Source: Pseudomonas saliphila
GTDB lineage: Bacteria > Pseudomonadota > Gammaproteobacteria > Pseudomonadales > Pseudomonadaceae
Reading direction: 5' to 3'
Length of the DNA: 64,000 nt
Assembly (NCBI RefSeq): GCF_008638345.1
Contig: NZ_VTVA01000005.1
Coordinates: 62,001 to 126,000, forward strand
The position numbers and the translations under genes are program-made. Under the pieces are notes generated by a model. That model did not search any database. It saw only the letters and a program-made list of their open reading frames with translations, and was not told the DNA's origin. This document shows positions 1-64,000 of the stretch, in pieces; position 1 is the stretch's first letter; every line of letters starts with the position of its first letter.

Positions 1-232
1 CGGCAGCAAACCCCCACCAAAAATCCCGCTAAGTATAAAGACCCTGCCTAACCAAAGCTACTCAAGCACTTGAATATTTCGGGGTATCCGCTTCATCCGG
101 CCGCAGTGACAATCAGTCGCATTTGATTCGCATCCCGAACAGGAGCGGCGCTTTGCGGCCACGCGCCTTCTGCGATTTCCGAGGCTCACTCCCCCTGCCC
201 CTCCCACGGCCGGGCACCTCGAAATCTGAGCA

Positions 233-262
233 ACAAAAAAGGCGCCTGAGCGCCTTTTTTGT
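233..262 (-). terminator. Rho-independent terminator after gap
   Basis: The stem GGCGC-CTGA-GCGCC is flanked by A6 on one side and T6 on the other, so it can end transcription in both directions. It lies 12 bases beyond the gap stop codon on the minus strand. The 230 bases to its left hold no gene that I can recognise. Confidence 0.9.
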
Positions 263-273
263 CAAACCGCTGT

Positions 274-1719
274 TCAGCCCTTCGACGGAAATGCCGGTGG
301 GTTCACATTGGCCAGATCTTCAAGAATCCGTACAACCTGACAGCTGTAACCGAATTCGTTGTCGTACCACACGTACAGGATCACGCGATTGTCATTGCAG
401 ATAGTGGCTTCAGCATCCACTACGCCAGCATGGCGGGAACCGACAAAGTCGGTGGAAACCACTTCCAACGAGTTGGTGAAGTCGATCTGCTTGTGCAGGT
501 CGGAGTGCAGCGCCATGTGGCGCAGGTAGTCATTCACCTCGTCACGGTTGGTGCTGCTCTTCAGATTCAGGTTCAGGATTGCCATCGAAACGTTAGGGGT
601 GGGCACCCGAATCGCGTTCCCGGACAGCTTGCCTTCCAGTTCCGGGAGCGCCTTGGCCACGGCTTTGGCGGCACCGGTCTCGGTGATCACCATGTTCAGC
701 GCGGCGCTTCGACCACGACGATTGCCCTTGTGGAAGTTGTCGATCAGGTTCTGGTCGTTGGTGTAGGAATGCACCGTCTCGACGTGACCATTCTCGATAC
801 CGTACTTATCGTTGATCGCCTTGAGCACCGGCACGATAGCGTTGGTGGTACAGGACGCAGCTGAAATAATCTTGTCTTCAGGGGTGATGGCAGCGTGGTT
901 GATACCATGCACGATATTCTTCAGATCGCCCTTGCCCGGCGCGGTCAGCACGACCTGTGAAGCGCCCGGACATTTCAGGTGCTGGGACAGACCTGCTTCG
1001 TCACGCCATACGCCGGTGTTATCGACGACGATAGCGTCCTTTATGCCGTACTGGGTGTACACGACGCTGCTTGGGTCGCTGGCGTAAATGACCTGGATCA
1101 CATTGCCGTTAGCTGTGAGCGTATTGCTCTCTTCATCAATGGTGATGGTGCCCTGGAATGAGCCATGCACGGAGTCGCGGCGCAGGAGACTGGCGCGCTT
1201 GGCCAGGTCATTTGCCGCACCCTTGCGCACGACGATCGCGCGCAGACGCAGACCGTCACCAGCGCCGGTCTTCTCGACCATAATGCGTGCGAGCAGACGA
1301 CCGATACGACCGAAACCATACAGCACCACATCACGCCCTTCGCGACGCGCACCTTTCTTGCCGATGACTTCAGCCAGCTCATCACGCAGAAAGGAGTCCA
1401 GGTCATCGCCACCGGCAGCGCGGAATTTATTCACCAGACGGCCGAGATCGATCGATGCCGGCCCCAGATCCAGGTCCAGCAGCGCCTTGATAACCGGGAA
1501 GGTGTCATGCACTGACAACTCGTTATCATCAATCTGACGAGCGAAACGGTGAGATTTGAGCAGACTGATAACAGAACGGTTCACCAGACCGCGGCCATAG
1601 ATTGAGGTCACCACGTTGTTCTCGCGGTACAGCCGACCGATCAGCGGAATCATCGCCTCAGCGGTGGCTTCTCGTTCAGTCCAGGCTTCCAGGCATTGAT
1701 CGTATTGGGCTTGAGTCAC
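274..1719 (-). CDS. gap: Glyceraldehyde-3-phosphate dehydrogenase, long N-terminally extended form
   Basis: The enzyme oxidatively phosphorylates glyceraldehyde 3-phosphate with NAD(P) in central carbon metabolism. The 481-residue protein has about 130 extra N-terminal residues, then a Rossmann motif GFGRIGR (135-141) and the catalytic cysteine in SAASCTTN (Cys290). Ordinary GAPDH is about 335 residues; this long form is the one found beside mfd in pseudomonads. The start is GTG with GGAA seven bases upstream. It is divergent from mfd, with 163 bases between them, and ends at a strong terminator. Whether it runs mainly in the glycolytic or gluconeogenic direction cannot be told from the sequence. 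Confidence 0.93.
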   Translation of the reverse strand: MTQAQYDQCLEAWTEREATAEAMIPLIGRLYRENNVVTSIYGRGLVNRSVISLLKSHRFARQIDDNELSVHDTFPVIKALLDLDLGPASIDLGRLVNKFRAAGGDDLDSFLRDELAEVIGKKGARREGRDVVLYGFGRIGRLLARIMVEKTGAGDGLRLRAIVVRKGAANDLAKRASLLRRDSVHGSFQGTITIDEESNTLTANGNVIQVIYASDPSSVVYTQYGIKDAIVVDNTGVWRDEAGLSQHLKCPGASQVVLTAPGKGDLKNIVHGINHAAITPEDKIISAASCTTNAIVPVLKAINDKYGIENGHVETVHSYTNDQNLIDNFHKGNRRGRSAALNMVITETGAAKAVAKALPELEGKLSGNAIRVPTPNVSMAILNLNLKSSTNRDEVNDYLRHMALHSDLHKQIDFTNSLEVVSTDFVGSRHAGVVDAEATICNDNRVILYVWYDNEFGYSCQVVRILEDLANVNPPAFPSKG

Positions 1720-1882
1720 GGTGTTTCCTTCCAGGTCTTGGGAGCTAAAGGGCCAATATTATGCGTTTCGCGGGCAGGAGAGGCAATCATCCTTGGAAAA
1801 AGCCGACAGACTAGAACAGTCCATGTCGGACAGACCGTACCAGACGGCGTTACACTAGCGCTTTTCCTGATGGACCCCAAGC

Positions 1883-4800
1883 ATGCCCGCCAGTCAGACG
1901 ATTTTACCCCTCGAAAAGTTCAACATTAATAGTGGCAAAGTTGCGTGGGGCCGGCTCGAGGGCGCGGCGCGCGCCCTGGCGATTGCTGAAGCGGCGAGTC
2001 GGCACCAGGGCCTTAGTCTGGTCATTACGCGGGACACCGCAATGGCCGATCGCCTCGAGCGTGAGCTGCGCTTCTTCGCACCCCATCTGCCCGTGCTCAC
2101 TTTTCCCGACTGGGAAACCCTGCCCTATGATCGCTTCTCACCACACCAGGACATCATCTCTCAGCGTTTGAAAACGCTCTACCAGCTGCCCCAGGTCAAT
2201 CAGGGCATTCTCGTCGTCCCGATGACCACCCTGCTCCACCGCATTCCGCCGCGCCCGTTCCTCGGCGGTTCGGTACTGATGATGGAAACCGGTCAGCAGC
2301 TGGATATCGACCGCATGCGTATGAACCTCGATGCCGCCGGTTACCGCTGCGTGGATACGGTCTATGAACATGGCGACTACGCCGTACGCGGTGCGCTACT
2401 GGACTTGTTCCCGATGGGCAGCAAACTGCCCTACCGGATCGACCTGTTCGACGATGAGATCGAGACACTGCGGACCTTCGATCCGGAAACCCAGCGCTCT
2501 ATCGATAAGGTCGAGCGAATCCACCTGCTTCCGGCCCGTGAGTTCCCGCTGGACAAGTCCGCTCTCACCGGCTTTCGCGCGCGCTTTCGCGAACGTTTCT
2601 CGATTGACCATCGTAAGGTACCGCTTTACCAGGACATGTCCGAAGGCTTGATCCCGCCGGGCATCGAATACTACCTGCCGCTGTTTTTCGAGGAACTGGG
2701 AACGCTGTTCGACTATCTCCCCGACAATACGCTGCTATTCAGCGAGCCGGGGATCGAAGCCAGCGCAGAGCAATTCTGGAATGATGTGCGCTCGCGCCAT
2801 CAGGACCAGAGCTTCGACCCGACCCGCCCTCTGCTTCCGCCCGCAGAGCTGTTTCTGACGGTGGAAGACTGCTTCGCCCAGATCAAAGCCTATCCGCGCA
2901 TTGTCTGTCATACCGAAGAGGTAGCGCCTGGCGCCGGTCGCAGCAACCTGCCCTGCGAGGCGCCACCCGAGCTGCCGCTGGACAATAAGCGTGAGCGCCC
3001 GCTGGCGGAACTGGAAAGCTTCCTGCAGGCTTTCGCCGGCCGCGTGCTGTTCACGGCGGATTCGGCCGGGCGCCGGGAAGCCCTGCTCGAACTGCTGTCG
3101 CGCATCGACATCAAGCCGGAACAGTTTGATACCTGGCATGGCTTCACCCAGTCCCAGAGCCCGCTCGGCATTATCGTAGCGCCGGTGGACCAGGGACTGG
3201 TCGTGACTGAGCCGGCGGTTGCGCTGATATCCGAGACCCAGCTGTTCGGCAAACGCGTCATGCAGCGCAGGCGGCGCGGCAAGGTCACCGACCTGGGCGA
3301 TGCGGTGATCCGCAACCTCACCGAACTGCGCGAAGGCGCGCCGGTGGTACATATCGATCACGGTGTCGGACGTTACTGCGGCCTGGTCAATCTGACGATC
3401 GAGGATCAGGAAGCAGAATTTCTCAAGCTGCTCTACGCCGACGAAGCGACGCTCTATGTGCCGGTATCGAACCTGCACCTGATCGCCCGCTACACCGGCT
3501 CGGAAGATGAAAACGCCCCGTTGCACCGGCTCGGCTCGGAGCAATGGCAGAAAGCCCGACGCAAGGCTGCTGAACAGGTGCGTGACGTGGCGGCCGAGTT
3601 GCTCGATGTCTACGCGCGACGCGCAGCGCGCATCGGCTTCAAATTCAGCGAGCCCGAGCATGACTACGAGGCGTTCGCCGATACCTTCCCGTTCGAGGAA
3701 ACGGCGGACCAGCAGGCAGCCATCGAGGCCGTCATCAAGGACATGACCGGCGGTCAGCCGATGGATCGTCTGATCTGCGGCGACGTCGGTTTCGGCAAGA
3801 CCGAGGTGGCCATGCGCGCGGCGTTCGTCGCAGTACACAGCGGCAAACAGGTCGCGGTCCTGGTACCAACGACATTGCTGGCTCAGCAGCACTTCAACAG
3901 TTTCAGCGACCGCTTCGCCGACTGGCCCGTCAAGGTCGAGGTTATGTCGCGCTTCAAGTCCGCCAAGGAGATGAAATCCGCCGTCGCCGAACTGGGTGAC
4001 GGTAAGGTCGACATCATGATCGGCACCCACAAACTGCTGCAGCAAGACATCAGTTTCAAGGATCTGGGGCTGGTGATCATCGATGAAGAACACCGCTTTG
4101 GCGTTCGCCAGAAGGAACAGTTCAAGAAGCTGCGCAGTGAAGTGGACATCCTGACCCTGACCGCCACACCGATTCCGCGAACCCTGAACATGGCAATGTC
4201 GGGCATGCGCGATCTGTCGATCATTGCCACGCCGCCGGCCCGCCGGCTTTCGGTCAAGACCTTCGTCATGCAGCAGCAGCCCGCCGTACTCAAAGAGGCG
4301 ATCCTGCGCGAATTGCTGCGTGGCGGGCAGATCTACTATCTGCACAACGAAGTACAGACAATCGAAAAGTGTGCAGCCGACTTGGCCGAACTGGTACCCG
4401 AAGCGCGCATTGGCGTCAGCCACGGACAGATGCCAGAACGCGCGCTGGAACAAGTGATGCGTGACTTCTATCACCGGCGGTTCAATATCCTGGTCACGAC
4501 AACCATCATCGAGACAGGCATCGACGTCCCCAGCGCCAACACCATCATCATCGAGCGCGCCGACAAGTTCGGCCTGGCTCAATTGCACCAGTTGCGTGGC
4601 CGGGTCGGCCGCAGCCATCACCAGGCCTACGCCTACCTGCTCACCCCCCACGGCAGAAAAGTCACCGGGGATGCGGAGAAGCGCCTTGAAGCCATTGCCA
4701 TGGCGCAGGATCTCGGCGCCGGTTTCACCCTGGCGACCCACGATCTGGAAATTCGCGGAGCTGGCGAGCTGCTCGGCGATGGCCAGAGCGGACAAATTCA

Positions 4801-5368
4801 GGCGGTTGGTTTCACGCTGTATATGGATATGCTGGAGCGCGCGGTCAAAGCGATCCAGAGCGGCAAGGAACCGTCACTGGACAAGCCGCTCGGTGGTGGA
4901 CCGGATATCAACCTGCGTCTGCCAGCCCTGATACCAGACGACTATCTGCCGGACGTACATACCAGACTGATCCTCTACAAGCGCATCGCCAATGCCAACG
5001 ATGAGGATGCATTACGCGACCTGCAGGTAGAGATGATCGATCGCTTCGGCCTGTTGCCAGGACCGGTGAAGACCCTGTTCCGGGTTACCTCGCTCAAATT
5101 GCGTTGCGAGCCGCTGGGGATCTCCAAGGTCGATGTGGGGCCGGAACATGGCAGGGTCGAGTTTGCGGGTGAAACCTCAGTCGACCCACTGGTACTGGTG
5201 CGCCTGATACAGGACAATCCCCAGCGCTATCGACTGGAAGGCGCCACCATGTTTCGTTTCAATGCGCCGATGGCTAATGCTGAGCTGCGGCTCAATACGG
5301 TCGAAGCGCTTATCGAACGGCTGGAGAAGCCGCCGATCGAACCGAAAGCCAAAGGAAAACGCAAATGA
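1883..5368 (+). CDS. mfd: Transcription-repair coupling factor Mfd
   Basis: Mfd is an ATP-driven translocase that removes RNA polymerase stalled at DNA lesions and recruits UvrA. The 1161-residue protein is full length for the family. It has an N-terminal UvrB-like region, the RNA-polymerase-interacting segment around HIDHGVGRYCGL (about 490), Walker A GDVGFGKTE (about 633), the DEEH box VIIDEEHRFG (about 731), helicase motifs through HQLRGRVGRS (about 910), and the C-terminal TRCF domain. Its stop overlaps the start of the next gene by four bases (ATGA), so the two are probably translationally coupled. Confidence 0.98.
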   Translation: MPASQTILPLEKFNINSGKVAWGRLEGAARALAIAEAASRHQGLSLVITRDTAMADRLERELRFFAPHLPVLTFPDWETLPYDRFSPHQDIISQRLKTLYQLPQVNQGILVVPMTTLLHRIPPRPFLGGSVLMMETGQQLDIDRMRMNLDAAGYRCVDTVYEHGDYAVRGALLDLFPMGSKLPYRIDLFDDEIETLRTFDPETQRSIDKVERIHLLPAREFPLDKSALTGFRARFRERFSIDHRKVPLYQDMSEGLIPPGIEYYLPLFFEELGTLFDYLPDNTLLFSEPGIEASAEQFWNDVRSRHQDQSFDPTRPLLPPAELFLTVEDCFAQIKAYPRIVCHTEEVAPGAGRSNLPCEAPPELPLDNKRERPLAELESFLQAFAGRVLFTADSAGRREALLELLSRIDIKPEQFDTWHGFTQSQSPLGIIVAPVDQGLVVTEPAVALISETQLFGKRVMQRRRRGKVTDLGDAVIRNLTELREGAPVVHIDHGVGRYCGLVNLTIEDQEAEFLKLLYADEATLYVPVSNLHLIARYTGSEDENAPLHRLGSEQWQKARRKAAEQVRDVAAELLDVYARRAARIGFKFSEPEHDYEAFADTFPFEETADQQAAIEAVIKDMTGGQPMDRLICGDVGFGKTEVAMRAAFVAVHSGKQVAVLVPTTLLAQQHFNSFSDRFADWPVKVEVMSRFKSAKEMKSAVAELGDGKVDIMIGTHKLLQQDISFKDLGLVIIDEEHRFGVRQKEQFKKLRSEVDILTLTATPIPRTLNMAMSGMRDLSIIATPPARRLSVKTFVMQQQPAVLKEAILRELLRGGQIYYLHNEVQTIEKCAADLAELVPEARIGVSHGQMPERALEQVMRDFYHRRFNILVTTTIIETGIDVPSANTIIIERADKFGLAQLHQLRGRVGRSHHQAYAYLLTPHGRKVTGDAEKRLEAIAMAQDLGAGFTLATHDLEIRGAGELLGDGQSGQIQAVGFTLYMDMLERAVKAIQSGKEPSLDKPLGGGPDINLRLPALIPDDYLPDVHTRLILYKRIANANDEDALRDLQVEMIDRFGLLPGPVKTLFRVTSLKLRCEPLGISKVDVGPEHGRVEFAGETSVDPLVLVRLIQDNPQRYRLEGATMFRFNAPMANAELRLNTVEALIERLEKPPIEPKAKGKRK

Positions 5369-5919
5369 AAACACCCGTCTCTCGCTTGCACGCCATGCTG
5401 TTTCTGCTGATGTGCAGCGTGACATCCCTGGCCAGCGCACAGGACTACATCGTCGAAGTCGTGTTGTTCACCCAACCGAGCAGCCGTATCGTTGCGGGCC
5501 CAGCCCCGGAACTGGACTGGAAAGCTGACGCGGCCGAACTGGACAGCACCACACGGAGCAACGTGCGCCCCATTGATGACTCCCGCCATCGCCTGGCAAA
5601 CGAAGCCAGAAAGCTGTCCGCCCAGGGGTCCAGGATTCTGTTTCACCAAGCCTGGACTCAGCCCGCCGGCACGCCGGTCGCCGTAACCAAAGGGGAAGAC
5701 CTGACTGGCTTCGATTTGTATCCAGTGCAAGGCGTAGTCAGCCTGAGCCGTGACAACACGCTGGAGGCCAACGTCGCCTTCTGGGTTAATCACGAAGCAG
5801 CCTCGATGGATAGCGAGCCGGTCAGCGAACGCTTGAAACAGAGCCGCCGCCTGCGCCCTGACGAAGTTCACTACCTGGATCATCAAAGCCTGGGAATGCT
5901 GATTATCGTTAGCCGCTAG
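5365..5919 (+). CDS. CsiV-family predicted periplasmic protein
   Basis: This 184-residue protein has a signal peptide (hydrophobic core MLFLLMCSVTSLASA, cleavage near residue 25). The mature part fits the CsiV/DUF family: a start of the type YIVEVVLF, a central RILFHQAW block, and a C-terminal EVHYLDHQSLGMLIIV block. CsiV of Vibrio is a peptidoglycan-binding partner of the muramidase-like growth factor system; the role in pseudomonads is not established. It overlaps mfd by four bases. A large non-coding stretch with repeats follows. Family assignment is fairly sure, function is inferred. Confidence 0.75.
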   Translation: MKTPVSRLHAMLFLLMCSVTSLASAQDYIVEVVLFTQPSSRIVAGPAPELDWKADAAELDSTTRSNVRPIDDSRHRLANEARKLSAQGSRILFHQAWTQPAGTPVAVTKGEDLTGFDLYPVQGVVSLSRDNTLEANVAFWVNHEAASMDSEPVSERLKQSRRLRPDEVHYLDHQSLGMLIIVSR

Positions 5920-5932
5920 ACTAAAAGTTGTC

Positions 5933-6209
5933 GGCGACTCCAATCTCCACCGCGGAGCGAGGCGGCAGGGTTGCGCTGACCGTCCGATGACATGGATGTC
6001 ATCGTCGAGCTTACAGGGACGTACTTGCAGCGTGTCAGCGCGGCCCTGTCGCCTCGCGGAAGCTAGCTCAAAACTCATAAATATTGTGCTGCGATTCTGG
6101 AGCTCAGCGCCCGCCAACTGTCAGTGATTGCGCAAGACGCCGTGAACCCGTCCCTGGGGGCTTGACGAAAACATCCCTGTTTTCAACACTTGCTCCACCC
6201 TGACAGCCG
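5933..6209. repeat. Structured intergenic repeat, copy 1
   Basis: This is the first of two tandem, similar copies of about 270 bases. It contains nested inverted repeats: CTCC/GGAG at 5945-5957; 14-base arms GCGAGGCGGCAGGG (5957-5970) and CCCTGTCGCCTCGC (6044-6057); an inner near-perfect palindrome CGATGACAT-GG-ATGTCATCG (5985-6004); and a distal hairpin GAAAAC-N6-GTTTTC (6167-6184). No plausible open reading frame covers it. It may be a structured RNA, a MITE-like or REP-like element, or both; it is not a named family that I can assign with confidence. Confidence 0.8.
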
Positions 6210-6268
6210 ACGGACTCGATCAGGCATAGATGCGGCAGCGAGATTAGAACCGATTTCAAGAACTGGCC

Positions 6269-6532
6269 GGCAACTCCAATCTCCGTGGCGGAGCGAGGCG
6301 ACAGGGTTGCGATGACCGTTCGATGACATGGATGTCATCGCCGAGCTTACAGGGACGTACTGGCAGCGTGTCAGCGCGGCCCTGTCGACTCGCGGAAGCT
6401 AACTCACAACTCACAAATGCTGCGCTGAGACTCCGAAGCTAACCGCCCGCCAGCGCAAGACGCCGTAAACCCATCCATAGGGGCTTGGAGAAAACATCCC
6501 TGTTTTCAACACTTGCTCCACCCTGACAGCCG
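6269..6532. repeat. Structured intergenic repeat, copy 2
   Basis: This is the second copy, with its start offset 336 bases from copy 1 and a small deletion (about 13 bases) in its distal half. The same elements recur: arms GCGAGGCGACAGGG (6293-6306) and CCCTGTCGACTCGC (6380-6393), the palindrome CGATGACAT-GG-ATGTCATCG (6321-6340), the run GAGCTTACAGGGACGTACT, and the AAAACATCCCTGTTTTC hairpin. Substitutions separate the copies, so the duplication is not recent. It ends 24 bases before the 3' end of the methylthioinosine phosphorylase gene. Confidence 0.8.
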
Positions 6533-6556
6533 CGGAAGCAGACTTCAGATCACCGC

Positions 6557-8301
<1,745 letters not shown>

Positions 8302-8358
8302 TCCTATTACTCCTGCCTAACAAATAAGGTAATGACGCAAATCCAACCGCCGGGATGA

Positions 8359-8844
8359 TTATTCAGCAATCTCAACCTTGCAACCGATCGGGGTCATATC
8401 GAAAAGCGCGACGATATCGACACTGCGCAGCCGCACGCAGCCGTGTGACAAGGCCACGCCCATGGGTTGATCATCGCCGGTACCATGCAGATAAATGTAA
8501 CGCCGCTGGGAGTCGCAGTTTCCGCCCCGATTAAAGCCGGGCTGCTCGCCACACAACCAGAGGATGCGCGTCAGAATCCAGTCGCGCTTGGGATGCTGAG
8601 CGGCAAGTTCAGGCGACCACACTTCGCCAGTAGGACGTCTGCCAATGAATACTGCCCCCTGGGGCTGACCACCACCAATGCGCGCGCGCACCCGATGCAG
8701 GCCGCGCGGCGTGCAACCGCTGGCATTCTGCTCGCCTGGCCCACTGAGTGCGGTCGAAACGGGAAACGTGCAAACACGCTGACCGGACGCATATCCGGTC
8801 AGCTGTTGCGAAGAAAGCGATATGTGGATCAGATCCAGTTGCAT
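8359..8844 (-). CDS. L,D-transpeptidase (YkuD domain) without a signal peptide
   Basis: The 161-residue protein is nearly all a YkuD catalytic domain. The motif YIYLHGTGDD precedes SHGCVRLRSVDI, which gives the catalytic His and Cys. Enzymes of this class form 3-3 crosslinks or attach proteins to peptidoglycan in the periplasm. I chose the ATG at 8844 with AGGGG six bases upstream; a GTG at 8868 is possible but adds no signal sequence. It sits just upstream of nagZ, on the same strand, with 57 bases between them. The lack of an export signal is odd for this class. Confidence 0.88.
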   Translation of the reverse strand: MQLDLIHISLSSQQLTGYASGQRVCTFPVSTALSGPGEQNASGCTPRGLHRVRARIGGGQPQGAVFIGRRPTGEVWSPELAAQHPKRDWILTRILWLCGEQPGFNRGGNCDSQRRYIYLHGTGDDQPMGVALSHGCVRLRSVDIVALFDMTPIGCKVEIAE

Positions 8845-8900
8845 GCACGCCCCTGCAAAAGTGCACACGATAACGGATCAGGAGGCGGGAGGTAAGCCCA

Positions 8901-9584
8901 TCACGCGGTTTGCAGGCGTCCTTCGGGCGGCGCTGCGCGCCCTGCCGTACTGCCTTCGGCACGCATACCCGCGGCCAGGAAAGGCACCATCAGCCGGAGC
9001 ACACGGTCCACACCAAGATGCACACCAAATTCAGCCTCCGCGATGGCCCTGAGCGCCTTCATACTGGACATGGTGAAGGCGGCGCTACCGAGCATGAAAT
9101 GCACCCGCCAGAACAACTCATCGGGCGGTAGTTGCGGCGCAGCGCGGTACACCAGCGCCATGTAGCGCTGAAATACCTTGCCGTAGACTTCGCCCAGATA
9201 TTTGCGCAAATGCCCCTGACTCTGACTGAAAGCCAGGCCCAGCAGCCGCATGAATATGGACAAGTCATTACCGCTGCGCGGTTTTACCGTGAGCACCTGG
9301 CTGACCAGCATCTCGAGAAGCTCTTCAAGACTGGGATCAGCGTCTTCGGCAGCTTCCTGACGACGATCGAGCTCCCGCTCAAGACTCGAGACAAACGGAT
9401 CAAGGAACCGCACGAATACCGCCTGGATCAACGCTTTCTTGGAACCGAAGTGATAATTGACCGCTGCAAGGTTTACCCCCGCCTTGCTGGTGATCAATCG
9501 TAGGGAGGTTTCTGCAAAGCCTTTTTCAGCAAATGATTGCTCGGCTGCATCGAGAATTCTTTGAACAGTATCAGAATGGGCCAT
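8901..9584 (-). CDS. psrA: TetR-family fatty-acid-responsive regulator PsrA
   Basis: PsrA represses fadBA and its own gene, activates rpoS in pseudomonads, and is released from DNA by long-chain fatty acids. This 227-residue protein has the TetR helix-turn-helix in its first 55 residues (SLRLITSKAGVNLAAVNYHF) and matches pseudomonad PsrA closely through GSKKALIQAVF. I start at ATG 9584 (MAHSDTVQRILD), as in homologues; the frame is open for 15 more residues upstream. It is divergent from lexA, and an operator-like palindrome lies 26 bases before the start codon. Confidence 0.94.
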   Translation of the reverse strand: MAHSDTVQRILDAAEQSFAEKGFAETSLRLITSKAGVNLAAVNYHFGSKKALIQAVFVRFLDPFVSSLERELDRRQEAAEDADPSLEELLEMLVSQVLTVKPRSGNDLSIFMRLLGLAFSQSQGHLRKYLGEVYGKVFQRYMALVYRAAPQLPPDELFWRVHFMLGSAAFTMSSMKALRAIAEAEFGVHLGVDRVLRLMVPFLAAGMRAEGSTAGRAAPPEGRLQTA

Positions 9585-9609
9585 CTGGATTCCAAGGACG
9601 CCAACAGGT

Positions 9610-9631
9610 GTTTGAAACATACGTATCAAAC
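9610..9631. promoter_or_regulatory. Putative PsrA operator upstream of psrA
   Basis: The sequence is a palindrome, TTTGAAAC-AT-AC-GTATCAAA, with outer arms GTTTGA and TCAAAC and a core GAAAC-N4-GTATC. The published PsrA box is (G/C)AAAC-N2-4-GTTT(G/C), so one core base differs. Its place just upstream of psrA fits autoregulation. The identity is inferred from the motif. Confidence 0.65.
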
Positions 9632-9760
9632 GGCAGAGCTGTCAAGTGCCTCCCGAGGATCACTGCGGAAAGGCAAATCCCTGATGCAACTAGCGTTCTA
9701 AACAACCTGCAGGGACGATGCAAGCTTTTGAATACTGGCAAGCTTGTACTGACCAGTTAA

Positions 9761-9776
9761 CTGTATATAATCACAG
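9761..9776 (+). promoter_or_regulatory. LexA (SOS) box 1 of lexA-sulA
   Basis: CTGT-N8-ACAG with an AT-rich centre (ATATAATC), an exact match to the gammaproteobacterial SOS box. It lies 31 bases upstream of the lexA start codon. Confidence 0.92.
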
Positions 9777-9779
9777 CTA

Positions 9780-9795
9780 CTGTATAAAAAAACAG
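9780..9795 (+). promoter_or_regulatory. LexA (SOS) box 2 of lexA-sulA
   Basis: A second exact CTGT-N8-ACAG (centre ATAAAAAA) starts 19 bases after the first, so two LexA dimers could bind about two helical turns apart and repress lexA-sulA tightly. Confidence 0.9.
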
Positions 9796-9806
9796 GCACC
9801 AATTGA

Positions 9807-10415
9807 ATGCAAAAGCTAACCGCACGGCAGCAGCAGATCCTTTCCTTTATCAAGGATTACATGGATGCCCACGGATATCCGCCGACCCGTGCGGATATCG
9901 CCCGGGAAATCGGTTTCAAATCGCCGAATGCAGCTGAGGATCATCTGCGCGCCCTCGCCCGCAAAGGGGCCATTGAGATGATACCCGGTGCATCGCGCGG
10001 CATTCGCTTGCCAGCTGACATGCTTAACGCTGCCGACGATCGTTTGCCGGTCATAGGCCAGGTGGCCGCCGGCGCACCGATTCTGGCGGTCGAGAACATT
10101 GAAGACCATTGCCGGGTCGATCCGGACTTCTTCCATCCCAGGGCCGACTACCTGCTCAAGGTCAAAGGCATGAGTATGAAGGATATCGGCATTTTCGATG
10201 GCGATCTGTTGGCTGTTCACCGTACCGCCGAAGCACGCAACGGTCAGGTGGTTGTCGCACGCATCGGTGATGAGGTCACTGTAAAACGCTTCATGAAAAA
10301 AGGACGCAAGGTGTCGCTGATCGCGGAGAACCCCGAGTTCGCGCCGATTGACATTGACCTTGCCGAACAGGAATTGATTATCGAAGGATTGAGCGTCGGC
10401 GTCATACGCCGCTAG
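9807..10415 (+). CDS. lexA: SOS response repressor and self-cleaving protease LexA
   Basis: LexA represses DNA-damage genes and cleaves itself when stimulated by RecA filaments. The 202-residue protein has the winged-helix DNA-binding domain (1-70; [20 protein letters not shown]), the cleavage site Ala88-Gly89 in GQVAAGAP, catalytic Ser123 in KGMSMKD and Lys160 in DEVTVKRF. Two SOS boxes lie immediately upstream. sulA follows after 30 bases and is probably in the same operon. Confidence 0.98.
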
Positions 10416-10445
10416 TCATCTATCGTTCATACCAGGAGTTGACCT

Positions 10446-10949
10446 ATGCCGTACTTCCAGGAAACGCGTCTCGAACAGTCTGATCTAGTCAGAAACGCAT
10501 TGCTCGCCTCTCGGTACAAGGCGCCGCTGGGGCTCGTTAATCAGCCGTCAGGGACGGATCTCGTAGAGGAACCGGAGGATATCGGATTCAGTGAGATCAG
10601 CCTGAACGGCGCTCCGCGGCAATGCCTGCAATGGCTCGCACCGGTACTACGCGACCTGAGCGAGAGCCGAACCCCTCGCTGGCTGACGCTGATCGACCCT
10701 CCGCAGAACCTGAGTCATGGATGGCTGCGTAAAGCCGGCCTGGATCCGAGCCAGATTCTGATAGTACGGCCAAAGCGTGGCATGGACTGTCTGACGTTCT
10801 GCTGCGAGATTCTCGCCCTGGGAAACAGCCATACCGTGGTCAGCTGGCTTGCAACAGGCCCGCGCGAGGCCAGTATGCTGGAAAGTGCCGCATGCTCCGG
10901 CAACTGCCGCAGCCTCAACGTACGGATCGACGCGGCTAGAGCTGCCTGA
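10446..10949 (+). CDS. sulA: SOS-induced cell division inhibitor SulA
   Basis: SulA binds FtsZ and blocks septation during the SOS response. The 167-residue protein has the RecA-like SulA fold region with the block RWLTLIDPPQNLSHGWLRKAG, which resembles the conserved core of SulA proteins. The start ATG has AGGAG eight bases upstream. The gene follows lexA, the usual arrangement in pseudomonads, so it should share the two upstream LexA boxes. Sequence conservation in this family is low; context is a main part of the evidence. Confidence 0.88.
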   Translation: MPYFQETRLEQSDLVRNALLASRYKAPLGLVNQPSGTDLVEEPEDIGFSEISLNGAPRQCLQWLAPVLRDLSESRTPRWLTLIDPPQNLSHGWLRKAGLDPSQILIVRPKRGMDCLTFCCEILALGNSHTVVSWLATGPREASMLESAACSGNCRSLNVRIDAARAA

Positions 10950-10978
10950 CGTCAAGCAAGCGGTCGAGCACCGGCAGA

Positions 10979-11212
10979 TCAGTGGAGAACGCGGTCCTCG
11001 GGGATCGTATCGTCCTGCTCCATGACCTGCCCCGCCACCTGCATACCCGCAGTGATCATCGCCTTGGCGACTTCGATGTAATGGCCCTGCAAAAAGTCCT
11101 TCGCATCGGGGGAGAACTCGATGACCAGCAAGGGCTCACCGTCCTCGTCGGAACGCCGCAATGCGACCTTACCGTTGGGGAGTTCTACGATTTCGAGAAA
11201 GGGTGAAGGCAT
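10979..11212 (-). CDS. Small conserved protein, function unknown
   Basis: This 77-residue soluble, acidic protein (MPSPFLEIVELPNGKVALRR...) is of a type conserved next to sulA in pseudomonads. It has no signal peptide or membrane segment; it starts with a beta-rich stretch (EIVELPNGKVALRRSD) and ends with a helical part containing VAKAMITAGMQVAG. It is convergent with sulA, with only 29 bases between the stops. No function can be proposed from the sequence. Confidence 0.8.
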   Translation of the reverse strand: MPSPFLEIVELPNGKVALRRSDEDGEPLLVIEFSPDAKDFLQGHYIEVAKAMITAGMQVAGQVMEQDDTIPEDRVLH

Positions 11213-11281
11213 GTTCTGGTCTCCTGGCTACTGGCGCGCAGTGTATCACAGGCGCCACTCACCCGCGCCGCGTTGGGATGT

Positions 11282-11298
11282 GCCGGTCCCGGACCGGC
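11282..11298 (-). terminator. Short GC-rich hairpin after the DUF6586-like gene
   Basis: GCCGGTCC and GGACCGGC form a perfect 8-base inverted repeat with a one-base centre. It lies 22 bases beyond the stop of the minus-strand gene at 11321. No T-run follows, so termination here is only possible, not shown. Confidence 0.35.
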
Positions 11299-11320
11299 CG
11301 TGGCGCAATAACAGCTGCGC

Positions 11321-11830
11321 TTAATATTCCACCATGCCATCGCGGTAGCGTCTGACCAGCTCATTCAGCGCGTGGGCAGCCTCATCGGCGTCCGCTAGCG
11401 ACCACTCGGCGTGAGCAGGAACAGCACTGCTGGCTATCAAGGACGCGTCCTGCGGCTTGGCAGGAGCCGGCACTGGCGGTGCATGCAGCGCTTGCCAGCC
11501 GGCCAGCAGCCTGCCCAACCAGTTGTCCTTTCCACGCGCCAATTCGCTCAATTCAGCCAGCTCCGGTCCGGGATAACGTTTTGCCGCTTCCCCATCCAGC
11601 GCCTGCTCAACTGTGCGCAGCTCCATCAGTGGCCAACGGTAATGATCGGCCACCTCGTGGACAATCGCCAGTACCGTGCGATACAGATGAAAGAGCGCGT
11701 GCTCCCGGTGGTATAGCGTCTGCGTTCGCGCATCCAGCGCTGCAGAGTCTGCTGCCTCATGCCAGGCATTGATTGCCTTACCGGCAAAGAACAGTGCCTG
11801 ATTGGTCCGGGTGTAGACTTCGTTAGCCAT
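11321..11830 (-). CDS. DUF6586-like conserved protein of unknown function
   Basis: This 169-residue protein starts MANEVYTRTNQALFFAGKAI and is of the pseudomonad family that follows topA. It is mostly helical, with a central Pro/Ala-rich segment (PPVPAPAKPQDA) and no membrane segment. I chose ATG 11830, two bases after the topA stop; a TTG overlapping topA is the alternative. Transcription with topA is likely. No catalytic motif is visible. Confidence 0.8.
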   Translation of the reverse strand: MANEVYTRTNQALFFAGKAINAWHEAADSAALDARTQTLYHREHALFHLYRTVLAIVHEVADHYRWPLMELRTVEQALDGEAAKRYPGPELAELSELARGKDNWLGRLLAGWQALHAPPVPAPAKPQDASLIASSAVPAHAEWSLADADEAAHALNELVRRYRDGMVEY

Positions 11831-11832
11831 GT

Positions 11833-14460
11833 TCAAGCCTCTTTGCGCTTGGCCTTGGTCCGTCCGTCTTCGAGGTTCCAGCCCTTGTCACCATAAAACG
11901 CGCGCCATCCAGTCGGTTTACCCTCGATCTCACTCTGAACATACTGCTCTTTTGTCTTGCGACTGTAACGTACAACCATCGGATTACCGTCAGGATCAGC
12001 AACCGGCGCATCCATCAGAAAGTGATACTTCGGATCGATTTCCGACTTATGCGGCAACAGTTCCTTGACCAGTGGCGCACGTGTCTCCCGGTTCTTGGGA
12101 AATTTGCTGGCGGCCAGGAACAGCCCGGAAGCACCGTCACGCAGAATGTAAACGTCGTCCACCTTCTCGCACTTCAGCTCCGGCATCGGCACCGGATCCA
12201 TCTTCGGCGGAGCCGCTTCGCCGCTCCTCAACAGTTTGCGGGTGTTCTTGCAGTCAGCGTTGGTGCAGCCGAAATACTTGCCGAACCGGCCCGTCTTGAG
12301 CTGCATTTCGCTGCCGCATTTGTCGCACTCGATAATCGGGCCGTCGTAGCCCTTGATCTTGAAGTGGCCTTCCTCGACTTCGAAACCTGTGCAGTCGGGG
12401 TTGTTACCGCACACATGCAGCTTGCGCGTTTCGTCGACCAGGTAGCTGTCCATGGCCGTCGAACAGATCGGGCAACGGCGCTTGGCGCGCAGAATCCGCG
12501 ATTCGCCCTCTTCGTCATCGGCGGCTACTTCATTGCCGGGTACCAGGTTGACTGTTTCCTTGCAGCGCTCCTTCGGCGGCAGGGCATAACCCGAACAACC
12601 CAGGAATACGCCAGTGGAGGCCGTACGGATCATCATCGGCCGACCGCAAGTGGTGCAGGCGATATTGGTGGGCGTAGGCATATTGGTGCGCATGCCCTTG
12701 CCTTCATCCGCCGCGGCCGCTGCGCTGAGCTTCAGTTTGAAGTCAGCATAGAAATCATCGAGCACCCGCTTCCATGGCACATCACCCTGAGCCACGTCAT
12801 CCAGCGACTCTTCCATCCGCGCGGTGAAGCCGTAATCCATCAGATTGGGGAAGCTCTCGGTCAGCCGCTCGGTGACAATATCGCCCATCTTTTCAGCGTA
12901 GAAACGGCGATTATTCAGCTCGACGTAACCGCGCTCCTGGATCGTGGAAATGATCGAGGCGTAGGTGGACGGGCGACCAATACCGCGCTTTTCAAGCTCC
13001 CTGACCAGACTGGCTTCGGCATAACGCGCCGGCGGCTTGGTGAAGTGCTGCTTGGGGTCAAGCTTGTTGAGCTTGAGCGCGTTGTCGACCTGTAGATCGG
13101 GCAACACCTCGTCTTCGCCACCCTTGCCCTGCGGCGGCTGAACCCGGGTATAACCGTCGAACTGGAGAATCCGGCCTTTAGCACGCAGATCGAAATCGCC
13201 GGCCTTGACGGTGATGCTGGTCGACAGATAACGCGCCGGTGGCATCTGGCAGGCAACGAACTGACGCCAGATCAATTCATACAGCCGCTCGGCATCGCGC
13301 TCCATGCTGTTCAGATCCGAAGTTTTGATCTTCACATCCGAAGGACGGATTGCCTCGTGCGCTTCCTGGGCACCCTCCTTGCTGCTGTACAGATTGGGCT
13401 TTTCCGGAAGGTACTTGTCGCCGTAGTTCTTCTCAATGAAGTCCCGCGCCATGGCGATGGCGTCGTTCGACAAGTTCGTCGAGTCGGTACGCATATAGGT
13501 GATGTAACCGGCTTCATAGAGCCGCTGCGCCATCATCATGGTCTTCTTCACGCTGAAGCCTAGGCGCGTACTCGCAGCCTGCTGCAGCGTGGAGGTAATA
13601 AAGGGAGCATTGGGGCGTGTGCTGGTCGGCTTGTCTTCGCGCTTGGCAACGCGGTAATCGGCCGCCTTCAACTTGCCGAGCGCGGTGTCAGCCTGCTCCT
13701 TGTTCAGCGGCCTGAAGGCTTCACCCTTCTCACGTACCACCTCGAAACGCACGGAATCGGCCTTGGGCGAATCCAGCAAGGCGTGGATTTCCCAGAACTC
13801 CTCAGGGATGAACGCGCGAATTTCGCGCTCGCGATCGACGATCAACTTGACGGCGACTGACTGCACCCGGCCAGCGGACAGACCACGGGCGATTTTCTGC
13901 CACAGCAGCGGCGACACCATGTAGCCCACTACGCGATCGAGGAAGCGGCGCGCCTGCTGGGCATTAACGCGGTTGATATCCAGCTCGCCGGGCTTGGAGA
14001 ATGCCTCCTGAATGGCCTTCTTGGTGATCTCGTTGAATACCACGCGCTTGTACCGCGCGTCGTCGCCACCAATGGATTCGCGCAGGTGCCAGGCAATGGC
14101 CTCCCCTTCGCGGTCCAAATCCGTCGCGAGATAAATGGCGTCGGCATCCTTGGCCAGGCGGCGAAGTTCATCGACCACCTTCTCCTTGCCGGGAAGGATT
14201 TCGTAATGAGCCTTCCAGCCATTTTCCGGGTCGACCCCCATGCGCTTGACCAGCTGCATGCGCGCCTTGGTCTCCTTGTCCAGCTCCGGAGCGGAGGCGG
14301 CTTTCTTACCCTTTGGTTTGCTCTCGGTCTTGCTGCTGCCACTGGTTGGCAGGTCCCGGATATGGCCAATACTCGACTTCACGATGAAGTCGTTGCCAAG
14401 GTACTTGTTGATCGTCTTGGCCTTGGCCGGAGACTCCACAATGACCAGTGCTTTTCCCAT
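11833..14460 (-). CDS. topA: DNA topoisomerase I (type IA)
   Basis: TopA relaxes negative supercoils. The 875-residue protein begins with the TOPRIM domain ([16 protein letters not shown]; acidic [12 protein letters not shown]), carries the active-site tyrosine in [12 protein letters not shown], and ends with three zinc-ribbon modules of the CxxC...C type (CTTCGRP, CPICSTA, CDKCGSE) plus a basic tail. I chose ATG 14460, giving the canonical [11 protein letters not shown] start; the open frame extends 21 residues further but without support. The gene lies just upstream of the DUF6586-like gene. Confidence 0.97.
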
Positions 14461-14561
14461 GGGTAATCGTATTCCTAACTCATTCGTCTGAATTGCCCAA
14501 TGCGGGCAAAGAATAGCTGGCATGGCCGAAAAACCCGGCCAGTCCGCTGGAGGGCCAGAGC

Positions 14562-14780
14562 CTACACGTCTTCGCTGATAAAGGTAAAGCGCGGGATAGC
14601 CACGTCGTCAACCTGAACCTGCTCGATAAACATGCTCACCGGCCGCACCCAGAGATCAAAATCACCATACAAGGTGCGGTACACCACCAGCTGTTCGCCG
14701 GTCTCTGAATGCTGCGCTACGCCAATGACCTGATAATCGCTACCTTTATAGTGGCGATACCGGCCAGGAAGGATTCTCAT
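14562..14780 (-). CDS. DUF1653 protein
   Basis: This 72-residue protein is typical of DUF1653: a start [20 protein letters not shown], a middle block [20 protein letters not shown], and FIEQV near the end. The fold is a small beta-barrel related to RNA- or ligand-binding domains, but no function is established. AGGAG lies eight bases before the ATG at 14780; a longer frame upstream would overlap the fadA terminator and is rejected. It stands alone between the fadA terminator and topA. Confidence 0.9.
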
Positions 14781-14804
14781 CCTGCACGCTCCTGTTTTAG
14801 CAAT

Positions 14805-14831
14805 AAAAAAGCCGGGGCAATGCCCCGGCTC
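14805..14831 (-). terminator. Rho-independent terminator of fadBA
   Basis: The stem AGCCGGGGCA/TGCCCCGGCT is followed, on the minus strand, by TTTTTTATTG. It lies 18 bases beyond the fadA stop and separates the operon from the DUF1653 gene. Confidence 0.9.
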
Positions 14832-14848
14832 ATTCAACCCACCTGGCT

Positions 14849-16051
<1,203 letters not shown>

Positions 16052-18199
16052 TTAACCGAAAAATTTCTTGCCGGCTTTGGCCATTTCACGCAACTTTTCA
16101 GTTGGGTGATACATGGCGCCGAACTCGGCGTACTTGTCGGCGATGGCAACAAACTTGGCCACGCCAATGGTGTCGATGTAGCGCAGTGCGCCGCCACGGA
16201 AGGGCGGGAACCCGATACCGAAGATCAGACCCATGTCAGCGTCGCCAGCGGACTCCACGATACCGTCTTCCAGGCAACGTACCGTCTCCAGGCACAGCGG
16301 AACCATCATGATCTCGACGATTTCCTCGTCGGTGAACTCGCGCTGCTCGAGCACGATCGGCTTGAGCAATTCGTAAGCCTGGGGATCAACGACCTTCTTC
16401 TGCTTACCCTTCTTGTCCAGCTCGTAGGCGTAGAAACCCTTGCCGGATTTCTGACCCAGACGGCCTTCGTCATACATGACGTCAACGGCGGTACGGGTCG
16501 TGTCAGCCATACGGTCCGGATAGCCCTCGGCCATGACGTCCCGGCCATGGTGACCAGTATCCATGCCTACCACGTCCATCAGGTACGCAGGACCCATCGG
16601 CCAGCCGAACTTTTCCATCAGCTTGTCGACGCGCTGGAAGTCGGCACCCATGTTGATCAGACGGGCGAAGCCACCGAAGTACGGGAAGAGTACGCGGTTG
16701 ACCAAAAAGCCAGGGCAGTCGTTGACTACGATGGGCGTTTTGCCCATTTTCTTGGCGTAGGCCACGGTGGTTGCAACAGCCTTCTCGCTGGACTTCTCGC
16801 CACGGATGACCTCAACCAGCGGCATCATGTGCACCGGGTTGAAGAAATGCATGCCGCAGAAGTTTTCCGGACGCTTGAGCGCCTGGGCCAGGTAGGTGAT
16901 GGAGATGGTGGACGTATTGGATGCGATGATCGCATCATCCTTCACGTGGCCTTCCACTTCAGCCAGCACGGCGTGCTTGACCTTGGGGTTCTCGACCACT
17001 GCCTCGACCACGATATCGACATTGCCGAAATCGCCGTAGGACATGGTGGGCCGGATCGCATTCAGTGCGGAAGCCATCTGGTCCGGCGTCATGCGGCCCT
17101 TGGCAACGCGCTTACCGAGCAACTTGGAGGCTTCATCCAGACCCATCTGGATCCCTTCTTCACGGATATCCTTCATCAGGATAGGCGTGCCCTTGGAAGC
17201 CGACTGGAAAGCAATACCGCCACCCATGATGCCTGCACCCAACACAGCGGCAAGCTTCACATCAGCGGCTTTCTTATCGTACTGCTTGGCCTTCTGTTTG
17301 AGAGCCTGATCATTGAGGAACAGACCAACCAGGCTGGCAGCCACAGACGTCTTGGCCAGCTTGGCAAACCCGGCAGCCTCGATTTCCAGCGCTTTGTCGC
17401 GACCGGCGTTGGCCGCTTTCTGGATGGTCTTGATCGCTTCAACCGGGGCCGGATAATGCGGGCCGGCCTGGCCAGCGACGAAACCCTTGGCAGTCTCGAA
17501 CGCCATCATCTGCTCGATGGTATTGAGCTTGACCTTTTCCAGCTTGGGCTGACGCTTGGCGCGGAAGTCCAGCTCGCCGGAGATGGCACGTTTGCACAGA
17601 TCGATCGCGCCTTCCTTCAATTTGGCCGGCTCAACCACAGCATCCACGGCATGCACACTCAGCGCCTTGTCAGCACGCTGCTCGCCACCGCCACAGATCC
17701 ATTCGATGGCGTTGTCGATACCCATGATACGCGGCGCACGCACGGTGCCACCAAAGCCCGGGTAGATACCCAGCTTGGTTTCCGGCAGGCCGACCTTGGC
17801 GGTCGCAGCCATGATCCGGAAGTCACAGGCCAGGCACATTTCAAAACCGCCGCCCAACGCCATGCCATTGATGGCAGCGACTGTTGGAACATTCAGATCT
17901 TCGAATGCATTGAAGATCTGATTGGCTTCCAGGTTGCCTGCAACGAGGTCTTCCTCGGGCAACTGGAAGGTATTGACGAATTCGTTGATATCGGCGCCGA
18001 CGATGAACACGTCCTTGCCGCTGGTAACGATAACACCCTTGACGCTGGTGTCGGACTGAAGGGCCTCGACGGCGGCTTGCAGCTCCGCCAGGGTGGCACG
18101 ATTGAACTTGTTGACAGACTCGCCCTGCAGATCGAACTTGAGCTCGACGATGCCGTCTTCAAGGGCTTGAACCGTGATGGCTTTACCTTCGTAAATCAT
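16052..18199 (-). CDS. fadB: Multifunctional fatty acid oxidation complex alpha subunit
   Basis: FadB carries enoyl-CoA hydratase, 3-hydroxyacyl-CoA dehydrogenase and isomerase/epimerase activities. The N-terminal crotonase domain contains [18 protein letters not shown] (about 105-125). The NAD-binding site is [13 protein letters not shown] (about 317-329), and the dehydrogenase active site has [13 protein letters not shown] (about 450). At 715 residues it is full length. I chose ATG 18199 (MIYEGKAI) over the TTG one codon upstream; GGAG lies nine bases before it. A degenerate PsrA-type site lies about 50 bases upstream, in keeping with known PsrA control of fadBA. Confidence 0.97.
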
Positions 18200-18525
18200 C
18201 AACTGATCTCCACGCTATAAAAGCACTTGAGAAACAACGTCCTGCAATGCCAAACCGATCTTTTGACGAGTTCGGCCTTTACAGAACGATGCCATGAACG
18301 TTCCCGATGCGGTGAAGCTGCGCGATGCAAACACAGAAATTCATACGCTTGTTTGATTCGGGTGTGCACACCTTCGGGGAAAACCTGCTAATTGTCAATC
18401 AGCTACTGGGTAGCGGCAGCAAAACAGCTTCCGGTAGGCATTAGATTCGATTTAATACTTCTTTATATTCAGCACGTTAAATACTTATCAAAGAATACAC
18501 ATTAATACTTGAGCACTGATCCTTC
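18200..18525. other. Gene-free stretch upstream of fadB
   Basis: No credible gene is seen in these 326 bases. The stretch holds the fadB leader with the degenerate PsrA-type site, a perfect 12-base palindrome GGTGTGCACACC at 18361-18372, and an AT-rich part around 18440-18510 next to the 3' end of the gene at 18526. Confidence 0.6.
18250..18266. promoter_or_regulatory. Possible degenerate PsrA site upstream of fadB
   Basis: Read toward fadB the sequence is TCAAA-N7-TTTGG, one base longer in the centre than the TCAAA-N6-TTTGA site at 37873-37888. Its position about 50 bases upstream of the fadB start codon, and the known repression of fadBA by PsrA in P. aeruginosa, are the reasons for listing it. 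It is a weak match. Confidence 0.4.
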
Positions 18526-18963
18526 TCATCCGACAGGCTGATGATGCAGAGGTTGCAAAGCCGCATAAAGGCTATCCAGCGCCTGCGGATTATCCGGTTC
18601 GACCCAATGTACAATGACCGAAAAACTCGACCGATCAAGACCTGCAACGCTGATCGGTAACGCCGCGAGCAGGCCTTCGACTTCAGGGTCCCCGTCCGGC
18701 CCAAAACTGCGCTGCCATCCCGCCCCGCCCCGGCGATAACTGAATTCGGCAGCCATAGGGCATTTTTCCAGGGCCAATCGATAGCCGACACACCCCTCGA
18801 GCGCTGGTTCGCGGGCGCTGCCCTGCTGCCGCTCGACAACAAACCCAAGCTTTCGGCCATGCTCACGAAGACGATGCAGGTGCAGCTGGCGTCCCCGCGG
18901 CAACACTTTATGCAACGACGAGATAAATATAGCGGCAACCAGCCCAAAAGCGATCCAGATCAT
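18526..18963 (-). CDS. Predicted single-pass membrane protein, function unknown
   Basis: This 145-residue protein has one N-terminal membrane anchor (MIWIAFGLVAAIFISSLHKV), then a basic stretch (LPRGRQLHLHRLREHGRKLG) and a soluble domain that I cannot assign. The start at ATG 18963 places the membrane helix directly at the N-terminus; a GTG six codons upstream is possible. It is divergent from the universal stress protein gene. The position between fadBA and uspA is shared with other pseudomonads as far as I recall. No function is proposed. Confidence 0.7.
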   Translation of the reverse strand: MIWIAFGLVAAIFISSLHKVLPRGRQLHLHRLREHGRKLGFVVERQQGSAREPALEGCVGYRLALEKCPMAAEFSYRRGGAGWQRSFGPDGDPEVEGLLAALPISVAGLDRSSFSVIVHWVEPDNPQALDSLYAALQPLHHQPVG

Positions 18964-19101
18964 GATGCAATACCGCTGCACTGCCTACCTGGCCGCGGGT
19001 AAATGCCGCTGCCATCGCAAAAAGACTGATTAATGATAAATCCTCCGCGGATTGCGGTATAAAGGCTGCTAGTATCAGCGAAAAAGCCAGGAGGAACCTG
19101 C

Positions 19102-19548
19102 ATGCTTTACTCTCATGTGCTAGTGGCAGTGGATTTAATAGACGAATGCCGCTCGGTAGCAGACCACGCCATGGCGCTTGCCAAGGTGCTGGAAGCGGAC
19201 CTGACGCTGTTACACGTAGTTGAACCGCTTGCCATGGCCTACGGCGGCGATGTCCCCATGGACCTGTCCATGTTGCAGCAACAGCAATTCGAGCAGGCTC
19301 GCGAGCGGATGCAGGTTTTTGCCGCCGATTACAGCCTGCCCGAAAGCCAGCTGCAAATTGCCTTCGGCCACCCGCGTCAGGAGATCCATCGTGTCGCCAC
19401 CGAACAAGGATGCGATCTGATTGTAGTCGGTAGCCATGGGCGGCATGGCCTAGCGCTCCTGCTCGGTTCTACCGCAAACGATGTGCTGCATGGTGCACCC
19501 TGCGACGTCATCGCTGTGCGCCTGGAAAAGAAAAAGAAAGCCAGTTAA
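19102..19548 (+). CDS. Universal stress protein, UspA family
   Basis: This is a single-domain, 148-residue Usp protein. It begins MLYSHVLVAVDLIDEC and ends with the nucleotide-binding glycine motif VVGSHGRHGLALLLGSTAN, which suggests ATP binding. Family members are induced by stress and stationary phase. The start ATG has a strong AGGAGG site. Downstream, uup is convergent, with 55 bases between the stops. Confidence 0.93.
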   Translation: MLYSHVLVAVDLIDECRSVADHAMALAKVLEADLTLLHVVEPLAMAYGGDVPMDLSMLQQQQFEQARERMQVFAADYSLPESQLQIAFGHPRQEIHRVATEQGCDLIVVGSHGRHGLALLLGSTANDVLHGAPCDVIAVRLEKKKKAS

Positions 19549-19603
19549 CGACCCAATCGACATTCGCAGCTGACTAAAACTTGCCAGCTGCGTTCGTTGC
19601 GCC

Positions 19604-21517
19604 TCAGCCTTGCATATCATCCAACTCAGCCCAGCGCTCCAACGCCCGATCCAGCTCCGCCTGCTTGGTTTCCAGCGCCTCGATTGCCGGAGCGGTCTGC
19701 TCGTGCGACTGCTGATAGAAATTCGGAGCGTTGACCTGCTTCTGAACGGCCTGCAGCTCGCTTTCCAACCGCTCCAAAAGTTCAGGTAATGCATCAAGTT
19801 CGCGCTGTAACTTATAGCTGAGCTTGGCTTTCGGCGCGGGCGCAGCAACAGGTGCGGGAGTCGGAGGCGCATCATGCTCCGCCGCCTGTGCAGCAGCATC
19901 ATCGCCCCACTCAGCCAGTGCTTCGATCTTGCCGCCCTGGCGTAACCAATCGGCATATCCGCCGACGTACTCGCGTACCTTGCCATTGCCCTCGAACACC
20001 AGACTGCTGGTCACCACGTTATCCAGGAACGCCCGATCGTGGCTGACTATCAGAACCGTACCGTCGAACCCGGCGAGCACTTCTTCAAGAAGCTCAAGGG
20101 TTTCGACATCGAGATCATTGGTCGGCTCATCCATTACCAGCATGTTCGCCGGCTTGCTGAACAGACGCGCGAGCAGCAACCGCGCGCGCTCGCCACCCGA
20201 CAACGCTTTCACCGGCGTTCTGGAGCGTTCCGGGGAAAACAGGAAGTCACCAAGATAGCTAATGACGTGGCGACGCTCGCCGTTGATCTCGATAAATTCC
20301 CGGCCCTCGGCAATGTTGTCGATTACCGAGCGCTCGAGGTCAAGCTGTCCGCGAAGCTGATCAAAATAGGCTACTTCCAGCCGGGTGCCATGTTTGACGA
20401 TACCGCTGGTGGGCTCAAGCTGGCCCAGCAGTAACTTGAGCAGCGTACTCTTACCTGAACCGTTATTACCGATCAGACCGATACGGTCCCCGCGCATCAC
20501 TGCGGTGGTCAGGTTGCGAATCAGCGGCCGCTGGCCTGGATAACCGAACGAGATATTCTCCACTTCAATGACGCGCTTGCCCGATGAATCAGCTGTTTCC
20601 AACTGGAAACTGGCGCGCCCCTGACGTTCGACCCGCTGTGCCCGCTCGTCACGCATCGCCTTGAGTGCCCGCACACGGCCTTCGTTACGCGTGCGGCGCG
20701 CCTTGATACCCTGCCGGATCCAGACTTCTTCCTGTGCCAGCCGCTTGTCGAACAGCGCGTTGGCACTCGCTTCCGCGGCTAATTGCTGCTCCTTGTGCTC
20801 CAGGAAACTTACATAGTTGCCCTGCCAGTCGATCAACTGGCCACGATCCAGCTCCATGATGCGGGTAGCCAGTGCCTGCAGGAACTGTCGATCGTGGGTA
20901 ATGAACAGAACAGCACCGCGGAAGTCCAGCAACACCTGCTCCAGCCACGCAATGGTATGGATGTCCAGATGGTTGGTCGGCTCGTCGAGCAACAGCACGT
21001 CCGGCTCGGCGACCAGCGCCTGCGCCAGCAGGACCCGACGGCGCCAGCCACCAGACAGCTCCGACATGGGTTTTTCGGCGGGCAACCCCAGACGAGTGAG
21101 GGTCGTCTCAACCAACTGGTTCAGACGCCACCCATCCTTGGCTTCGAGGCGACTCTGAACCTTCTCGAGACGCTCCAGTTCGGCCTCGCCCATCTCGCCA
21201 TGTACCAGATGGTGGTATTCGGCGAGCAGCTCACCCACGCCGATCAAACCGGCCGCCACGACGTCATACACCAGCTGATCGCCAGCCTCAGGCAGTTCCT
21301 GCGGCAATTGGCCGATTTTCAGCCCCGGCGCATACCAGATTTCACCATCGTCGGCGGTCTGCTCGCCATTCACCAGCTTGAACAGACTGGACTTACCCGC
21401 GCCGTTGCGACCGATCAGGCACGCGCGCTCCCCGCGTTCCAGTTGGAAGCTGACTTTTTGCAGGAGCGGATTGAGGCCGTAGGCCAGGGATACATCAGTA
21501 AACGAGAGCAGCGCCAT
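19604..21517 (-). CDS. uup: ABC-F ATPase, Uup type
   Basis: Uup proteins are soluble tandem ABC ATPases that act on the ribosome and affect transposon excision and 50S assembly. The 637-residue protein has Walker A GRNGAGKSSL (about 37) and GNNGSGKSTL (about 350), signatures LSGGWRRRV and LSGGERARLL, and Walker B motifs VLLLDEPTNHLD and MLVMDEPTNDLD. The ABC-F linker lies between the domains. The C-terminus is an Ala/Pro-rich hinge followed by a coiled coil (RELDALPELLERLESEL), the feature that marks Uup among ABC-F proteins. Confidence 0.95.
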   Translation of the reverse strand: MALLSFTDVSLAYGLNPLLQKVSFQLERGERACLIGRNGAGKSSLFKLVNGEQTADDGEIWYAPGLKIGQLPQELPEAGDQLVYDVVAAGLIGVGELLAEYHHLVHGEMGEAELERLEKVQSRLEAKDGWRLNQLVETTLTRLGLPAEKPMSELSGGWRRRVLLAQALVAEPDVLLLDEPTNHLDIHTIAWLEQVLLDFRGAVLFITHDRQFLQALATRIMELDRGQLIDWQGNYVSFLEHKEQQLAAEASANALFDKRLAQEEVWIRQGIKARRTRNEGRVRALKAMRDERAQRVERQGRASFQLETADSSGKRVIEVENISFGYPGQRPLIRNLTTAVMRGDRIGLIGNNGSGKSTLLKLLLGQLEPTSGIVKHGTRLEVAYFDQLRGQLDLERSVIDNIAEGREFIEINGERRHVISYLGDFLFSPERSRTPVKALSGGERARLLLARLFSKPANMLVMDEPTNDLDVETLELLEEVLAGFDGTVLIVSHDRAFLDNVVTSSLVFEGNGKVREYVGGYADWLRQGGKIEALAEWGDDAAAQAAEHDAPPTPAPVAAPAPKAKLSYKLQRELDALPELLERLESELQAVQKQVNAPNFYQQSHEQTAPAIEALETKQAELDRALERWAELDDMQG

Positions 21518-21829
21518 ATAACACCTTTTGCGGAGCGCTGAAAAACGAGCAACCTAAAGCCAGAGGGAGCGAAATCGAACATAAGGCGGACCGGTCTCGC
21601 CCACGTGATAACGAGCCGGGTAGCAGACGGTTTGAGCGATTCCAGCGCCGCTTGGCTGAGCGCAGGTATTTTCAGAGGATCTTTAACTTGTATAGGCGAG
21701 CATTCTACTCTTCCCGTCACTTTGCTGCATTGCTTATTCCCGGCGCCCAGCCCTATGCCGGCCCAGAGCAACAGGCTAAGCTGTGACATATGTTGTCGCC
21801 CGCCTCGATCACCCCTCCTGCCAGGATTC
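21518..21829. other. Divergent intergenic region between uup and slt
   Basis: These 312 bases carry the promoters of uup (minus) and slt (plus). The frame of slt is open through the last 225 bases, but the protein sequence there looks random and lacks a ribosome site, so I treat it as non-coding. No repeat or regulatory motif stands out. Confidence 0.6.
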
Positions 21830-23788
21830 ATGATGCGCCGTAATATCTTCAAAAGCCTGACAAGAGCATGCTCCATGCTATTGATATCCCAGGTATTGTT
21901 AACATCTCCTGCATTAGCTGATAGCCGTCTGGAAGCCCAGCGAAAAACCTACGACCAGGCCATGACCGCGCTCAAACAGGGACAATACAGTCGCTATCTG
22001 CAACTCAAGGAAGGCTTGAGTGACTATCCTTTGTATTCCTATTTGTTGCTGGAGGAAATCAAACGGCAGGACCCGCCGCAGGATCACGAGGTCCAAGCGT
22101 TTCTGGTTACCCAGGGCGATCTGCCGGCTGCGCAGGCGGTGAAGAACACATGGTTACAACGGCTGGCAAAGGAAGGCAAATGGGACCTGTTGCGCAAGCA
22201 CTACGACAGCGCCAGCCAAAGCACCGAGTTGGACTGCCAACTCGCTCTTCAGATGTGGCGTGATGGTGATGCAACGCTCGCTCGAAAGCGCGCTGCCGAG
22301 CTCTGGACAGTGGGCCATTCGCAGCCGAACGCGTGCGACCCTCTATTTGACAGATGGCAAGCGGCGGGAGGCCTCACGGAGGATGTAGCCTGGCAGCGGC
22401 TGCGGCTGGCTCTGCTGTATCGCCAGGACGCCCTGGCTCGCTATCTGGTGCGCTACCTGCCTGAACACAAGGCGCTGGCCGAGCGTTTTATCGAAGCGGC
22501 GACCAAACCGAGCCGCCTCAGTGAAACCGCACGGTATCGGCCCGGTGCCGGGCAACCGTCCGAGCGCCTGACGGATATCGTCACCGTGGCGCTGCGCCGC
22601 ATGGCCCGGGATGATCCGACCGCGGCAATGGCGCTGTGGCCGTTCTACCGCGACCTTCCCTTCCCGGAGAGTGACCGCCTGGCGATCACCCGCGACATTG
22701 GCGTGCGTCTGGCCAAACGGCATGATCCCCAGGCATTGCCTTTCATGGCCGCAAACGATCCCTCAATGGCCGACGACCAGGTCAGCGAATGGCGGATTCG
22801 ACTGGCATTGCGCACCGGCCAGTGGCGTGAGGCGCATGATCTGACGCAGGCGATGCCTGACTCGTTACAGCAACAGAACCGTTGGCGTTATTGGCGCGCA
22901 CGCAGCACCCAGCTTGCGTTTCCGGATCGCGACGTCGCTGAACAGTACGCTGCACTGGCCGATGAACGTGACTTCTATGGGTTCATCGCCGCCGAACGCA
23001 GCCGCAAACCCTACGCGCTCAATCATCGACCCGCTGATGTGGAGCCGCGCGCCCATGCCCGGGTAAGCCAGACAGCGGGCATTCGGCGTGCCCGGGAGTT
23101 TCTGGCCCGGGGTCAGATAGTCAATGCCCGGCGCGAGTGGTATCACGCGGGCCGCACCTTCAGTCGCGAAGAGCTTATTGCCCAGGCGGCCATGGCTCGC
23201 GATCTGGGCTGGCATTTCCCGGCCATCCGCGGCATCAGCCAGGCGCAGCACTGGGACGATCTGGACATCCGCTTCCCCCTCGCCTACCAGCAGCCCATCA
23301 CTCAGCAGGCCCGCGCGCGGCAGCTCAATCCGACTTGGGTGTACGCGATCACCCGCCAGGAAAGCGGCTTCATGGAGGACGCGCGCTCGCACGCCGGTGC
23401 CATGGGACTCATGCAGTTGATGCCCGGCACAGCCAAGGAAACGGCGCGGCGATTTGGTATTGCGCTCAGCAACCCCAACGATGTGCTCTTGCCGGAACGC
23501 AATATTGCCTTAGGCACGGCGTATCTGGCGCAGCTGCATGAGCAGTTCCAGGGTAACCGGGTACTGGCTTCGGCGGCGTATAACGCCGGCCCGGGGCGCG
23601 TACGTCAATGGACCCGGGGCGTCGATAATTTGCCCGCAGATGTCTGGATCGAGAACATCCCCTTCGACGAGACGCGGCAATACGTTCAAAGCGTTCTGAG
23701 CTATGCCGTGATCTATGGCGATAAACTGGGAATAGAGCAGCCCGTGATGGATAACACCGAGCACATGCTGAATTTTCCGGCACGTTGA
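21830..23788 (+). CDS. slt: Soluble lytic murein transglycosylase Slt
   Basis: Slt cleaves the MurNAc-GlcNAc bond in the periplasm, producing anhydromuropeptides that NagZ later processes. The 652-residue protein has a signal peptide (cleavage after SPALA, near residue 31), a long alpha-superhelical U domain, and the C-terminal SLT domain with the catalytic Glu in TRQESGFMEDA, then GAMGLMQLMPGTA and AAYNAGPGRV. I chose ATG 21830, five bases after AGGA. It is convergent with cheV. Confidence 0.96.
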   Translation: MMRRNIFKSLTRACSMLLISQVLLTSPALADSRLEAQRKTYDQAMTALKQGQYSRYLQLKEGLSDYPLYSYLLLEEIKRQDPPQDHEVQAFLVTQGDLPAAQAVKNTWLQRLAKEGKWDLLRKHYDSASQSTELDCQLALQMWRDGDATLARKRAAELWTVGHSQPNACDPLFDRWQAAGGLTEDVAWQRLRLALLYRQDALARYLVRYLPEHKALAERFIEAATKPSRLSETARYRPGAGQPSERLTDIVTVALRRMARDDPTAAMALWPFYRDLPFPESDRLAITRDIGVRLAKRHDPQALPFMAANDPSMADDQVSEWRIRLALRTGQWREAHDLTQAMPDSLQQQNRWRYWRARSTQLAFPDRDVAEQYAALADERDFYGFIAAERSRKPYALNHRPADVEPRAHARVSQTAGIRRAREFLARGQIVNARREWYHAGRTFSREELIAQAAMARDLGWHFPAIRGISQAQHWDDLDIRFPLAYQQPITQQARARQLNPTWVYAITRQESGFMEDARSHAGAMGLMQLMPGTAKETARRFGIALSNPNDVLLPERNIALGTAYLAQLHEQFQGNRVLASAAYNAGPGRVRQWTRGVDNLPADVWIENIPFDETRQYVQSVLSYAVIYGDKLGIEQPVMDNTEHMLNFPAR

Positions 23789-23807
23789 TACAGTAGAGGT
23801 ATGCTGC

Positions 23808-23841
23808 GGCTCGGATGTGCAGGCAACGCTGCATCCGAGCC
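23808..23841. terminator. Stem-loop between slt and cheV
   Basis: GGCTCGGATG and CATCCGAGCC form a perfect 10-base stem with a 14-base loop between two convergent genes. There is no T-run, so it may be a factor-aided terminator or an RNA-stabilising stem. Confidence 0.45.
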
Positions 23842-23877
23842 TGAGGCGGGATCGTCGTACCCGTCGGAGCGAGGCGC

Positions 23878-24810
23878 TCAGTCAGGCAGGCGGCTCAAGC
23901 GCTCGCGGACGACTTCAACCAGTTGGTCTGGCTGAAACTTGGACAGGAATCCGTCACAGCCGACTTTCTCGACCATCGCCTTGTTGAAGTTGCCTGAAAG
24001 CGAGGTGTGCAACACAACGCAAAGGTCCTTGAGTCGCGGATCCTTGCGGATTTCGGAGGTCAGACGGTAACCGTCCATTTCCGGCATCTCGGCGTCCGTG
24101 ATGACCATCAACAACCGGTCACTGACCTGCTCCCCTGCGTCAGCCCAGGCCTGCAGCTGTCTGAGCGCGCGTAAACCATCGGTTTGCACATGCATCGTAA
24201 GTTCGAGCTGGGACAGTGTTTCACGCAGCTGGTTGATGCCGGTGGGCGAGTCATCGACCAGCAAAACCTCCCTGCCCCGCGCCTTGTTCAGAAGCGCCGG
24301 ATCCAGCAACGCGTCGCTGACCCGGGTGTTGAACGGCACGATCTCCGCCAGCACTTTCTCCACGTCGATGATTTCGACCAGGCGCTGGTTCTCGAGCCGC
24401 GTGATGGCGGTCAGGTAATGGGCGCGACCAGCACTACGCGGCGGAGGCAGCACGGTATCCCAGTTCAAATTCATGATGCGGTCGACTGCCCCGACCAGAA
24501 ACGCCTGAACCGATTGATTGTATTCGGTGACAATAATGGTGCTTTCGGCCGTAACCGGCTGCGCCCGCATGCCAATGGCCGCCGACAGATCGATAACCGG
24601 GATGGCCTGACCGCGCAGATGGATCACGCCGAGCACATGGGGATGGCTTTTGGGCATCTGGGTCAGACGCGGTAACTGAAGTACTTCCCGGATCTTGAAC
24701 ACGTTGAGCGCGAACAGCTGCGCTCCGGTCAGCCTGAACAACAGGATTTCCAGACGATTCTCGCCTACCAGGCGCGTTCTCTGGTCTACGCTATCCAATA
24801 CTCCGGCCAT
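23878..24810 (-). CDS. cheV: Chemotaxis coupling protein CheV
   Basis: CheV joins a CheW-like coupling domain to a CheY-like receiver and tunes coupling of receptors to CheA. In this 310-residue protein the CheW domain covers about 20-165 (FALNVFKIREVLQLP, GVIHLRGQAIPVIDL). The receiver follows from about 180, with acidic pocket VLLVDDS, phosphoacceptor in MVITDAEMPEMDGY and the late Lys in DGFLSKF. I start at ATG 24810, seven bases after GAGGG. It is a lone chemotaxis gene here. It lies at the apparent join of two blocks that are separate in P. aeruginosa. Confidence 0.94.
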   Translation of the reverse strand: MAGVLDSVDQRTRLVGENRLEILLFRLTGAQLFALNVFKIREVLQLPRLTQMPKSHPHVLGVIHLRGQAIPVIDLSAAIGMRAQPVTAESTIIVTEYNQSVQAFLVGAVDRIMNLNWDTVLPPPRSAGRAHYLTAITRLENQRLVEIIDVEKVLAEIVPFNTRVSDALLDPALLNKARGREVLLVDDSPTGINQLRETLSQLELTMHVQTDGLRALRQLQAWADAGEQVSDRLLMVITDAEMPEMDGYRLTSEIRKDPRLKDLCVVLHTSLSGNFNKAMVEKVGCDGFLSKFQPDQLVEVVRERLSRLPD

Positions 24811-24916
24811 ACGTTCCCTCGTCGATTCAGCTGAGCTATGCGGCCAACCATACGCCACGCCACGCCGGCAGAATACCGCGTTGCCGCGGCATTTTCAGCA
24901 GCCGATCGTGACCCGG

Positions 24917-25501
24917 TCAATAATAGGCGTTCTCGGTGACGGTGTGGTCGGTTACGTCACGCACCGCTGTCAACTCAGAAATGCGTGCCACCAGCGTCTT
25001 CTCGATACCTTCCTTGAGCGTCACGTCGACCATCCCACAACCCTGACAGCCGCCACCGAACTGCAAGATGGCAACACCACCTTCCACCACGTCGACTAGT
25101 TTGACTTCGCCGCCATGACTGGCCAGCCCCGGGTTGATCTCGGTTTGCAGCAGATAGTTGATGCGGTCATTCAAGGGGCTGCCGTCGTTGACCATGGGCA
25201 CCTTGGCGTTAGGTGCCTTGATGGTCAGCTGCCCGCCCATGCGATCGGTAGCGTAATCCACCACCGCATCTTCGAGAAAGGGCTCACTGATTGAATCGAT
25301 CCAGACCCCGAAGGAATCGAGTGTCATCACCCGATCTTCGGGCTTTTCTTCACCCGGTTTGCAGTAGGCGATGCAGGTCTCAGCATAGGGCGTGCCCGGC
25401 TGGGTAATGAATACCCGGATGCCAATACCCGTGGTGTCCTGTTTTGCCAGCAGCTCAGCCAGATAGGCTTCAGCTGCGGAGGTAAGAGTAATGCCTGCCA
25501 T
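24917..25501 (-). CDS. nfuA: Iron-sulfur carrier protein NfuA
   Basis: NfuA delivers [4Fe-4S] clusters to apo-proteins, especially under oxidative or iron stress. The 194-residue protein has a degenerate A-type domain (1-95) followed by the Nfu domain with the cluster-binding CxxC, Cys152 and Cys155, in [14 protein letters not shown] chose ATG 25501 ([14 protein letters not shown]), which matches the usual length; upstream codons in the same frame look non-coding. It is divergent from metH. Confidence 0.96.
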
Positions 25502-25690
25502 GTAATGCCTCGTACGCAATGGGTTCAATGGCGACAGTGTACGGGAGAAGGCCGACCGGTTAAAGTCCCACTGTTTTGGTAGGGTATTTATTGACGCGTC
25601 CAATCGGCCCGCCCGCCGGCTGCAATTCAGTGTTGCAGACGCATCTGATAGACTAGCCGGCTATCCAGTTTGCAATCCCCCGGAGTCCCG

Positions 25691-28600
25691 ATGCTTGATC
25701 TGAATGCTCGATTGACCGCCCTGCATGAGGCGCTGCGCCAGCGCATCCTGATTCTCGACGGTGGCATGGGAACCATGATCCAGAGCTACCGGCTTGAAGA
25801 GGCTGATTTTCGTGGCGAACGCTTCGCCGATTGGCCGACGGACCTCAAGGGCAACAACGACCTGTTGATCCTGACGCGCCCCGATGCGATCGGCGCCATG
25901 GAGAAAGCCTACCTTGATGCCGGTGCTGACATCATCGAGACCAACACCTTCAACTCGACGCGGGTGTCCCAGGCCGACTACGGCCTGCAGGAGCTGGCAT
26001 ATGAGCTGAATCTCGAAGGCGCACGCCTGGCTCGCCGGGTGTGCGATGCCAAGACTGAAGAGACGCCGGACCGCCCCCGCTTCGTCGCCGGAGTGCTCGG
26101 GCCGACCAGTCGGACCTGCTCGCTGTCGCCCGACGTGAACAACCCGGGCTATCGCAACGTCACCTTCGATGAGCTGGTCGAGAACTACAGCGAGGCCACC
26201 CGCGGGCTGGTGGAAGGCGGCGCCGATCTGATTCTGATCGAAACCATCTTCGATACGCTGAATGCCAAGGCGGCGATCTTCGCTGTCCAGCAGACTTTCG
26301 AAGACCTGGGTGTGGAACTGCCGATCATGATATCCGGCACCATCACCGATGCCTCAGGCCGAACCCTTTCCGGCCAGACCACTGAAGCCTTCTGGAACTC
26401 GGTGCGCCACGCCAACCCGCTGTCGGTCGGCTTGAACTGTGCACTGGGCGCCAAGGAGCTGCGTCCCTACCTGGAAGAGCTGTCCGACAAGGCCGATACG
26501 CATATCTCGGCGCACCCTAACGCGGGCCTGCCCAACGAGTTTGGCGAGTATGAAGAGTCGGCCGCCGAGATGGCCGCTATCGTTGAAGAGTTCGCCGCTG
26601 CCGGTTTTCTGAATATTGTTGGTGGCTGCTGCGGTACCACGCCTGAGCATATTGCAGCGATCGCCAGGGCGGTCGCCAAGTATCCACCGCGTCAGATCCC
26701 GGATATCCCCAAGGCCTGTCGTCTGTCCGGCCTGGAGCCCTTCACTATTACCCGCGACTCGCTGTTCGTGAACGTGGGAGAACGAACCAACATCACCGGC
26801 TCGGCGAAGTTCGCTCGACTGATTCGCGACGACAATTACACCGAGGCCCTATCCGTTGCCCTGCAACAGGTCGAAGCCGGTGCGCAGATCATCGACATCA
26901 ACATGGACGAGGGCATGTTGGATTCGAAGACGGCGATGGTCACCTTCCTCAATCTGATTGCCGGCGAGCCGGATATCTCCCGCGTGCCGATCATGATCGA
27001 CTCGTCTAAATGGGAAATTATCGAGGCCGGCCTCAAGTGCATCCAGGGCAAGGGCATCGTCAACTCGATATCCATGAAGGAAGGCGAGGATCAGTTCCGC
27101 CAGCAGGCTCGACTGTGCAAGCGTTATGGCGCTGCAATAATCGTCATGGCCTTTGACGAAAAAGGTCAGGCGGATACCGCCGCTCGCAAACGCGAGATCT
27201 GCAAGCGTTCCTACGACATCCTGGTCAATGAGGTGGGTTTCCCGGCGGAAGACATCATCTTTGACCCGAACATCTTTGCCATCGCCACGGGCATCGAGGA
27301 ACACAATAACTACGCCGTCGATTTCATCGAGGCCTGTAGCTATATCCGCGACCACCTGCCCCACGCCCTCACCTCCGGTGGCGTATCGAACGTGTCGTTC
27401 TCCTTCCGCGGCAACAACCCGGTGCGTGAAGCCATTCACTCGGTGTTCCTGTTCCACGCGATCAAAGCCGGCCTGACCATGGGCATCGTCAATGCCGGTC
27501 AGCTGGAGATCTATGACCAGATCCCGACCAAATTGCGGGACATTGTCGAAGACGTCGTGCTCAACCGTTCGGAGGGTGGTACCGAAGCGCTGCTGAACAT
27601 CGCCGATGAGTACAAGGGCGACGGCAGCGTCAAGGAAGTCCAGAACGAGGAGTGGCGCAGCTGGGATGTGAACGCGCGCTTGTCGCATTCGCTGGTCAAA
27701 GGCATTACCACGCATATCGTTGCCGATACCGAGGAAGCCCGTCAGCAGTGTGCGCGACCGATTGAAGTGATCGAGGGGCCGCTGATGTCCGGGATGAACG
27801 TGGTCGGCGACCTGTTCGGCTCGGGCAAAATGTTCCTGCCGCAGGTGGTGAAATCCGCGCGGGTCATGAAGCAGGCGGTGGCGCACCTGATTCCCTTTAT
27901 CGAAGCCGAAAAAGGCGATAAGCCCGAAGCCAAGGGCAAGATCCTGATGGCGACGGTCAAGGGCGATGTGCATGACATCGGCAAGAACATTGTCGGCGTG
28001 GTACTGGGCTGTAACGGCTACGACGTGGTCGATATGGGCGTTATGGTGCCGGCGGACAAGATTCTGAAAACCGCGATCGAGGAAAAATGCGACATCATCG
28101 GCCTGTCCGGGCTGATCACGCCCTCGCTGGATGAAATGGTGCATGTCGCCCGCGAAATGCAGCGCCAGGGCTTCACCCTGCCACTGATGATCGGCGGCGC
28201 CACCACCTCCAAGGCGCACACAGCGGTGAAGATCGACCCGCACTACAAGAACGATGCGGTGGTGTATGTCACTGACGCATCCCGCGCCGTGGGTGTAGCT
28301 ACGACTCTGTTGTCGAAGGAGCTGAAGCCGAGCTTTGCGACCAAGACGCGGGAAGACTACGCGGTTATCCGGGAGCGCACCGCCAACCGCTCCGCACGCA
28401 CCAAGCGCCTGAGCTATCGGGCCGCGCTGGCCGCCGGCCCGCAGTTCGACTGGGACAGCTACAATCCGGTCAAGCCGACCTTTACCGGCTCACGGGTGCT
28501 GGACGACATCGATCTCAGAGTGCTGGCCGAGTACATTGACTGGACACCCTTTTTCATCTCCTGGGATCTGGCCGGTAAGTACCCGCGCATCCTTGAGGAT

Positions 28601-29383
28601 GAGGTAGTCGGCGAAGCCGCCACCTCACTGTTCGCGGACGCCCAGGACATTCTCAACAAGCTGATCGACGGAAAGCTGATTCGCGCCCGGGCCGTGTTTG
28701 GCTTCTGGCCCGCCAATCAGGTCGACCGTGACGATATCGAGCTGTATGACGACGCCGGTCAGCCGATCAAACGGCTGCATCATTTGCGTCAGCAGATCGA
28801 AAAAACCGATGGCAAGCCCAACTTCTCTCTGGCGGATTTTGTCGCACCCAAGGACAGCGGCGTGACCGATTACGTTGGCGGGTTCATTACCACCGCCGGG
28901 ATTGGCGCCGAAGAGGTGTCCAAGGCCTACCAGGATGCGGGTGACGACTACAACGCGATCATGGTCAAGGCACTGACTGACCGTCTCGCCGAAGCCTGCG
29001 CGGAATGGTTGCACCAGCAGGTTCGCCGGCAATACTGGGGCTATGACCCGGAAGAACAGCTCAGCAATGACGAGCTGATCAAGGAGCAATACAAGGGCAT
29101 CCGTCCGGCGCCTGGCTACCCGGCTTGTCCGGACCACACGGAAAAGGCGGCGCTGTTCGAATTGCTGGATCCGGACAGCGAATCCGGCGTTACCCTGACT
29201 GAGCACTTTGCCATGTTCCCCACCGCTGCCGTCAGCGGCTGGTATTTTGCGCACCCCAAGGCGCAGTACTTCGCGGTCGGCAAGATCGACAAGGACCAGG
29301 TCGAGAGCTATAGCCAACGCAAGGGTCAGGATATCGAAGTGACTGAGCGGTGGTTGATGCCCAACCTCGGCTACGACGTGTAA
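25691..29383 (+). CDS. metH: Cobalamin-dependent methionine synthase
   Basis: MetH transfers the methyl group of 5-methyltetrahydrofolate to homocysteine through methylcobalamin. The 1230-residue protein is full length: homocysteine domain with zinc cysteines in GLNCALG and [10 protein letters not shown]; pterin-binding domain from [14 protein letters not shown]; cobalamin domain with the cobalt-ligating His in [14 protein letters not shown]; and the C-terminal SAM-binding reactivation domain ([14 protein letters not shown]). I chose ATG 25691, six bases after GGAG, rather than the TTG seven codons upstream. No cobalamin riboswitch is visible in the short leader. Confidence 0.97.
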
Positions 29384-29399
29384 GAAAGGGATAGGGGGT

Positions 29400-29430
29400 C
29401 GGTGGCTCAGCCTCTGGCGCTGAGTCACCG
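29400..29430 (+). other. Stem-loop downstream of metH
   Basis: CGGTGGCTCAGC and GCTGAGTCACCG pair over 12 positions with a single G-U, around a 7-base loop. No T-run follows (CCCTCCCCTG), so this does not look like a standard terminator. It may pause polymerase or protect the metH mRNA 3' end before the pnuC remnant. Confidence 0.5.
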
Positions 29431-29453
29431 CCCTCCCCTGATTACGCCCCACC

Positions 29454-29534
29454 ATGACTCCACTCGAAATCACCGCCGCGCTGGTGGGCTGGCGCGAATG
29501 GCGCACTTCAATGGCAACTCCCGCATGCGCGTAG
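29454..29534 (+). pseudogene. pnuC: Remnant of nicotinamide riboside transporter gene pnuC with a large in-frame internal deletion
   Basis: A 26-codon frame starts MTPLEITAALVG and ends GWREWRTSMATPACA. The first part matches the usual start of pseudomonad PnuC proteins and the second their usual C-terminus (GWREWRR...), while the 150 or more residues carrying the membrane helices are missing. The junction is CTGGTGGGCTGG, where a short repeated element (CTGG) could have mediated deletion. The stop overlaps the kinase start by ten bases, as is common for the intact pair. The match is from memory of the family. Confidence 0.7.
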
Positions 29535-30049
29535 TGGTCCTCACGGGCCCTGAGTCGACCGGCAAGAGCTGGTTGGCAAAGGACCTGCAGCGCCATTTTG
29601 GAGGCCTACTGGTCAGTGAATACGTGCGCGAGTTTATCGACGCGGAAAAGCGCGACACCTGTTTCGCGGATGTTCCCGTCATTGCGCGTTGTCAGTTGAT
29701 GCAGGAGGATGCCGCACGCCAGCGACAACCTGAGCTGCTGATTCTGGACACCAACCTGCTGAGCAACGTGCTCTGGAGCAGAACGCTTTTCAACGACTGT
29801 CCAGAGTGGATGGAGGCTGAGCTGCTAACGCGCCAGTATGATCAGTATCTGCTGCTCAGCCCGGAAGGCGTGCCCTGGGTAGCCGACGGCCAGCGCTGCC
29901 AACCGGAACCTAAGCAGCGTCATGCCTTCTATCAGGCCTGCAGGAGCTGGCTGAACTATCACCAGCAGCCCATGACTGAAATCACCGGCTCCTGGTCACA
30001 CAGGCAGGCGTACACTCGAGACCTGGTCGCACAGTTGCTCACCCGATAG
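29525..30049 (+). CDS. NadR-like AAA/P-loop kinase, probable nicotinamide riboside kinase
   Basis: The 174-residue protein begins MRVVVLTGPESTGKSWLA, a Walker A of the NadR C-terminal kinase type, followed by SEYVREFID and a region LILDTNLLSNVLWSR. NadR-type kinases phosphorylate nicotinamide riboside to NMN for NAD salvage. I chose ATG 29525, overlapping the pnuC remnant; the ATG at 29498 and GTG at 29402 give N-termini unlike the family. With pnuC lost, its substrate would have to enter by another route or arise inside the cell. Substrate is inferred. Confidence 0.8.
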   Translation: MRVVVLTGPESTGKSWLAKDLQRHFGGLLVSEYVREFIDAEKRDTCFADVPVIARCQLMQEDAARQRQPELLILDTNLLSNVLWSRTLFNDCPEWMEAELLTRQYDQYLLLSPEGVPWVADGQRCQPEPKQRHAFYQACRSWLNYHQQPMTEITGSWSHRQAYTRDLVAQLLTR

Positions 30050-30199
30050 AGCCTGCATTGCTGGTCGCACCCGGACATGCCTAACGGCAGTCGTGCAGAG
30101 GCCACGGCAACTTTGTTATATTCAAGCAGCCATGTGTCCATCATCAGCGTCTCCGGCGTGGGCAGCTGACAAGTCATCGTTTACTGGTACGCCGTCATT

Positions 30200-31549
30200 T
30201 TGAGACATTCCCGATTCCGCATTCTTCCCAGCCCGAGTCGCCTCAAGAGCATTGGCCTGATAGGCCTGCCCATCATGGGCGGGATGCTCAGTCAGAGCCT
30301 GCTCAATCTGGTCGACGCCGCCATGGTTGGCTCGCTCGGCAGTGAGGCGCTCGCTGGTGTGGGCCTGGGAAGTTATGCCACCTTCATGGCCATCGCATTG
30401 GTCATGGGTCTGGGCGCCGGGGTGCAAGCTATGGTCGCACGGCGGGGGGGCGAAGGAGACACCGCCAACATCGCGCGCCCCCTTAACGAAGGCCTTTTGA
30501 TAGCCGCTATACTGGCAGTGCCCCTGACGCTGTTCTGCTGGCTCAACGCAGCGCGCATTATCGGCTTCCTGTCTGAAGACCCGGCCGTAATAACCATCGG
30601 CAGCGAGTATTTCCAGTGGCGAACTCTGGCGATCATTGCGGTAGGGGCGAATTTCGCGTTCCGGGGTTACTGGAACGGGATTCGCCAATCCGGACGCTAT
30701 CTGCAGATCCTCGTGGTCATGCACCTGTGCAACGTGCTGATCAGCTATGGCCTGATCTTCGGCCAGCTCGGTCTACCCGAGATGGGCGCTGCCGGGTCGG
30801 GGCTGGGCACCTGCATCGCCATGTTCCTCGGCTCGCTGCTCTATATGCTGATCACCTGGCGATCCGGACGCGAACACGGTTTTCTGCGTACGCGTCCCCG
30901 TGGCCGCGGCTTGCGCGCGATGCTCAGATTGTCCATCCCCAATTCGCTTCAGCAGTTCTTCTTCGCCACCGGCATCACCCTTCTGTTCTGGATCATCGGG
31001 CAGGTGGGCACCCCCGAACTGGCTATTGCCCACATACTGGTGAACCTGGCGCTGTTTTTGATTCTGCCAGGCGTGGGCATGGGCATGGCCGCCACGACCC
31101 TGGTCAGTCATAGCCTGGGGCAACGGCAGCCGGAAGAAGCCTACCGCTGGGGCTGGGATGTGGTCCGTGTGGCCGCCTGCGCACTGTTCGTTATGGGCAT
31201 GCCATTCTGGCTGATACCGGAGCAGGTACTGGGGCTCTTTACCCGGGATCCAGACCTGCTGGCGCTGGGTGAATGGCCGTTGCGCATTACCGGGCTGGGC
31301 ATGGCACTGGACGCCACCGCACTGGTTCTGACCCAGGCACTGCTGGGCGCTGGAGCCAGCCGCACCGTAATGGGAGTAAATCTAGGAAGCCAGTGGCTGA
31401 TTTTTCTACCCTGCGCCTATGTGGCTGGCCCGGTTCTTGGCGGCGGGCTCTTGACCATCTGGCTGATGCAGAGCCTATACCGGGCGATGACCTCGGTTAT
31501 CTTTGCCGTCATGTGGCGCCGTCGACACTGGGCAGAGATCCGGATATAA
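30200..31549 (+). CDS. MATE-family efflux transporter
   Basis: This 449-residue protein has about 12 membrane helices and the internal twofold pattern of MATE exporters, which expel drugs or metabolites using Na+ or H+. The N-half starts LIGLPIMGGMLSQSLLNLVDAAMVG and the C-half repeats it at SIPNSLQQFFFATGI. The only start that keeps the first helix is TTG 30200, which lacks a clear ribosome site, so the exact N-terminus is uncertain. The substrate cannot be inferred. The DUF2970 gene follows after 57 bases. Confidence 0.88.
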   Translation: MRHSRFRILPSPSRLKSIGLIGLPIMGGMLSQSLLNLVDAAMVGSLGSEALAGVGLGSYATFMAIALVMGLGAGVQAMVARRGGEGDTANIARPLNEGLLIAAILAVPLTLFCWLNAARIIGFLSEDPAVITIGSEYFQWRTLAIIAVGANFAFRGYWNGIRQSGRYLQILVVMHLCNVLISYGLIFGQLGLPEMGAAGSGLGTCIAMFLGSLLYMLITWRSGREHGFLRTRPRGRGLRAMLRLSIPNSLQQFFFATGITLLFWIIGQVGTPELAIAHILVNLALFLILPGVGMGMAATTLVSHSLGQRQPEEAYRWGWDVVRVAACALFVMGMPFWLIPEQVLGLFTRDPDLLALGEWPLRITGLGMALDATALVLTQALLGAGASRTVMGVNLGSQWLIFLPCAYVAGPVLGGGLLTIWLMQSLYRAMTSVIFAVMWRRRHWAEIRI

Positions 31550-31606
31550 GGCAGGATGGCTTTACGGGTTGGCAGACGCCGAATGCAATCGAATGACGAG
31601 GTAGTC

Positions 31607-31843
31607 ATGACAGAAGAAAAACAACCGCGCCCTGACGACGAACCGCAGACAATGCGGTTTCGCGACACTCTGAGCAGTGTGTTATTTGGAGCACTAGGGG
31701 TTCAAAGCAGTAAGGCCAGGGAACGCGACTTCACCAAGGGCAAGCCAAGCCATTTTATCGGGCTTGGCATTGCCTTTCTGGTGGTGTTCGTCCTGGTCAT
31801 AATCGGCGTGGTAAAGCTGATATTGCACTTCGCCGGGGTCTAA
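31607..31843 (+). CDS. DUF2970 small membrane protein
   Basis: This 78-residue protein has a charged N-terminus, the conserved DUF2970 segment SVLFGALGVQSSKARERDF, and one C-terminal membrane helix (FIGLGIAFLVVFVLVIIGVV). I chose ATG 31607, five bases after GAGG. The function of the family is unknown. It probably shares a transcript with the MATE gene. Confidence 0.88.
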   Translation: MTEEKQPRPDDEPQTMRFRDTLSSVLFGALGVQSSKARERDFTKGKPSHFIGLGIAFLVVFVLVIIGVVKLILHFAGV

Positions 31844-31886
31844 TCAGCCGACTGGCGACCACATATGATCGGGCTCGGAGCGATTA

Positions 31887-32009
31887 TTATTGCTGGCTCA
31901 CCCAGAATACCGCGGTAAGCACGGCCACCAGGATGAGCGCGACGGCGGCGAATGCATCAAGATGGCTATCGGAATGATGAGAATCGGTTGAATCATGGTG
32001 CTCGGTCAT
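31887..32009 (-). CDS. 40-residue His-rich single-pass membrane protein
   Basis: This short minus-strand gene encodes 40 residues: a His/Ser/Asp-rich head (HHDSTDSHHSDSH) and one membrane helix (FAAVALILVAVLTAVFWV), ending SQQ with two stop codons in a row. AGAGGG lies eight bases before the ATG, a good ribosome site. The clean head-plus-helix design and the ribosome site support a real gene. It is divergent from cysI and convergent with the DUF2970 gene. The His cluster could bind metal, but this is only a guess. Confidence 0.7.
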   Translation of the reverse strand: MTEHHDSTDSHHSDSHLDAFAAVALILVAVLTAVFWVSQQ

Positions 32010-32256
32010 TAGCTTTCCCTCTATGTCTTATTATTCTTGCGCGCGGCATGGTCGATACTTACCCTACGCAGTTAAGCCCATCGCGCACTCAAGCACAAGA
32101 GGCCGCAGTGTAATGCGGTTTCGGTCTAAACATATAGATAAACATTCCTTTTGTGCATAACGGAAAACTGCTATCGTCTGCCCGCTTCAGAGCCCTGCAG
32201 GGGCGAAGCCATCCTTAGATCAGGGGCGTGCAGACGTCCCACGAACAGGTTGCGAC

Positions 32257-33915
32257 ATGTATATCTACGACGAATATGATCAACGGATCGTGGAGGACCG
32301 CGTCAAGCAGTTCCGCGATCAAATCCGCCGTTATCTCCAAGGTGAGCTCAGCGAAGCTGAAATGCTGCCCCTGCGTCTGCAAAACGGACTGTATATACAG
32401 CGTTACGCTCCGATGCTGCGCCTTGCGGTGCCTTATGGCGCCCTGTCCTCCGCCAGGCTGCGCAAGCTCGCCTACGTGACTCGCCGGTACGACAAGGGCT
32501 ATGCGCACATCACCACTCGCCAGAATATTCAGCTCAACTGGCCTGAGCTGGAGGATGTTCCCGATATCCTCGCCGAGCTGGCGACGGTACAGATGCATGC
32601 TATTCAAACCAGCGGCAACTGCATTCGCAACACCACCACCGACCAGTTCGCCGGTGTTGCCGCCGATGAAGTCGTTGATCCTCGCCCCTGGTGTGAAATC
32701 GTGCGGGAATGGTCCACCTTCCATCCCGAGTTCGCGTTTCTGCCGCGTAAATTCAAGATCGCCATCAACGGTGCCCGCGAAGACCGTGCGGCGGTGGGCG
32801 TGCATGACATCGGGCTCAACGCCATACGTAACGAAGCCGGTGAACTCGGCTTCGAGGTCCTGGCCGGTGGTGGACTCGGACGTACGCCAATGGTCGGCGC
32901 GGTCATCCGCCCCTTCCTCCCCTGGCAGCATCTGCTGACCTACCTGGAATCTATCCTGCGGGTGTACAACCGCTATGGCCGCCGCGACAACAAGTTCAAG
33001 GCGCGCATCAAGATTCTGGTCAAGGCACTGACACCCGAAGTGTTCGCCGGGAAGGTTGAAGCCGAGTGGGCCAGCATGAAGGACTCCGGCGCCACCCTGA
33101 CCCAGGAAGAAGTCGACCGGGTCAGCCAGTACTTCCAGGAGCCGGCGTACGAAGCCTTCGACGGTGATGATGCCTCCTACCTGGAGAAGCGCCGTACTGA
33201 CAAGGGATTCGATAACTGGGCGATGCGCAATGTGCATCCGCACAGGGCCCCCGGCTACGCTGCCGTGACGCTTTCACTGAAACCGACCTCCGTCGCGCCG
33301 GGCGATATCACTGCCGAGCAACTGGAAGCCGCTGCCGATCTGGCAGATCGCTACAGCCTGGGCGAGATTCGCTCGACGCATTATCAGAACCTGGTGCTGC
33401 CCTACGTGCAGCAACGGGATCTGCCGGAGCTGTGGCAAAAGTGCCGTGAGCTCGGCTTTGCCACGCCCAACATCGGCTTACTGACGGACATCATCTGCTG
33501 CCCGGGCGGTGACTTCTGCTCGCTGGCTAACGCCAAGTCGCTGCCGATTGCCGAAGCCATTCAGCGCACCTTTGACGACCTGGATTACCTGCACGATATC
33601 GGTGAGCTGGAACTGAATATCTCAGGTTGCATGAATGCCTGCGGCCATCACCACATCGGTCACATCGGGATCCTTGGGGTAGACAAGAAAGGCCAGGAGT
33701 TCTACCAGGTTTCCCTGGGTGGCCGAAGCGGTCGGGATGCGGCCATCGGCCAGATTCTCGGGCCATCCTTTGCTGCCGAACAGATGCCTACCGTCGTCCA
33801 GAAGGTGATTAACGTATATGTCGAAAACCGTACCCCTGAAGAACGCTTCATCGACACCTACCAGCGAATCGGCATGGCTCCATTCAAGGAGAGCGTCTAT
33901 GCAGCGAATCATTAA
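32257..33915 (+). CDS. cysI: Siroheme-dependent sulfite reductase (nitrite/sulfite reductase family)
   Basis: The enzyme reduces sulfite to sulfide for cysteine synthesis. The 552-residue protein is a two-repeat siroheme/[4Fe-4S] reductase: an N-terminal ferredoxin-like repeat, RQNIQLNWP and TSGNCIRNTTTDQFAG for substrate and siroheme binding, and the cluster cysteines in CCPGGDFC and SGCMNACGHHH. This is the single-polypeptide form common in pseudomonads (PA1838 type), not the E. coli CysIJ flavoprotein pair. The next gene overlaps its 3' end by 17 bases and belongs to the same unit. Confidence 0.94.
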   Translation: MYIYDEYDQRIVEDRVKQFRDQIRRYLQGELSEAEMLPLRLQNGLYIQRYAPMLRLAVPYGALSSARLRKLAYVTRRYDKGYAHITTRQNIQLNWPELEDVPDILAELATVQMHAIQTSGNCIRNTTTDQFAGVAADEVVDPRPWCEIVREWSTFHPEFAFLPRKFKIAINGAREDRAAVGVHDIGLNAIRNEAGELGFEVLAGGGLGRTPMVGAVIRPFLPWQHLLTYLESILRVYNRYGRRDNKFKARIKILVKALTPEVFAGKVEAEWASMKDSGATLTQEEVDRVSQYFQEPAYEAFDGDDASYLEKRRTDKGFDNWAMRNVHPHRAPGYAAVTLSLKPTSVAPGDITAEQLEAAADLADRYSLGEIRSTHYQNLVLPYVQQRDLPELWQKCRELGFATPNIGLLTDIICCPGGDFCSLANAKSLPIAEAIQRTFDDLDYLHDIGELELNISGCMNACGHHHIGHIGILGVDKKGQEFYQVSLGGRSGRDAAIGQILGPSFAAEQMPTVVQKVINVYVENRTPEERFIDTYQRIGMAPFKESVYAANH

Positions 33916-34396
33916 GGGCGATCAGGTCATAGATGAGACCTGGCATCTGCTGCCACGGGATGTGACCCTCGCCGAGCTGTCCAATTCCGACGACCTGCTA
34001 GTGCCTCTGCCGCTCTGGCAGGAGCACTCCCACGCCCTGCTCGCCCGCGATGGCGGGCTGGGTGTCTGGCTGGAGGCCGATGAAGAGGTCGAGTCTATTG
34101 CCGATGATCTGCAGCATTTTCAGGTCGTTGCGCTGAACTTCCCGGTATTCAGCGATGGCCGGCACTACTCCAGCGCTCGGCTGCTGCGTGAGCGCTACAA
34201 ATATCAGGGTGAAGTACGCGCGATTGGCGATGTATTACGCGACCAGCTGTTCTTCATGAAACGCTGCGGGTTCGACGCCTTCGCCCTGCGCGCCGACCGG
34301 GATCCCTACGAGGCGCTGGAAAGTCTGAAGGACTTTTCGGTTACCTATCAGGCTGCCACCGACGAGCCGCTGCCGCTGTTCCGGCGCCGCCGCTAG
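33899..34396 (+). CDS. DUF934 protein linked to sulfite reductase
   Basis: This 165-residue protein belongs to DUF934, a family that almost always follows cysI. The conserved core is FPVFSDGRHYSSARLLRERY followed by GDVLRDQLFFMKRCGFDAF. The start ATG 33899 has GGAG seven bases upstream and lies inside the cysI 3' end. Its role in sulfite reduction, for example electron supply or cofactor assembly, is suggested only by the constant linkage. Confidence 0.92.
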   Translation: MQRIIKGDQVIDETWHLLPRDVTLAELSNSDDLLVPLPLWQEHSHALLARDGGLGVWLEADEEVESIADDLQHFQVVALNFPVFSDGRHYSSARLLRERYKYQGEVRAIGDVLRDQLFFMKRCGFDAFALRADRDPYEALESLKDFSVTYQAATDEPLPLFRRRR

Positions 34397-34404
34397 GTCT
34401 TGCG

Positions 34405-34439
34405 CTGCAGATCCTACGGCGATGCCGTGGGATCTGCAG
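34405..34439. terminator. Long stem-loop between cysI operon and acuI
   Basis: A 16-base arm CTGCAGATCCTACGGC pairs with GCCGTGGGATCTGCAG (one G-U) around a 3-base loop, between convergent transcription units. Only a short T-run follows (CGTTT). It probably serves as a bidirectional terminator. Confidence 0.7.
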
Positions 34440-34459
34440 GCGTTTAATGCTGAACTGAA

Positions 34460-35446
34460 TCAGTCCAGATTAACCAGCACTCGGCCTACCATCCGCCCCG
34501 TCAGAATACGCTCGATCTGGTCCGGCAACTGATCCAGCGTCACCTCTTGTGCCAACACCTCAAGATCGACCTTCCATTGCAGGGACAGGCGATCCCACAT
34601 TGACGCCTTCACTACCAACGGCTGTTCCACCGAATCGATCCCCAGCAGATTCACGTTGCGCAGGATGAACGGCAGCACATTACCGCTGAAGGCTGTGCCC
34701 GCCGTCAGTCCGCAGCAGGCAACGCTTGCCCCATAGCGCAATGATTTGACTACATTGAACAGGATTTCGCCGCCGACTGTATCCACCGCGCCAGCCCATT
34801 GTTCTTTCAGCATCGGCTTGTCATTGCCGGCCTCCAACACGGTGCGGTCGATAATCTGCGATGCGCCCAACCTCTTGAGAAACTCGCTCTGTAGCGCCTT
34901 GCCGGTTGAAGCGGCGACTTCATAGCCAAGACTTGCCAGCATCGCTACGGCGATACTGCCAACGCCACCGGTCGCGCCGGTGACCAGGATAGGGCCTTGA
35001 CCCGGCTGCACTCCGGCTTGCTCGAGCTTGTCGATGCACAGGGCGGCGGTCAGGCCAGCAGTGCCCAACAGCATACTTTCGCGCAGGCTCAGGCCCTTTG
35101 GACGCCTGAGCACCCAGGCTGCCGGGACACGGATATATTGACCAAAGCCCCCAGAGGTCCCCATGCCCAGGTCGTAGCCGGTGACGATAACTTCATCGCC
35201 GACCGCCAGCTCGCTGACCGAACTGGCCTCGACTATCCCCGCGGCGTCGATGCCCGGCGTATGCGGGTATTGACGGGTAACGCCCTTGTTGCCGGACGCC
35301 GACAAGGCGTCCTTAAAATTCAGGGAGGAGTATTTAACGCGAATAAGCACCTCACCCTTAGGCAGATCATCCACATGGCGCGCCTTCACCCGAGAGACGT
35401 ACCGGCCCTCCTCCTCACTCACTACCAAAGCCTTGAATTCCGACAT
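34460..35446 (-). CDS. acuI: AcuI/YhdH-type NADPH-dependent acryloyl-CoA reductase
   Basis: This 328-residue zinc-less medium-chain reductase belongs to the YhdH group; characterised members reduce acryloyl-CoA to propionyl-CoA and protect cells from acrylate. It contains YSSLNFKDALSASGNKGV, the GIDAAGIVE block and the Rossmann motif VTGATGGVGSIAV (about 155). It follows sohB by eight bases and is probably in the same operon. The substrate is inferred from family members; general quinone or enal reductase activity is an alternative. Confidence 0.85.
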   Translation of the reverse strand: MSEFKALVVSEEEGRYVSRVKARHVDDLPKGEVLIRVKYSSLNFKDALSASGNKGVTRQYPHTPGIDAAGIVEASSVSELAVGDEVIVTGYDLGMGTSGGFGQYIRVPAAWVLRRPKGLSLRESMLLGTAGLTAALCIDKLEQAGVQPGQGPILVTGATGGVGSIAVAMLASLGYEVAASTGKALQSEFLKRLGASQIIDRTVLEAGNDKPMLKEQWAGAVDTVGGEILFNVVKSLRYGASVACCGLTAGTAFSGNVLPFILRNVNLLGIDSVEQPLVVKASMWDRLSLQWKVDLEVLAQEVTLDQLPDQIERILTGRMVGRVLVNLD

Positions 35447-35454
35447 ATTGCCTC

Positions 35455-36480
35455 CTACCAGAAACGCTGATTATGAAAGCGCGACGCCCAGGTCAGCAGC
35501 AACCGATCCAGCGATGCCGAGAGTCCTGACGCCAATTTATCCTGCATCCGCTTGCGCACCGCATAGTGCACCTCGAACACATCAGCCGTGCGGATTCGCT
35601 GGCTGATGTACTCGTCGCTGGTCTTCAGTTCATCGGCGAGGGCGTTCTCCAGGGCCTCCAATCCGAACCAGACCTCACCGGTAGCGACTGTTTCGATATC
35701 AAGTATGGGACGGTAACGCCCGACAAAGTCCTTGAAGAGTCGATGGATGCTTTCCAGATCCTCCTGAAATTTCTCCCTACCCTTGTCGGTATTTTCACCA
35801 AACAGGGTAAGCGTGCGCTTGTACTCGCCAGCGGTGAGCATTTCGTAGTCCACGTCGTGCTTGCGCAGCAATTTATTGAAGTTCGGTATCTGCGCCACGA
35901 CACCGATGGAACCCAGCATGGCAAAGGGCGCAGCGAGGATGCGATCGCCGATACAGGCCATCATATAACCGCCACTGGCGGCCACCTTGTCAACGCACAC
36001 GGTCAGGGGCACACCGGCGTCACGCACCCGCACCAGCTGTGATGCGGCCAGCCCATAGGCGTGCACCATGCCGCCACCGCTTTCAATCTTGACCACCACC
36101 TCATCCTTCGGCGTAGCCAGCTCCAGAACGGCAGTGACTTCATGGCGGAGGTTTTCCAGGGCGGTGGCCTTGATATCGCCGTCAAAATTCAGCACGAAGA
36201 CCTTAACGCGAGCAGGATCACCCTTGGCCCGGCCCTTCTCGGCGAGTTTGCGTGCTTTCTGCATCGACTTGAACGCGGCTTTTTCCAGTACCGCGCTGCC
36301 GAGCCGCTCAGTGGACCGAGCCAGCTGTTCATTAAGTCTGTTGACGGTCAACACGCCTTCGTTTCGCCGCGACCTGCTCTTCAACGCAGCGAGCATCATC
36401 AGTACAAGAAAAATCGCCACCACAATGGTGAAGGCTTTCGCCAGAAACAGGGCATATTCCGCTAGCCATTCCACAAACAT
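35455..36480 (-). CDS. sohB: Inner-membrane serine protease SohB (peptidase family S49)
   Basis: SohB is a signal-peptide-peptidase-like protease with its active site toward the periplasm. The 341-residue protein has an N-terminal membrane segment (FLAKAFTIVVAIFLVLMMLA), the nucleophile Ser in DKVAASGGYMMACIGD, and the general-base Lys in LTAGEYKRTLTLFG. I chose ATG 36480, because upstream codons lack support. It is divergent from the phosphatase gene at 36641 and precedes acuI closely. Confidence 0.93.
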   Translation of the reverse strand: MFVEWLAEYALFLAKAFTIVVAIFLVLMMLAALKSRSRRNEGVLTVNRLNEQLARSTERLGSAVLEKAAFKSMQKARKLAEKGRAKGDPARVKVFVLNFDGDIKATALENLRHEVTAVLELATPKDEVVVKIESGGGMVHAYGLAASQLVRVRDAGVPLTVCVDKVAASGGYMMACIGDRILAAPFAMLGSIGVVAQIPNFNKLLRKHDVDYEMLTAGEYKRTLTLFGENTDKGREKFQEDLESIHRLFKDFVGRYRPILDIETVATGEVWFGLEALENALADELKTSDEYISQRIRTADVFEVHYAVRKRMQDKLASGLSASLDRLLLTWASRFHNQRFW

Positions 36481-36640
36481 CACTCCAGCACGTCGTATAG
36501 TTGGATCCAAGCATACAGGATGTATCTGGCACTCGGCACATAACGGCCAGCAGCCGGTTTCAAACGATCGTATGATTCTGGTTGACAGCGTTCGTGCCTA
36601 TCCATAACCTCGGATTCATTCAATTAAAAGGCTATTACAC

Positions 36641-37345
36641 GTGGGCGATATTTATCTGATCAGACATGGCCAGGCGTCCCTCGGCGCGGAGAACTACGAC
36701 GTACTCTCTCCGATCGGTATCAAACAGTCGCAGCTGCTTGGCGGTTATCTGGACGAGCTAGGTGTCAGCTTTGACCGCTGCGTCGCAGGCGAAATGGTGC
36801 GACAGATTGACACCGGCAAGCACGCTCTGGAGGAAATGCCAGGCACGCAAACCAGAGAGATCGATATTGACGCGGCGTTCAATGAATATCAGTCGGATCG
36901 CGTCATGGCAACCTACTTGCCCCGCGTACTGGAAACCCAGCCTGACGCGCTGCACTACGTGCAGAACGCCGGCCAGCATCGCAAGGAATTCCAGCGCATC
37001 TTCAGTCAGGTAATCACTCACTGGATCACCGACCCTGGCCGCCCTGACGACTGCGAGCCCTGGACGGATTTTGTCGAGCGCGTGCAAGGCGGCTTGCAAC
37101 GCGTCCTCGCGGCTGCCGGTCGGGGCCAGAATATTGCGATCTTCACCTCCGGGGGCGCCATCACTGCCACCTTGCAACTGATCACCAGCATGCCGGCGAC
37201 CAGCGCTTTCGAACTTAACTGGCAGATAGTGAATACCTCGGTAAGCCGACTGCAGTACCGTAAAGATCAACTCAGCCTGGCGTCGTTCAATAGCCAGGCC
37301 CACCTTGACGTGCACAAGCGCTCGGAGTGGGTGACTTACAGATAA
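36641..37345 (+). CDS. Histidine phosphatase family protein (phosphoglycerate-mutase-like)
   Basis: The 234-residue protein starts MGDIYLIRHGQASLGAENYD, where the RHG motif supplies the phospho-accepting His; a second conserved region (NIAIFTSGGAITATL) replaces the usual second His with a Ser/Gly context. The physiological substrate is unknown. The start is GTG with AAGG upstream. The SCP2 gene follows after 52 bases and both are likely in one unit ending in a strong terminator. Confidence 0.87.
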   Translation: MGDIYLIRHGQASLGAENYDVLSPIGIKQSQLLGGYLDELGVSFDRCVAGEMVRQIDTGKHALEEMPGTQTREIDIDAAFNEYQSDRVMATYLPRVLETQPDALHYVQNAGQHRKEFQRIFSQVITHWITDPGRPDDCEPWTDFVERVQGGLQRVLAAAGRGQNIAIFTSGGAITATLQLITSMPATSAFELNWQIVNTSVSRLQYRKDQLSLASFNSQAHLDVHKRSEWVTYR

Positions 37346-37397
37346 CTCCCGGTGACGATCATAGGACCGTCGCCTTCAACCAAGAAAGGACAGGCTC

Positions 37398-37712
37398 ATG
37401 GCTACTGTTTCAGACATCATCAGCAACATGGATTCCAAGTTCAACCCCGCCGCCGCGAAGGGCCTGGACCTGGTATTTCAATTCAATATCGAAGATGACG
37501 ACAACTTCTTTGTCACCGTCAAAGACGGCACCTACAAAGCAGATAAGGGCGAAGCTACCGCCCCTGACGTTACCCTGATCATGGACAGCGAAACACTGTC
37601 CGGCGTCATCAGCGGCGAAACCGATGGCATGCAGGCCTTCATGGCCGGCAAGCTTCGCGCCGAAGGCGACATGATGCTGGCTCTGAAGCTCGGCGAACTG
37701 TTTCCCGCCTGA
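37398..37712 (+). CDS. SCP2 sterol-carrier domain protein
   Basis: This 104-residue protein is a stand-alone SCP2 domain, which forms a hydrophobic tunnel binding acyl chains or acyl-CoA. It contains the start VSDIISNMDSKFNP and the region GDMMLALKLGELF typical of the fold. It may act as a lipid carrier for neighbouring acyl-CoA enzymes, but no ligand can be named. A strong terminator follows 13 bases after the stop. Confidence 0.9.
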   Translation: MATVSDIISNMDSKFNPAAAKGLDLVFQFNIEDDDNFFVTVKDGTYKADKGEATAPDVTLIMDSETLSGVISGETDGMQAFMAGKLRAEGDMMLALKLGELFPA

Positions 37713-37725
37713 AGCTGATTGCCGT

Positions 37726-37756
37726 AAAAACCGGAGCCCTGCGCTCCGGTTTTTTT
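37726..37756 (+). terminator. Rho-independent terminator after the SCP2 gene
   Basis: The stem ACCGGAGC/GCTCCGGT is preceded by an A-run and followed by a T-run of seven, giving a strong bidirectional-type terminator. Confidence 0.93.
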
Positions 37757-37872
37757 ATCGAACCGACACGCGTATTTGAGCAATGCGCCTGCTCGGCGAT
37801 CAGACTTGCTGACGGAACTGTTACCCATTGATACCGACAATCGCTGCTTAACACCCGAGCTGATAAACCGCT

Positions 37873-37888
37873 TCAAACACTCGTTTGA
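37873..37888 (+). promoter_or_regulatory. Near-perfect PsrA-type operator upstream of the SDR gene
   Basis: The perfect palindrome TCAAAC-ACTC-GTTTGA contains CAAAC-N4-GTTTG, an exact match to the published PsrA box (G/C)AAAC-N2-4-GTTT(G/C). It lies 87 bases upstream of the SDR start and shares both outer half-sites with the palindrome before psrA. Binding is inferred from the motif. Confidence 0.65.
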
Positions 37889-37975
37889 GGTTGTTGCTAC
37901 CCCGGCACTCCTTTAGATTACTCTGTCTTCAGGCACCTAAAGCCAGGCACCCGCCTCACCACAAGGACCATGTTC

Positions 37976-38743
37976 ATGCAGAAGACTCAGCTATTCGATC
38001 TTGACGGCAAAATTGCGTTAGTCACTGGCGGCAGCCGCGGCATCGGCGAAGCAATCGCCAAGCTACTCGCCCAGCAAGGCGCACACGTTATCGTTTCCAG
38101 TCGGAAAATCGAAGGCTGTCAGGCCGTTGCCGACGCCATCGTGGCGGCAGGTGGCAAAGCCAGTGCCATTGCCTGCCATATCGGCGAGATAGAGCAGATC
38201 AGCGCAACAGTGGAGAACGTTCGCAACCAGTTCGGCAAACTCGACATCCTGGTCAACAATGCGGCGACCAGTCCCTATTTCGGCAATGTGCTGGATACCG
38301 ACCTCGGTGCATTTCAGAAAACTGTGGACGTAAATATCCGTGGTTATTTCTTTATGTCGGTCGAAGCGGGCAAATTAATGCGCGCCAACGGCGGTGGCGT
38401 GATTCTGAATGTAGCGTCGGTCAATGGCGTAGTGCCTGGTGAAATGCAGGGGATCTATTCCATCACTAAAGCCGCGGTAATCAATATGACCAAGGTGTTT
38501 GCGAAGGAATGTGCTCAGTTCGGCATCCGCTGCAACGCTCTACTGCCTGGTCTGACCGACACCAAGTTTGCCTCGGCCCTGACGTCCAATGATTCGATCC
38601 TCAAAGGCGCGCTCCAGCGCATTCCCCTGCGGCGTGCGGCGGACCCCAGTGAAATGGCCGGTACCGTGTTATATCTGGTCAGCGACGCATCGAGCTATAC
38701 CACCGGCACTGCGATCAATGTAGACGGCGGCATGTTGTCCTGA
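37976..38743 (+). CDS. Short-chain dehydrogenase/reductase
   Basis: This 255-residue classical SDR has the cofactor motif TGGSRGIGEAIAK (about 17-29), NNAA (about 92-95), the catalytic Ser, and YSITK for the Tyr-Lys pair; the end VDGGMLS is typical. Homologues use 3-ketoacyl or alcohol substrates. ATG 37976 has AAGGA eight bases upstream; the ATG two codons earlier is too close to that site. A PsrA-type operator upstream suggests that it is controlled by fatty acids. The exact substrate is unknown. Confidence 0.9.
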   Translation: MQKTQLFDLDGKIALVTGGSRGIGEAIAKLLAQQGAHVIVSSRKIEGCQAVADAIVAAGGKASAIACHIGEIEQISATVENVRNQFGKLDILVNNAATSPYFGNVLDTDLGAFQKTVDVNIRGYFFMSVEAGKLMRANGGGVILNVASVNGVVPGEMQGIYSITKAAVINMTKVFAKECAQFGIRCNALLPGLTDTKFASALTSNDSILKGALQRIPLRRAADPSEMAGTVLYLVSDASSYTTGTAINVDGGMLS

Positions 38744-38752
38744 ACCAATCGG

Positions 38753-38770
38753 GCCGGGCTGATGCCCGGC
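38753..38770. terminator. Hairpin between the SDR gene and its convergent neighbour
   Basis: GCCGGGC-TGAT-GCCCGGC lies between two convergent genes only 31 bases apart. There is no T-run on either side, so it is a weak candidate for a shared terminator. Confidence 0.45.
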
Positions 38771-38774
38771 TCGC

Positions 38775-39425
38775 TCACTCGCTCGGCTTCAAAGCTTGCA
38801 ATGCCGCCGGGTTCAACGGTGCCGGCGTCACACCGGTAGCTTCCAGATCAATGGCGAACCGCGCGCCATCCGCCAGCGGCATATACCGCACGACAAAGGC
38901 ATCGGCTTCGACAAACAGCGGCGTGTCGAGTTTGTCCAGCCAGTTCCACAGATCACGCCATGGCGGCGAGTTGTACAAGCGTCCCGAAGTTCCTGCGTTG
39001 CGGCCTTGCTGCTGCTCCAGCGCAATATAACGCCCATTCAGACGAGCAAGACGGTAGCCATCGGACAATCCGAGTGCCTTGCCCAGCCCCATCCAGCGCA
39101 GCACTTGCACCTGCAATTCCCAGGTATCGCCTTCGAGCTGCAGGGGGCGCCTGACGCCCTGACTCGACAGGGTGGCGTCATACCGCTGAGGCGCCACTTC
39201 TGTGAGCTCCAACACTGCCGCCGGCCTACCCTGTTCGATAGGCCGAAACTGCTGCAATTCCCAGGCTGCCAGTCCCAGCACCACGGCCAGGGTCAGCAAT
39301 ACCATAAGAAAGCAGCCCTTGAGCCAGGCCAGCAGCCAGTCCAGACGCCAGCCAATACGCGCCATCACCAACAACAATGCGAGGCCAACGCTTCCCAGCA
39401 AAGCGGCCAATCCGAAATATTGCAT
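38775..39425 (-). CDS. Two-helix membrane protein with a C-terminal soluble domain, function unknown
   Basis: The 216-residue protein has two N-terminal membrane helices (LAALLGSVGLALLLVMARIG and GCFLMVLLTLAVVLGLAAW) and a periplasmic-looking domain of about 160 residues rich in aromatic and charged residues (YNSPPWRDLWNWLDKLDT). Pseudomonad homologues at this locus are sometimes labelled as transporters without evidence; two helices cannot make a transporter on their own. It lies 27 bases downstream of nudC on the same strand. Confidence 0.8.
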   Translation of the reverse strand: MQYFGLAALLGSVGLALLLVMARIGWRLDWLLAWLKGCFLMVLLTLAVVLGLAAWELQQFRPIEQGRPAAVLELTEVAPQRYDATLSSQGVRRPLQLEGDTWELQVQVLRWMGLGKALGLSDGYRLARLNGRYIALEQQQGRNAGTSGRLYNSPPWRDLWNWLDKLDTPLFVEADAFVVRYMPLADGARFAIDLEATGVTPAPLNPAALQALKPSE

Positions 39426-39452
39426 GCTACTCCTTGCGTGCCCGCGTCCGGC

Positions 39453-40292
39453 TTACGCTGGTACTGACGGTAACGGTTGTCCCTGTTGGCGTGCGAGATG
39501 ACAATCAATCAGCCAGCGAGAAATAGTACCCCGTGGCGGTATAGCGGGCAGCCGGTCAATATGCCACCAGTCAGCCTCTTCAATTTCACCCGGTTGGGGT
39601 ACGATTTCACCGCCGACATAGCGCGCATGAAATCCCAGCATCAGTGAATTAGGAAATGGCCAGTTCTGGCTGCCGAGGTATTCCAGCTGGTCCACTTCCA
39701 GATTGACCTCTTCCATGACTTCACGATGCAAGCATTCTTCGGCAGACTCACCCGGCTCGATAAACCCAGCCAGGGTGCTGAAAAATCCTGCTGGAAACCG
39801 GGGCGATCGAGCGAGTAGCACCTCGTCGCCTCGGGTAATCAGAACGATGATGCAAGGTGCCAGCTTGGGATACTGCCTCAGGCCACAGCTGGTGCACTCC
39901 ATGGCTCGCTCGTCAACCCGCACCTGCATCGGCTGACCGCAATGGCCACAAAAACGATGACTGTCGTGCCAGGCGTCAAGCTGCTGCGCCAGACCCAGCA
40001 TGCGAAAGGTGTCGTCATCCACCTGGCCGATCAGCCCCCGCAGCCCATGCCAGCTGAGACCAGGAAGATCTACTGGCCGCTCCAGGCGCAGCAGCCGGCA
40101 GGGTTTGCCATCCAGAAAGCCGAGCAGCAGATCAAGATCAGCATCGCCCAGATAGCGCGCCATGTCCGGGTCCAGTAGCAACCGTCCATCAAACATGGCA
40201 AAACTCTGCTGATAGTAGACGATTACCAGACCATCAGTGCGCGACTCCCCGGCACTGCTGGCCGGAACAAAACGACTGCCTGGTCTATGCAT
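39453..40292 (-). CDS. nudC: NADH pyrophosphatase / RNA NAD-cap hydrolase NudC
   Basis: NudC hydrolyses NADH to NMNH and AMP and removes NAD caps from RNA. The 279-residue protein contains a zinc ribbon (CGHCGQPM ... CTSCGLRQYP), the Nudix box GFIEPGESAEECLHREV followed by MEEVNLEV, and the NADH-specific motif SQNWPFPNS just after it. I chose ATG 40292; it lies seven bases after the fimL stop, so both may be on one transcript. Confidence 0.95.
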   Translation of the reverse strand: MHRPGSRFVPASSAGESRTDGLVIVYYQQSFAMFDGRLLLDPDMARYLGDADLDLLLGFLDGKPCRLLRLERPVDLPGLSWHGLRGLIGQVDDDTFRMLGLAQQLDAWHDSHRFCGHCGQPMQVRVDERAMECTSCGLRQYPKLAPCIIVLITRGDEVLLARSPRFPAGFFSTLAGFIEPGESAEECLHREVMEEVNLEVDQLEYLGSQNWPFPNSLMLGFHARYVGGEIVPQPGEIEEADWWHIDRLPAIPPRGTISRWLIDCHLARQQGQPLPSVPA

Positions 40293-40299
40293 ACGACAC

Positions 40300-41961
40300 T
40301 TATACCTCGGTAATATTGAAACCCAGCTCGGCCAGACTGTCTTCGGCCAGCGCGAGAACATCGGCGGTGGTCACGGAACTCCGCTCCGCCGACTCCAGAT
40401 AGAACTCGATGCCGGTCAGGGCATCAGCCAACACTTCCAGCTGCTGCGGATGGGGCAGCAGTTTTCGATCCAGCATGTTCTCCTTGATAAAGCATGCTGC
40501 CAGACGAATCACATTCGCTGCGCGACTCATACCCAGGAAAATAAGCCCACCGCGCACTGTTTCCAGCGAATCGGGCACGTTCATCAGGTGCATTACATCA
40601 TTGCCCGATTCCATATAGGCAGTCACCGCCCGCTTGGCCAACGCCAGCCCAGCCTGAGATTCCTCGATCAAAACAATCCGCGCTTCCTTCAACGCGAGCG
40701 GCTCGTCGGCCTCATCGGTACCCGCGGCGGCATCCGGCTCACCGTCGCCATCCAGTCGATCCACTGCTGTTTCAGCCTGAAGCACCGCATCGGCAATCTT
40801 TTCCAGCACGCCCGTGTCGCCGAGACGCCAGGTTTCCAGCTTTCCGGATGTGCTTTCAATATAGGACGACACAGCCTCGATCTCGAGCATTCTGAAGGTT
40901 TTCCAGAGTCGCTGGAGGGAGAGCTTTAGCGTTTCGAGGGATTGTTCCGGGTCGCCGGCGTTCCGCGCCAGCAAATCAAGCAGATCCTTGATCGCGGCAA
41001 TTTCTTCGCGAAGCGCCTCGGCCACTGAGCGCATGACATCCACGCCCGGCCCCCGCAATCGATCGAAAGCCTGCAATATCTCGTGTTCTGTATAGTCGAG
41101 TTCCGGCAAGGCGAATGCCGCTTTCACTTCGGCGCAACGGGGGCTGTTATCGCCCGCGAGCGCCACCAGATACAGCAACTCGCCCAACAGCTGGCGCGGC
41201 GGCTGAGCGTCACTGGCTTCGTGCTGACCATTGCGCTTCCTGACCTCGCGGTCCACCTGGGCGAACAGTCTTTTGCGGGCGTTGGTCAAATGCAACGGCG
41301 TTTCTTCGACCGCCTCAAGCGCCGCCGAAGCGACCCAGCAAAGTGTAGCGACCGGACTCGCCAGGTAGCTTTCCCAGCGCTGCAGTGCCCGCTTCATCAG
41401 AGGTGTTGCAGCTGTAATACCGTCGTCGCGAATTAGCGCCAGTAGACCAAGCTGATACATCTGGCGCAGCCGGTTGAAGGCGCGTGACTCGATCCCCTCG
41501 CTGGAGCCTGGCCGCAGGCTGGTATTCAGGCCTACGACATCCAGTTGATAAAAGTGACTTTCGGGAAGCGGAGCGGCGTCAATGCGGTGTTTACGCAGTT
41601 CGTTGATCGCTGGCAATAGCAACTCTGGACGTTCAAAGCCCTGATGGCGGCACTGCTCAAGGTAGCGCTCCAACAGGAACAGACTATCGCAGAGCGAAGA
41701 GAGCGGACCATTGCGTTCCGTACCGTCATGCTCAGGCACGTCAGTGGCCAATGCGACCATTTCCGTCAGAAGAACAGTGGCACCGTTCAGCTCGATCAGT
41801 TCAAAGGTACCTCGCAGTTGCTGCAGGCTTTCAATAGCCTGTTGCAGTAAGCTGCCATTATGTCTGTCCTCAAGAAACTGCTGTAGCAGATCTTCTGCTT
41901 CGCCCATGCTGGCGAAGAGCTCTTCCCTGACAAGATCAAGTGATGTGGCACCCGTTAACAT
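40300..41961 (-). CDS. fimL: Twitching-motility regulator FimL (degenerate ChpA-like)
   Basis: FimL of P. aeruginosa resembles the N-terminus of the pilus chemotaxis kinase ChpA. It is needed for twitching and for cAMP/Vfr signalling, and it links to the FimV polar hub. This 553-residue protein starts MLTGATSLDLVREELF like FimL. It contains two Hpt-like helical bundles without the phosphorylatable His: QQLRGTFELIELNG near the N-terminus and ETVRGGLIFLGMSRAA near the C-terminus. It is soluble, with an acidic linker (DGDGEPDAAAGTDEADE). It is encoded upstream of nudC. Confidence 0.9.
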   Translation of the reverse strand: MLTGATSLDLVREELFASMGEAEDLLQQFLEDRHNGSLLQQAIESLQQLRGTFELIELNGATVLLTEMVALATDVPEHDGTERNGPLSSLCDSLFLLERYLEQCRHQGFERPELLLPAINELRKHRIDAAPLPESHFYQLDVVGLNTSLRPGSSEGIESRAFNRLRQMYQLGLLALIRDDGITAATPLMKRALQRWESYLASPVATLCWVASAALEAVEETPLHLTNARKRLFAQVDREVRKRNGQHEASDAQPPRQLLGELLYLVALAGDNSPRCAEVKAAFALPELDYTEHEILQAFDRLRGPGVDVMRSVAEALREEIAAIKDLLDLLARNAGDPEQSLETLKLSLQRLWKTFRMLEIEAVSSYIESTSGKLETWRLGDTGVLEKIADAVLQAETAVDRLDGDGEPDAAAGTDEADEPLALKEARIVLIEESQAGLALAKRAVTAYMESGNDVMHLMNVPDSLETVRGGLIFLGMSRAANVIRLAACFIKENMLDRKLLPHPQQLEVLADALTGIEFYLESAERSSVTTADVLALAEDSLAELGFNITEV

Positions 41962-42005
41962 CGCATTCCGTCTCCCCATCGTCCCTGCAATCTGACTGAT
42001 AACGC

Positions 42006-42818
42006 TCAGTCGGCAAATTCAGCAGTCTTCCTGGTCATGTGAGCAGCCATCGCTACCTTGAGATCCTCAGACTGCAGCATAGCCGCGTTCCAACTGGCGA
42101 TATAGTTGAGGCCATCCTCGACACTATGATCCCGGCTGTAGCGTATCATCTCCTTGGTACCACGCACCGCGAGCGGCGATTTGGCGGCGATGGTGCCAGC
42201 CACTTCCATGACGCTCTCAAACAGTGCTTCAGGCGAGGCGAAGTGCCGGTTAACCAAGCCTATCCGCTCCGCCTCCACACCGTCGATCATGCGTCCGGTG
42301 TAGGCAAGTTCTCGCATCATGCCATCCCCTATGATGCGCGGCAATCTTTGCAGCGTGCCGACATCGGCCGCCATTCCCATGTCAATTTCCTTGATCGAGA
42401 ACAGCGCTTCGGAGGTGGAATAGCGCATATCACAGGCCGAGATCAGATCAATCGCTCCACCAATGCAGTAGCCGTGCACCGCGGCGATGACCGGCTTGCG
42501 GCAGCGATCCACAGCGTTAAAGGTATTCTGCAGCCGGAATATCTGCCGCCGCAGAGCTTCTGCGTTGCGTCCGATATCAGTGCCCAGCTGACTGCTGGCA
42601 CTGGCCAACAGAGCCAGATCGATACCGGCAGAAAAATGCTTTCCGACGCCGGAAATAACGACCACCCGAATGCTGTCAGTCTCATCGATCCACTCAAAGG
42701 CCTGGATAAGCTCATCCCAGAACGGCTTATTCATCGCATTCGCCTTGTCAGGCCGGTTGATGCGCACGTGGGCGATCTTGTCGATCTGTTCAACAAGCAG
42801 TGTCTGATATTCGGGCAT
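42006..42818 (-). CDS. Crotonase-family protein, probable delta3,5-delta2,4-dienoyl-CoA isomerase
   Basis: This 270-residue crotonase has the oxyanion-hole motifs GKHFSAGIDL and HGYCIGGAIDL. Three acidic residues of mammalian ECH1 align by spacing: Asp124 in GGAIDL, Glu144 in SIKEIDMG and Asp152 in AADVGTLQRLP (Asp176, Glu196 and Asp204 in the rat enzyme). The later YSRDHSVEDGLNY also resembles ECH1. Such an isomerase is needed for fatty acids with odd-numbered double bonds. ATG 42818 has AGGAG seven bases upstream; a short inverted repeat, TTCAA-N5-TTGAA, lies at 42838-42852. Confidence 0.88.
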   Translation of the reverse strand: MPEYQTLLVEQIDKIAHVRINRPDKANAMNKPFWDELIQAFEWIDETDSIRVVVISGVGKHFSAGIDLALLASASSQLGTDIGRNAEALRRQIFRLQNTFNAVDRCRKPVIAAVHGYCIGGAIDLISACDMRYSTSEALFSIKEIDMGMAADVGTLQRLPRIIGDGMMRELAYTGRMIDGVEAERIGLVNRHFASPEALFESVMEVAGTIAAKSPLAVRGTKEMIRYSRDHSVEDGLNYIASWNAAMLQSEDLKVAMAAHMTRKTAEFAD

Positions 42819-43033
42819 GCTAGCGCTCCTGACAGGGTTCAAGTGAGTTGAATTCGAGACTCTATATACGGACAAATCCATTGGTCGTATCGGCTTGATG
42901 CCGAATGCTGGTCCCGAACCGCTCAGCTTTGTAGCAAGGCGGTGACAATACGCGTTTCGGGACAATTTTCGGGGTTATTTGGGCCAGGCTTTTGTGACAC
43001 CCATCCCAGTTCAATGATTCAGCCAGCTCAGGG

Positions 43034-43756
43034 TCAGTCAACGGACGCAGCATTCCATGCGGAAAAGCCGGCCGCTTTCTCGATCGCTGCCAGACGCTCT
43101 GCATGTGCTTCGAGCTCAACAGGACTGGCCTGAACCACCTTCAGGCGTGGACGCGCTGGATCCAGACGACGAATAACGCTGATGCCGTCAGCTCCGGTGT
43201 CCTGATCCGAGCCCTGCCCTGCAAGCGTCAGCGCGGTCTGACCACCGGTCATGATCAAATACACGTCGGCGAGAATTTCCGCATCCAGCAGGGCGCCGTG
43301 GAGGTCGCGCTGGGAGTTGTCGACGCCGTATCGTTTACACAGCGCATCCAAGCTGTTGCGTTGCCCAGGATGCTTGGCTCTGGCCATCAACAGGGTATCG
43401 ACGACCGAGCAGTGGTCAGCCATCAGTCCATGGCCGGCATTCAACCGTCCGAGCTCGGCATCCAGGAAGCCGATATCGAACGCGGCATTGTGGATCACCA
43501 GTCGGGCGCCGCTGACGAAATCCATGAAGTCATCGACCACATCAGCGAACAACTGCTTGTCCGCGAGAAACTCGGAACTGATGCCGTGTACCGCGAAAGC
43601 ACCCTCTTCGATGTCGCGCTGTGGATTCACATACACATGGAAATGGCGTCCTGTCAGACGTCTGTCTATCAGTTCGACACAACCAATTTCGATGATTCGA
43701 TGGCCTTCTCTGACCTCGATACCGGTCGTTTCCGTATCCAGTACCACTTCACGCAT
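43034..43756 (-). CDS. dnaQ: DNA polymerase III epsilon subunit (3'-5' proofreading exonuclease)
   Basis: DnaQ proofreads replication as part of the Pol III core. The 240-residue protein has the Exo I motif [10 protein letters not shown], Exo II in [13 protein letters not shown] and Exo III in [14 protein letters not shown], which supply the metal-binding Asp/Glu set. The C-terminal tail is the alpha-subunit-binding part. It overlaps rnhA by eight bases, as in many gammaproteobacteria. Confidence 0.97.
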
Positions 43757-44210
43757 TGTTCAGCCTCCGTTCAGCCAGAACCTTTTCCACGCCCAGATTG
43801 GCCAACTCGTCGGCCAGCTCATTTTCCGGGTGGCCGCTATGGCCCTTGACCCAGCGCCACTGAACCTCATGCTGGCTGACCAGATTGTCCAGCTCCTGCC
43901 ACAGATCGGCGTTCTTGACCGGCTGTTTACTGGCTGTTTTCCAGCCGCGCTTCTTCCAATTCGGCATCCATTCCTGAATGCCTTTCATGACATATTCAGA
44001 GTCGGTAGTCAGCACCACCTGCGCCGGCCGCTTGAGTGCTTCCAGGCCGCGGATAGCAGCAGTCAGCTCCATACGGTTATTGGTCGTTTGCAGCTCGCCG
44101 CCATATAGGGTCTTTTCATGAGGTTTGAGGCGCAACAGGACCCCCCAACCGCCGGGCCCCGGATTTCCCTTGCAGGCGCCGTCGGTGAAAATTTCAATGG
44201 TATGCGTCAT
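43749..44210 (-). CDS. rnhA: Ribonuclease HI
   Basis: RNase HI degrades RNA in RNA-DNA hybrids, including R-loops and primers. The 153-residue protein starts [20 protein letters not shown] and carries the catalytic acidic residues in [14 protein letters not shown] and TTDSEYV, plus the basic handle loop with WKKRGWKT. I chose ATG 44210, which shares ATGA with the stop of the upstream yafS; the longer frame runs into that gene. Confidence 0.97.
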
Positions 44211-44980
44211 TTCTTGTTCCGTTTTTGCGACCGCCTCGCTCCGGCCACCACCGGGGGCAAGGTCAGCGCGGGGAAAACCCGCCCGCGCTGGCGTCGCGGG
44301 GTCACTCCAAGCATCTGCCGGCGCGCCATGAGGAAATAAAAGCCGCCACCAGGCAACTGATGTTTGCCGCCAAATTCCTCGAGACTGCGCAAGCGCTCGA
44401 GCCAGCGCTGGGACATGAGCGGCGGACGATAGCATCCATCAATGCGTTTCTCCACCGAAAAACCCAGCAGTTCCAGCCAGTCCACGAGCCGTGATGGCGA
44501 CACAAAACCCGCTTCGCTGAACCACTCCCGGCCGGTGAAATGATTGATCCCCCAGGCACTCCATGGATTGAAACCGAAGATCAGCAAATGGCCGCCCGCA
44601 CGCACCGCCTGGCTGGCTTCGCGCAGCAGAACACGTGGGGTCAAACAGAAATCCAGCCCGTGATGCAACAGCACAACGTCGAGACTTTGCGGCGAAAATG
44701 GCCACTGGGTTTCCTCAGCGGGGATCGCTGCAGGTCCGGCGAGCAGATCCAGTTGCCAGTGATTGCGCAGAACACTGCGATCGGTATCCAGCAGTTCAGG
44801 GGCCAGACCGTACTGCACCAGATGCTGGCCGAAACAACGCTGGATCTGTTGCTGCATGACGCCGCGCTCGGTTTCCATCAGCATCTGCCCGGGGGGCGAG
44901 TCCAGCCAGGCGCGCGCCCCTGCCAGAAGTCTCAGAAGGTCGTCCTGACTGATGGATCGGGAAATACCGGGAATTGCCAT
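44207..44980 (-). CDS. yafS: Class I SAM-dependent methyltransferase-like protein YafS
   Basis: The 257-residue protein has a Methyltransf_11-like fold: [22 protein letters not shown] followed by [10 protein letters not shown]. The SAM-binding glycine motif (GxGxG) is not visible in its usual place, where the sequence reads [12 protein letters not shown], so activity is doubtful. The order dnaQ-rnhA-yafS-gloB-mltD is shared with E. coli, which supports the name. GGAGG precedes the ATG at 44980. The C-terminus is strongly basic (RRSQKRNKK). It is divergent from gloB, 74 bases away. Confidence 0.85.
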
Positions 44981-45054
44981 GATGCCTCCGGGTTGGCCTC
45001 GCACGGCTTGCGTCCTATAAGATAAAGCACAATATCCCAAAAGGCGTCTTTACC

Positions 45055-45834
45055 ATGCCACAGTTCATCGCTTTGCCTGCTTTTCAGGATAACTATATAT
45101 GGATGCTGGTCGACGAGCACACCAGTCAGGTAGCAGTAGTCGATCCGGGCGATCCGGCGCCTGTCGTGCGTTGGCTCGGCCGGCACCCCGAGTACAGCCT
45201 CAAGACCATGCTGATCACCCACCATCATCGTGATCATACCGGCGGCCTGAGCGCCATCAAGGCAGCGACCGGGTGCAAGGTCTATGGTCCTGCGGAAGAA
45301 AGCATCCCGGGTATCGACCATCCGCTGAAGGACGGTGAAGAGTTCAGATTGTTCGGATCCGTTGTCCAGGTGATTGCGGTGCCCGGGCATACCAGCGGCC
45401 ATATCGCTTTGTTCTGTAATGATGAAAAAGATCCGTGGTTACTCTGTGGCGATACGCTGTTCGCCGGGGGCTGCGGACGACTGTTCGAAGGCACGCCGGC
45501 ACAGATGCACCATTCTCTGCAACGCCTTGCAGCACTGCCGGATGAAACGCGCGTGTTCTGTGCCCATGAGTATACCCAGTCGAACCTGCGTTTCGCCCAC
45601 GCGGTGGAACCCGAAAACCGCGACATAAAAGTCCGGCTCGAAGTGGTCGACGATCTGCGCGCCGACGGGCGAATCACCCTACCCTCGACGATAGGTCTGG
45701 AAAAACTGACCAATCCCTTCCTGCGCTGTGACCAGCCGGAAGTAATCGCAGCAGCCACCCAGCACTCGGGAAAAGCGCTGGAAGCCGGAGAACAGACACT
45801 CGCAGCCGTGCGCCAGTGGAAAGATAACTTTTGA
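45055..45834 (+). CDS. gloB: Hydroxyacylglutathione hydrolase (glyoxalase II)
   Basis: Glyoxalase II converts S-lactoylglutathione to lactate and glutathione, completing methylglyoxal detoxification. The 259-residue metallo-beta-lactamase-fold enzyme has the metal-binding motif THHHRDHTGG, a histidine in PGHTSGHIALF, and LLCGDTLFAGGCGRLFEG with the bridging Asp. The C-terminal helical domain is the glyoxalase II extension. A short hairpin follows the stop. Confidence 0.97.
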   Translation: MPQFIALPAFQDNYIWMLVDEHTSQVAVVDPGDPAPVVRWLGRHPEYSLKTMLITHHHRDHTGGLSAIKAATGCKVYGPAEESIPGIDHPLKDGEEFRLFGSVVQVIAVPGHTSGHIALFCNDEKDPWLLCGDTLFAGGCGRLFEGTPAQMHHSLQRLAALPDETRVFCAHEYTQSNLRFAHAVEPENRDIKVRLEVVDDLRADGRITLPSTIGLEKLTNPFLRCDQPEVIAAATQHSGKALEAGEQTLAAVRQWKDNF

Positions 45835-45850
45835 AACAGTTGAGTCTGTG

Positions 45851-45870
45851 GCCGCTCAGCGACGAGCGGC
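45851..45870 (+). terminator. Hairpin after gloB
   Basis: GCCGCTC-AGCGAC-GAGCGGC lies 16 bases beyond the gloB stop. No clear T-run follows, so it is only a possible terminator ahead of mltD. Confidence 0.45.
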
Positions 45871-45979
45871 GCAGCCTGCAACCCAATGAATACGTATAGC
45901 AGTTGGCGTTCGCCCGTTTGCTTCCTTGACCCTAAAGGGGTCACTACCTAGACTCGGGCAAACTTTCAGGGACTTGCTG

Positions 45980-47524
45980 ATGCTTTTCATGACAACCAAC
46001 GCACTCAAAAATGGATTTTTGGCGCTGGGACTGCTGGTGATCGCCGGCTGCCAAACCTCACCAGAAACTCGCCCTGCCCATCCAGAGGATGTGCCGCGCA
46101 TCTCGCTCAAACAGGCCGAGCGAATCCTGGGATCCGAACCAGACCGGGACCGCGGCCGCAGGGCACTGGTAAAAGCTCAAACCTCCCCTACCCTCTGGTC
46201 ACGCATACGTGAAGGTTTCCTGCTCGACCCGGCAGTGATCGACAATCCCCGCATCGACCATCAGCGGTCGGTGTACACCAGCCAGCCACGTTACTTTCAG
46301 GCTACCTCCGCTCGCTCCCAACTCTATCTTCATTATGTAGTCGAGCAGATTGAGGCACGCGGCCTGCCCCAGGAGCTGGCGCTGTTGCCCTTCGTCGAGA
46401 GCTCCTACAACCCGATGGCCTACTCCAGCTCAAACGCCGCAGGGTTATGGCAGTTCATACCGTCCACTGGAAAGTTGTTTTCCCTGCGCCAGGACGGCTG
46501 GTACGACGGGCGCCGTGACGTTACCGCCTCTACCCATGCTGCACTGGATTATCTTTCCAGCCTGAACAAGACGTTTGACGGCGACTGGCTGCTGGCACTT
46601 GCCGCCTATAACTGTGGCCCAGGCTGTGTGGGCCGAGCAATCAAACGCAACCGGGCGCTTGGTCTGCCTACCGACTACTGGAATCTGCAACTTCCGCAAG
46701 AGACCATGAACTACGTGCCGAAGCTGCTCGCAATGGCGCAGGTTATCGAGAGTCCGACTGAATACGGAGCCTCTCTGCCGAATCTGAAGAATGAACCCTA
46801 CTTCGCCGAAGTCACCATCGAGCGGCAACTCGATCTGCACAAGGCAGCTGAGCTGGCTTCGATTTCGCCGGAAGAACTGCTAAGCCTCAATCCCGCGTTC
46901 AAGCAACGGGTCACCGCGCCTCAAGGACCTTATCAATTACTGGTCCCAATCGTTAGAGCGGATCAATTCATCGCAGGGCTGGCCGAGCTACCGACGAGCG
47001 AGTACATCAGTTTTCACCGGTACAACGTGCGCCGGGGCGATACGCTTTCACAGATCGCTACCCGCTACCAAGTGAGTGTCAGCGCCATCAAGCAGGCAAA
47101 CGACATGGGCAGCAATACCACCATCCGCATTGGCCAGACGCTGATGCTGCCAGGCACCTTCGATGACATTAATGAGCCCTCGTCAATCAAGGCCCTGGCC
47201 ATGGCTGAGCCCTTGACCTACAAAGTCCAGCCCGGCGACAACCTCTGGGGAATCGCCAAACGCCATGGACTGAGCGTTACCGCCATTACCCGCGACAATA
47301 GCCTGAGCACTCCGGTGCTGCGCGTTGGGCAGCAGCTGGTTCTGGCAAGTACGGATACAGGTGGCGGCGCGACCGCACGCAAAGTACTTTACACGGTCAA
47401 GCCAGGGGATTCGCTCTACAGCATTGCGCGCGAATTCAAGGTGCAGATCGACCACATACGTGACTGGAATGAGCTGGGCTCAGTGCTGCGCCCCGGACAA
47501 CAGATTACTTTGCATCTGCTTTAA
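45980..47524 (+). CDS. mltD: Membrane-bound lytic murein transglycosylase D
   Basis: MltD is an outer-membrane lipoprotein that cleaves uncrosslinked peptidoglycan strands. The 514-residue protein has a lipobox LLVIAGC (lipidated Cys24), an SLT domain with the catalytic Glu in VESSYNPMAYSSSNAAGLW, and three LysM repeats (YNVRRGDTLSQIATRY, YKVQPGDNLWGIAKRH, YTVKPGDSLYSIAREF), one more than E. coli MltD. I start at ATG 45980, seven bases after AGGGA; the ATG three codons later also leaves the lipobox intact. Confidence 0.95.
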   Translation: MLFMTTNALKNGFLALGLLVIAGCQTSPETRPAHPEDVPRISLKQAERILGSEPDRDRGRRALVKAQTSPTLWSRIREGFLLDPAVIDNPRIDHQRSVYTSQPRYFQATSARSQLYLHYVVEQIEARGLPQELALLPFVESSYNPMAYSSSNAAGLWQFIPSTGKLFSLRQDGWYDGRRDVTASTHAALDYLSSLNKTFDGDWLLALAAYNCGPGCVGRAIKRNRALGLPTDYWNLQLPQETMNYVPKLLAMAQVIESPTEYGASLPNLKNEPYFAEVTIERQLDLHKAAELASISPEELLSLNPAFKQRVTAPQGPYQLLVPIVRADQFIAGLAELPTSEYISFHRYNVRRGDTLSQIATRYQVSVSAIKQANDMGSNTTIRIGQTLMLPGTFDDINEPSSIKALAMAEPLTYKVQPGDNLWGIAKRHGLSVTAITRDNSLSTPVLRVGQQLVLASTDTGGGATARKVLYTVKPGDSLYSIAREFKVQIDHIRDWNELGSVLRPGQQITLHLL

Positions 47525-47549
47525 CCACGCACTTCCATGAGCGCGGGAC

Positions 47550-47572
47550 AGGCCGCCCGCTTCCGGCGGCCT
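47550..47572 (+). terminator. GC-rich hairpin after mltD
   Basis: AGGCCGCC-N7-GGCGGCCT lies 26 bases beyond the mltD stop. It has no T-run, so it is a moderate candidate for the end of the mltD transcript. Confidence 0.45.
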
Positions 47573-47682
47573 GGCTGGCCGGCGCTAACGGTCCTGGATG
47601 AACCACCCATAAAGCCAGACGGCACTTCCGTTGACCCTACAGCAATGGTAGCGTTGCAGTTGCTTTCACTGAACGGCCGCCC

Positions 47683-49521
47683 ATGACGCTTTACCCTACC
47701 CTCATCCTTGCAATATTGCTCGCCTCACTGCCCTGGACCACAGCTGGTGCAGCGGTCTATAAACAGCACGGCTACGCCCTCTTCGGTCAGCCTGCCTATA
47801 CCGATGACTTCGAGCACCTCGAATACGTTAATCCGGACGCTCCCAAAGGCGGCACGCTACGGGTAATGGGCAGCGGGACCTTTGATACGCTCAACCCTTA
47901 TACACTCAAAGGCACCAGCCCAATCAGCACCGGCAGCTTTGCAAACTATGGCATCAGCGAACTGAATGAGCCGCTGATGGCGGGCAGTGGCGTCTATGAT
48001 CCCTCAGCAGATGAGCCCTACTCAGCTTACGGCCTGATCGCAGAAACTCTGGAGTTTTCCGATGACCGCAGCTGGGTAGTCTTCAACCTGCGAGAAGAAG
48101 CGCGCTTTCACGACGGCACGCCTATCACCGCGGCCGACGTCGCGTTCTCCTATCAGCTGTTGAAAACCCAGGGGCACCCGAACTACCGGACCATGCTGGA
48201 GGCAGTGGAGCGCATCGATATTCTCGGCTCCCACCGAATCCGATTTATATTCGATCAAAGCGATAACCCCTTGCTGATTCTCCGCCTCGGCGAACTGCCG
48301 GTCCTGCCCGAGCACTACTGGACGGGCCGTGAGTTTGGCGATACCACCTATCAGGCTGGATTGAACAGCGGCCCCTACCGAATCACCGAAGTGCGCCCAG
48401 GCCGCCGACTGGTGTTCGAGCGGGTCAAGGACTATTGGGGAAGCGCGCTGCCCATCAACCGCGGCAAGTACAATCCTGATCGGATGGAGGTCGAGTTTTA
48501 CCGAGACAACAATGTGGCGTTCGAGGCATTCAAGGCGGGCGAATTCGACATTTACTTCGATCACAAGGCCAGCAATTGGGCTAACGCCTATGAGTTTCCC
48601 GCCGTGCAGCGGGGTGATGTACTCAAGCGGGCCATTCCGCACGAAATCCCTAGCCCCACTCAGGCGCTGTTTTTTAATACGCGGCGCACGCCCTTTGACG
48701 ATCGCCGGGTACGCCAGGCACTGGGCATGCTTTTCGACTTCGAGTGGTCCAACCGGGTACTGTTCTACGGCGCCTATGAACGCTCGCTGAGCTATTTCCC
48801 CAACAGTCCCTTCTCTGCTACAGAGCTGCCGGCCGGCCAGGAATTTCTCTATCTCGAGCCCTACCGCGAGCAGCTACCCGATGAACTGTTCCGCGAACCT
48901 TTCACTCTTCCGGTTACCGATGGCCGGGGTATCCCGCGGGAGACACTGCGCGACGCCGTAGCGTTATTCGAGGACGCCGGCTGGTCGATACGAGACGGCC
49001 GTTTGCGCAATACTGACGGTCAGCCTCTGGTGTTCGAGGTGCTGCTGGTCAATCCGAGCCTGGAGCGCATCCTCCAGCCCTATCGAAACAACCTGTCGCG
49101 CCTGGGCATCGACATGCATATTCGTACCGTTGACAGCGCGCAGTACCGTGCCCGCCTGGACCAGTTCGATTACGACATGATTCTGGCCACGCTGCCACAG
49201 GGGCTATCGCCGGGAATGGAGCAGCATAGCTACTTCCATTCCAGCCAGCGCAGTGTTCGCGGCAGCCGCAATTACGCGGGGATCGCCAACCCCGTAGTCG
49301 ACAAGATGCTGGAGCATCTGTTATCGGCCGGCAGCCGCGCTCAGCAGGTCGCCGCCGCCAAGGCCCTCGACCGCGTGATGCTCTGGGAACACTATACAAT
49401 TCCGAACTGGTATATAAACTACCACCGCATAGCGCACCGCTCCTGGTTGCGTTCAGACTCTACACCGCCTTATTCGCTGGCAATCCGCACCTGGTGGATT
49501 GATAAAGCGGTCGAACAATAA
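47683..49521 (+). CDS. Yej-type ABC transporter substrate-binding protein, first paralogue
   Basis: This 612-residue periplasmic protein has a signal peptide (cut near residue 23, after AGA) and the SBP family 5 signature regions HLEYVNPDAPKGGTLRVM and FHDGTPITAADVAFSYQLL. The YejABEF system of E. coli imports microcin C and peptides; LpqW/YejA homologues in other bacteria bind muropeptides. The next gene is a paralogue; both precede the shared permease and ATPase genes, so the importer probably has two binding proteins. Ligand is inferred only as peptide or muropeptide. Confidence 0.9.
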   Translation: MTLYPTLILAILLASLPWTTAGAAVYKQHGYALFGQPAYTDDFEHLEYVNPDAPKGGTLRVMGSGTFDTLNPYTLKGTSPISTGSFANYGISELNEPLMAGSGVYDPSADEPYSAYGLIAETLEFSDDRSWVVFNLREEARFHDGTPITAADVAFSYQLLKTQGHPNYRTMLEAVERIDILGSHRIRFIFDQSDNPLLILRLGELPVLPEHYWTGREFGDTTYQAGLNSGPYRITEVRPGRRLVFERVKDYWGSALPINRGKYNPDRMEVEFYRDNNVAFEAFKAGEFDIYFDHKASNWANAYEFPAVQRGDVLKRAIPHEIPSPTQALFFNTRRTPFDDRRVRQALGMLFDFEWSNRVLFYGAYERSLSYFPNSPFSATELPAGQEFLYLEPYREQLPDELFREPFTLPVTDGRGIPRETLRDAVALFEDAGWSIRDGRLRNTDGQPLVFEVLLVNPSLERILQPYRNNLSRLGIDMHIRTVDSAQYRARLDQFDYDMILATLPQGLSPGMEQHSYFHSSQRSVRGSRNYAGIANPVVDKMLEHLLSAGSRAQQVAAAKALDRVMLWEHYTIPNWYINYHRIAHRSWLRSDSTPPYSLAIRTWWIDKAVEQ

Positions 49522-49534
49522 TCAAGGTCATCCA

Positions 49535-51541
49535 ATGCGTGCCATGCTGAAAACCACAACCGGACTGATTCTGCTGACATTGGCCACATTCAGCCAGGCG
49601 CAAAGCACCGAAAGCCATGCGCTCACGCTGTATGGCGAGCCACCGAAATATTCGGCGGACTTCAGTCACTTCGATTACGTCAATCCGCAGGCGCCCAAGG
49701 GCGGCACGCTGCGCCTATCCGGTTTTGGTAGCTTTGACTCGCTGAACGGCTTCATCAGCCGCGGGGCCGCTGCCGACCAGCTCAATCTCCTCTATGACAC
49801 CTTGACCTTCCACTCGCTGGATGAACCCTTCACCGAATACGGTCTGCTGGCTGAGCGCATTGAACGGCCAGAGGACAACACCTGGGTGCGCTTCCACCTG
49901 CGCGACGAAGCGCGTTTTCACGATGGCCAGCCGGTGACCGCCGAGGATGTAGTGTTCACCTTCAATACGCTGGTGGAGAAAGGTGCGCCTTTCTACCGTG
50001 CCTATTATGCGGACGTGAAGGAAGTGGTCGCCGACAGCGAGCGCAGTGTCACCTTCCATTTCCACAACGGTCAGAATCGCGAGTTACCCCTGGTACTGGG
50101 GCAACTGCCAGTATTACCCGCGCATTACTGGGCCGAGCGCGACTTCGAGCGCAACGGACTTGAGCACCCTCTGGGCAGTGGCCCCTACCAGGTCGAGAAT
50201 GTCCGTCCCGGTCGATCGATAACCTATAAAAGAGTCGAGGACTACTGGGCTGCAGATTTGCCGGTCCTGCGAGGCTTCTACAATTTCGACCGCGTTGTCG
50301 TCGATTACTACCGTGATACCGGTGTCGCCCTGGAAGCATTCAAGGCCGGACAGTTTGATTTCAATCAGGAAGTCAGCGCGCGCAATTGGGCGACAGGTTA
50401 CGACAGCCCGGCTCTAAAGGCAGGCCAGATCATCAAGGAAGAAATTGCCAACCAGAATACCCAGGGCATGCAGGGTTTCGTGTTCAACCTGCGGCGCCCC
50501 CATTTCCAGGACCGCCGCGTTCGCCATGCCATAAGCCTGTTATTCGATTTCGAATGGGCTAACGGGCGGCTTTTTCACAGCGCCTACACGCGCAGCGCCA
50601 GTTACTTCGCCAACTCGAAGCTGGCCGCCACCGGCACGCCCACCGAGCAAGAGCTGAGCCTGCTTGACCCCCTGCGCGACCAACTGCCTGACGAAACCTT
50701 CGGCCCCGCGTACACACCACCGAAGACCGACGGCAGCGGCAATATTCGTGAACAAATGCGTGAAGCCTATGCGTTGCTGCAGGAAGCCGGCTGGCGGATC
50801 GAGAACGACCAGCTGGTCAATGAGCAGGGTGAGCCGCTGAGCTTTGAATTCCTGCTGGTACAAGCCGACTTTGAGCGGGTGCTGTTGCCCTTCAAACGCA
50901 ATCTGGCTTCGCTTGGCATCGAGCTGAATTTGCGCCGCATCGATACCTCCCAGTACATCAATCGTCTGCGTTCACGGGATTTCGACATGGTCGTGTCCGG
51001 CTTCGGACAGTCCAACTCGCCTGGTAATGAGCAACGTGAGTACTGGCACTCCTCCAGCGCGGACAATCCCGGCAGTCGCAACCTGATGGGGCTGAAAGAC
51101 CCTGCAGTCGACACGCTGGTGGAAGGCTTGATTCAGGCGGATAGCCGCGAAGCACTGGTGACGCATACCCGCGCGCTGGACCGCGTGCTGCGCGTCAGTC
51201 ATCTGCTGGTGCCCAACTTCCACACTGACGTGTACCGCGTCGCCTACTGGAACAAGTTTGCCCATCCGACGCAGCCGCCCAAATATGACATCGGTCTCTT
51301 TACCTGGTGGGTCGACAAGGACAAGCCCGGTGCGATTGGCGAGCCGCTGCTGATCATGGATCCCGAGGCCGACAATTCAGACCCTGCTCCTGAACCAGCT
51401 GCCACGACGGCCCCCCTGGACTCGACAGAACAGCGAGATCAACCGATAGCACCTGAAGAAGATGGCAAGGAAGTCCCTGCGTCGCCTGCTCTCGCCACAG
51501 ACCCGTCTGACAGTACGGTCCCAGGCGAGGGTACCGAGTAG
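49535..51541 (+). CDS. Yej-type ABC transporter substrate-binding protein, second paralogue, with an acidic C-terminal tail
   Basis: This 668-residue protein has a signal peptide (cut after TFSQA) and the same blocks as its upstream neighbour: HFDYVNPQAPKGGTLRLS and FHDGQPVTAEDVVF. About 60 residues at the C-terminus, after FTWWVDK and ILIMDPEA-type sequence, form a Pro/Glu/Asp-rich low-complexity tail (DPAPEPAATTAPLDSTEQ) absent from the first paralogue. ATG 49535 has AAGG seven bases upstream. yejB starts directly after its stop codon. The tail may be a flexible tether; this is a guess. Confidence 0.88.
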   Translation: MRAMLKTTTGLILLTLATFSQAQSTESHALTLYGEPPKYSADFSHFDYVNPQAPKGGTLRLSGFGSFDSLNGFISRGAAADQLNLLYDTLTFHSLDEPFTEYGLLAERIERPEDNTWVRFHLRDEARFHDGQPVTAEDVVFTFNTLVEKGAPFYRAYYADVKEVVADSERSVTFHFHNGQNRELPLVLGQLPVLPAHYWAERDFERNGLEHPLGSGPYQVENVRPGRSITYKRVEDYWAADLPVLRGFYNFDRVVVDYYRDTGVALEAFKAGQFDFNQEVSARNWATGYDSPALKAGQIIKEEIANQNTQGMQGFVFNLRRPHFQDRRVRHAISLLFDFEWANGRLFHSAYTRSASYFANSKLAATGTPTEQELSLLDPLRDQLPDETFGPAYTPPKTDGSGNIREQMREAYALLQEAGWRIENDQLVNEQGEPLSFEFLLVQADFERVLLPFKRNLASLGIELNLRRIDTSQYINRLRSRDFDMVVSGFGQSNSPGNEQREYWHSSSADNPGSRNLMGLKDPAVDTLVEGLIQADSREALVTHTRALDRVLRVSHLLVPNFHTDVYRVAYWNKFAHPTQPPKYDIGLFTWWVDKDKPGAIGEPLLIMDPEADNSDPAPEPAATTAPLDSTEQRDQPIAPEEDGKEVPASPALATDPSDSTVPGEGTE

Positions 51542-52615
51542 ATGCTTGCCTATATCATTCGACGGCTGCTGCTGATCATCCCGACCCTGTTCGGTATTCT
51601 CTTAATCAACTTTCTCATCATTCAGGCCGCCCCAGGCGGGCCAGTAGAGCAGATGGTCGCCAAGCTTGAGGGCTTTGAAGGTGCCACCAGCCGCATCTCC
51701 GGCAGTGCCCAGGGCGAGGTGGCCAGCGGTAGCAACTATCGCGGGGCGCAGGGTCTGGACCCCGACATCATTGCTGAAATCGAGCGCATGTACGGCTTCG
51801 ACAAGCCGCCGCACGAACGCTTCTGGCTAATGATCAAGGGGTATATGACCTTCGATTTCGGCGACAGCTTTTTCCGCGATGCCAGCGTGATCGACCTGAT
51901 CATCGAGAAGATGCCGGTCTCCATTTCCCTGGGTCTGTGGACGACGGTACTCACTTATCTGATCTCCATTCCGCTGGGCATCCGCAAGGCGATCACCCAC
52001 GGCTCAACCTTCGACATCTGGACCAGCTCGCTGATCATTGTCGGTTATGCAATTCCCGGCTTCCTGCTGGCCATTCTGCTCATCGTGCTGTTTGCTGGCG
52101 GAAGTTACTGGGACTGGTTCCCGCTGCGCGGGCTGACCTCGAACAACTTCGAAGATCTGGACACCTGGGGCAAGATCAAGGACTACCTGTGGCACCTGGT
52201 ATTGCCGATCACCGCGATGGTAATCGGCAGTTTCGCGACCCTGACCATGCTCACCAAAAACTGCTTCCTCGACGAGATCGGTAAGCAATATGTCACCACC
52301 GCCCGGGCCAAGGGCTTGTCTGAGCGCCGGGTTCTCTACGGTCATGTCTTCCGTAATGCCATGCTGTTGATCATCGCCGGCTTCCCCTCGGCACTGATCA
52401 GCGTGTTCTTCACCGGTGCCCTGCTGATAGAAGTGATTTTCTCTCTTGATGGGCTGGGTCTGCTCGGCTTCGAGGCAGCGATCAACCGCGACTATCCGGT
52501 GATGTTCGGCACCCTCTATATCTTTACCCTGCTCGGCCTGGTGGTAAAACTGATCGGCGATATTGCCTACACCCTGGTTGATCCACGCATCGACTTTGAA
52601 AGCAGGGAGGGCTGA
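51542..52615 (+). CDS. yejB: ABC transporter permease YejB
   Basis: This 357-residue inner-membrane permease has about six helices, beginning [20 protein letters not shown], a long periplasmic loop after the first helix, and the ATPase-coupling EAA region near [20 protein letters not shown]. It starts directly after the second binding-protein gene (stop and start are adjacent) and is followed by yejE after two bases, so the five yej-type genes form one operon. Confidence 0.96.
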
Positions 52616-52617
52616 GT

Positions 52618-53652
52618 ATGGGTATGCGTTTCACAATGTCTCCGCTCAACCGCCGCCGCTTCGCACTGTTCAGAGCCAATCGTCGTGGCTGGTGGTCGCT
52701 GCATATCTTTCTGGTGCTCTTTGTACTCAGTCTCGGCGCTGAGCTGCTGTCCAATGACAAACCCTTGCTGGTGAGTTATCAGAACGAATTGTATTCTCCG
52801 ATCTTCACCCGCTATGCAGAGACCGAATTCGGCGGTGAGTTTCCCATTGAGGCCGATTACCGCAGCAGTTACGTGCGCGAGCTGATCGAGGACAAGGGCG
52901 AGGGTTGGATGCTCTGGCCGCCAAACCCCTACTATTACTCGACCATCAACTACGATCTGGAGGTACCGGCCCCTGCCCCACCCTCAGCGGAGAACTGGCT
53001 CGGCACCGACGACCAGGCCCGGGACGTGTTTGCCCGCGTGGTCTATGGCTTTCGCATCTCGGTGTTGTTCGCACTTACGCTGACCATCGTCAGCTCCATC
53101 ATTGGGGTTATTGCAGGGGCCGTCCAAGGATTCTATGGCGGGCGCATCGACCTCTTCGGGCAGCGTTTCATCGAGGTGTGGTCGGGGCTGCCGGTGCTGT
53201 ATCTGCTGATTATTCTCGCCAGCTTCGTGCAGCCCAGCTTCTGGTGGCTGCTGGGCATCATGCTGCTATTCTCCTGGATGTCGCTGGTGGATGTGGTACG
53301 CGCGGAGTTCCTCCGTGGCCGCAACCTTGAGTACGTCCGCGCTGCGCGGGCGCTCGGAGCCAGCAACCGGGTAATCATGTTCCGGCATATTCTGCCCAAT
53401 GCGATGGTCGCCACCCTGACGTTCTTCCCGTTCATATTGACCGGGGGCGTGATTACCCTGACGTCACTGGACTTTCTCGGCTTCGGTCTGCCTGCAGGAT
53501 CGCCTTCGCTAGGCGAGCTCATCGCCCAGGGCAAGGCCAATCTGCAGGCGCCCTGGCTTGGCCTCACCGCCTTTGTGGTGTTGTCGGTCATGCTCTCATT
53601 GCTGGTGTTCATCGGCGAGGCGCTTCGCGATGCCTTCGACCCAAGGAAATAA
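52618..53652 (+). CDS. yejE: ABC transporter permease YejE
   Basis: This 344-residue permease has an N-terminal hydrophilic start and first helix (IFLVLFVLSLGAELLSN), a periplasmic segment (NPYYYSTINYDLEVPAP) and a block of five helices starting at GTDDQARDVFARVVYGFRIS. The EAA-type coupling loop is YVRAARALGASNRVIMFRHI. It pairs with YejB to make the membrane channel. yejF starts one base after the stop. Confidence 0.96.
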   Translation: MGMRFTMSPLNRRRFALFRANRRGWWSLHIFLVLFVLSLGAELLSNDKPLLVSYQNELYSPIFTRYAETEFGGEFPIEADYRSSYVRELIEDKGEGWMLWPPNPYYYSTINYDLEVPAPAPPSAENWLGTDDQARDVFARVVYGFRISVLFALTLTIVSSIIGVIAGAVQGFYGGRIDLFGQRFIEVWSGLPVLYLLIILASFVQPSFWWLLGIMLLFSWMSLVDVVRAEFLRGRNLEYVRAARALGASNRVIMFRHILPNAMVATLTFFPFILTGGVITLTSLDFLGFGLPAGSPSLGELIAQGKANLQAPWLGLTAFVVLSVMLSLLVFIGEALRDAFDPRK

Positions 53653-53653
53653 G

Positions 53654-55273
53654 ATGCCCGAACAACCCCTGATCCGCATAGAAAACCTCAGCGTCGCCTT
53701 CCAGAGCGAAAAAGAGGAGATCATGGCGGTGCGCGACGTCAGCCTGGACATCTATCCGGGCCAGACCGTCGCGCTGGTAGGTGAAAGTGGCTCAGGCAAG
53801 TCGGTCACCGCGCATTCCATCCTGCGTCTACTGCCCTATCCCATCGCCAGCCACCCCAGCGGGCGGATTCTGTACAAGGGTGAAGACCTGCTCACCGCCA
53901 AGCTCAAGCGCTTGCGGCAGGTGCGCGGCAACCGGATATCGATGATCTTCCAGGAGCCGATGTCATCGCTCAATCCGCTGCATACGGTTGAACGCCAGAT
54001 CAACGAAGTGCTCTTTCTGCATAAGGGCCTGGACAAGAAAGCCGCCCGGGCGCGCACCATTGAACTGCTGGAGCTGGTCGGTATCCCTGAACCGGCCAAG
54101 CGGCTGACCGCCTACCCGCACGAGCTGTCGGGCGGACAGCGACAGCGCGTGATGATCGCCATGGCCCTGGCCAACGAGCCTGAACTGCTGATCGCCGACG
54201 AACCGACCACTGCACTGGATGTCACCGTGCAGCTGAAGATTCTGGAACTGCTCCGATCACTGCAGGAAAGACTCGGCATGGCCCTGCTGCTGATCAGCCA
54301 CGACCTCAATCTGGTGCGAAAAATAGCCCATCGCGTATGTGTCATGTACCAGGGTCGCGTCGTCGAAGAGAACGAATGCGCTGAACTTTTCGACGCGCCG
54401 CAGCATGAATACACTCGTCAGCTCCTCGCCGCAGACCCCTCGGGGGATCCGGTCAAGGCGGATCGGAATGCTCCTGTCATCCTGCGCGCGGAACAGCTGC
54501 GGGTCTGGTTTCCGATCAAGAAAGGTGTGTTCAAGAAGACCGTCGATCATATCAAGGCGGTGACCGATGTCAGCTTCAGCCTGCGCAGTGGCCATACCCT
54601 GGGTATCGTTGGCGAGAGCGGATCAGGTAAAACCACCCTCGGCATGGCGATACTCCGACTGGTCGACAGCCAGGGCCTGATCGAAAGTAACGGACAGCGA
54701 CTCGACGGCATGAGCCAGGAAGCCTTCCGGCCATTGCGCCGCCAGATCCAGGTGGTGTTTCAGGATCCGTTTGGCAGTCTGAGCCCGCGCATGTCGGTGT
54801 CCCAGATCATCAGCGAGGGCCTGGAAATCCATCGCATGGGCACGGCTGAGGAATGCGAGCAGATGGTCATCGAGGCCCTGCGGGAAGTGGGACTGGATCC
54901 AGAAAGTCGTCATCGTTACCCGCATGAGTTCTCCGGCGGACAACGACAAAGAATTGCGATAGCCCGGGCGCTGGTGCTCAAGCCATCGCTGATCCTGCTT
55001 GACGAGCCGACCTCTGCGCTCGACCGTACGGTACAGAGTCAGGTGGTCGAACTACTGCGTGAGCTGCAGCGCAAGTACGGGTTAAGCTATTTGTTTATCA
55101 GCCATGACCTGGCAGTCGTACGCGCCCTCAGCCATGAGCTGATGGTCGTCCGTCAGGGGGAAATTGTGGAACAGGGGCCGGCCAGGCAAATCTTCGCTTC
55201 ACCGCAGCATGAGTATACTCGCCAGCTGCTCGAAGCGGCCTTCGCCGCACCGGCAACAGTTAATATGGCCTGA
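53654..55273 (+). CDS. yejF: ABC transporter ATP-binding protein YejF with two fused nucleotide-binding domains
   Basis: This 539-residue ATPase powers the Yej importer. Two complete ABC domains are fused: Walker [14 protein letters not shown] (about 42) and [13 protein letters not shown] (about 320); signatures [13 protein letters not shown] and [14 protein letters not shown]; Walker [14 protein letters not shown] and [16 protein letters not shown] 53654 has AAGGAA upstream; an open frame upstream overlaps yejE and is not the start. It closes the five-gene operon and is followed after 34 bases by fabI. Confidence 0.97.
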
Positions 55274-55307
55274 ACATTCGGGCCGGGAATCAAAACAGGA
55301 AACATTT

Positions 55308-56102
55308 ATGGGATTTCTAACCGGAAAGCGCGTACTCATCGTTGGCGTAGCCAGCAAACTGTCTATTGCCTCAGGCATCGCCGCTGCGATGCACCGCGAA
55401 GGCGCCGAGTTGGCGTTCACCTATCAGAACGAAAAACTCAAAGGGCGCGTTGAAGGCTTCGCCGCTGACTGGGGCTCCAGCCCGGAACTGTGTTTTCCCT
55501 GTGACGTAGCGGATGACGCTCAGATCGAACAGGTATTCGCCGAGCTCAGTAAAAAGTGGGATGGCCTGGATTGCATCGTGCACTCGGTGGGCTTTGCCCC
55601 CGGCGACCAACTGGATGGCGACTTTACCGAAGTGACCACCCGTGACGGCTTTCGCATCGCCCACGACATCAGTGCCTACAGCTTCGTCGCGCTGGCCAAG
55701 GCCGGTCGCGAGATGATGAAGGGCCGCAATGGCAGCCTGCTCACCCTCTCCTACCTGGGCGCAGAGCGCACCATGCCAAACTACAACGTGATGGGCATGG
55801 CCAAGGCTAGCCTTGAAGCCGGCGTTCGCTATCTCGCCAGCAGCCTTGGCCCAGAAGGCACCCGCGTGAACGCGGTGTCCGCTGGACCTATTCGCACCCT
55901 GGCTGCATCGGGCATCAAAAGCTTCCGCAAGATGCTGGCCTATAACGCCGCCCAGACACCACTGCGCCGCAATGTCACCATTGAGGAAGTGGGCAATGCA
56001 GGCGCCTTCCTTTGTTCAGATCTGGCAGCCGGTATTTCTGGCGAGATCATGCACGTGGACGGCGGTTTCAATACCACTGCCATGGGCAATATCGAAGAGT
56101 AA
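55308..56102 (+). CDS. fabI: Enoyl-ACP reductase (NADH) FabI
   Basis: FabI makes the last reduction of each fatty acid elongation cycle and is the target of triclosan. The 264-residue protein has the cofactor motif [13 protein letters not shown] and the catalytic Tyr149, Tyr159 and Lys166 (the Y-x6-K form diagnostic of FabI) in [12 protein letters not shown] and [14 protein letters not shown] 55308 has AGGA upstream; the frame also opens inside yejF but that is not used. A strong terminator follows. Confidence 0.97.
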
Positions 56103-56131
56103 ACAGCCATGCCGGGCAACCGGCAGGCAAC

Positions 56132-56164
56132 AAAAAGCCGCTCTCTTCAGAGCGGCTTTTTTGT
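56132..56164 (+). terminator. Rho-independent terminator after fabI
   Basis: AGCCGCTCT-CTTC-AGAGCGGCT is preceded by an A-run and followed by a run of T, 29 bases beyond the fabI stop. Confidence 0.93.
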
Positions 56165-56208
56165 GTCTGGGAGCCCGAGCTATATCGGCGCCGATCATGT
56201 TACCGGCT

Positions 56209-56268
56209 GCTATGAGCCCGGTGTCTCATAGCGCAACGCCCAATAGAAGGCCGGGTTCCATCCCGGCC
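56209..56268. repeat. Pair of inverted repeats between fabI and ppiD
   Basis: Two hairpins lie close together: GCTATGAG-CCCGGTGT-CTCATAGC (56209-56232) and GGCCGGG-TTCCAT-CCCGGCC (56249-56268). With the fabI and ppiD terminators they make a 270-base gene-free stretch that is unusually rich in stems. I cannot match them to a named repeat family. Confidence 0.55.
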
Positions 56269-56384
56269 CCGTACGTGGCAGCCACGCCGCTGGTGGAGAT
56301 GGAACTCGACACCCCACAAATCGTGCCTAATCCAGGAGCCTTTTTTGCTTCTACAGCATCGAGCGAATGAACGCGCTAAACGCA

Positions 56385-56408
56385 AAACCCGGTCCATGGA
56401 CCGGGTTT
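56385..56408 (-). terminator. Terminator after ppiD
   Basis: AAACCCGGTCCA/TGGACCGGGTTT is a perfect 24-base palindrome 26 bases beyond the ppiD stop. On the minus strand it runs into TTTTGCGTTT, enough for intrinsic termination. Confidence 0.75.
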
Positions 56409-56434
56409 GATATGCGACAGAATCGTTCGATAGG

Positions 56435-58321
56435 TTAGAAGCGCTCTATTTCCGCTTCTTCCTGTAACCGCTGTTGGACCGCGGCAAAGTCCTGCTCTCC
56501 GGTCTGCCCCGCGATAAAGCGTTCGAACATGGGCGATTCAGCTTCTGACAAGGCCTTCTCAGGCGTGGCAACGCCCTTCAGCTGAACAATCCAGCGACCG
56601 CCATCCGGCCGACGGAACTGGGCGAAGCCATCCTCGTCTGCATCCGGTCGCGGCATGGCGAACACACTGCGCAGCAGCGCAGGAAGCACGTCCTGGCTGT
56701 TGCGACCGACCGCCTCGTGCTCCTGCCAATCTGCACCGAGGGACTCGGCTAGTTGCGCAGGCTGGGCATCGCCAGAGCGTAACGTGGAGACCGCTTCGTC
56801 GGCGATACGCTCGGCCTTCTCAGTAGCCCGGCGATAACGCAGTACATCGACGATTTCCTCGCGCGCATCCTCCAACGACAAGGTCTCCTGCTTCATGTGC
56901 TCCTTGACCCGTAGCACGACAACTGTATCGGCATCCAGCTCAAGCAGAGGGCTGTTACGCCCATCGACCAGCACTTCCTCATCAAAGGCGGCCATCATGA
57001 CCTTCGGATTGCTGGTCAGCCCTTCTCCGCCGGAACGTTCGACTGGACCGATGGTTTCGATTTCCAGGTCCAGGCTTTCCGCCGGGCCGACCAGATCAGC
57101 CGACTCATAGGCCAGATCCGCCAGTTCCTGCGAGGCCTCAACGAAGCGACGCTCGACCAGTTCAGTCTTGAGCTCCTGCTCAAGGCTCTCGCGCATCTCC
57201 TCAAGGGTCGGTAGGTCCGGAGCCTGCAGGTCGGTCAACTTGATCAGATGGTAGCCGTAGCTGGTGCGTACGGGCTCAGATACCTGACCCTCGTCCAGCG
57301 CTGACAGGGCTTCATCGAAGGCCGGGTCAAAGGCCCCTTGCACGGTGAACCCGAGGTCACCACCGCGATTGGCACTGCCACTGTCGTCAGAGTACTCCTT
57401 GGCGACGTCAGCGAAGTCCTCACCGGCCTGCAGACGCTCATAGGCTTCCTGAGTGCGGGCCAACGCAGCGGCCTCGTCTTCATCGATCTCTACCAGGATG
57501 TGCGCCGCACGGCGTTGCTCAACCAGGTTGCCCACCTCGCGTTGATACAGTTGCTCGATGGCCTGTTCATCCACCTCTACCTGGTCGAAAAAGTCGCGCC
57601 GGGAGAGCGTTACGGCTTCAAGCACCACTTTTTCAGGGGACTTGAACTGCTCCTTGTTCTCTTCGTAATGCTGCTGAACATCTTCATCGCTGATCTCGAC
57701 GGCTTCATGCTCGGCAGCCACTTCCAGCACCGCGAAGTCACGGGTCTGATTCTCCAGCCGGGCCAGACGCTCACGTTCAGCCGGGGTAGCGAAGGCCGTT
57801 GCCTCATAGGCATTGCGCAGCTGAGCAATCAACAGCTCCTGGCGCACCAGATCGCGGAACGCCATGCGCGAGGCGAGCCCCATATTGCGGATTACGACAT
57901 CGAAGCGGTCAGCACTGAACTGTCCATCCACCTGAAAATCGGGCGTACCGAGAATCAACTGGTCAATCATTTGCTCGGATACTTTCAGGTCCGCATCAGC
58001 GGCCCCTTCAAGCAGGACGGCGCGCTCAATAAGCCCATCGAGCACCGAAGCGCGCAGCAGGTTATCGTCGATCAGACTGGGATCGAAGTTCTCGTTACCC
58101 ATCTGGCGCAATTGCTGAACCAGCTGCTGGCGTTGCAGAGAAACGGCCTGTTCCAGTTCTACTTTACTGATGACGGTCCCGTTCACTTCCGCTGCTTTCT
58201 CGTCGTCACTGGTAAAGCGACTGATCGATTCCCACCCCGTCAAAGCGAATATCAGCACAATGACGCCAACGATCACTTTCGCGACCCAGCTTTGCGCATT
58301 GTCCCTCATTTTTTGCAGCAT
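56435..58321 (-). CDS. ppiD: Periplasmic folding chaperone PpiD (SurA/parvulin type)
   Basis: PpiD is an inner-membrane-anchored chaperone near the Sec translocon. The 628-residue protein has an N-terminal anchor (VAKVIVGVIVLIFALTGWES), a SurA-like N-domain, a parvulin domain (about 265-360; RRAAHILVEIDEDE, DSGSANRGGDLGF, SYGYHLIKLTD) and a helical C-terminal domain. It is followed downstream by a palindromic terminator. It lies on the same strand after hupB, but a strong terminator separates them. Confidence 0.96.
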   Translation of the reverse strand: MLQKMRDNAQSWVAKVIVGVIVLIFALTGWESISRFTSDDEKAAEVNGTVISKVELEQAVSLQRQQLVQQLRQMGNENFDPSLIDDNLLRASVLDGLIERAVLLEGAADADLKVSEQMIDQLILGTPDFQVDGQFSADRFDVVIRNMGLASRMAFRDLVRQELLIAQLRNAYEATAFATPAERERLARLENQTRDFAVLEVAAEHEAVEISDEDVQQHYEENKEQFKSPEKVVLEAVTLSRRDFFDQVEVDEQAIEQLYQREVGNLVEQRRAAHILVEIDEDEAAALARTQEAYERLQAGEDFADVAKEYSDDSGSANRGGDLGFTVQGAFDPAFDEALSALDEGQVSEPVRTSYGYHLIKLTDLQAPDLPTLEEMRESLEQELKTELVERRFVEASQELADLAYESADLVGPAESLDLEIETIGPVERSGGEGLTSNPKVMMAAFDEEVLVDGRNSPLLELDADTVVVLRVKEHMKQETLSLEDAREEIVDVLRYRRATEKAERIADEAVSTLRSGDAQPAQLAESLGADWQEHEAVGRNSQDVLPALLRSVFAMPRPDADEDGFAQFRRPDGGRWIVQLKGVATPEKALSEAESPMFERFIAGQTGEQDFAAVQQRLQEEAEIERF

Positions 58322-58394
58322 CGTGCCCCCGAAGATCCTATTGTCAACAGCCCACTCCGGCGGCTGCTGGTCTTGCCAGAAACGCTAAACCATA

Positions 58395-58428
58395 AAACAA
58401 AAAAGGCGCATCGTCTGTGATGCGCCTT
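58395..58428 (-). terminator. Rho-independent terminator after hupB
   Basis: On the minus strand the stem AAGGCGCATC/GATGCGCCTT (6-base loop) is followed by TTTTTTGTTTTA. It lies 127 bases beyond the hupB stop and 74 bases before the ppiD start. Confidence 0.88.
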
Positions 58429-58554
58429 CTGGAAGTTCACGGAACCACAACCTTGCTCTCGCCTGGCGCCCCTGGGGGCTATCCACGCCGGCCGGGGTCC
58501 CGTCTGCATCCTGTCACCAAAGACTGACGGATGCCCTTCAATGTCAGGACGCTA

Positions 58555-58827
58555 TCAGTTAACTGCGTCCTTCAGTGCCTTGCCTGCCTTGAAGCCAGGA
58601 ATCTTGGCGGCGCTGATCTCGATGGGTTGACCAGTCTGCGGATTGCGACCAGTACGCGCAGCGCGCTCCTTCACGGCAAAAGTACCGAAACCAACCAGAA
58701 CAACCGGATCACCGGCTTTCAAAGCACCAGTAACAGACTCGATGACCGCGTCCAGAGCACGACCGGCAGCAGCTTTCGGAATATCGGCGGATGCTGCGAT
58801 GGCATCAATCAGTTCAGACTTGTTCAC
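58555..58827 (-). CDS. hupB: DNA-binding protein HU-beta
   Basis: HU is an abundant nucleoid protein that bends DNA. The 90-residue sequence [20 protein letters not shown] to GKALKDAVN is nearly identical to pseudomonad HupB, with the DNA-binding beta-arm [20 protein letters not shown]. The start codon is GTG, with AGGGGA about seven bases upstream. It lies between lon and ppiD, the standard pseudomonad position, and has its own terminator. Confidence 0.97.
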
Positions 58828-59036
58828 TTAAGTCCCCTTATATAATTTCAATGAGTAGTTAGTCGTTATGTAAGCTTATGGTCCTAGCAAAGCTCTAGCC
58901 AGTCAGCGTACCGCATGGGTCGAAGCACGCTTTATAGCAAGCGCTCAAAAACCGTGTCAAGGAATGCTTGAGAAACACGGCGTGCGGCAGGGAGCCCTGC
59001 GTTGCAAGGCTGCCCGCCCGAGCAGACCGTTCACAC

Positions 59037-61448
59037 TCAATGAGTACTGATACGCTCCTTCGCGTCGGCCTCACGATTGTCATCCTTTGCAACTATCTCT
59101 TCAACCCCTTCCTGCAAGGGCTCCGGCATGTATTGCAGCGCAATCTGCAACACCTCGTCAATCCATTTCACCGGTTTGACCTCAATATTCTCCTTGATGT
59201 TGTCCGGGATCTCCTTCAAATCGCGCACGTTGTCGTGCGGAATGATCACCGTTTTGATGCCGCCTCGGTGTGCGGCGAGCAGTTTTTCCTTCAATCCGCC
59301 GATCGGCAAAACCTGCCCGCGCAGAGTGATTTCACCGGTCATGGCAACGTCAGCGCGCACCGGAATCTTGCTCAGTGCGGACACCAGCGCGGTGCACATA
59401 CCAACCCCAGCACTTGGTCCGTCCTTGGGGGTAGCACCTTCCGGAACGTGGATATGGATATCATGTTTTTCATGAAAATCCGAAGCAATTCCGAGACTTG
59501 CGGCGCGACTACGGACCACAGTCAGCGCAGCACTGATGGATTCCTGCATCACGTCACCAAGCGATCCGGTCTTGATCTGACGGCCCTTACCGGGCACCAC
59601 AACGGCCTCCAGGCTGAGCAGCTCACCACCCACCTGCGTCCAGGCCAACCCGGTCACCTGACCGATCTGATCAGCCTCCTCCGCCAGCCCGTACTTGAAC
59701 TTGCGAATACCCAGATAGTGCTCGACCAGCTCGCTGTTCAGCACGACTTCGACGCCTTTGGATTTCGTCTTTCCATTGGCCAAATGCTCCCGCACCACCT
59801 TGCGGCAGACCTTGGCAATCTGGCGTTCCAGTCCACGCACACCCGCTTCGCGGGTGAAATACCGGACGATATCGCGCAATGAATCGACCGTGAACGTCAG
59901 CTCGCCCGCTTTAAGACCATTATTCTTGATCTGTTTGGGGATCAGATAGCGCTGTGCGATGTTGATTTTCTCATCCTCGGTATAACCGGGAATGCGAATA
60001 ACTTCCATCCGATCGAGCAAGGGCGCCGGAATATTCATCGAGTTGGAGGTACAGATGAACATGACGTCGGAAAGATCGTAGTCAACTTCCAGATAGTGGT
60101 CGTTGAACGCGTGATTCTGTTCCGGATCCAGCACCTCAAGCAGTGCAGAAGACGGATCGCCGCGCATGTCCTGCCCCATCTTGTCGACTTCGTCGAGCAG
60201 GAACAGCGGATTGCGGACGCCGGCCTTGGTCATCTTCTGAATGATTTTGCCAGGAAGCGAACCGATATAGGTCCGACGGTGCCCGCGGATCTCCGCTTCA
60301 TCGCGCACGCCGCCCAGCGCCATGCGAACGAACTGCCGGTTCGTCGCACGGGCCAGCGACTCACCCAGCGACGTCTTGCCTACACCAGGCGGACCCACCA
60401 GGCACAGCACCGGCCCCTTGAGCTTGCGCACGCGCATCTGCACGGCGAGATACTCAAGAATCCGCTCCTTGACCTCCTCCAGGCCGTAATGATCGTTCTC
60501 GAGCACATCCTGGGCGCGCTTGAGATCATGCCGGACTTTGCTGGCCTTCTTCCACGGGACGTTACACAGCCATTCAATGTAGGACCGCACAACCGTCGCT
60601 TCGGCTGACATGGGCGACATCATCTTGAGCTTGTTCAGCTCAGCGATAGCCTTCGCATGCGCCTCCTTGGTCATCCCGGCATCATCGATCTTTTTCTGGA
60701 TGCCTTCCAGCTCGTTATTGCCCTCGTCCAGCCCACCCATTTCCTTCTGAATGGCCTTCATCTGCTCATTGAGGTAATACTCGCGCTGACTACGCTCCAT
60801 CTGCTTCTTCACACGGCCACGGATGCGCTTCTCGACCTGCAACAGGTCTATCTCGGCATCCAGTACCCCAAGCACGTGCTCGACCCGCTCACGCAGCGGC
60901 AGGATCTCCAGAATTGTCTGTTTCTGGTCCAGCTTCAGCGTGAGGTGTGCAGCCATGGTGTCCACCAGGCGGCTCGGCTCCTCAATACTGGACAGAGAAG
61001 ACACCACCTCGGATGGCACCTTTTTGCCGAGCTGTACAAACTGCTCGAACTGGCTCATCAGGCTACGAATCAATACCTCAGATTCACGCTCGTCCAGCGC
61101 GACTTCATCAAACAGCTCCACCCTGGCTTCCTGATACAGAGGAAGCTCCCTGACGCTATCAATCCGTGCGCGCTGTTCGCCCTCTACCAGCACCTTGACC
61201 GTGCCGTCAGGGAGCTTGAGCAGCTGCAGGATGGTAGCGACTGTACCCATAGCGTACAGGGCATCCTGGCGGGGGTCGTCGTCACCGGGTTCACGCTGGG
61301 CGACCAGCAGAACCTGCTTGTCACCAGCCATGGCTGCTTCGAGCGCCTCGATGGACTTGTCACGCCCGACGAAGAGAGGAATAACCATATGGGGATACAC
61401 CACCACATCTCGGAGTGGCAGCAGGGGGAAATCGCTGAGAGTCGTCAT
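59037..61448 (-). CDS. lon: ATP-dependent protease Lon
   Basis: Lon degrades misfolded and regulatory proteins (including SulA in E. coli, here encoded about 49 kb away). The 803-residue protein has the N-terminal substrate domain, Walker A in [13 protein letters not shown] (about 354), the sensor region [15 protein letters not shown], and the protease domain with catalytic Ser in [12 protein letters not shown] and Lys in [13 protein letters not shown] sigma-32-like promoter lies 67 bases upstream of the ATG. Confidence 0.98.
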
Positions 61449-61514
61449 GGCAGAGGCTCGCTAGCAGAGGGACGAATTCTGGACTCGTCCGTATATGAAA
61501 TGTCCATGAATCAA

Positions 61515-61543
61515 AGATGGGGGCACGAAACGAAAAAAACAAG
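61515..61543 (-). promoter_or_regulatory. Sigma-32 (RpoH) type heat-shock promoter of lon
   Basis: Read toward lon, CTTGTTT (61543-61537) is followed after 14 bases by CCCCATCT (61522-61515). The RpoH consensus is CTTGAAA, 11-16 bases, CCCCATNT; the -10 element is exact and the -35 differs at three less-critical A positions. The start codon is about 67 bases downstream. lon is a known RpoH target in gammaproteobacteria. Confidence 0.7.
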
Positions 61544-61594
61544 CTGCTTCACATGCCGTGTTACAGGAACAACAGAAAGGAAATGCGGGAAAAA

Positions 61595-61627
61595 CAAAGA
61601 AAACTGCGTCACCGGGCGGTGACGCAG
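61595..61627 (-). terminator. Rho-independent terminator after clpX
   Basis: On the minus strand CTGCGTCACC-GCCC-GGTGACGCAG is followed by TTTTCTTTGTTTTT, 15 bases beyond the clpX stop. lon therefore has its own promoter. Confidence 0.92.
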
Positions 61628-61641
61628 TCATAGCTGACCGC

Positions 61642-62925
<1,284 letters not shown>

Positions 62926-63060
62926 CGAAAACCCCTGCTTACGGTTCACTCTTATCACAAAGATGAAGGCATCAACGCTGCTTTGCAAGCGCGATCCTGT
63001 CAACGTACGCCGCTCATTCGGTCAGAACAGCGGTACTTCCGAAGCGCATCCGAAGGTGCG

Positions 63061-63090
63061 CTCCAGCCGGCATTCAAGCCGGCGCCGGAG
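63061..63090 (-). other. Stem-loop between clpP and clpX
   Basis: GCCGGC-N6-GCCGGC, extended by outer CTCC/GGAG bases, lies 12-41 bases downstream of the clpP stop. No T-run follows. It may partly terminate clpP transcripts so that clpX is made in smaller amounts; this is inference. Confidence 0.5.
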
Positions 63091-63101
63091 GTGACTGGCT
63101 G

Positions 63102-63743
63102 TTAGCCGGCCATTTCCCGGCTTTCAATCACACGGTCAATCAGACCATATTCAACCGCCTCACTTCCACTCATGAAGCGATCCCGGTCGGTATCGCGTTC
63201 AATCACTTCCATCGGCTGACCGGTGTGATGTGCCATGATCCGGTTGAGACGTTCACGGATGAACAGAATCTCCCGGGCATGGATTTCGATATCCGACGCT
63301 TGCCCCTGGAATCCGCCCAGCGGCTGGTGAATCATCATGCGCGAATGCGGCAGCGAGAAACGCTTGCCTTCGGCACCGCCGGCCAAGAGGAAAGCTCCCA
63401 TGCTGGCGGCCTGGCCGATACACAAGGTGCTGACGTTCGGCTTGATAAACTGCATGGTGTCATAGATCGCCATGCCCGCGGTGACTGAGCCGCCCGGGGA
63501 GTTGATGTACAGGTGAATGTCCTTGTCAGGATTTTCCGACTCGAGGAACAACAACTGTGCAACCACCAGGTTGGCCATGTAATCCTCGACCTGACCCACG
63601 AGAAAGATCACGCGCTCCTTCAGCAGGCGCGAGTAGATGTCGTAGGAACGCTCGCCACGCGCGGACTGCTCTACCACCATTGGAACCAAGCCACCCGCAG
63701 CCTGAATAGTCGGCGCAAAGGGGTTATATGTATGTTGGGTCAT
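63102..63743 (-). CDS. clpP: ATP-dependent Clp protease proteolytic subunit ClpP
   Basis: ClpP is the tetradecameric serine peptidase of the ClpXP/ClpAP proteases. The 213-residue protein has the nucleophile Ser114 in [11 protein letters not shown], His139 in [10 protein letters not shown], and the head-domain helix typical of the family; a short N-terminal propeptide (to about residue 15) is probably removed. It sits between tig and clpX in the conserved order tig-clpP-clpX-lon-hupB. Confidence 0.98.
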
Positions 63744-63783
63744 GGATCGCTGTTACTCCGATTTAGCCTGTCGCATAAACACA

Positions 63784-63807
63784 GGAGCCAGCCCTAAGGC
63801 TGGCTCC
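63784..63807 (-). terminator. Hairpin after tig
   Basis: GGAGCCAGCC-CTAA-GGCTGGCTCC lies 29 bases beyond the tig stop on the minus strand, followed by TGTGTTTATG. The stem is strong, the T-run weak. Confidence 0.7.
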
Positions 63808-63835
63808 ATGCATTGCGTAATATGGCGACGAATAA

Positions 63836-64000
63836 TTACTCGTCAGCGCCGGTTTCAGCCTCGCCGCCTTGCGCAGCTGGCTGAGCGGGTTTGACGGCGT
63901 CTTCGTAGCTGACCTGTTTATCAGTCACCTTAGCCTTCTGCAGCACAGTATCCACGACTTGCTCTTCCAGCACAACCGACTGTATTTCGGCGAGTTGCTG
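63836..64000 (-). CDS. tig: Trigger factor, C-terminal fragment at the window edge
   Basis: Only the last 54 residues are present: [20 protein letters not shown] then [18 protein letters not shown] and an Ala/Gly/Glu-rich tail ending ETGADE. This is the typical C-terminus of trigger factor, the ribosome-bound folding chaperone; the gene continues past the right edge. The identity rests on this tail plus the conserved position before clpP. Confidence 0.92.

Follow-up and report, generated by a model that had tools for sequence, protein, structure and literature searches.

YPAL is a repeat of Yersinia and Erwinia described with target-site duplications, and in the same account (PMC2229807) it was proposed to affect the stability of upstream transcripts. 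According to PMC2847712 it is abundant in Yersinia and has three matches in E. coli, and its sequence is published, as RU-2/YPAL, in Table 1b of PMC2759123. Ysr224 is listed among the most prevalent sRNAs in PMC9029176. For the RNA-binding protein CsrA, PMC7652899 gives the SELEX consensus RUACARGGAUGU with the GGA in a hairpin loop, states that most of the SELEX hairpins have four or fewer contiguous pairs, and describes how one CsrA dimer can bridge two sites separated by 10-63 nt, the best spacing being above 18 nt. Here a repeat is described from the window, as we call the whole 64,000-nt stretch of Pseudomonas saliphila analysed, and it is compared with these systems.

Layout of the repeats and their modules

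The repeats occupy a gap of 637 nt between csiV (5365-5919, + strand) and a gene for a phosphorylase, here called mtnP, that is read from the - strand and has its end at 6557, so that they sit between the 3' ends of convergent genes. The flanking genes gave Pfam matches to CsiV and PNP_UDP_1, respectively. The original prediction had described two similar stretches, 336 nt apart, filling most of this gap, and self-comparison bore this out, with 87% identity over 192 nt at a spacing of 336 nt and 93% over 80 nt at a spacing of 323 nt. The 270-base unit proposed for them stood only in part: the repeated stretches are real, but each consists of two modules, A and B, in opposite orientation. Module A lies on the + strand (5952-6063 and 6288-6399) and module B on the - strand (6109-6215 and 6438-6539). 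Since the reverse complement of B can be aligned with A along the core, the two are regarded as subtypes of one element. Both fold alike: a long outer stem leads to a three-way junction, from which two hairpins with ANGGA loops, H1 and H2, extend.

Two covariance models were used to delimit the modules: R1, built from 34 copies of the source genome only, and R2, a broader model built from 63 cores. The first copy of A scored 105.6 bits with R1 and had its core placed at 5972-6042 by R2, in agreement with alignment and fold. Its outer arms had been predicted to be 14 bases long and are actually 24 nt, the 5' arm at 5957-5980 being complementary to the 3' arm at 6034-6057 and paired with it in the fold. 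Within this stem are H1 (5985-6004, + strand, loop UGGA), found as an inverted-repeat match and in the fold, and H2 (6011-6023, + strand, UUACAGGGACGUA), read from the sequence and paired in the broad alignment. The first copy of B (R1 107.2 bits, R2 core 6128-6197) has H1 at 6167-6184 (GAAAACAGGGAUGUUUUC on the - strand) and H2 at 6147-6160 (CCCCCAGGGACGGG on the - strand), both read from the sequence and present in the fold. In the second copy of A (R1 100.9 bits, R2 core 6308-6378), H1 was located at 6321-6340 on the + strand by an inverted-repeat match. The second copy of B has lost most of one outer arm and scored only 73.2 bits with R1 (R2 core 6451-6520); its H1, at 6490-6507 on the - strand, was read from the sequence and by a direct-repeat match. 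Both window copies contain the CGATGACAT-GG-ATGTCATCG palindrome as well as the GAAAAC/GTTTTC hairpin and the run of 19 bases noted earlier, and the reported change of a G-U to an A-U pair in the left arm of copy 2, together with one lost pair, was correct on reading the sequence.

In the source genome, where 37 modules were placed by script, the modules usually occur as the inverted pair <B A>, and such pairs can extend into arrays; the copies of the original prediction, taken as A-B, were for this reason out of register. The spacer is 69-88 nt in 13 of 14 aligned <B A> pairs and 228 nt in the remaining one. According to the pair alignment, the window has a single complete pair of the usual type, at 6109-6399 with a spacer of 72 nt. 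At one genomic locus three A and three B modules alternate, the A modules being 365 nt apart.

The region was considered to be non-coding from the beginning, and this call held. Of 82 copies, at most 43 have any given frame open. Four of the six frames are open more often than in shuffles (34, 37, 37 and 43 copies versus 15-18), and this extra openness was attributed to the fixed core. An antisense ORF over the region had no Pfam match, and an open reading frame was therefore rejected as an explanation.

Family, carriers and spread

The R1 model matched two loci of Yersinia similis, L117 and L167, at E values of 4.8e-8 and 9.5e-9, and these places are RU-2, one identity being 98.2% (167 nt) and the other 99.4% (168 nt). 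Because a model made from source-genome copies finds the Yersinia RU-2 loci, the window core is the YPAL/RU-2 core. Judged by sequence, the window repeat is a variant of YPAL that is widespread in Gammaproteobacteria and has an inverted pair as its unit, and a family that could not be named at first can now be given a name.

The same core is covered on the opposite strand by the Rfam family Ysr224 (RF02770) in 3 of 18 pattern loci scanned with Rfam, most of them element-bearing (L117, L167 and L123). In these three Enterobacterales loci the gathering score of Ysr224 was reached. Over three of the window modules (5979-6405, opposite strand) Ysr224 gave weak matches with E values of 0.25-0.34 and 17.5-18 bits versus a gathering score of 70, and no Rfam family matched the window at its gathering score. 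Among the weak matches (E up to 5, five in the region), those to SNORD121A and mir-643 were taken as chance. Ysr224 is reported as an expressed RNA, yet it is modelled on the strand opposite the GGA loops, and the family gives the impression of having been derived from a repeat's antisense strand. The name of another candidate, TwoAYGGAY, implies two GGA-containing sites. It is listed in PMC2864571 from human gut, Gammaproteobacteria and Clostridiales, and it was rejected here, having no match in the window or the 18 loci at gathering score nor in the region up to an E value of 5. The prevalence count of Ysr224 given in PMC9029176 may in part be a count of the present repeat.

The source genome contains 48 copies by the R1 search and 43 matches by blastn with window positions 5925-6215 as query. 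As had been supposed from similar runs in intergenic regions of related genera, the family extends beyond this genome, and its copies occur in many Gammaproteobacteria. R1 matched 33 of 58 relatives and R2 matched 34, namely 28 of the 37 genomes in its genus, counting the source genome itself, plus 6 of the remaining 21. The same nine genomes of the genus were free of the element with both models (G002, G006, G010, G013, G016, G021, G032, G033 and G034). The identities of their mtnP to that of the window, 60-64%, are close together and suggest that a single lineage lost the element or lacks it. Of 299 genomes drawn evenly from the phylum, R2 matched 17: the own genome, one of the same family, eight of the same order and seven of the same class; none of the 299 matched outside the class of the window. 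A 27-base pattern from the H2 region was matched at least in Xanthomonas, Stenotrophomonas, Yersinia, Samsonia, Pantoea, Marinobacter and Rheinheimera, and the matches listed also included Idiomarina, Shewanella, Cellvibrio, Sedimenticola and others. Of the 80 pattern loci listed, 78 were searched with R1 (all but L109 and L133), and 40 further stretches of the same scan (L170-L209) were not used. Copy numbers for other genomes are lower bounds, as a part of the candidates was scored.

Two of these loci deserve separate mention. In Xanthomonas hortorum (L160, 2492-3359) six modules lie on alternating strands and repeat about every 303 nt, those on the - strand being 94 nt and those on the + strand 107 nt long, and the plan of two subtypes in inverted pairs is thereby found beyond the genus of the window. 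In Halopseudomonas pelagia (L101, 904-975, - strand) one copy has H1 reversed, with the loop AUCCCU on the GGA strand, and R2 also matches the opposite strand nearby (930-999).

The csiV/mtnP neighbourhood is kept in the genus, and 27 such loci were fetched. The element is present in the gap at three of them (own genome, G020 and G023), which belong to three species and hold four, two and four modules, respectively. The varying number at one site means that arrays change length. At the other 24 loci the aligned protein ends lie only 1-85 nt apart, and R1 lists no match between them. G020 (L211, 1013-1189) and G023 (L212, 583-759) share about 177 nt more between csiV and the first module, of which only the first 50 nt or so match the source genome. 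The tandem copies of the window and the variation in array length among three species at the same site would be expected of a local tandem duplication having no family and no constraint; 48 genomic copies, copies across the class and strong covariation refute this explanation, which can practically be dismissed.

The gene context of the copies was classed with a crude ORF caller. The best 126 of 135 matches formed 82 clusters, of which 49 could be classed, 17 lying at a locus edge and 16 being excluded because they overlapped a long ORF. Divergent gene pairs are avoided (3 of 49 clusters versus 63 of 235 gaps, Fisher p 0.0013). Single copies in the broad loci showed no sense bias, 10 being sense and 11 antisense.

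A repeat dispersed in this manner could be a DNA parasite like a MITE or REPIN, whose hairpins would be recognised as single-stranded DNA by a transposase while the RNA has no role. Dispersed copies, the inverted-pair unit and the arrays resemble REPINs, and YPAL itself is described in PMC2229807 as a mobile repeat with target-site duplications. These duplications are 3-26 bp in YPAL; none could be read here for want of a closely related empty site, the 24 element-free csiV/mtnP gaps being too diverged. An empty site was also sought at two further loci and was not found, both being occupied in G020 and G023. By presence and absence there is no link with Y1 (IS200/RAYT-type) transposases, which speaks against the parasite. 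No Y1 (PF01797) match was found in copy-bearing G022 (100% complete, at least 33 copies), G004 (at least 11) and G015 (at least 23), and Y1 transposases occur in 7 of the 9 element-free genomes of the genus. A Y1 transposase partner was therefore rejected as a present requirement; it may have been present in the past. The elements also differ from the REPIN/RAYT system, as Y1 is absent from some carriers and the module is not a 20-40-bp GTAG-tagged hairpin. With the module A core (5957-6058) as query, blastn gave no plasmid or phage match. At one locus of Shewanella gelidimarina (L137) matches to a group II intron (4195-4953 and 3988-4091) start about 100 nt from an element copy; the hairpin may be a landing site for such introns.

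The fold and the strand that carries it

Copy 1 of the window folds better than all of 200 dinucleotide shuffles on each strand (z -3.9). The fold of copy 2 is only slightly above shuffles (z -1.6; 15 of 200 were as good). Covariation was assessed in a set derived from the best 126 of 135 matches, with four rows of a Klebsiella-labelled MAG (L163) left out. Below 75% identity 62 were kept, of which 61 had a clear anchor, and the addition of two from the window gave 63 cores. In their MAFFT alignment, made from sequence only, 84.9% of cells pair, and both bases are changed in 342 cells versus 104 in shuffles. The covariation score was 0.504 versus 0.143 for shuffles and at most 0.165 with slid partners, the comparison being somewhat favourable as the structure was drawn from the same sequences. 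The stem of H1 varies freely through compensating changes; its loop does not. A lack of copies and of covariation, set beforehand as the outcome that would make this a local duplication without a family, is ruled out by these counts.

The outer arms are only about 34% identical between copies over the 30 nt adjoining the junction. Each copy nevertheless pairs best with itself: the duplex of a copy's own arms has a mean of -56 kcal/mol versus -26 kcal/mol with arms of other copies, and in 57 of 61 copies the own pairing beats all of 20 cross pairs tried. Such very stable stems, in what appears to be a position downstream of genes, are what would be expected of a plain 3'-end stabiliser or terminator, in which the stem shields the upstream mRNA from exonucleases and no binding protein is needed. 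The influence on upstream transcript stability proposed for YPAL in PMC2229807 fits the same explanation. A stem alone, however, needs neither two invariant GGA loops nor a junction conserved throughout the class, and we consider a plain stabiliser improbable.

Whether RNA or DNA is under constraint can be approached by comparing mismatches of the two types. If the constraint acted purely on a double-stranded palindrome, G-T and A-C should be equally common, since a G-T on one strand is an A-C on the other. The arms were aligned with scores that treat G-U and A-C alike, and the 12 nt adjoining the junction were excluded. Alignment A7 comprised 150 of 177 matches; of 230 rows, 228 had full arms and 227 of these were distinct. 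Among 82 copies below 70% identity there were 101 G-U versus 34 A-C, about 3:1, and G-U was in the majority in 46 copies and A-C in 8 (p 1.4e-7). Over all 227 distinct copies the counts were 287 and 68. A-type copies of three close genomes had the G-U excess at both kinds of pair, G-C (25:7) and A-T (24:8); a simple C-to-T bias does not predict this. In B-type copies, for which the consensus fold includes flanks, the excess was seen at G-C pairs (84:50) and nearly vanished at A-T pairs (26:22). Counted by pair positions, the excess is small in both types (14 versus 8 in A, 23 versus 20 in B).

We conclude that the strand bearing the GGA loops has been kept able to fold on its own. The original prediction of a structured RNA or DNA constraint was right as to the constraint, and the count of G-U and A-C narrows it to a single-stranded fold of one strand. 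An excess of G-U over A-C on one strand points to RNA, the natural reading of foldability restricted to one strand, with single-stranded DNA as an alternative. The DNA parasite gains some ground at this point: G-T would likewise be less disruptive than A-C if one DNA strand were to fold alone, and the scarcity of G-U in H1, 3 of 396 paired cells and low for an RNA helix, suits DNA. The parasite does not by itself explain why ANGGA is kept in both loops, and taken together with the transposase survey we regard it as a possible but rather unlikely explanation.

GGA loops and comparison with known systems

GGA is present in 226 of 227 H1 loops and in 225 of 227 H2 loops, and ANGGA in 219 H1 and 224 H2 loops of the 227 copies. 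A distance of 20 nt between the two GGAs was found in 206 of the 225 copies measured. Against the CsrA consensus, H2 matches a mean of 9.8 of 12 positions (81 copies) and H1 7.8 (80 copies), compared with a background of 5.6 over 7127 GGA sites in the same loci. The score of H2 is partly forced, as the search pattern demanded part of H2; H1 was not demanded. The element thus has the sequence features of a CsrA site, with ANGGA in hairpin loops and two sites within bridging distance, and the 7-8 pairs of H1 are more than in most of the CsrA SELEX hairpins. CsrA was found in 34 of 35 carrier genomes, the exception being a 2.3-Mb MAG of Arenicella, and this says little since CsrA is near-universal in this class. 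From these loops, CsrA/RsmA appears to be the likeliest putative ligand of the YPAL-like repeat RNA. That the two loops form a docking place with two sites for one CsrA/RsmA dimer is proposed tentatively, at something short of an even chance. Conservation of the junction counts against a reading by CsrA alone, as CsrA binding by itself would not need a junction. No open-licence paper was found that treats CsrA together with YPAL.

The explanation we favour, though only by a little beyond an even chance, is a YPAL-like mobile repeat that acts as RNA in 3' regions, combining a stem cap with putative CsrA/RsmA docking. Transcription would read through from the upstream gene and the element would act as RNA. 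An inverted pair, read either way, would yield one module in sense orientation. Protection of the 3' end would come from the outer stem acting as a cap, as has been put forward for YPAL; one CsrA/RsmA dimer would dock at the pair of GGA loops. Tens of copies per genome could tie many 3' ends to CsrA and absorb part of it. The copies would have spread as mobile repeats through some enzyme and multiplied locally into arrays. Points that speak against this explanation are the lack of a sense bias among single copies, the scarcity of G-U in H1, the small G-U excess by pair positions, the placing of the Ysr224 model on the other strand and the weak fold of copy 2. A further step is speculative and in our view unlikely: the mobile family may have seeded many gammaproteobacterial genomes with tens of putative two-site docking RNAs in 3' regions, a distributed counterpart of CsrB/RsmZ whose number would help to determine the level of free CsrA and mark the mRNAs that CsrA holds.

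If the CsrA reading is true, a global regulator would be buffered by dispersed repeats that vary in number among related species, and models of the Csr/Rsm network would change. Even without CsrA, a Yersinia repeat, an Rfam 'sRNA' of the opposite strand and repeats elsewhere would be joined into one family with a testable fold, including those of Halopseudomonas, Xanthomonas, Stenotrophomonas, Marinobacter, Rheinheimera and others. Counts of Ysr224 in genomes should also be taken with caution, as a repeat may be what they record.

Of the systems described, REP/REPIN and TIR elements with their RAYT/TIRYT partners are likewise short and palindromic, often in inverted pairs and mostly downstream of genes (PMC3733652, PMC6006769). 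REPs measure 20-40 bp and carry a GTAG or CGTC tag at their base, whereas the module here is about 106-112 nt with two inner hairpins and a three-way junction. No gammaproteobacterial interspersed repeat with a three-way junction was found in the open-licence literature. The sRNAs of the CsrB/RsmZ type resemble the element in having GGA in hairpin loops and several sites per RNA (PMC7652899). They are dedicated sRNA genes. The YPAL-like element is instead repeated through the genome, with a pair of loops in each module and a three-way junction that is conserved, and its CsrA binding is putative. YPAL/RU-2 has the same core of H1, CGAGC, H2 and the GGCGT junction and is likewise intergenic, multicopy and palindromic (PMC2759123, PMC2229807). 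RU-2 is described as a 168-bp unit, while here modules of 106-112 nt are usually joined into an inverted pair of about 290 nt. The outer stems are unrelated, and the elements here are not units of about 168 bp with their own flanking sequence. New here are the breadth of the family, the inverted-pair unit, the evidence for the strand and the CsrA-like loops.
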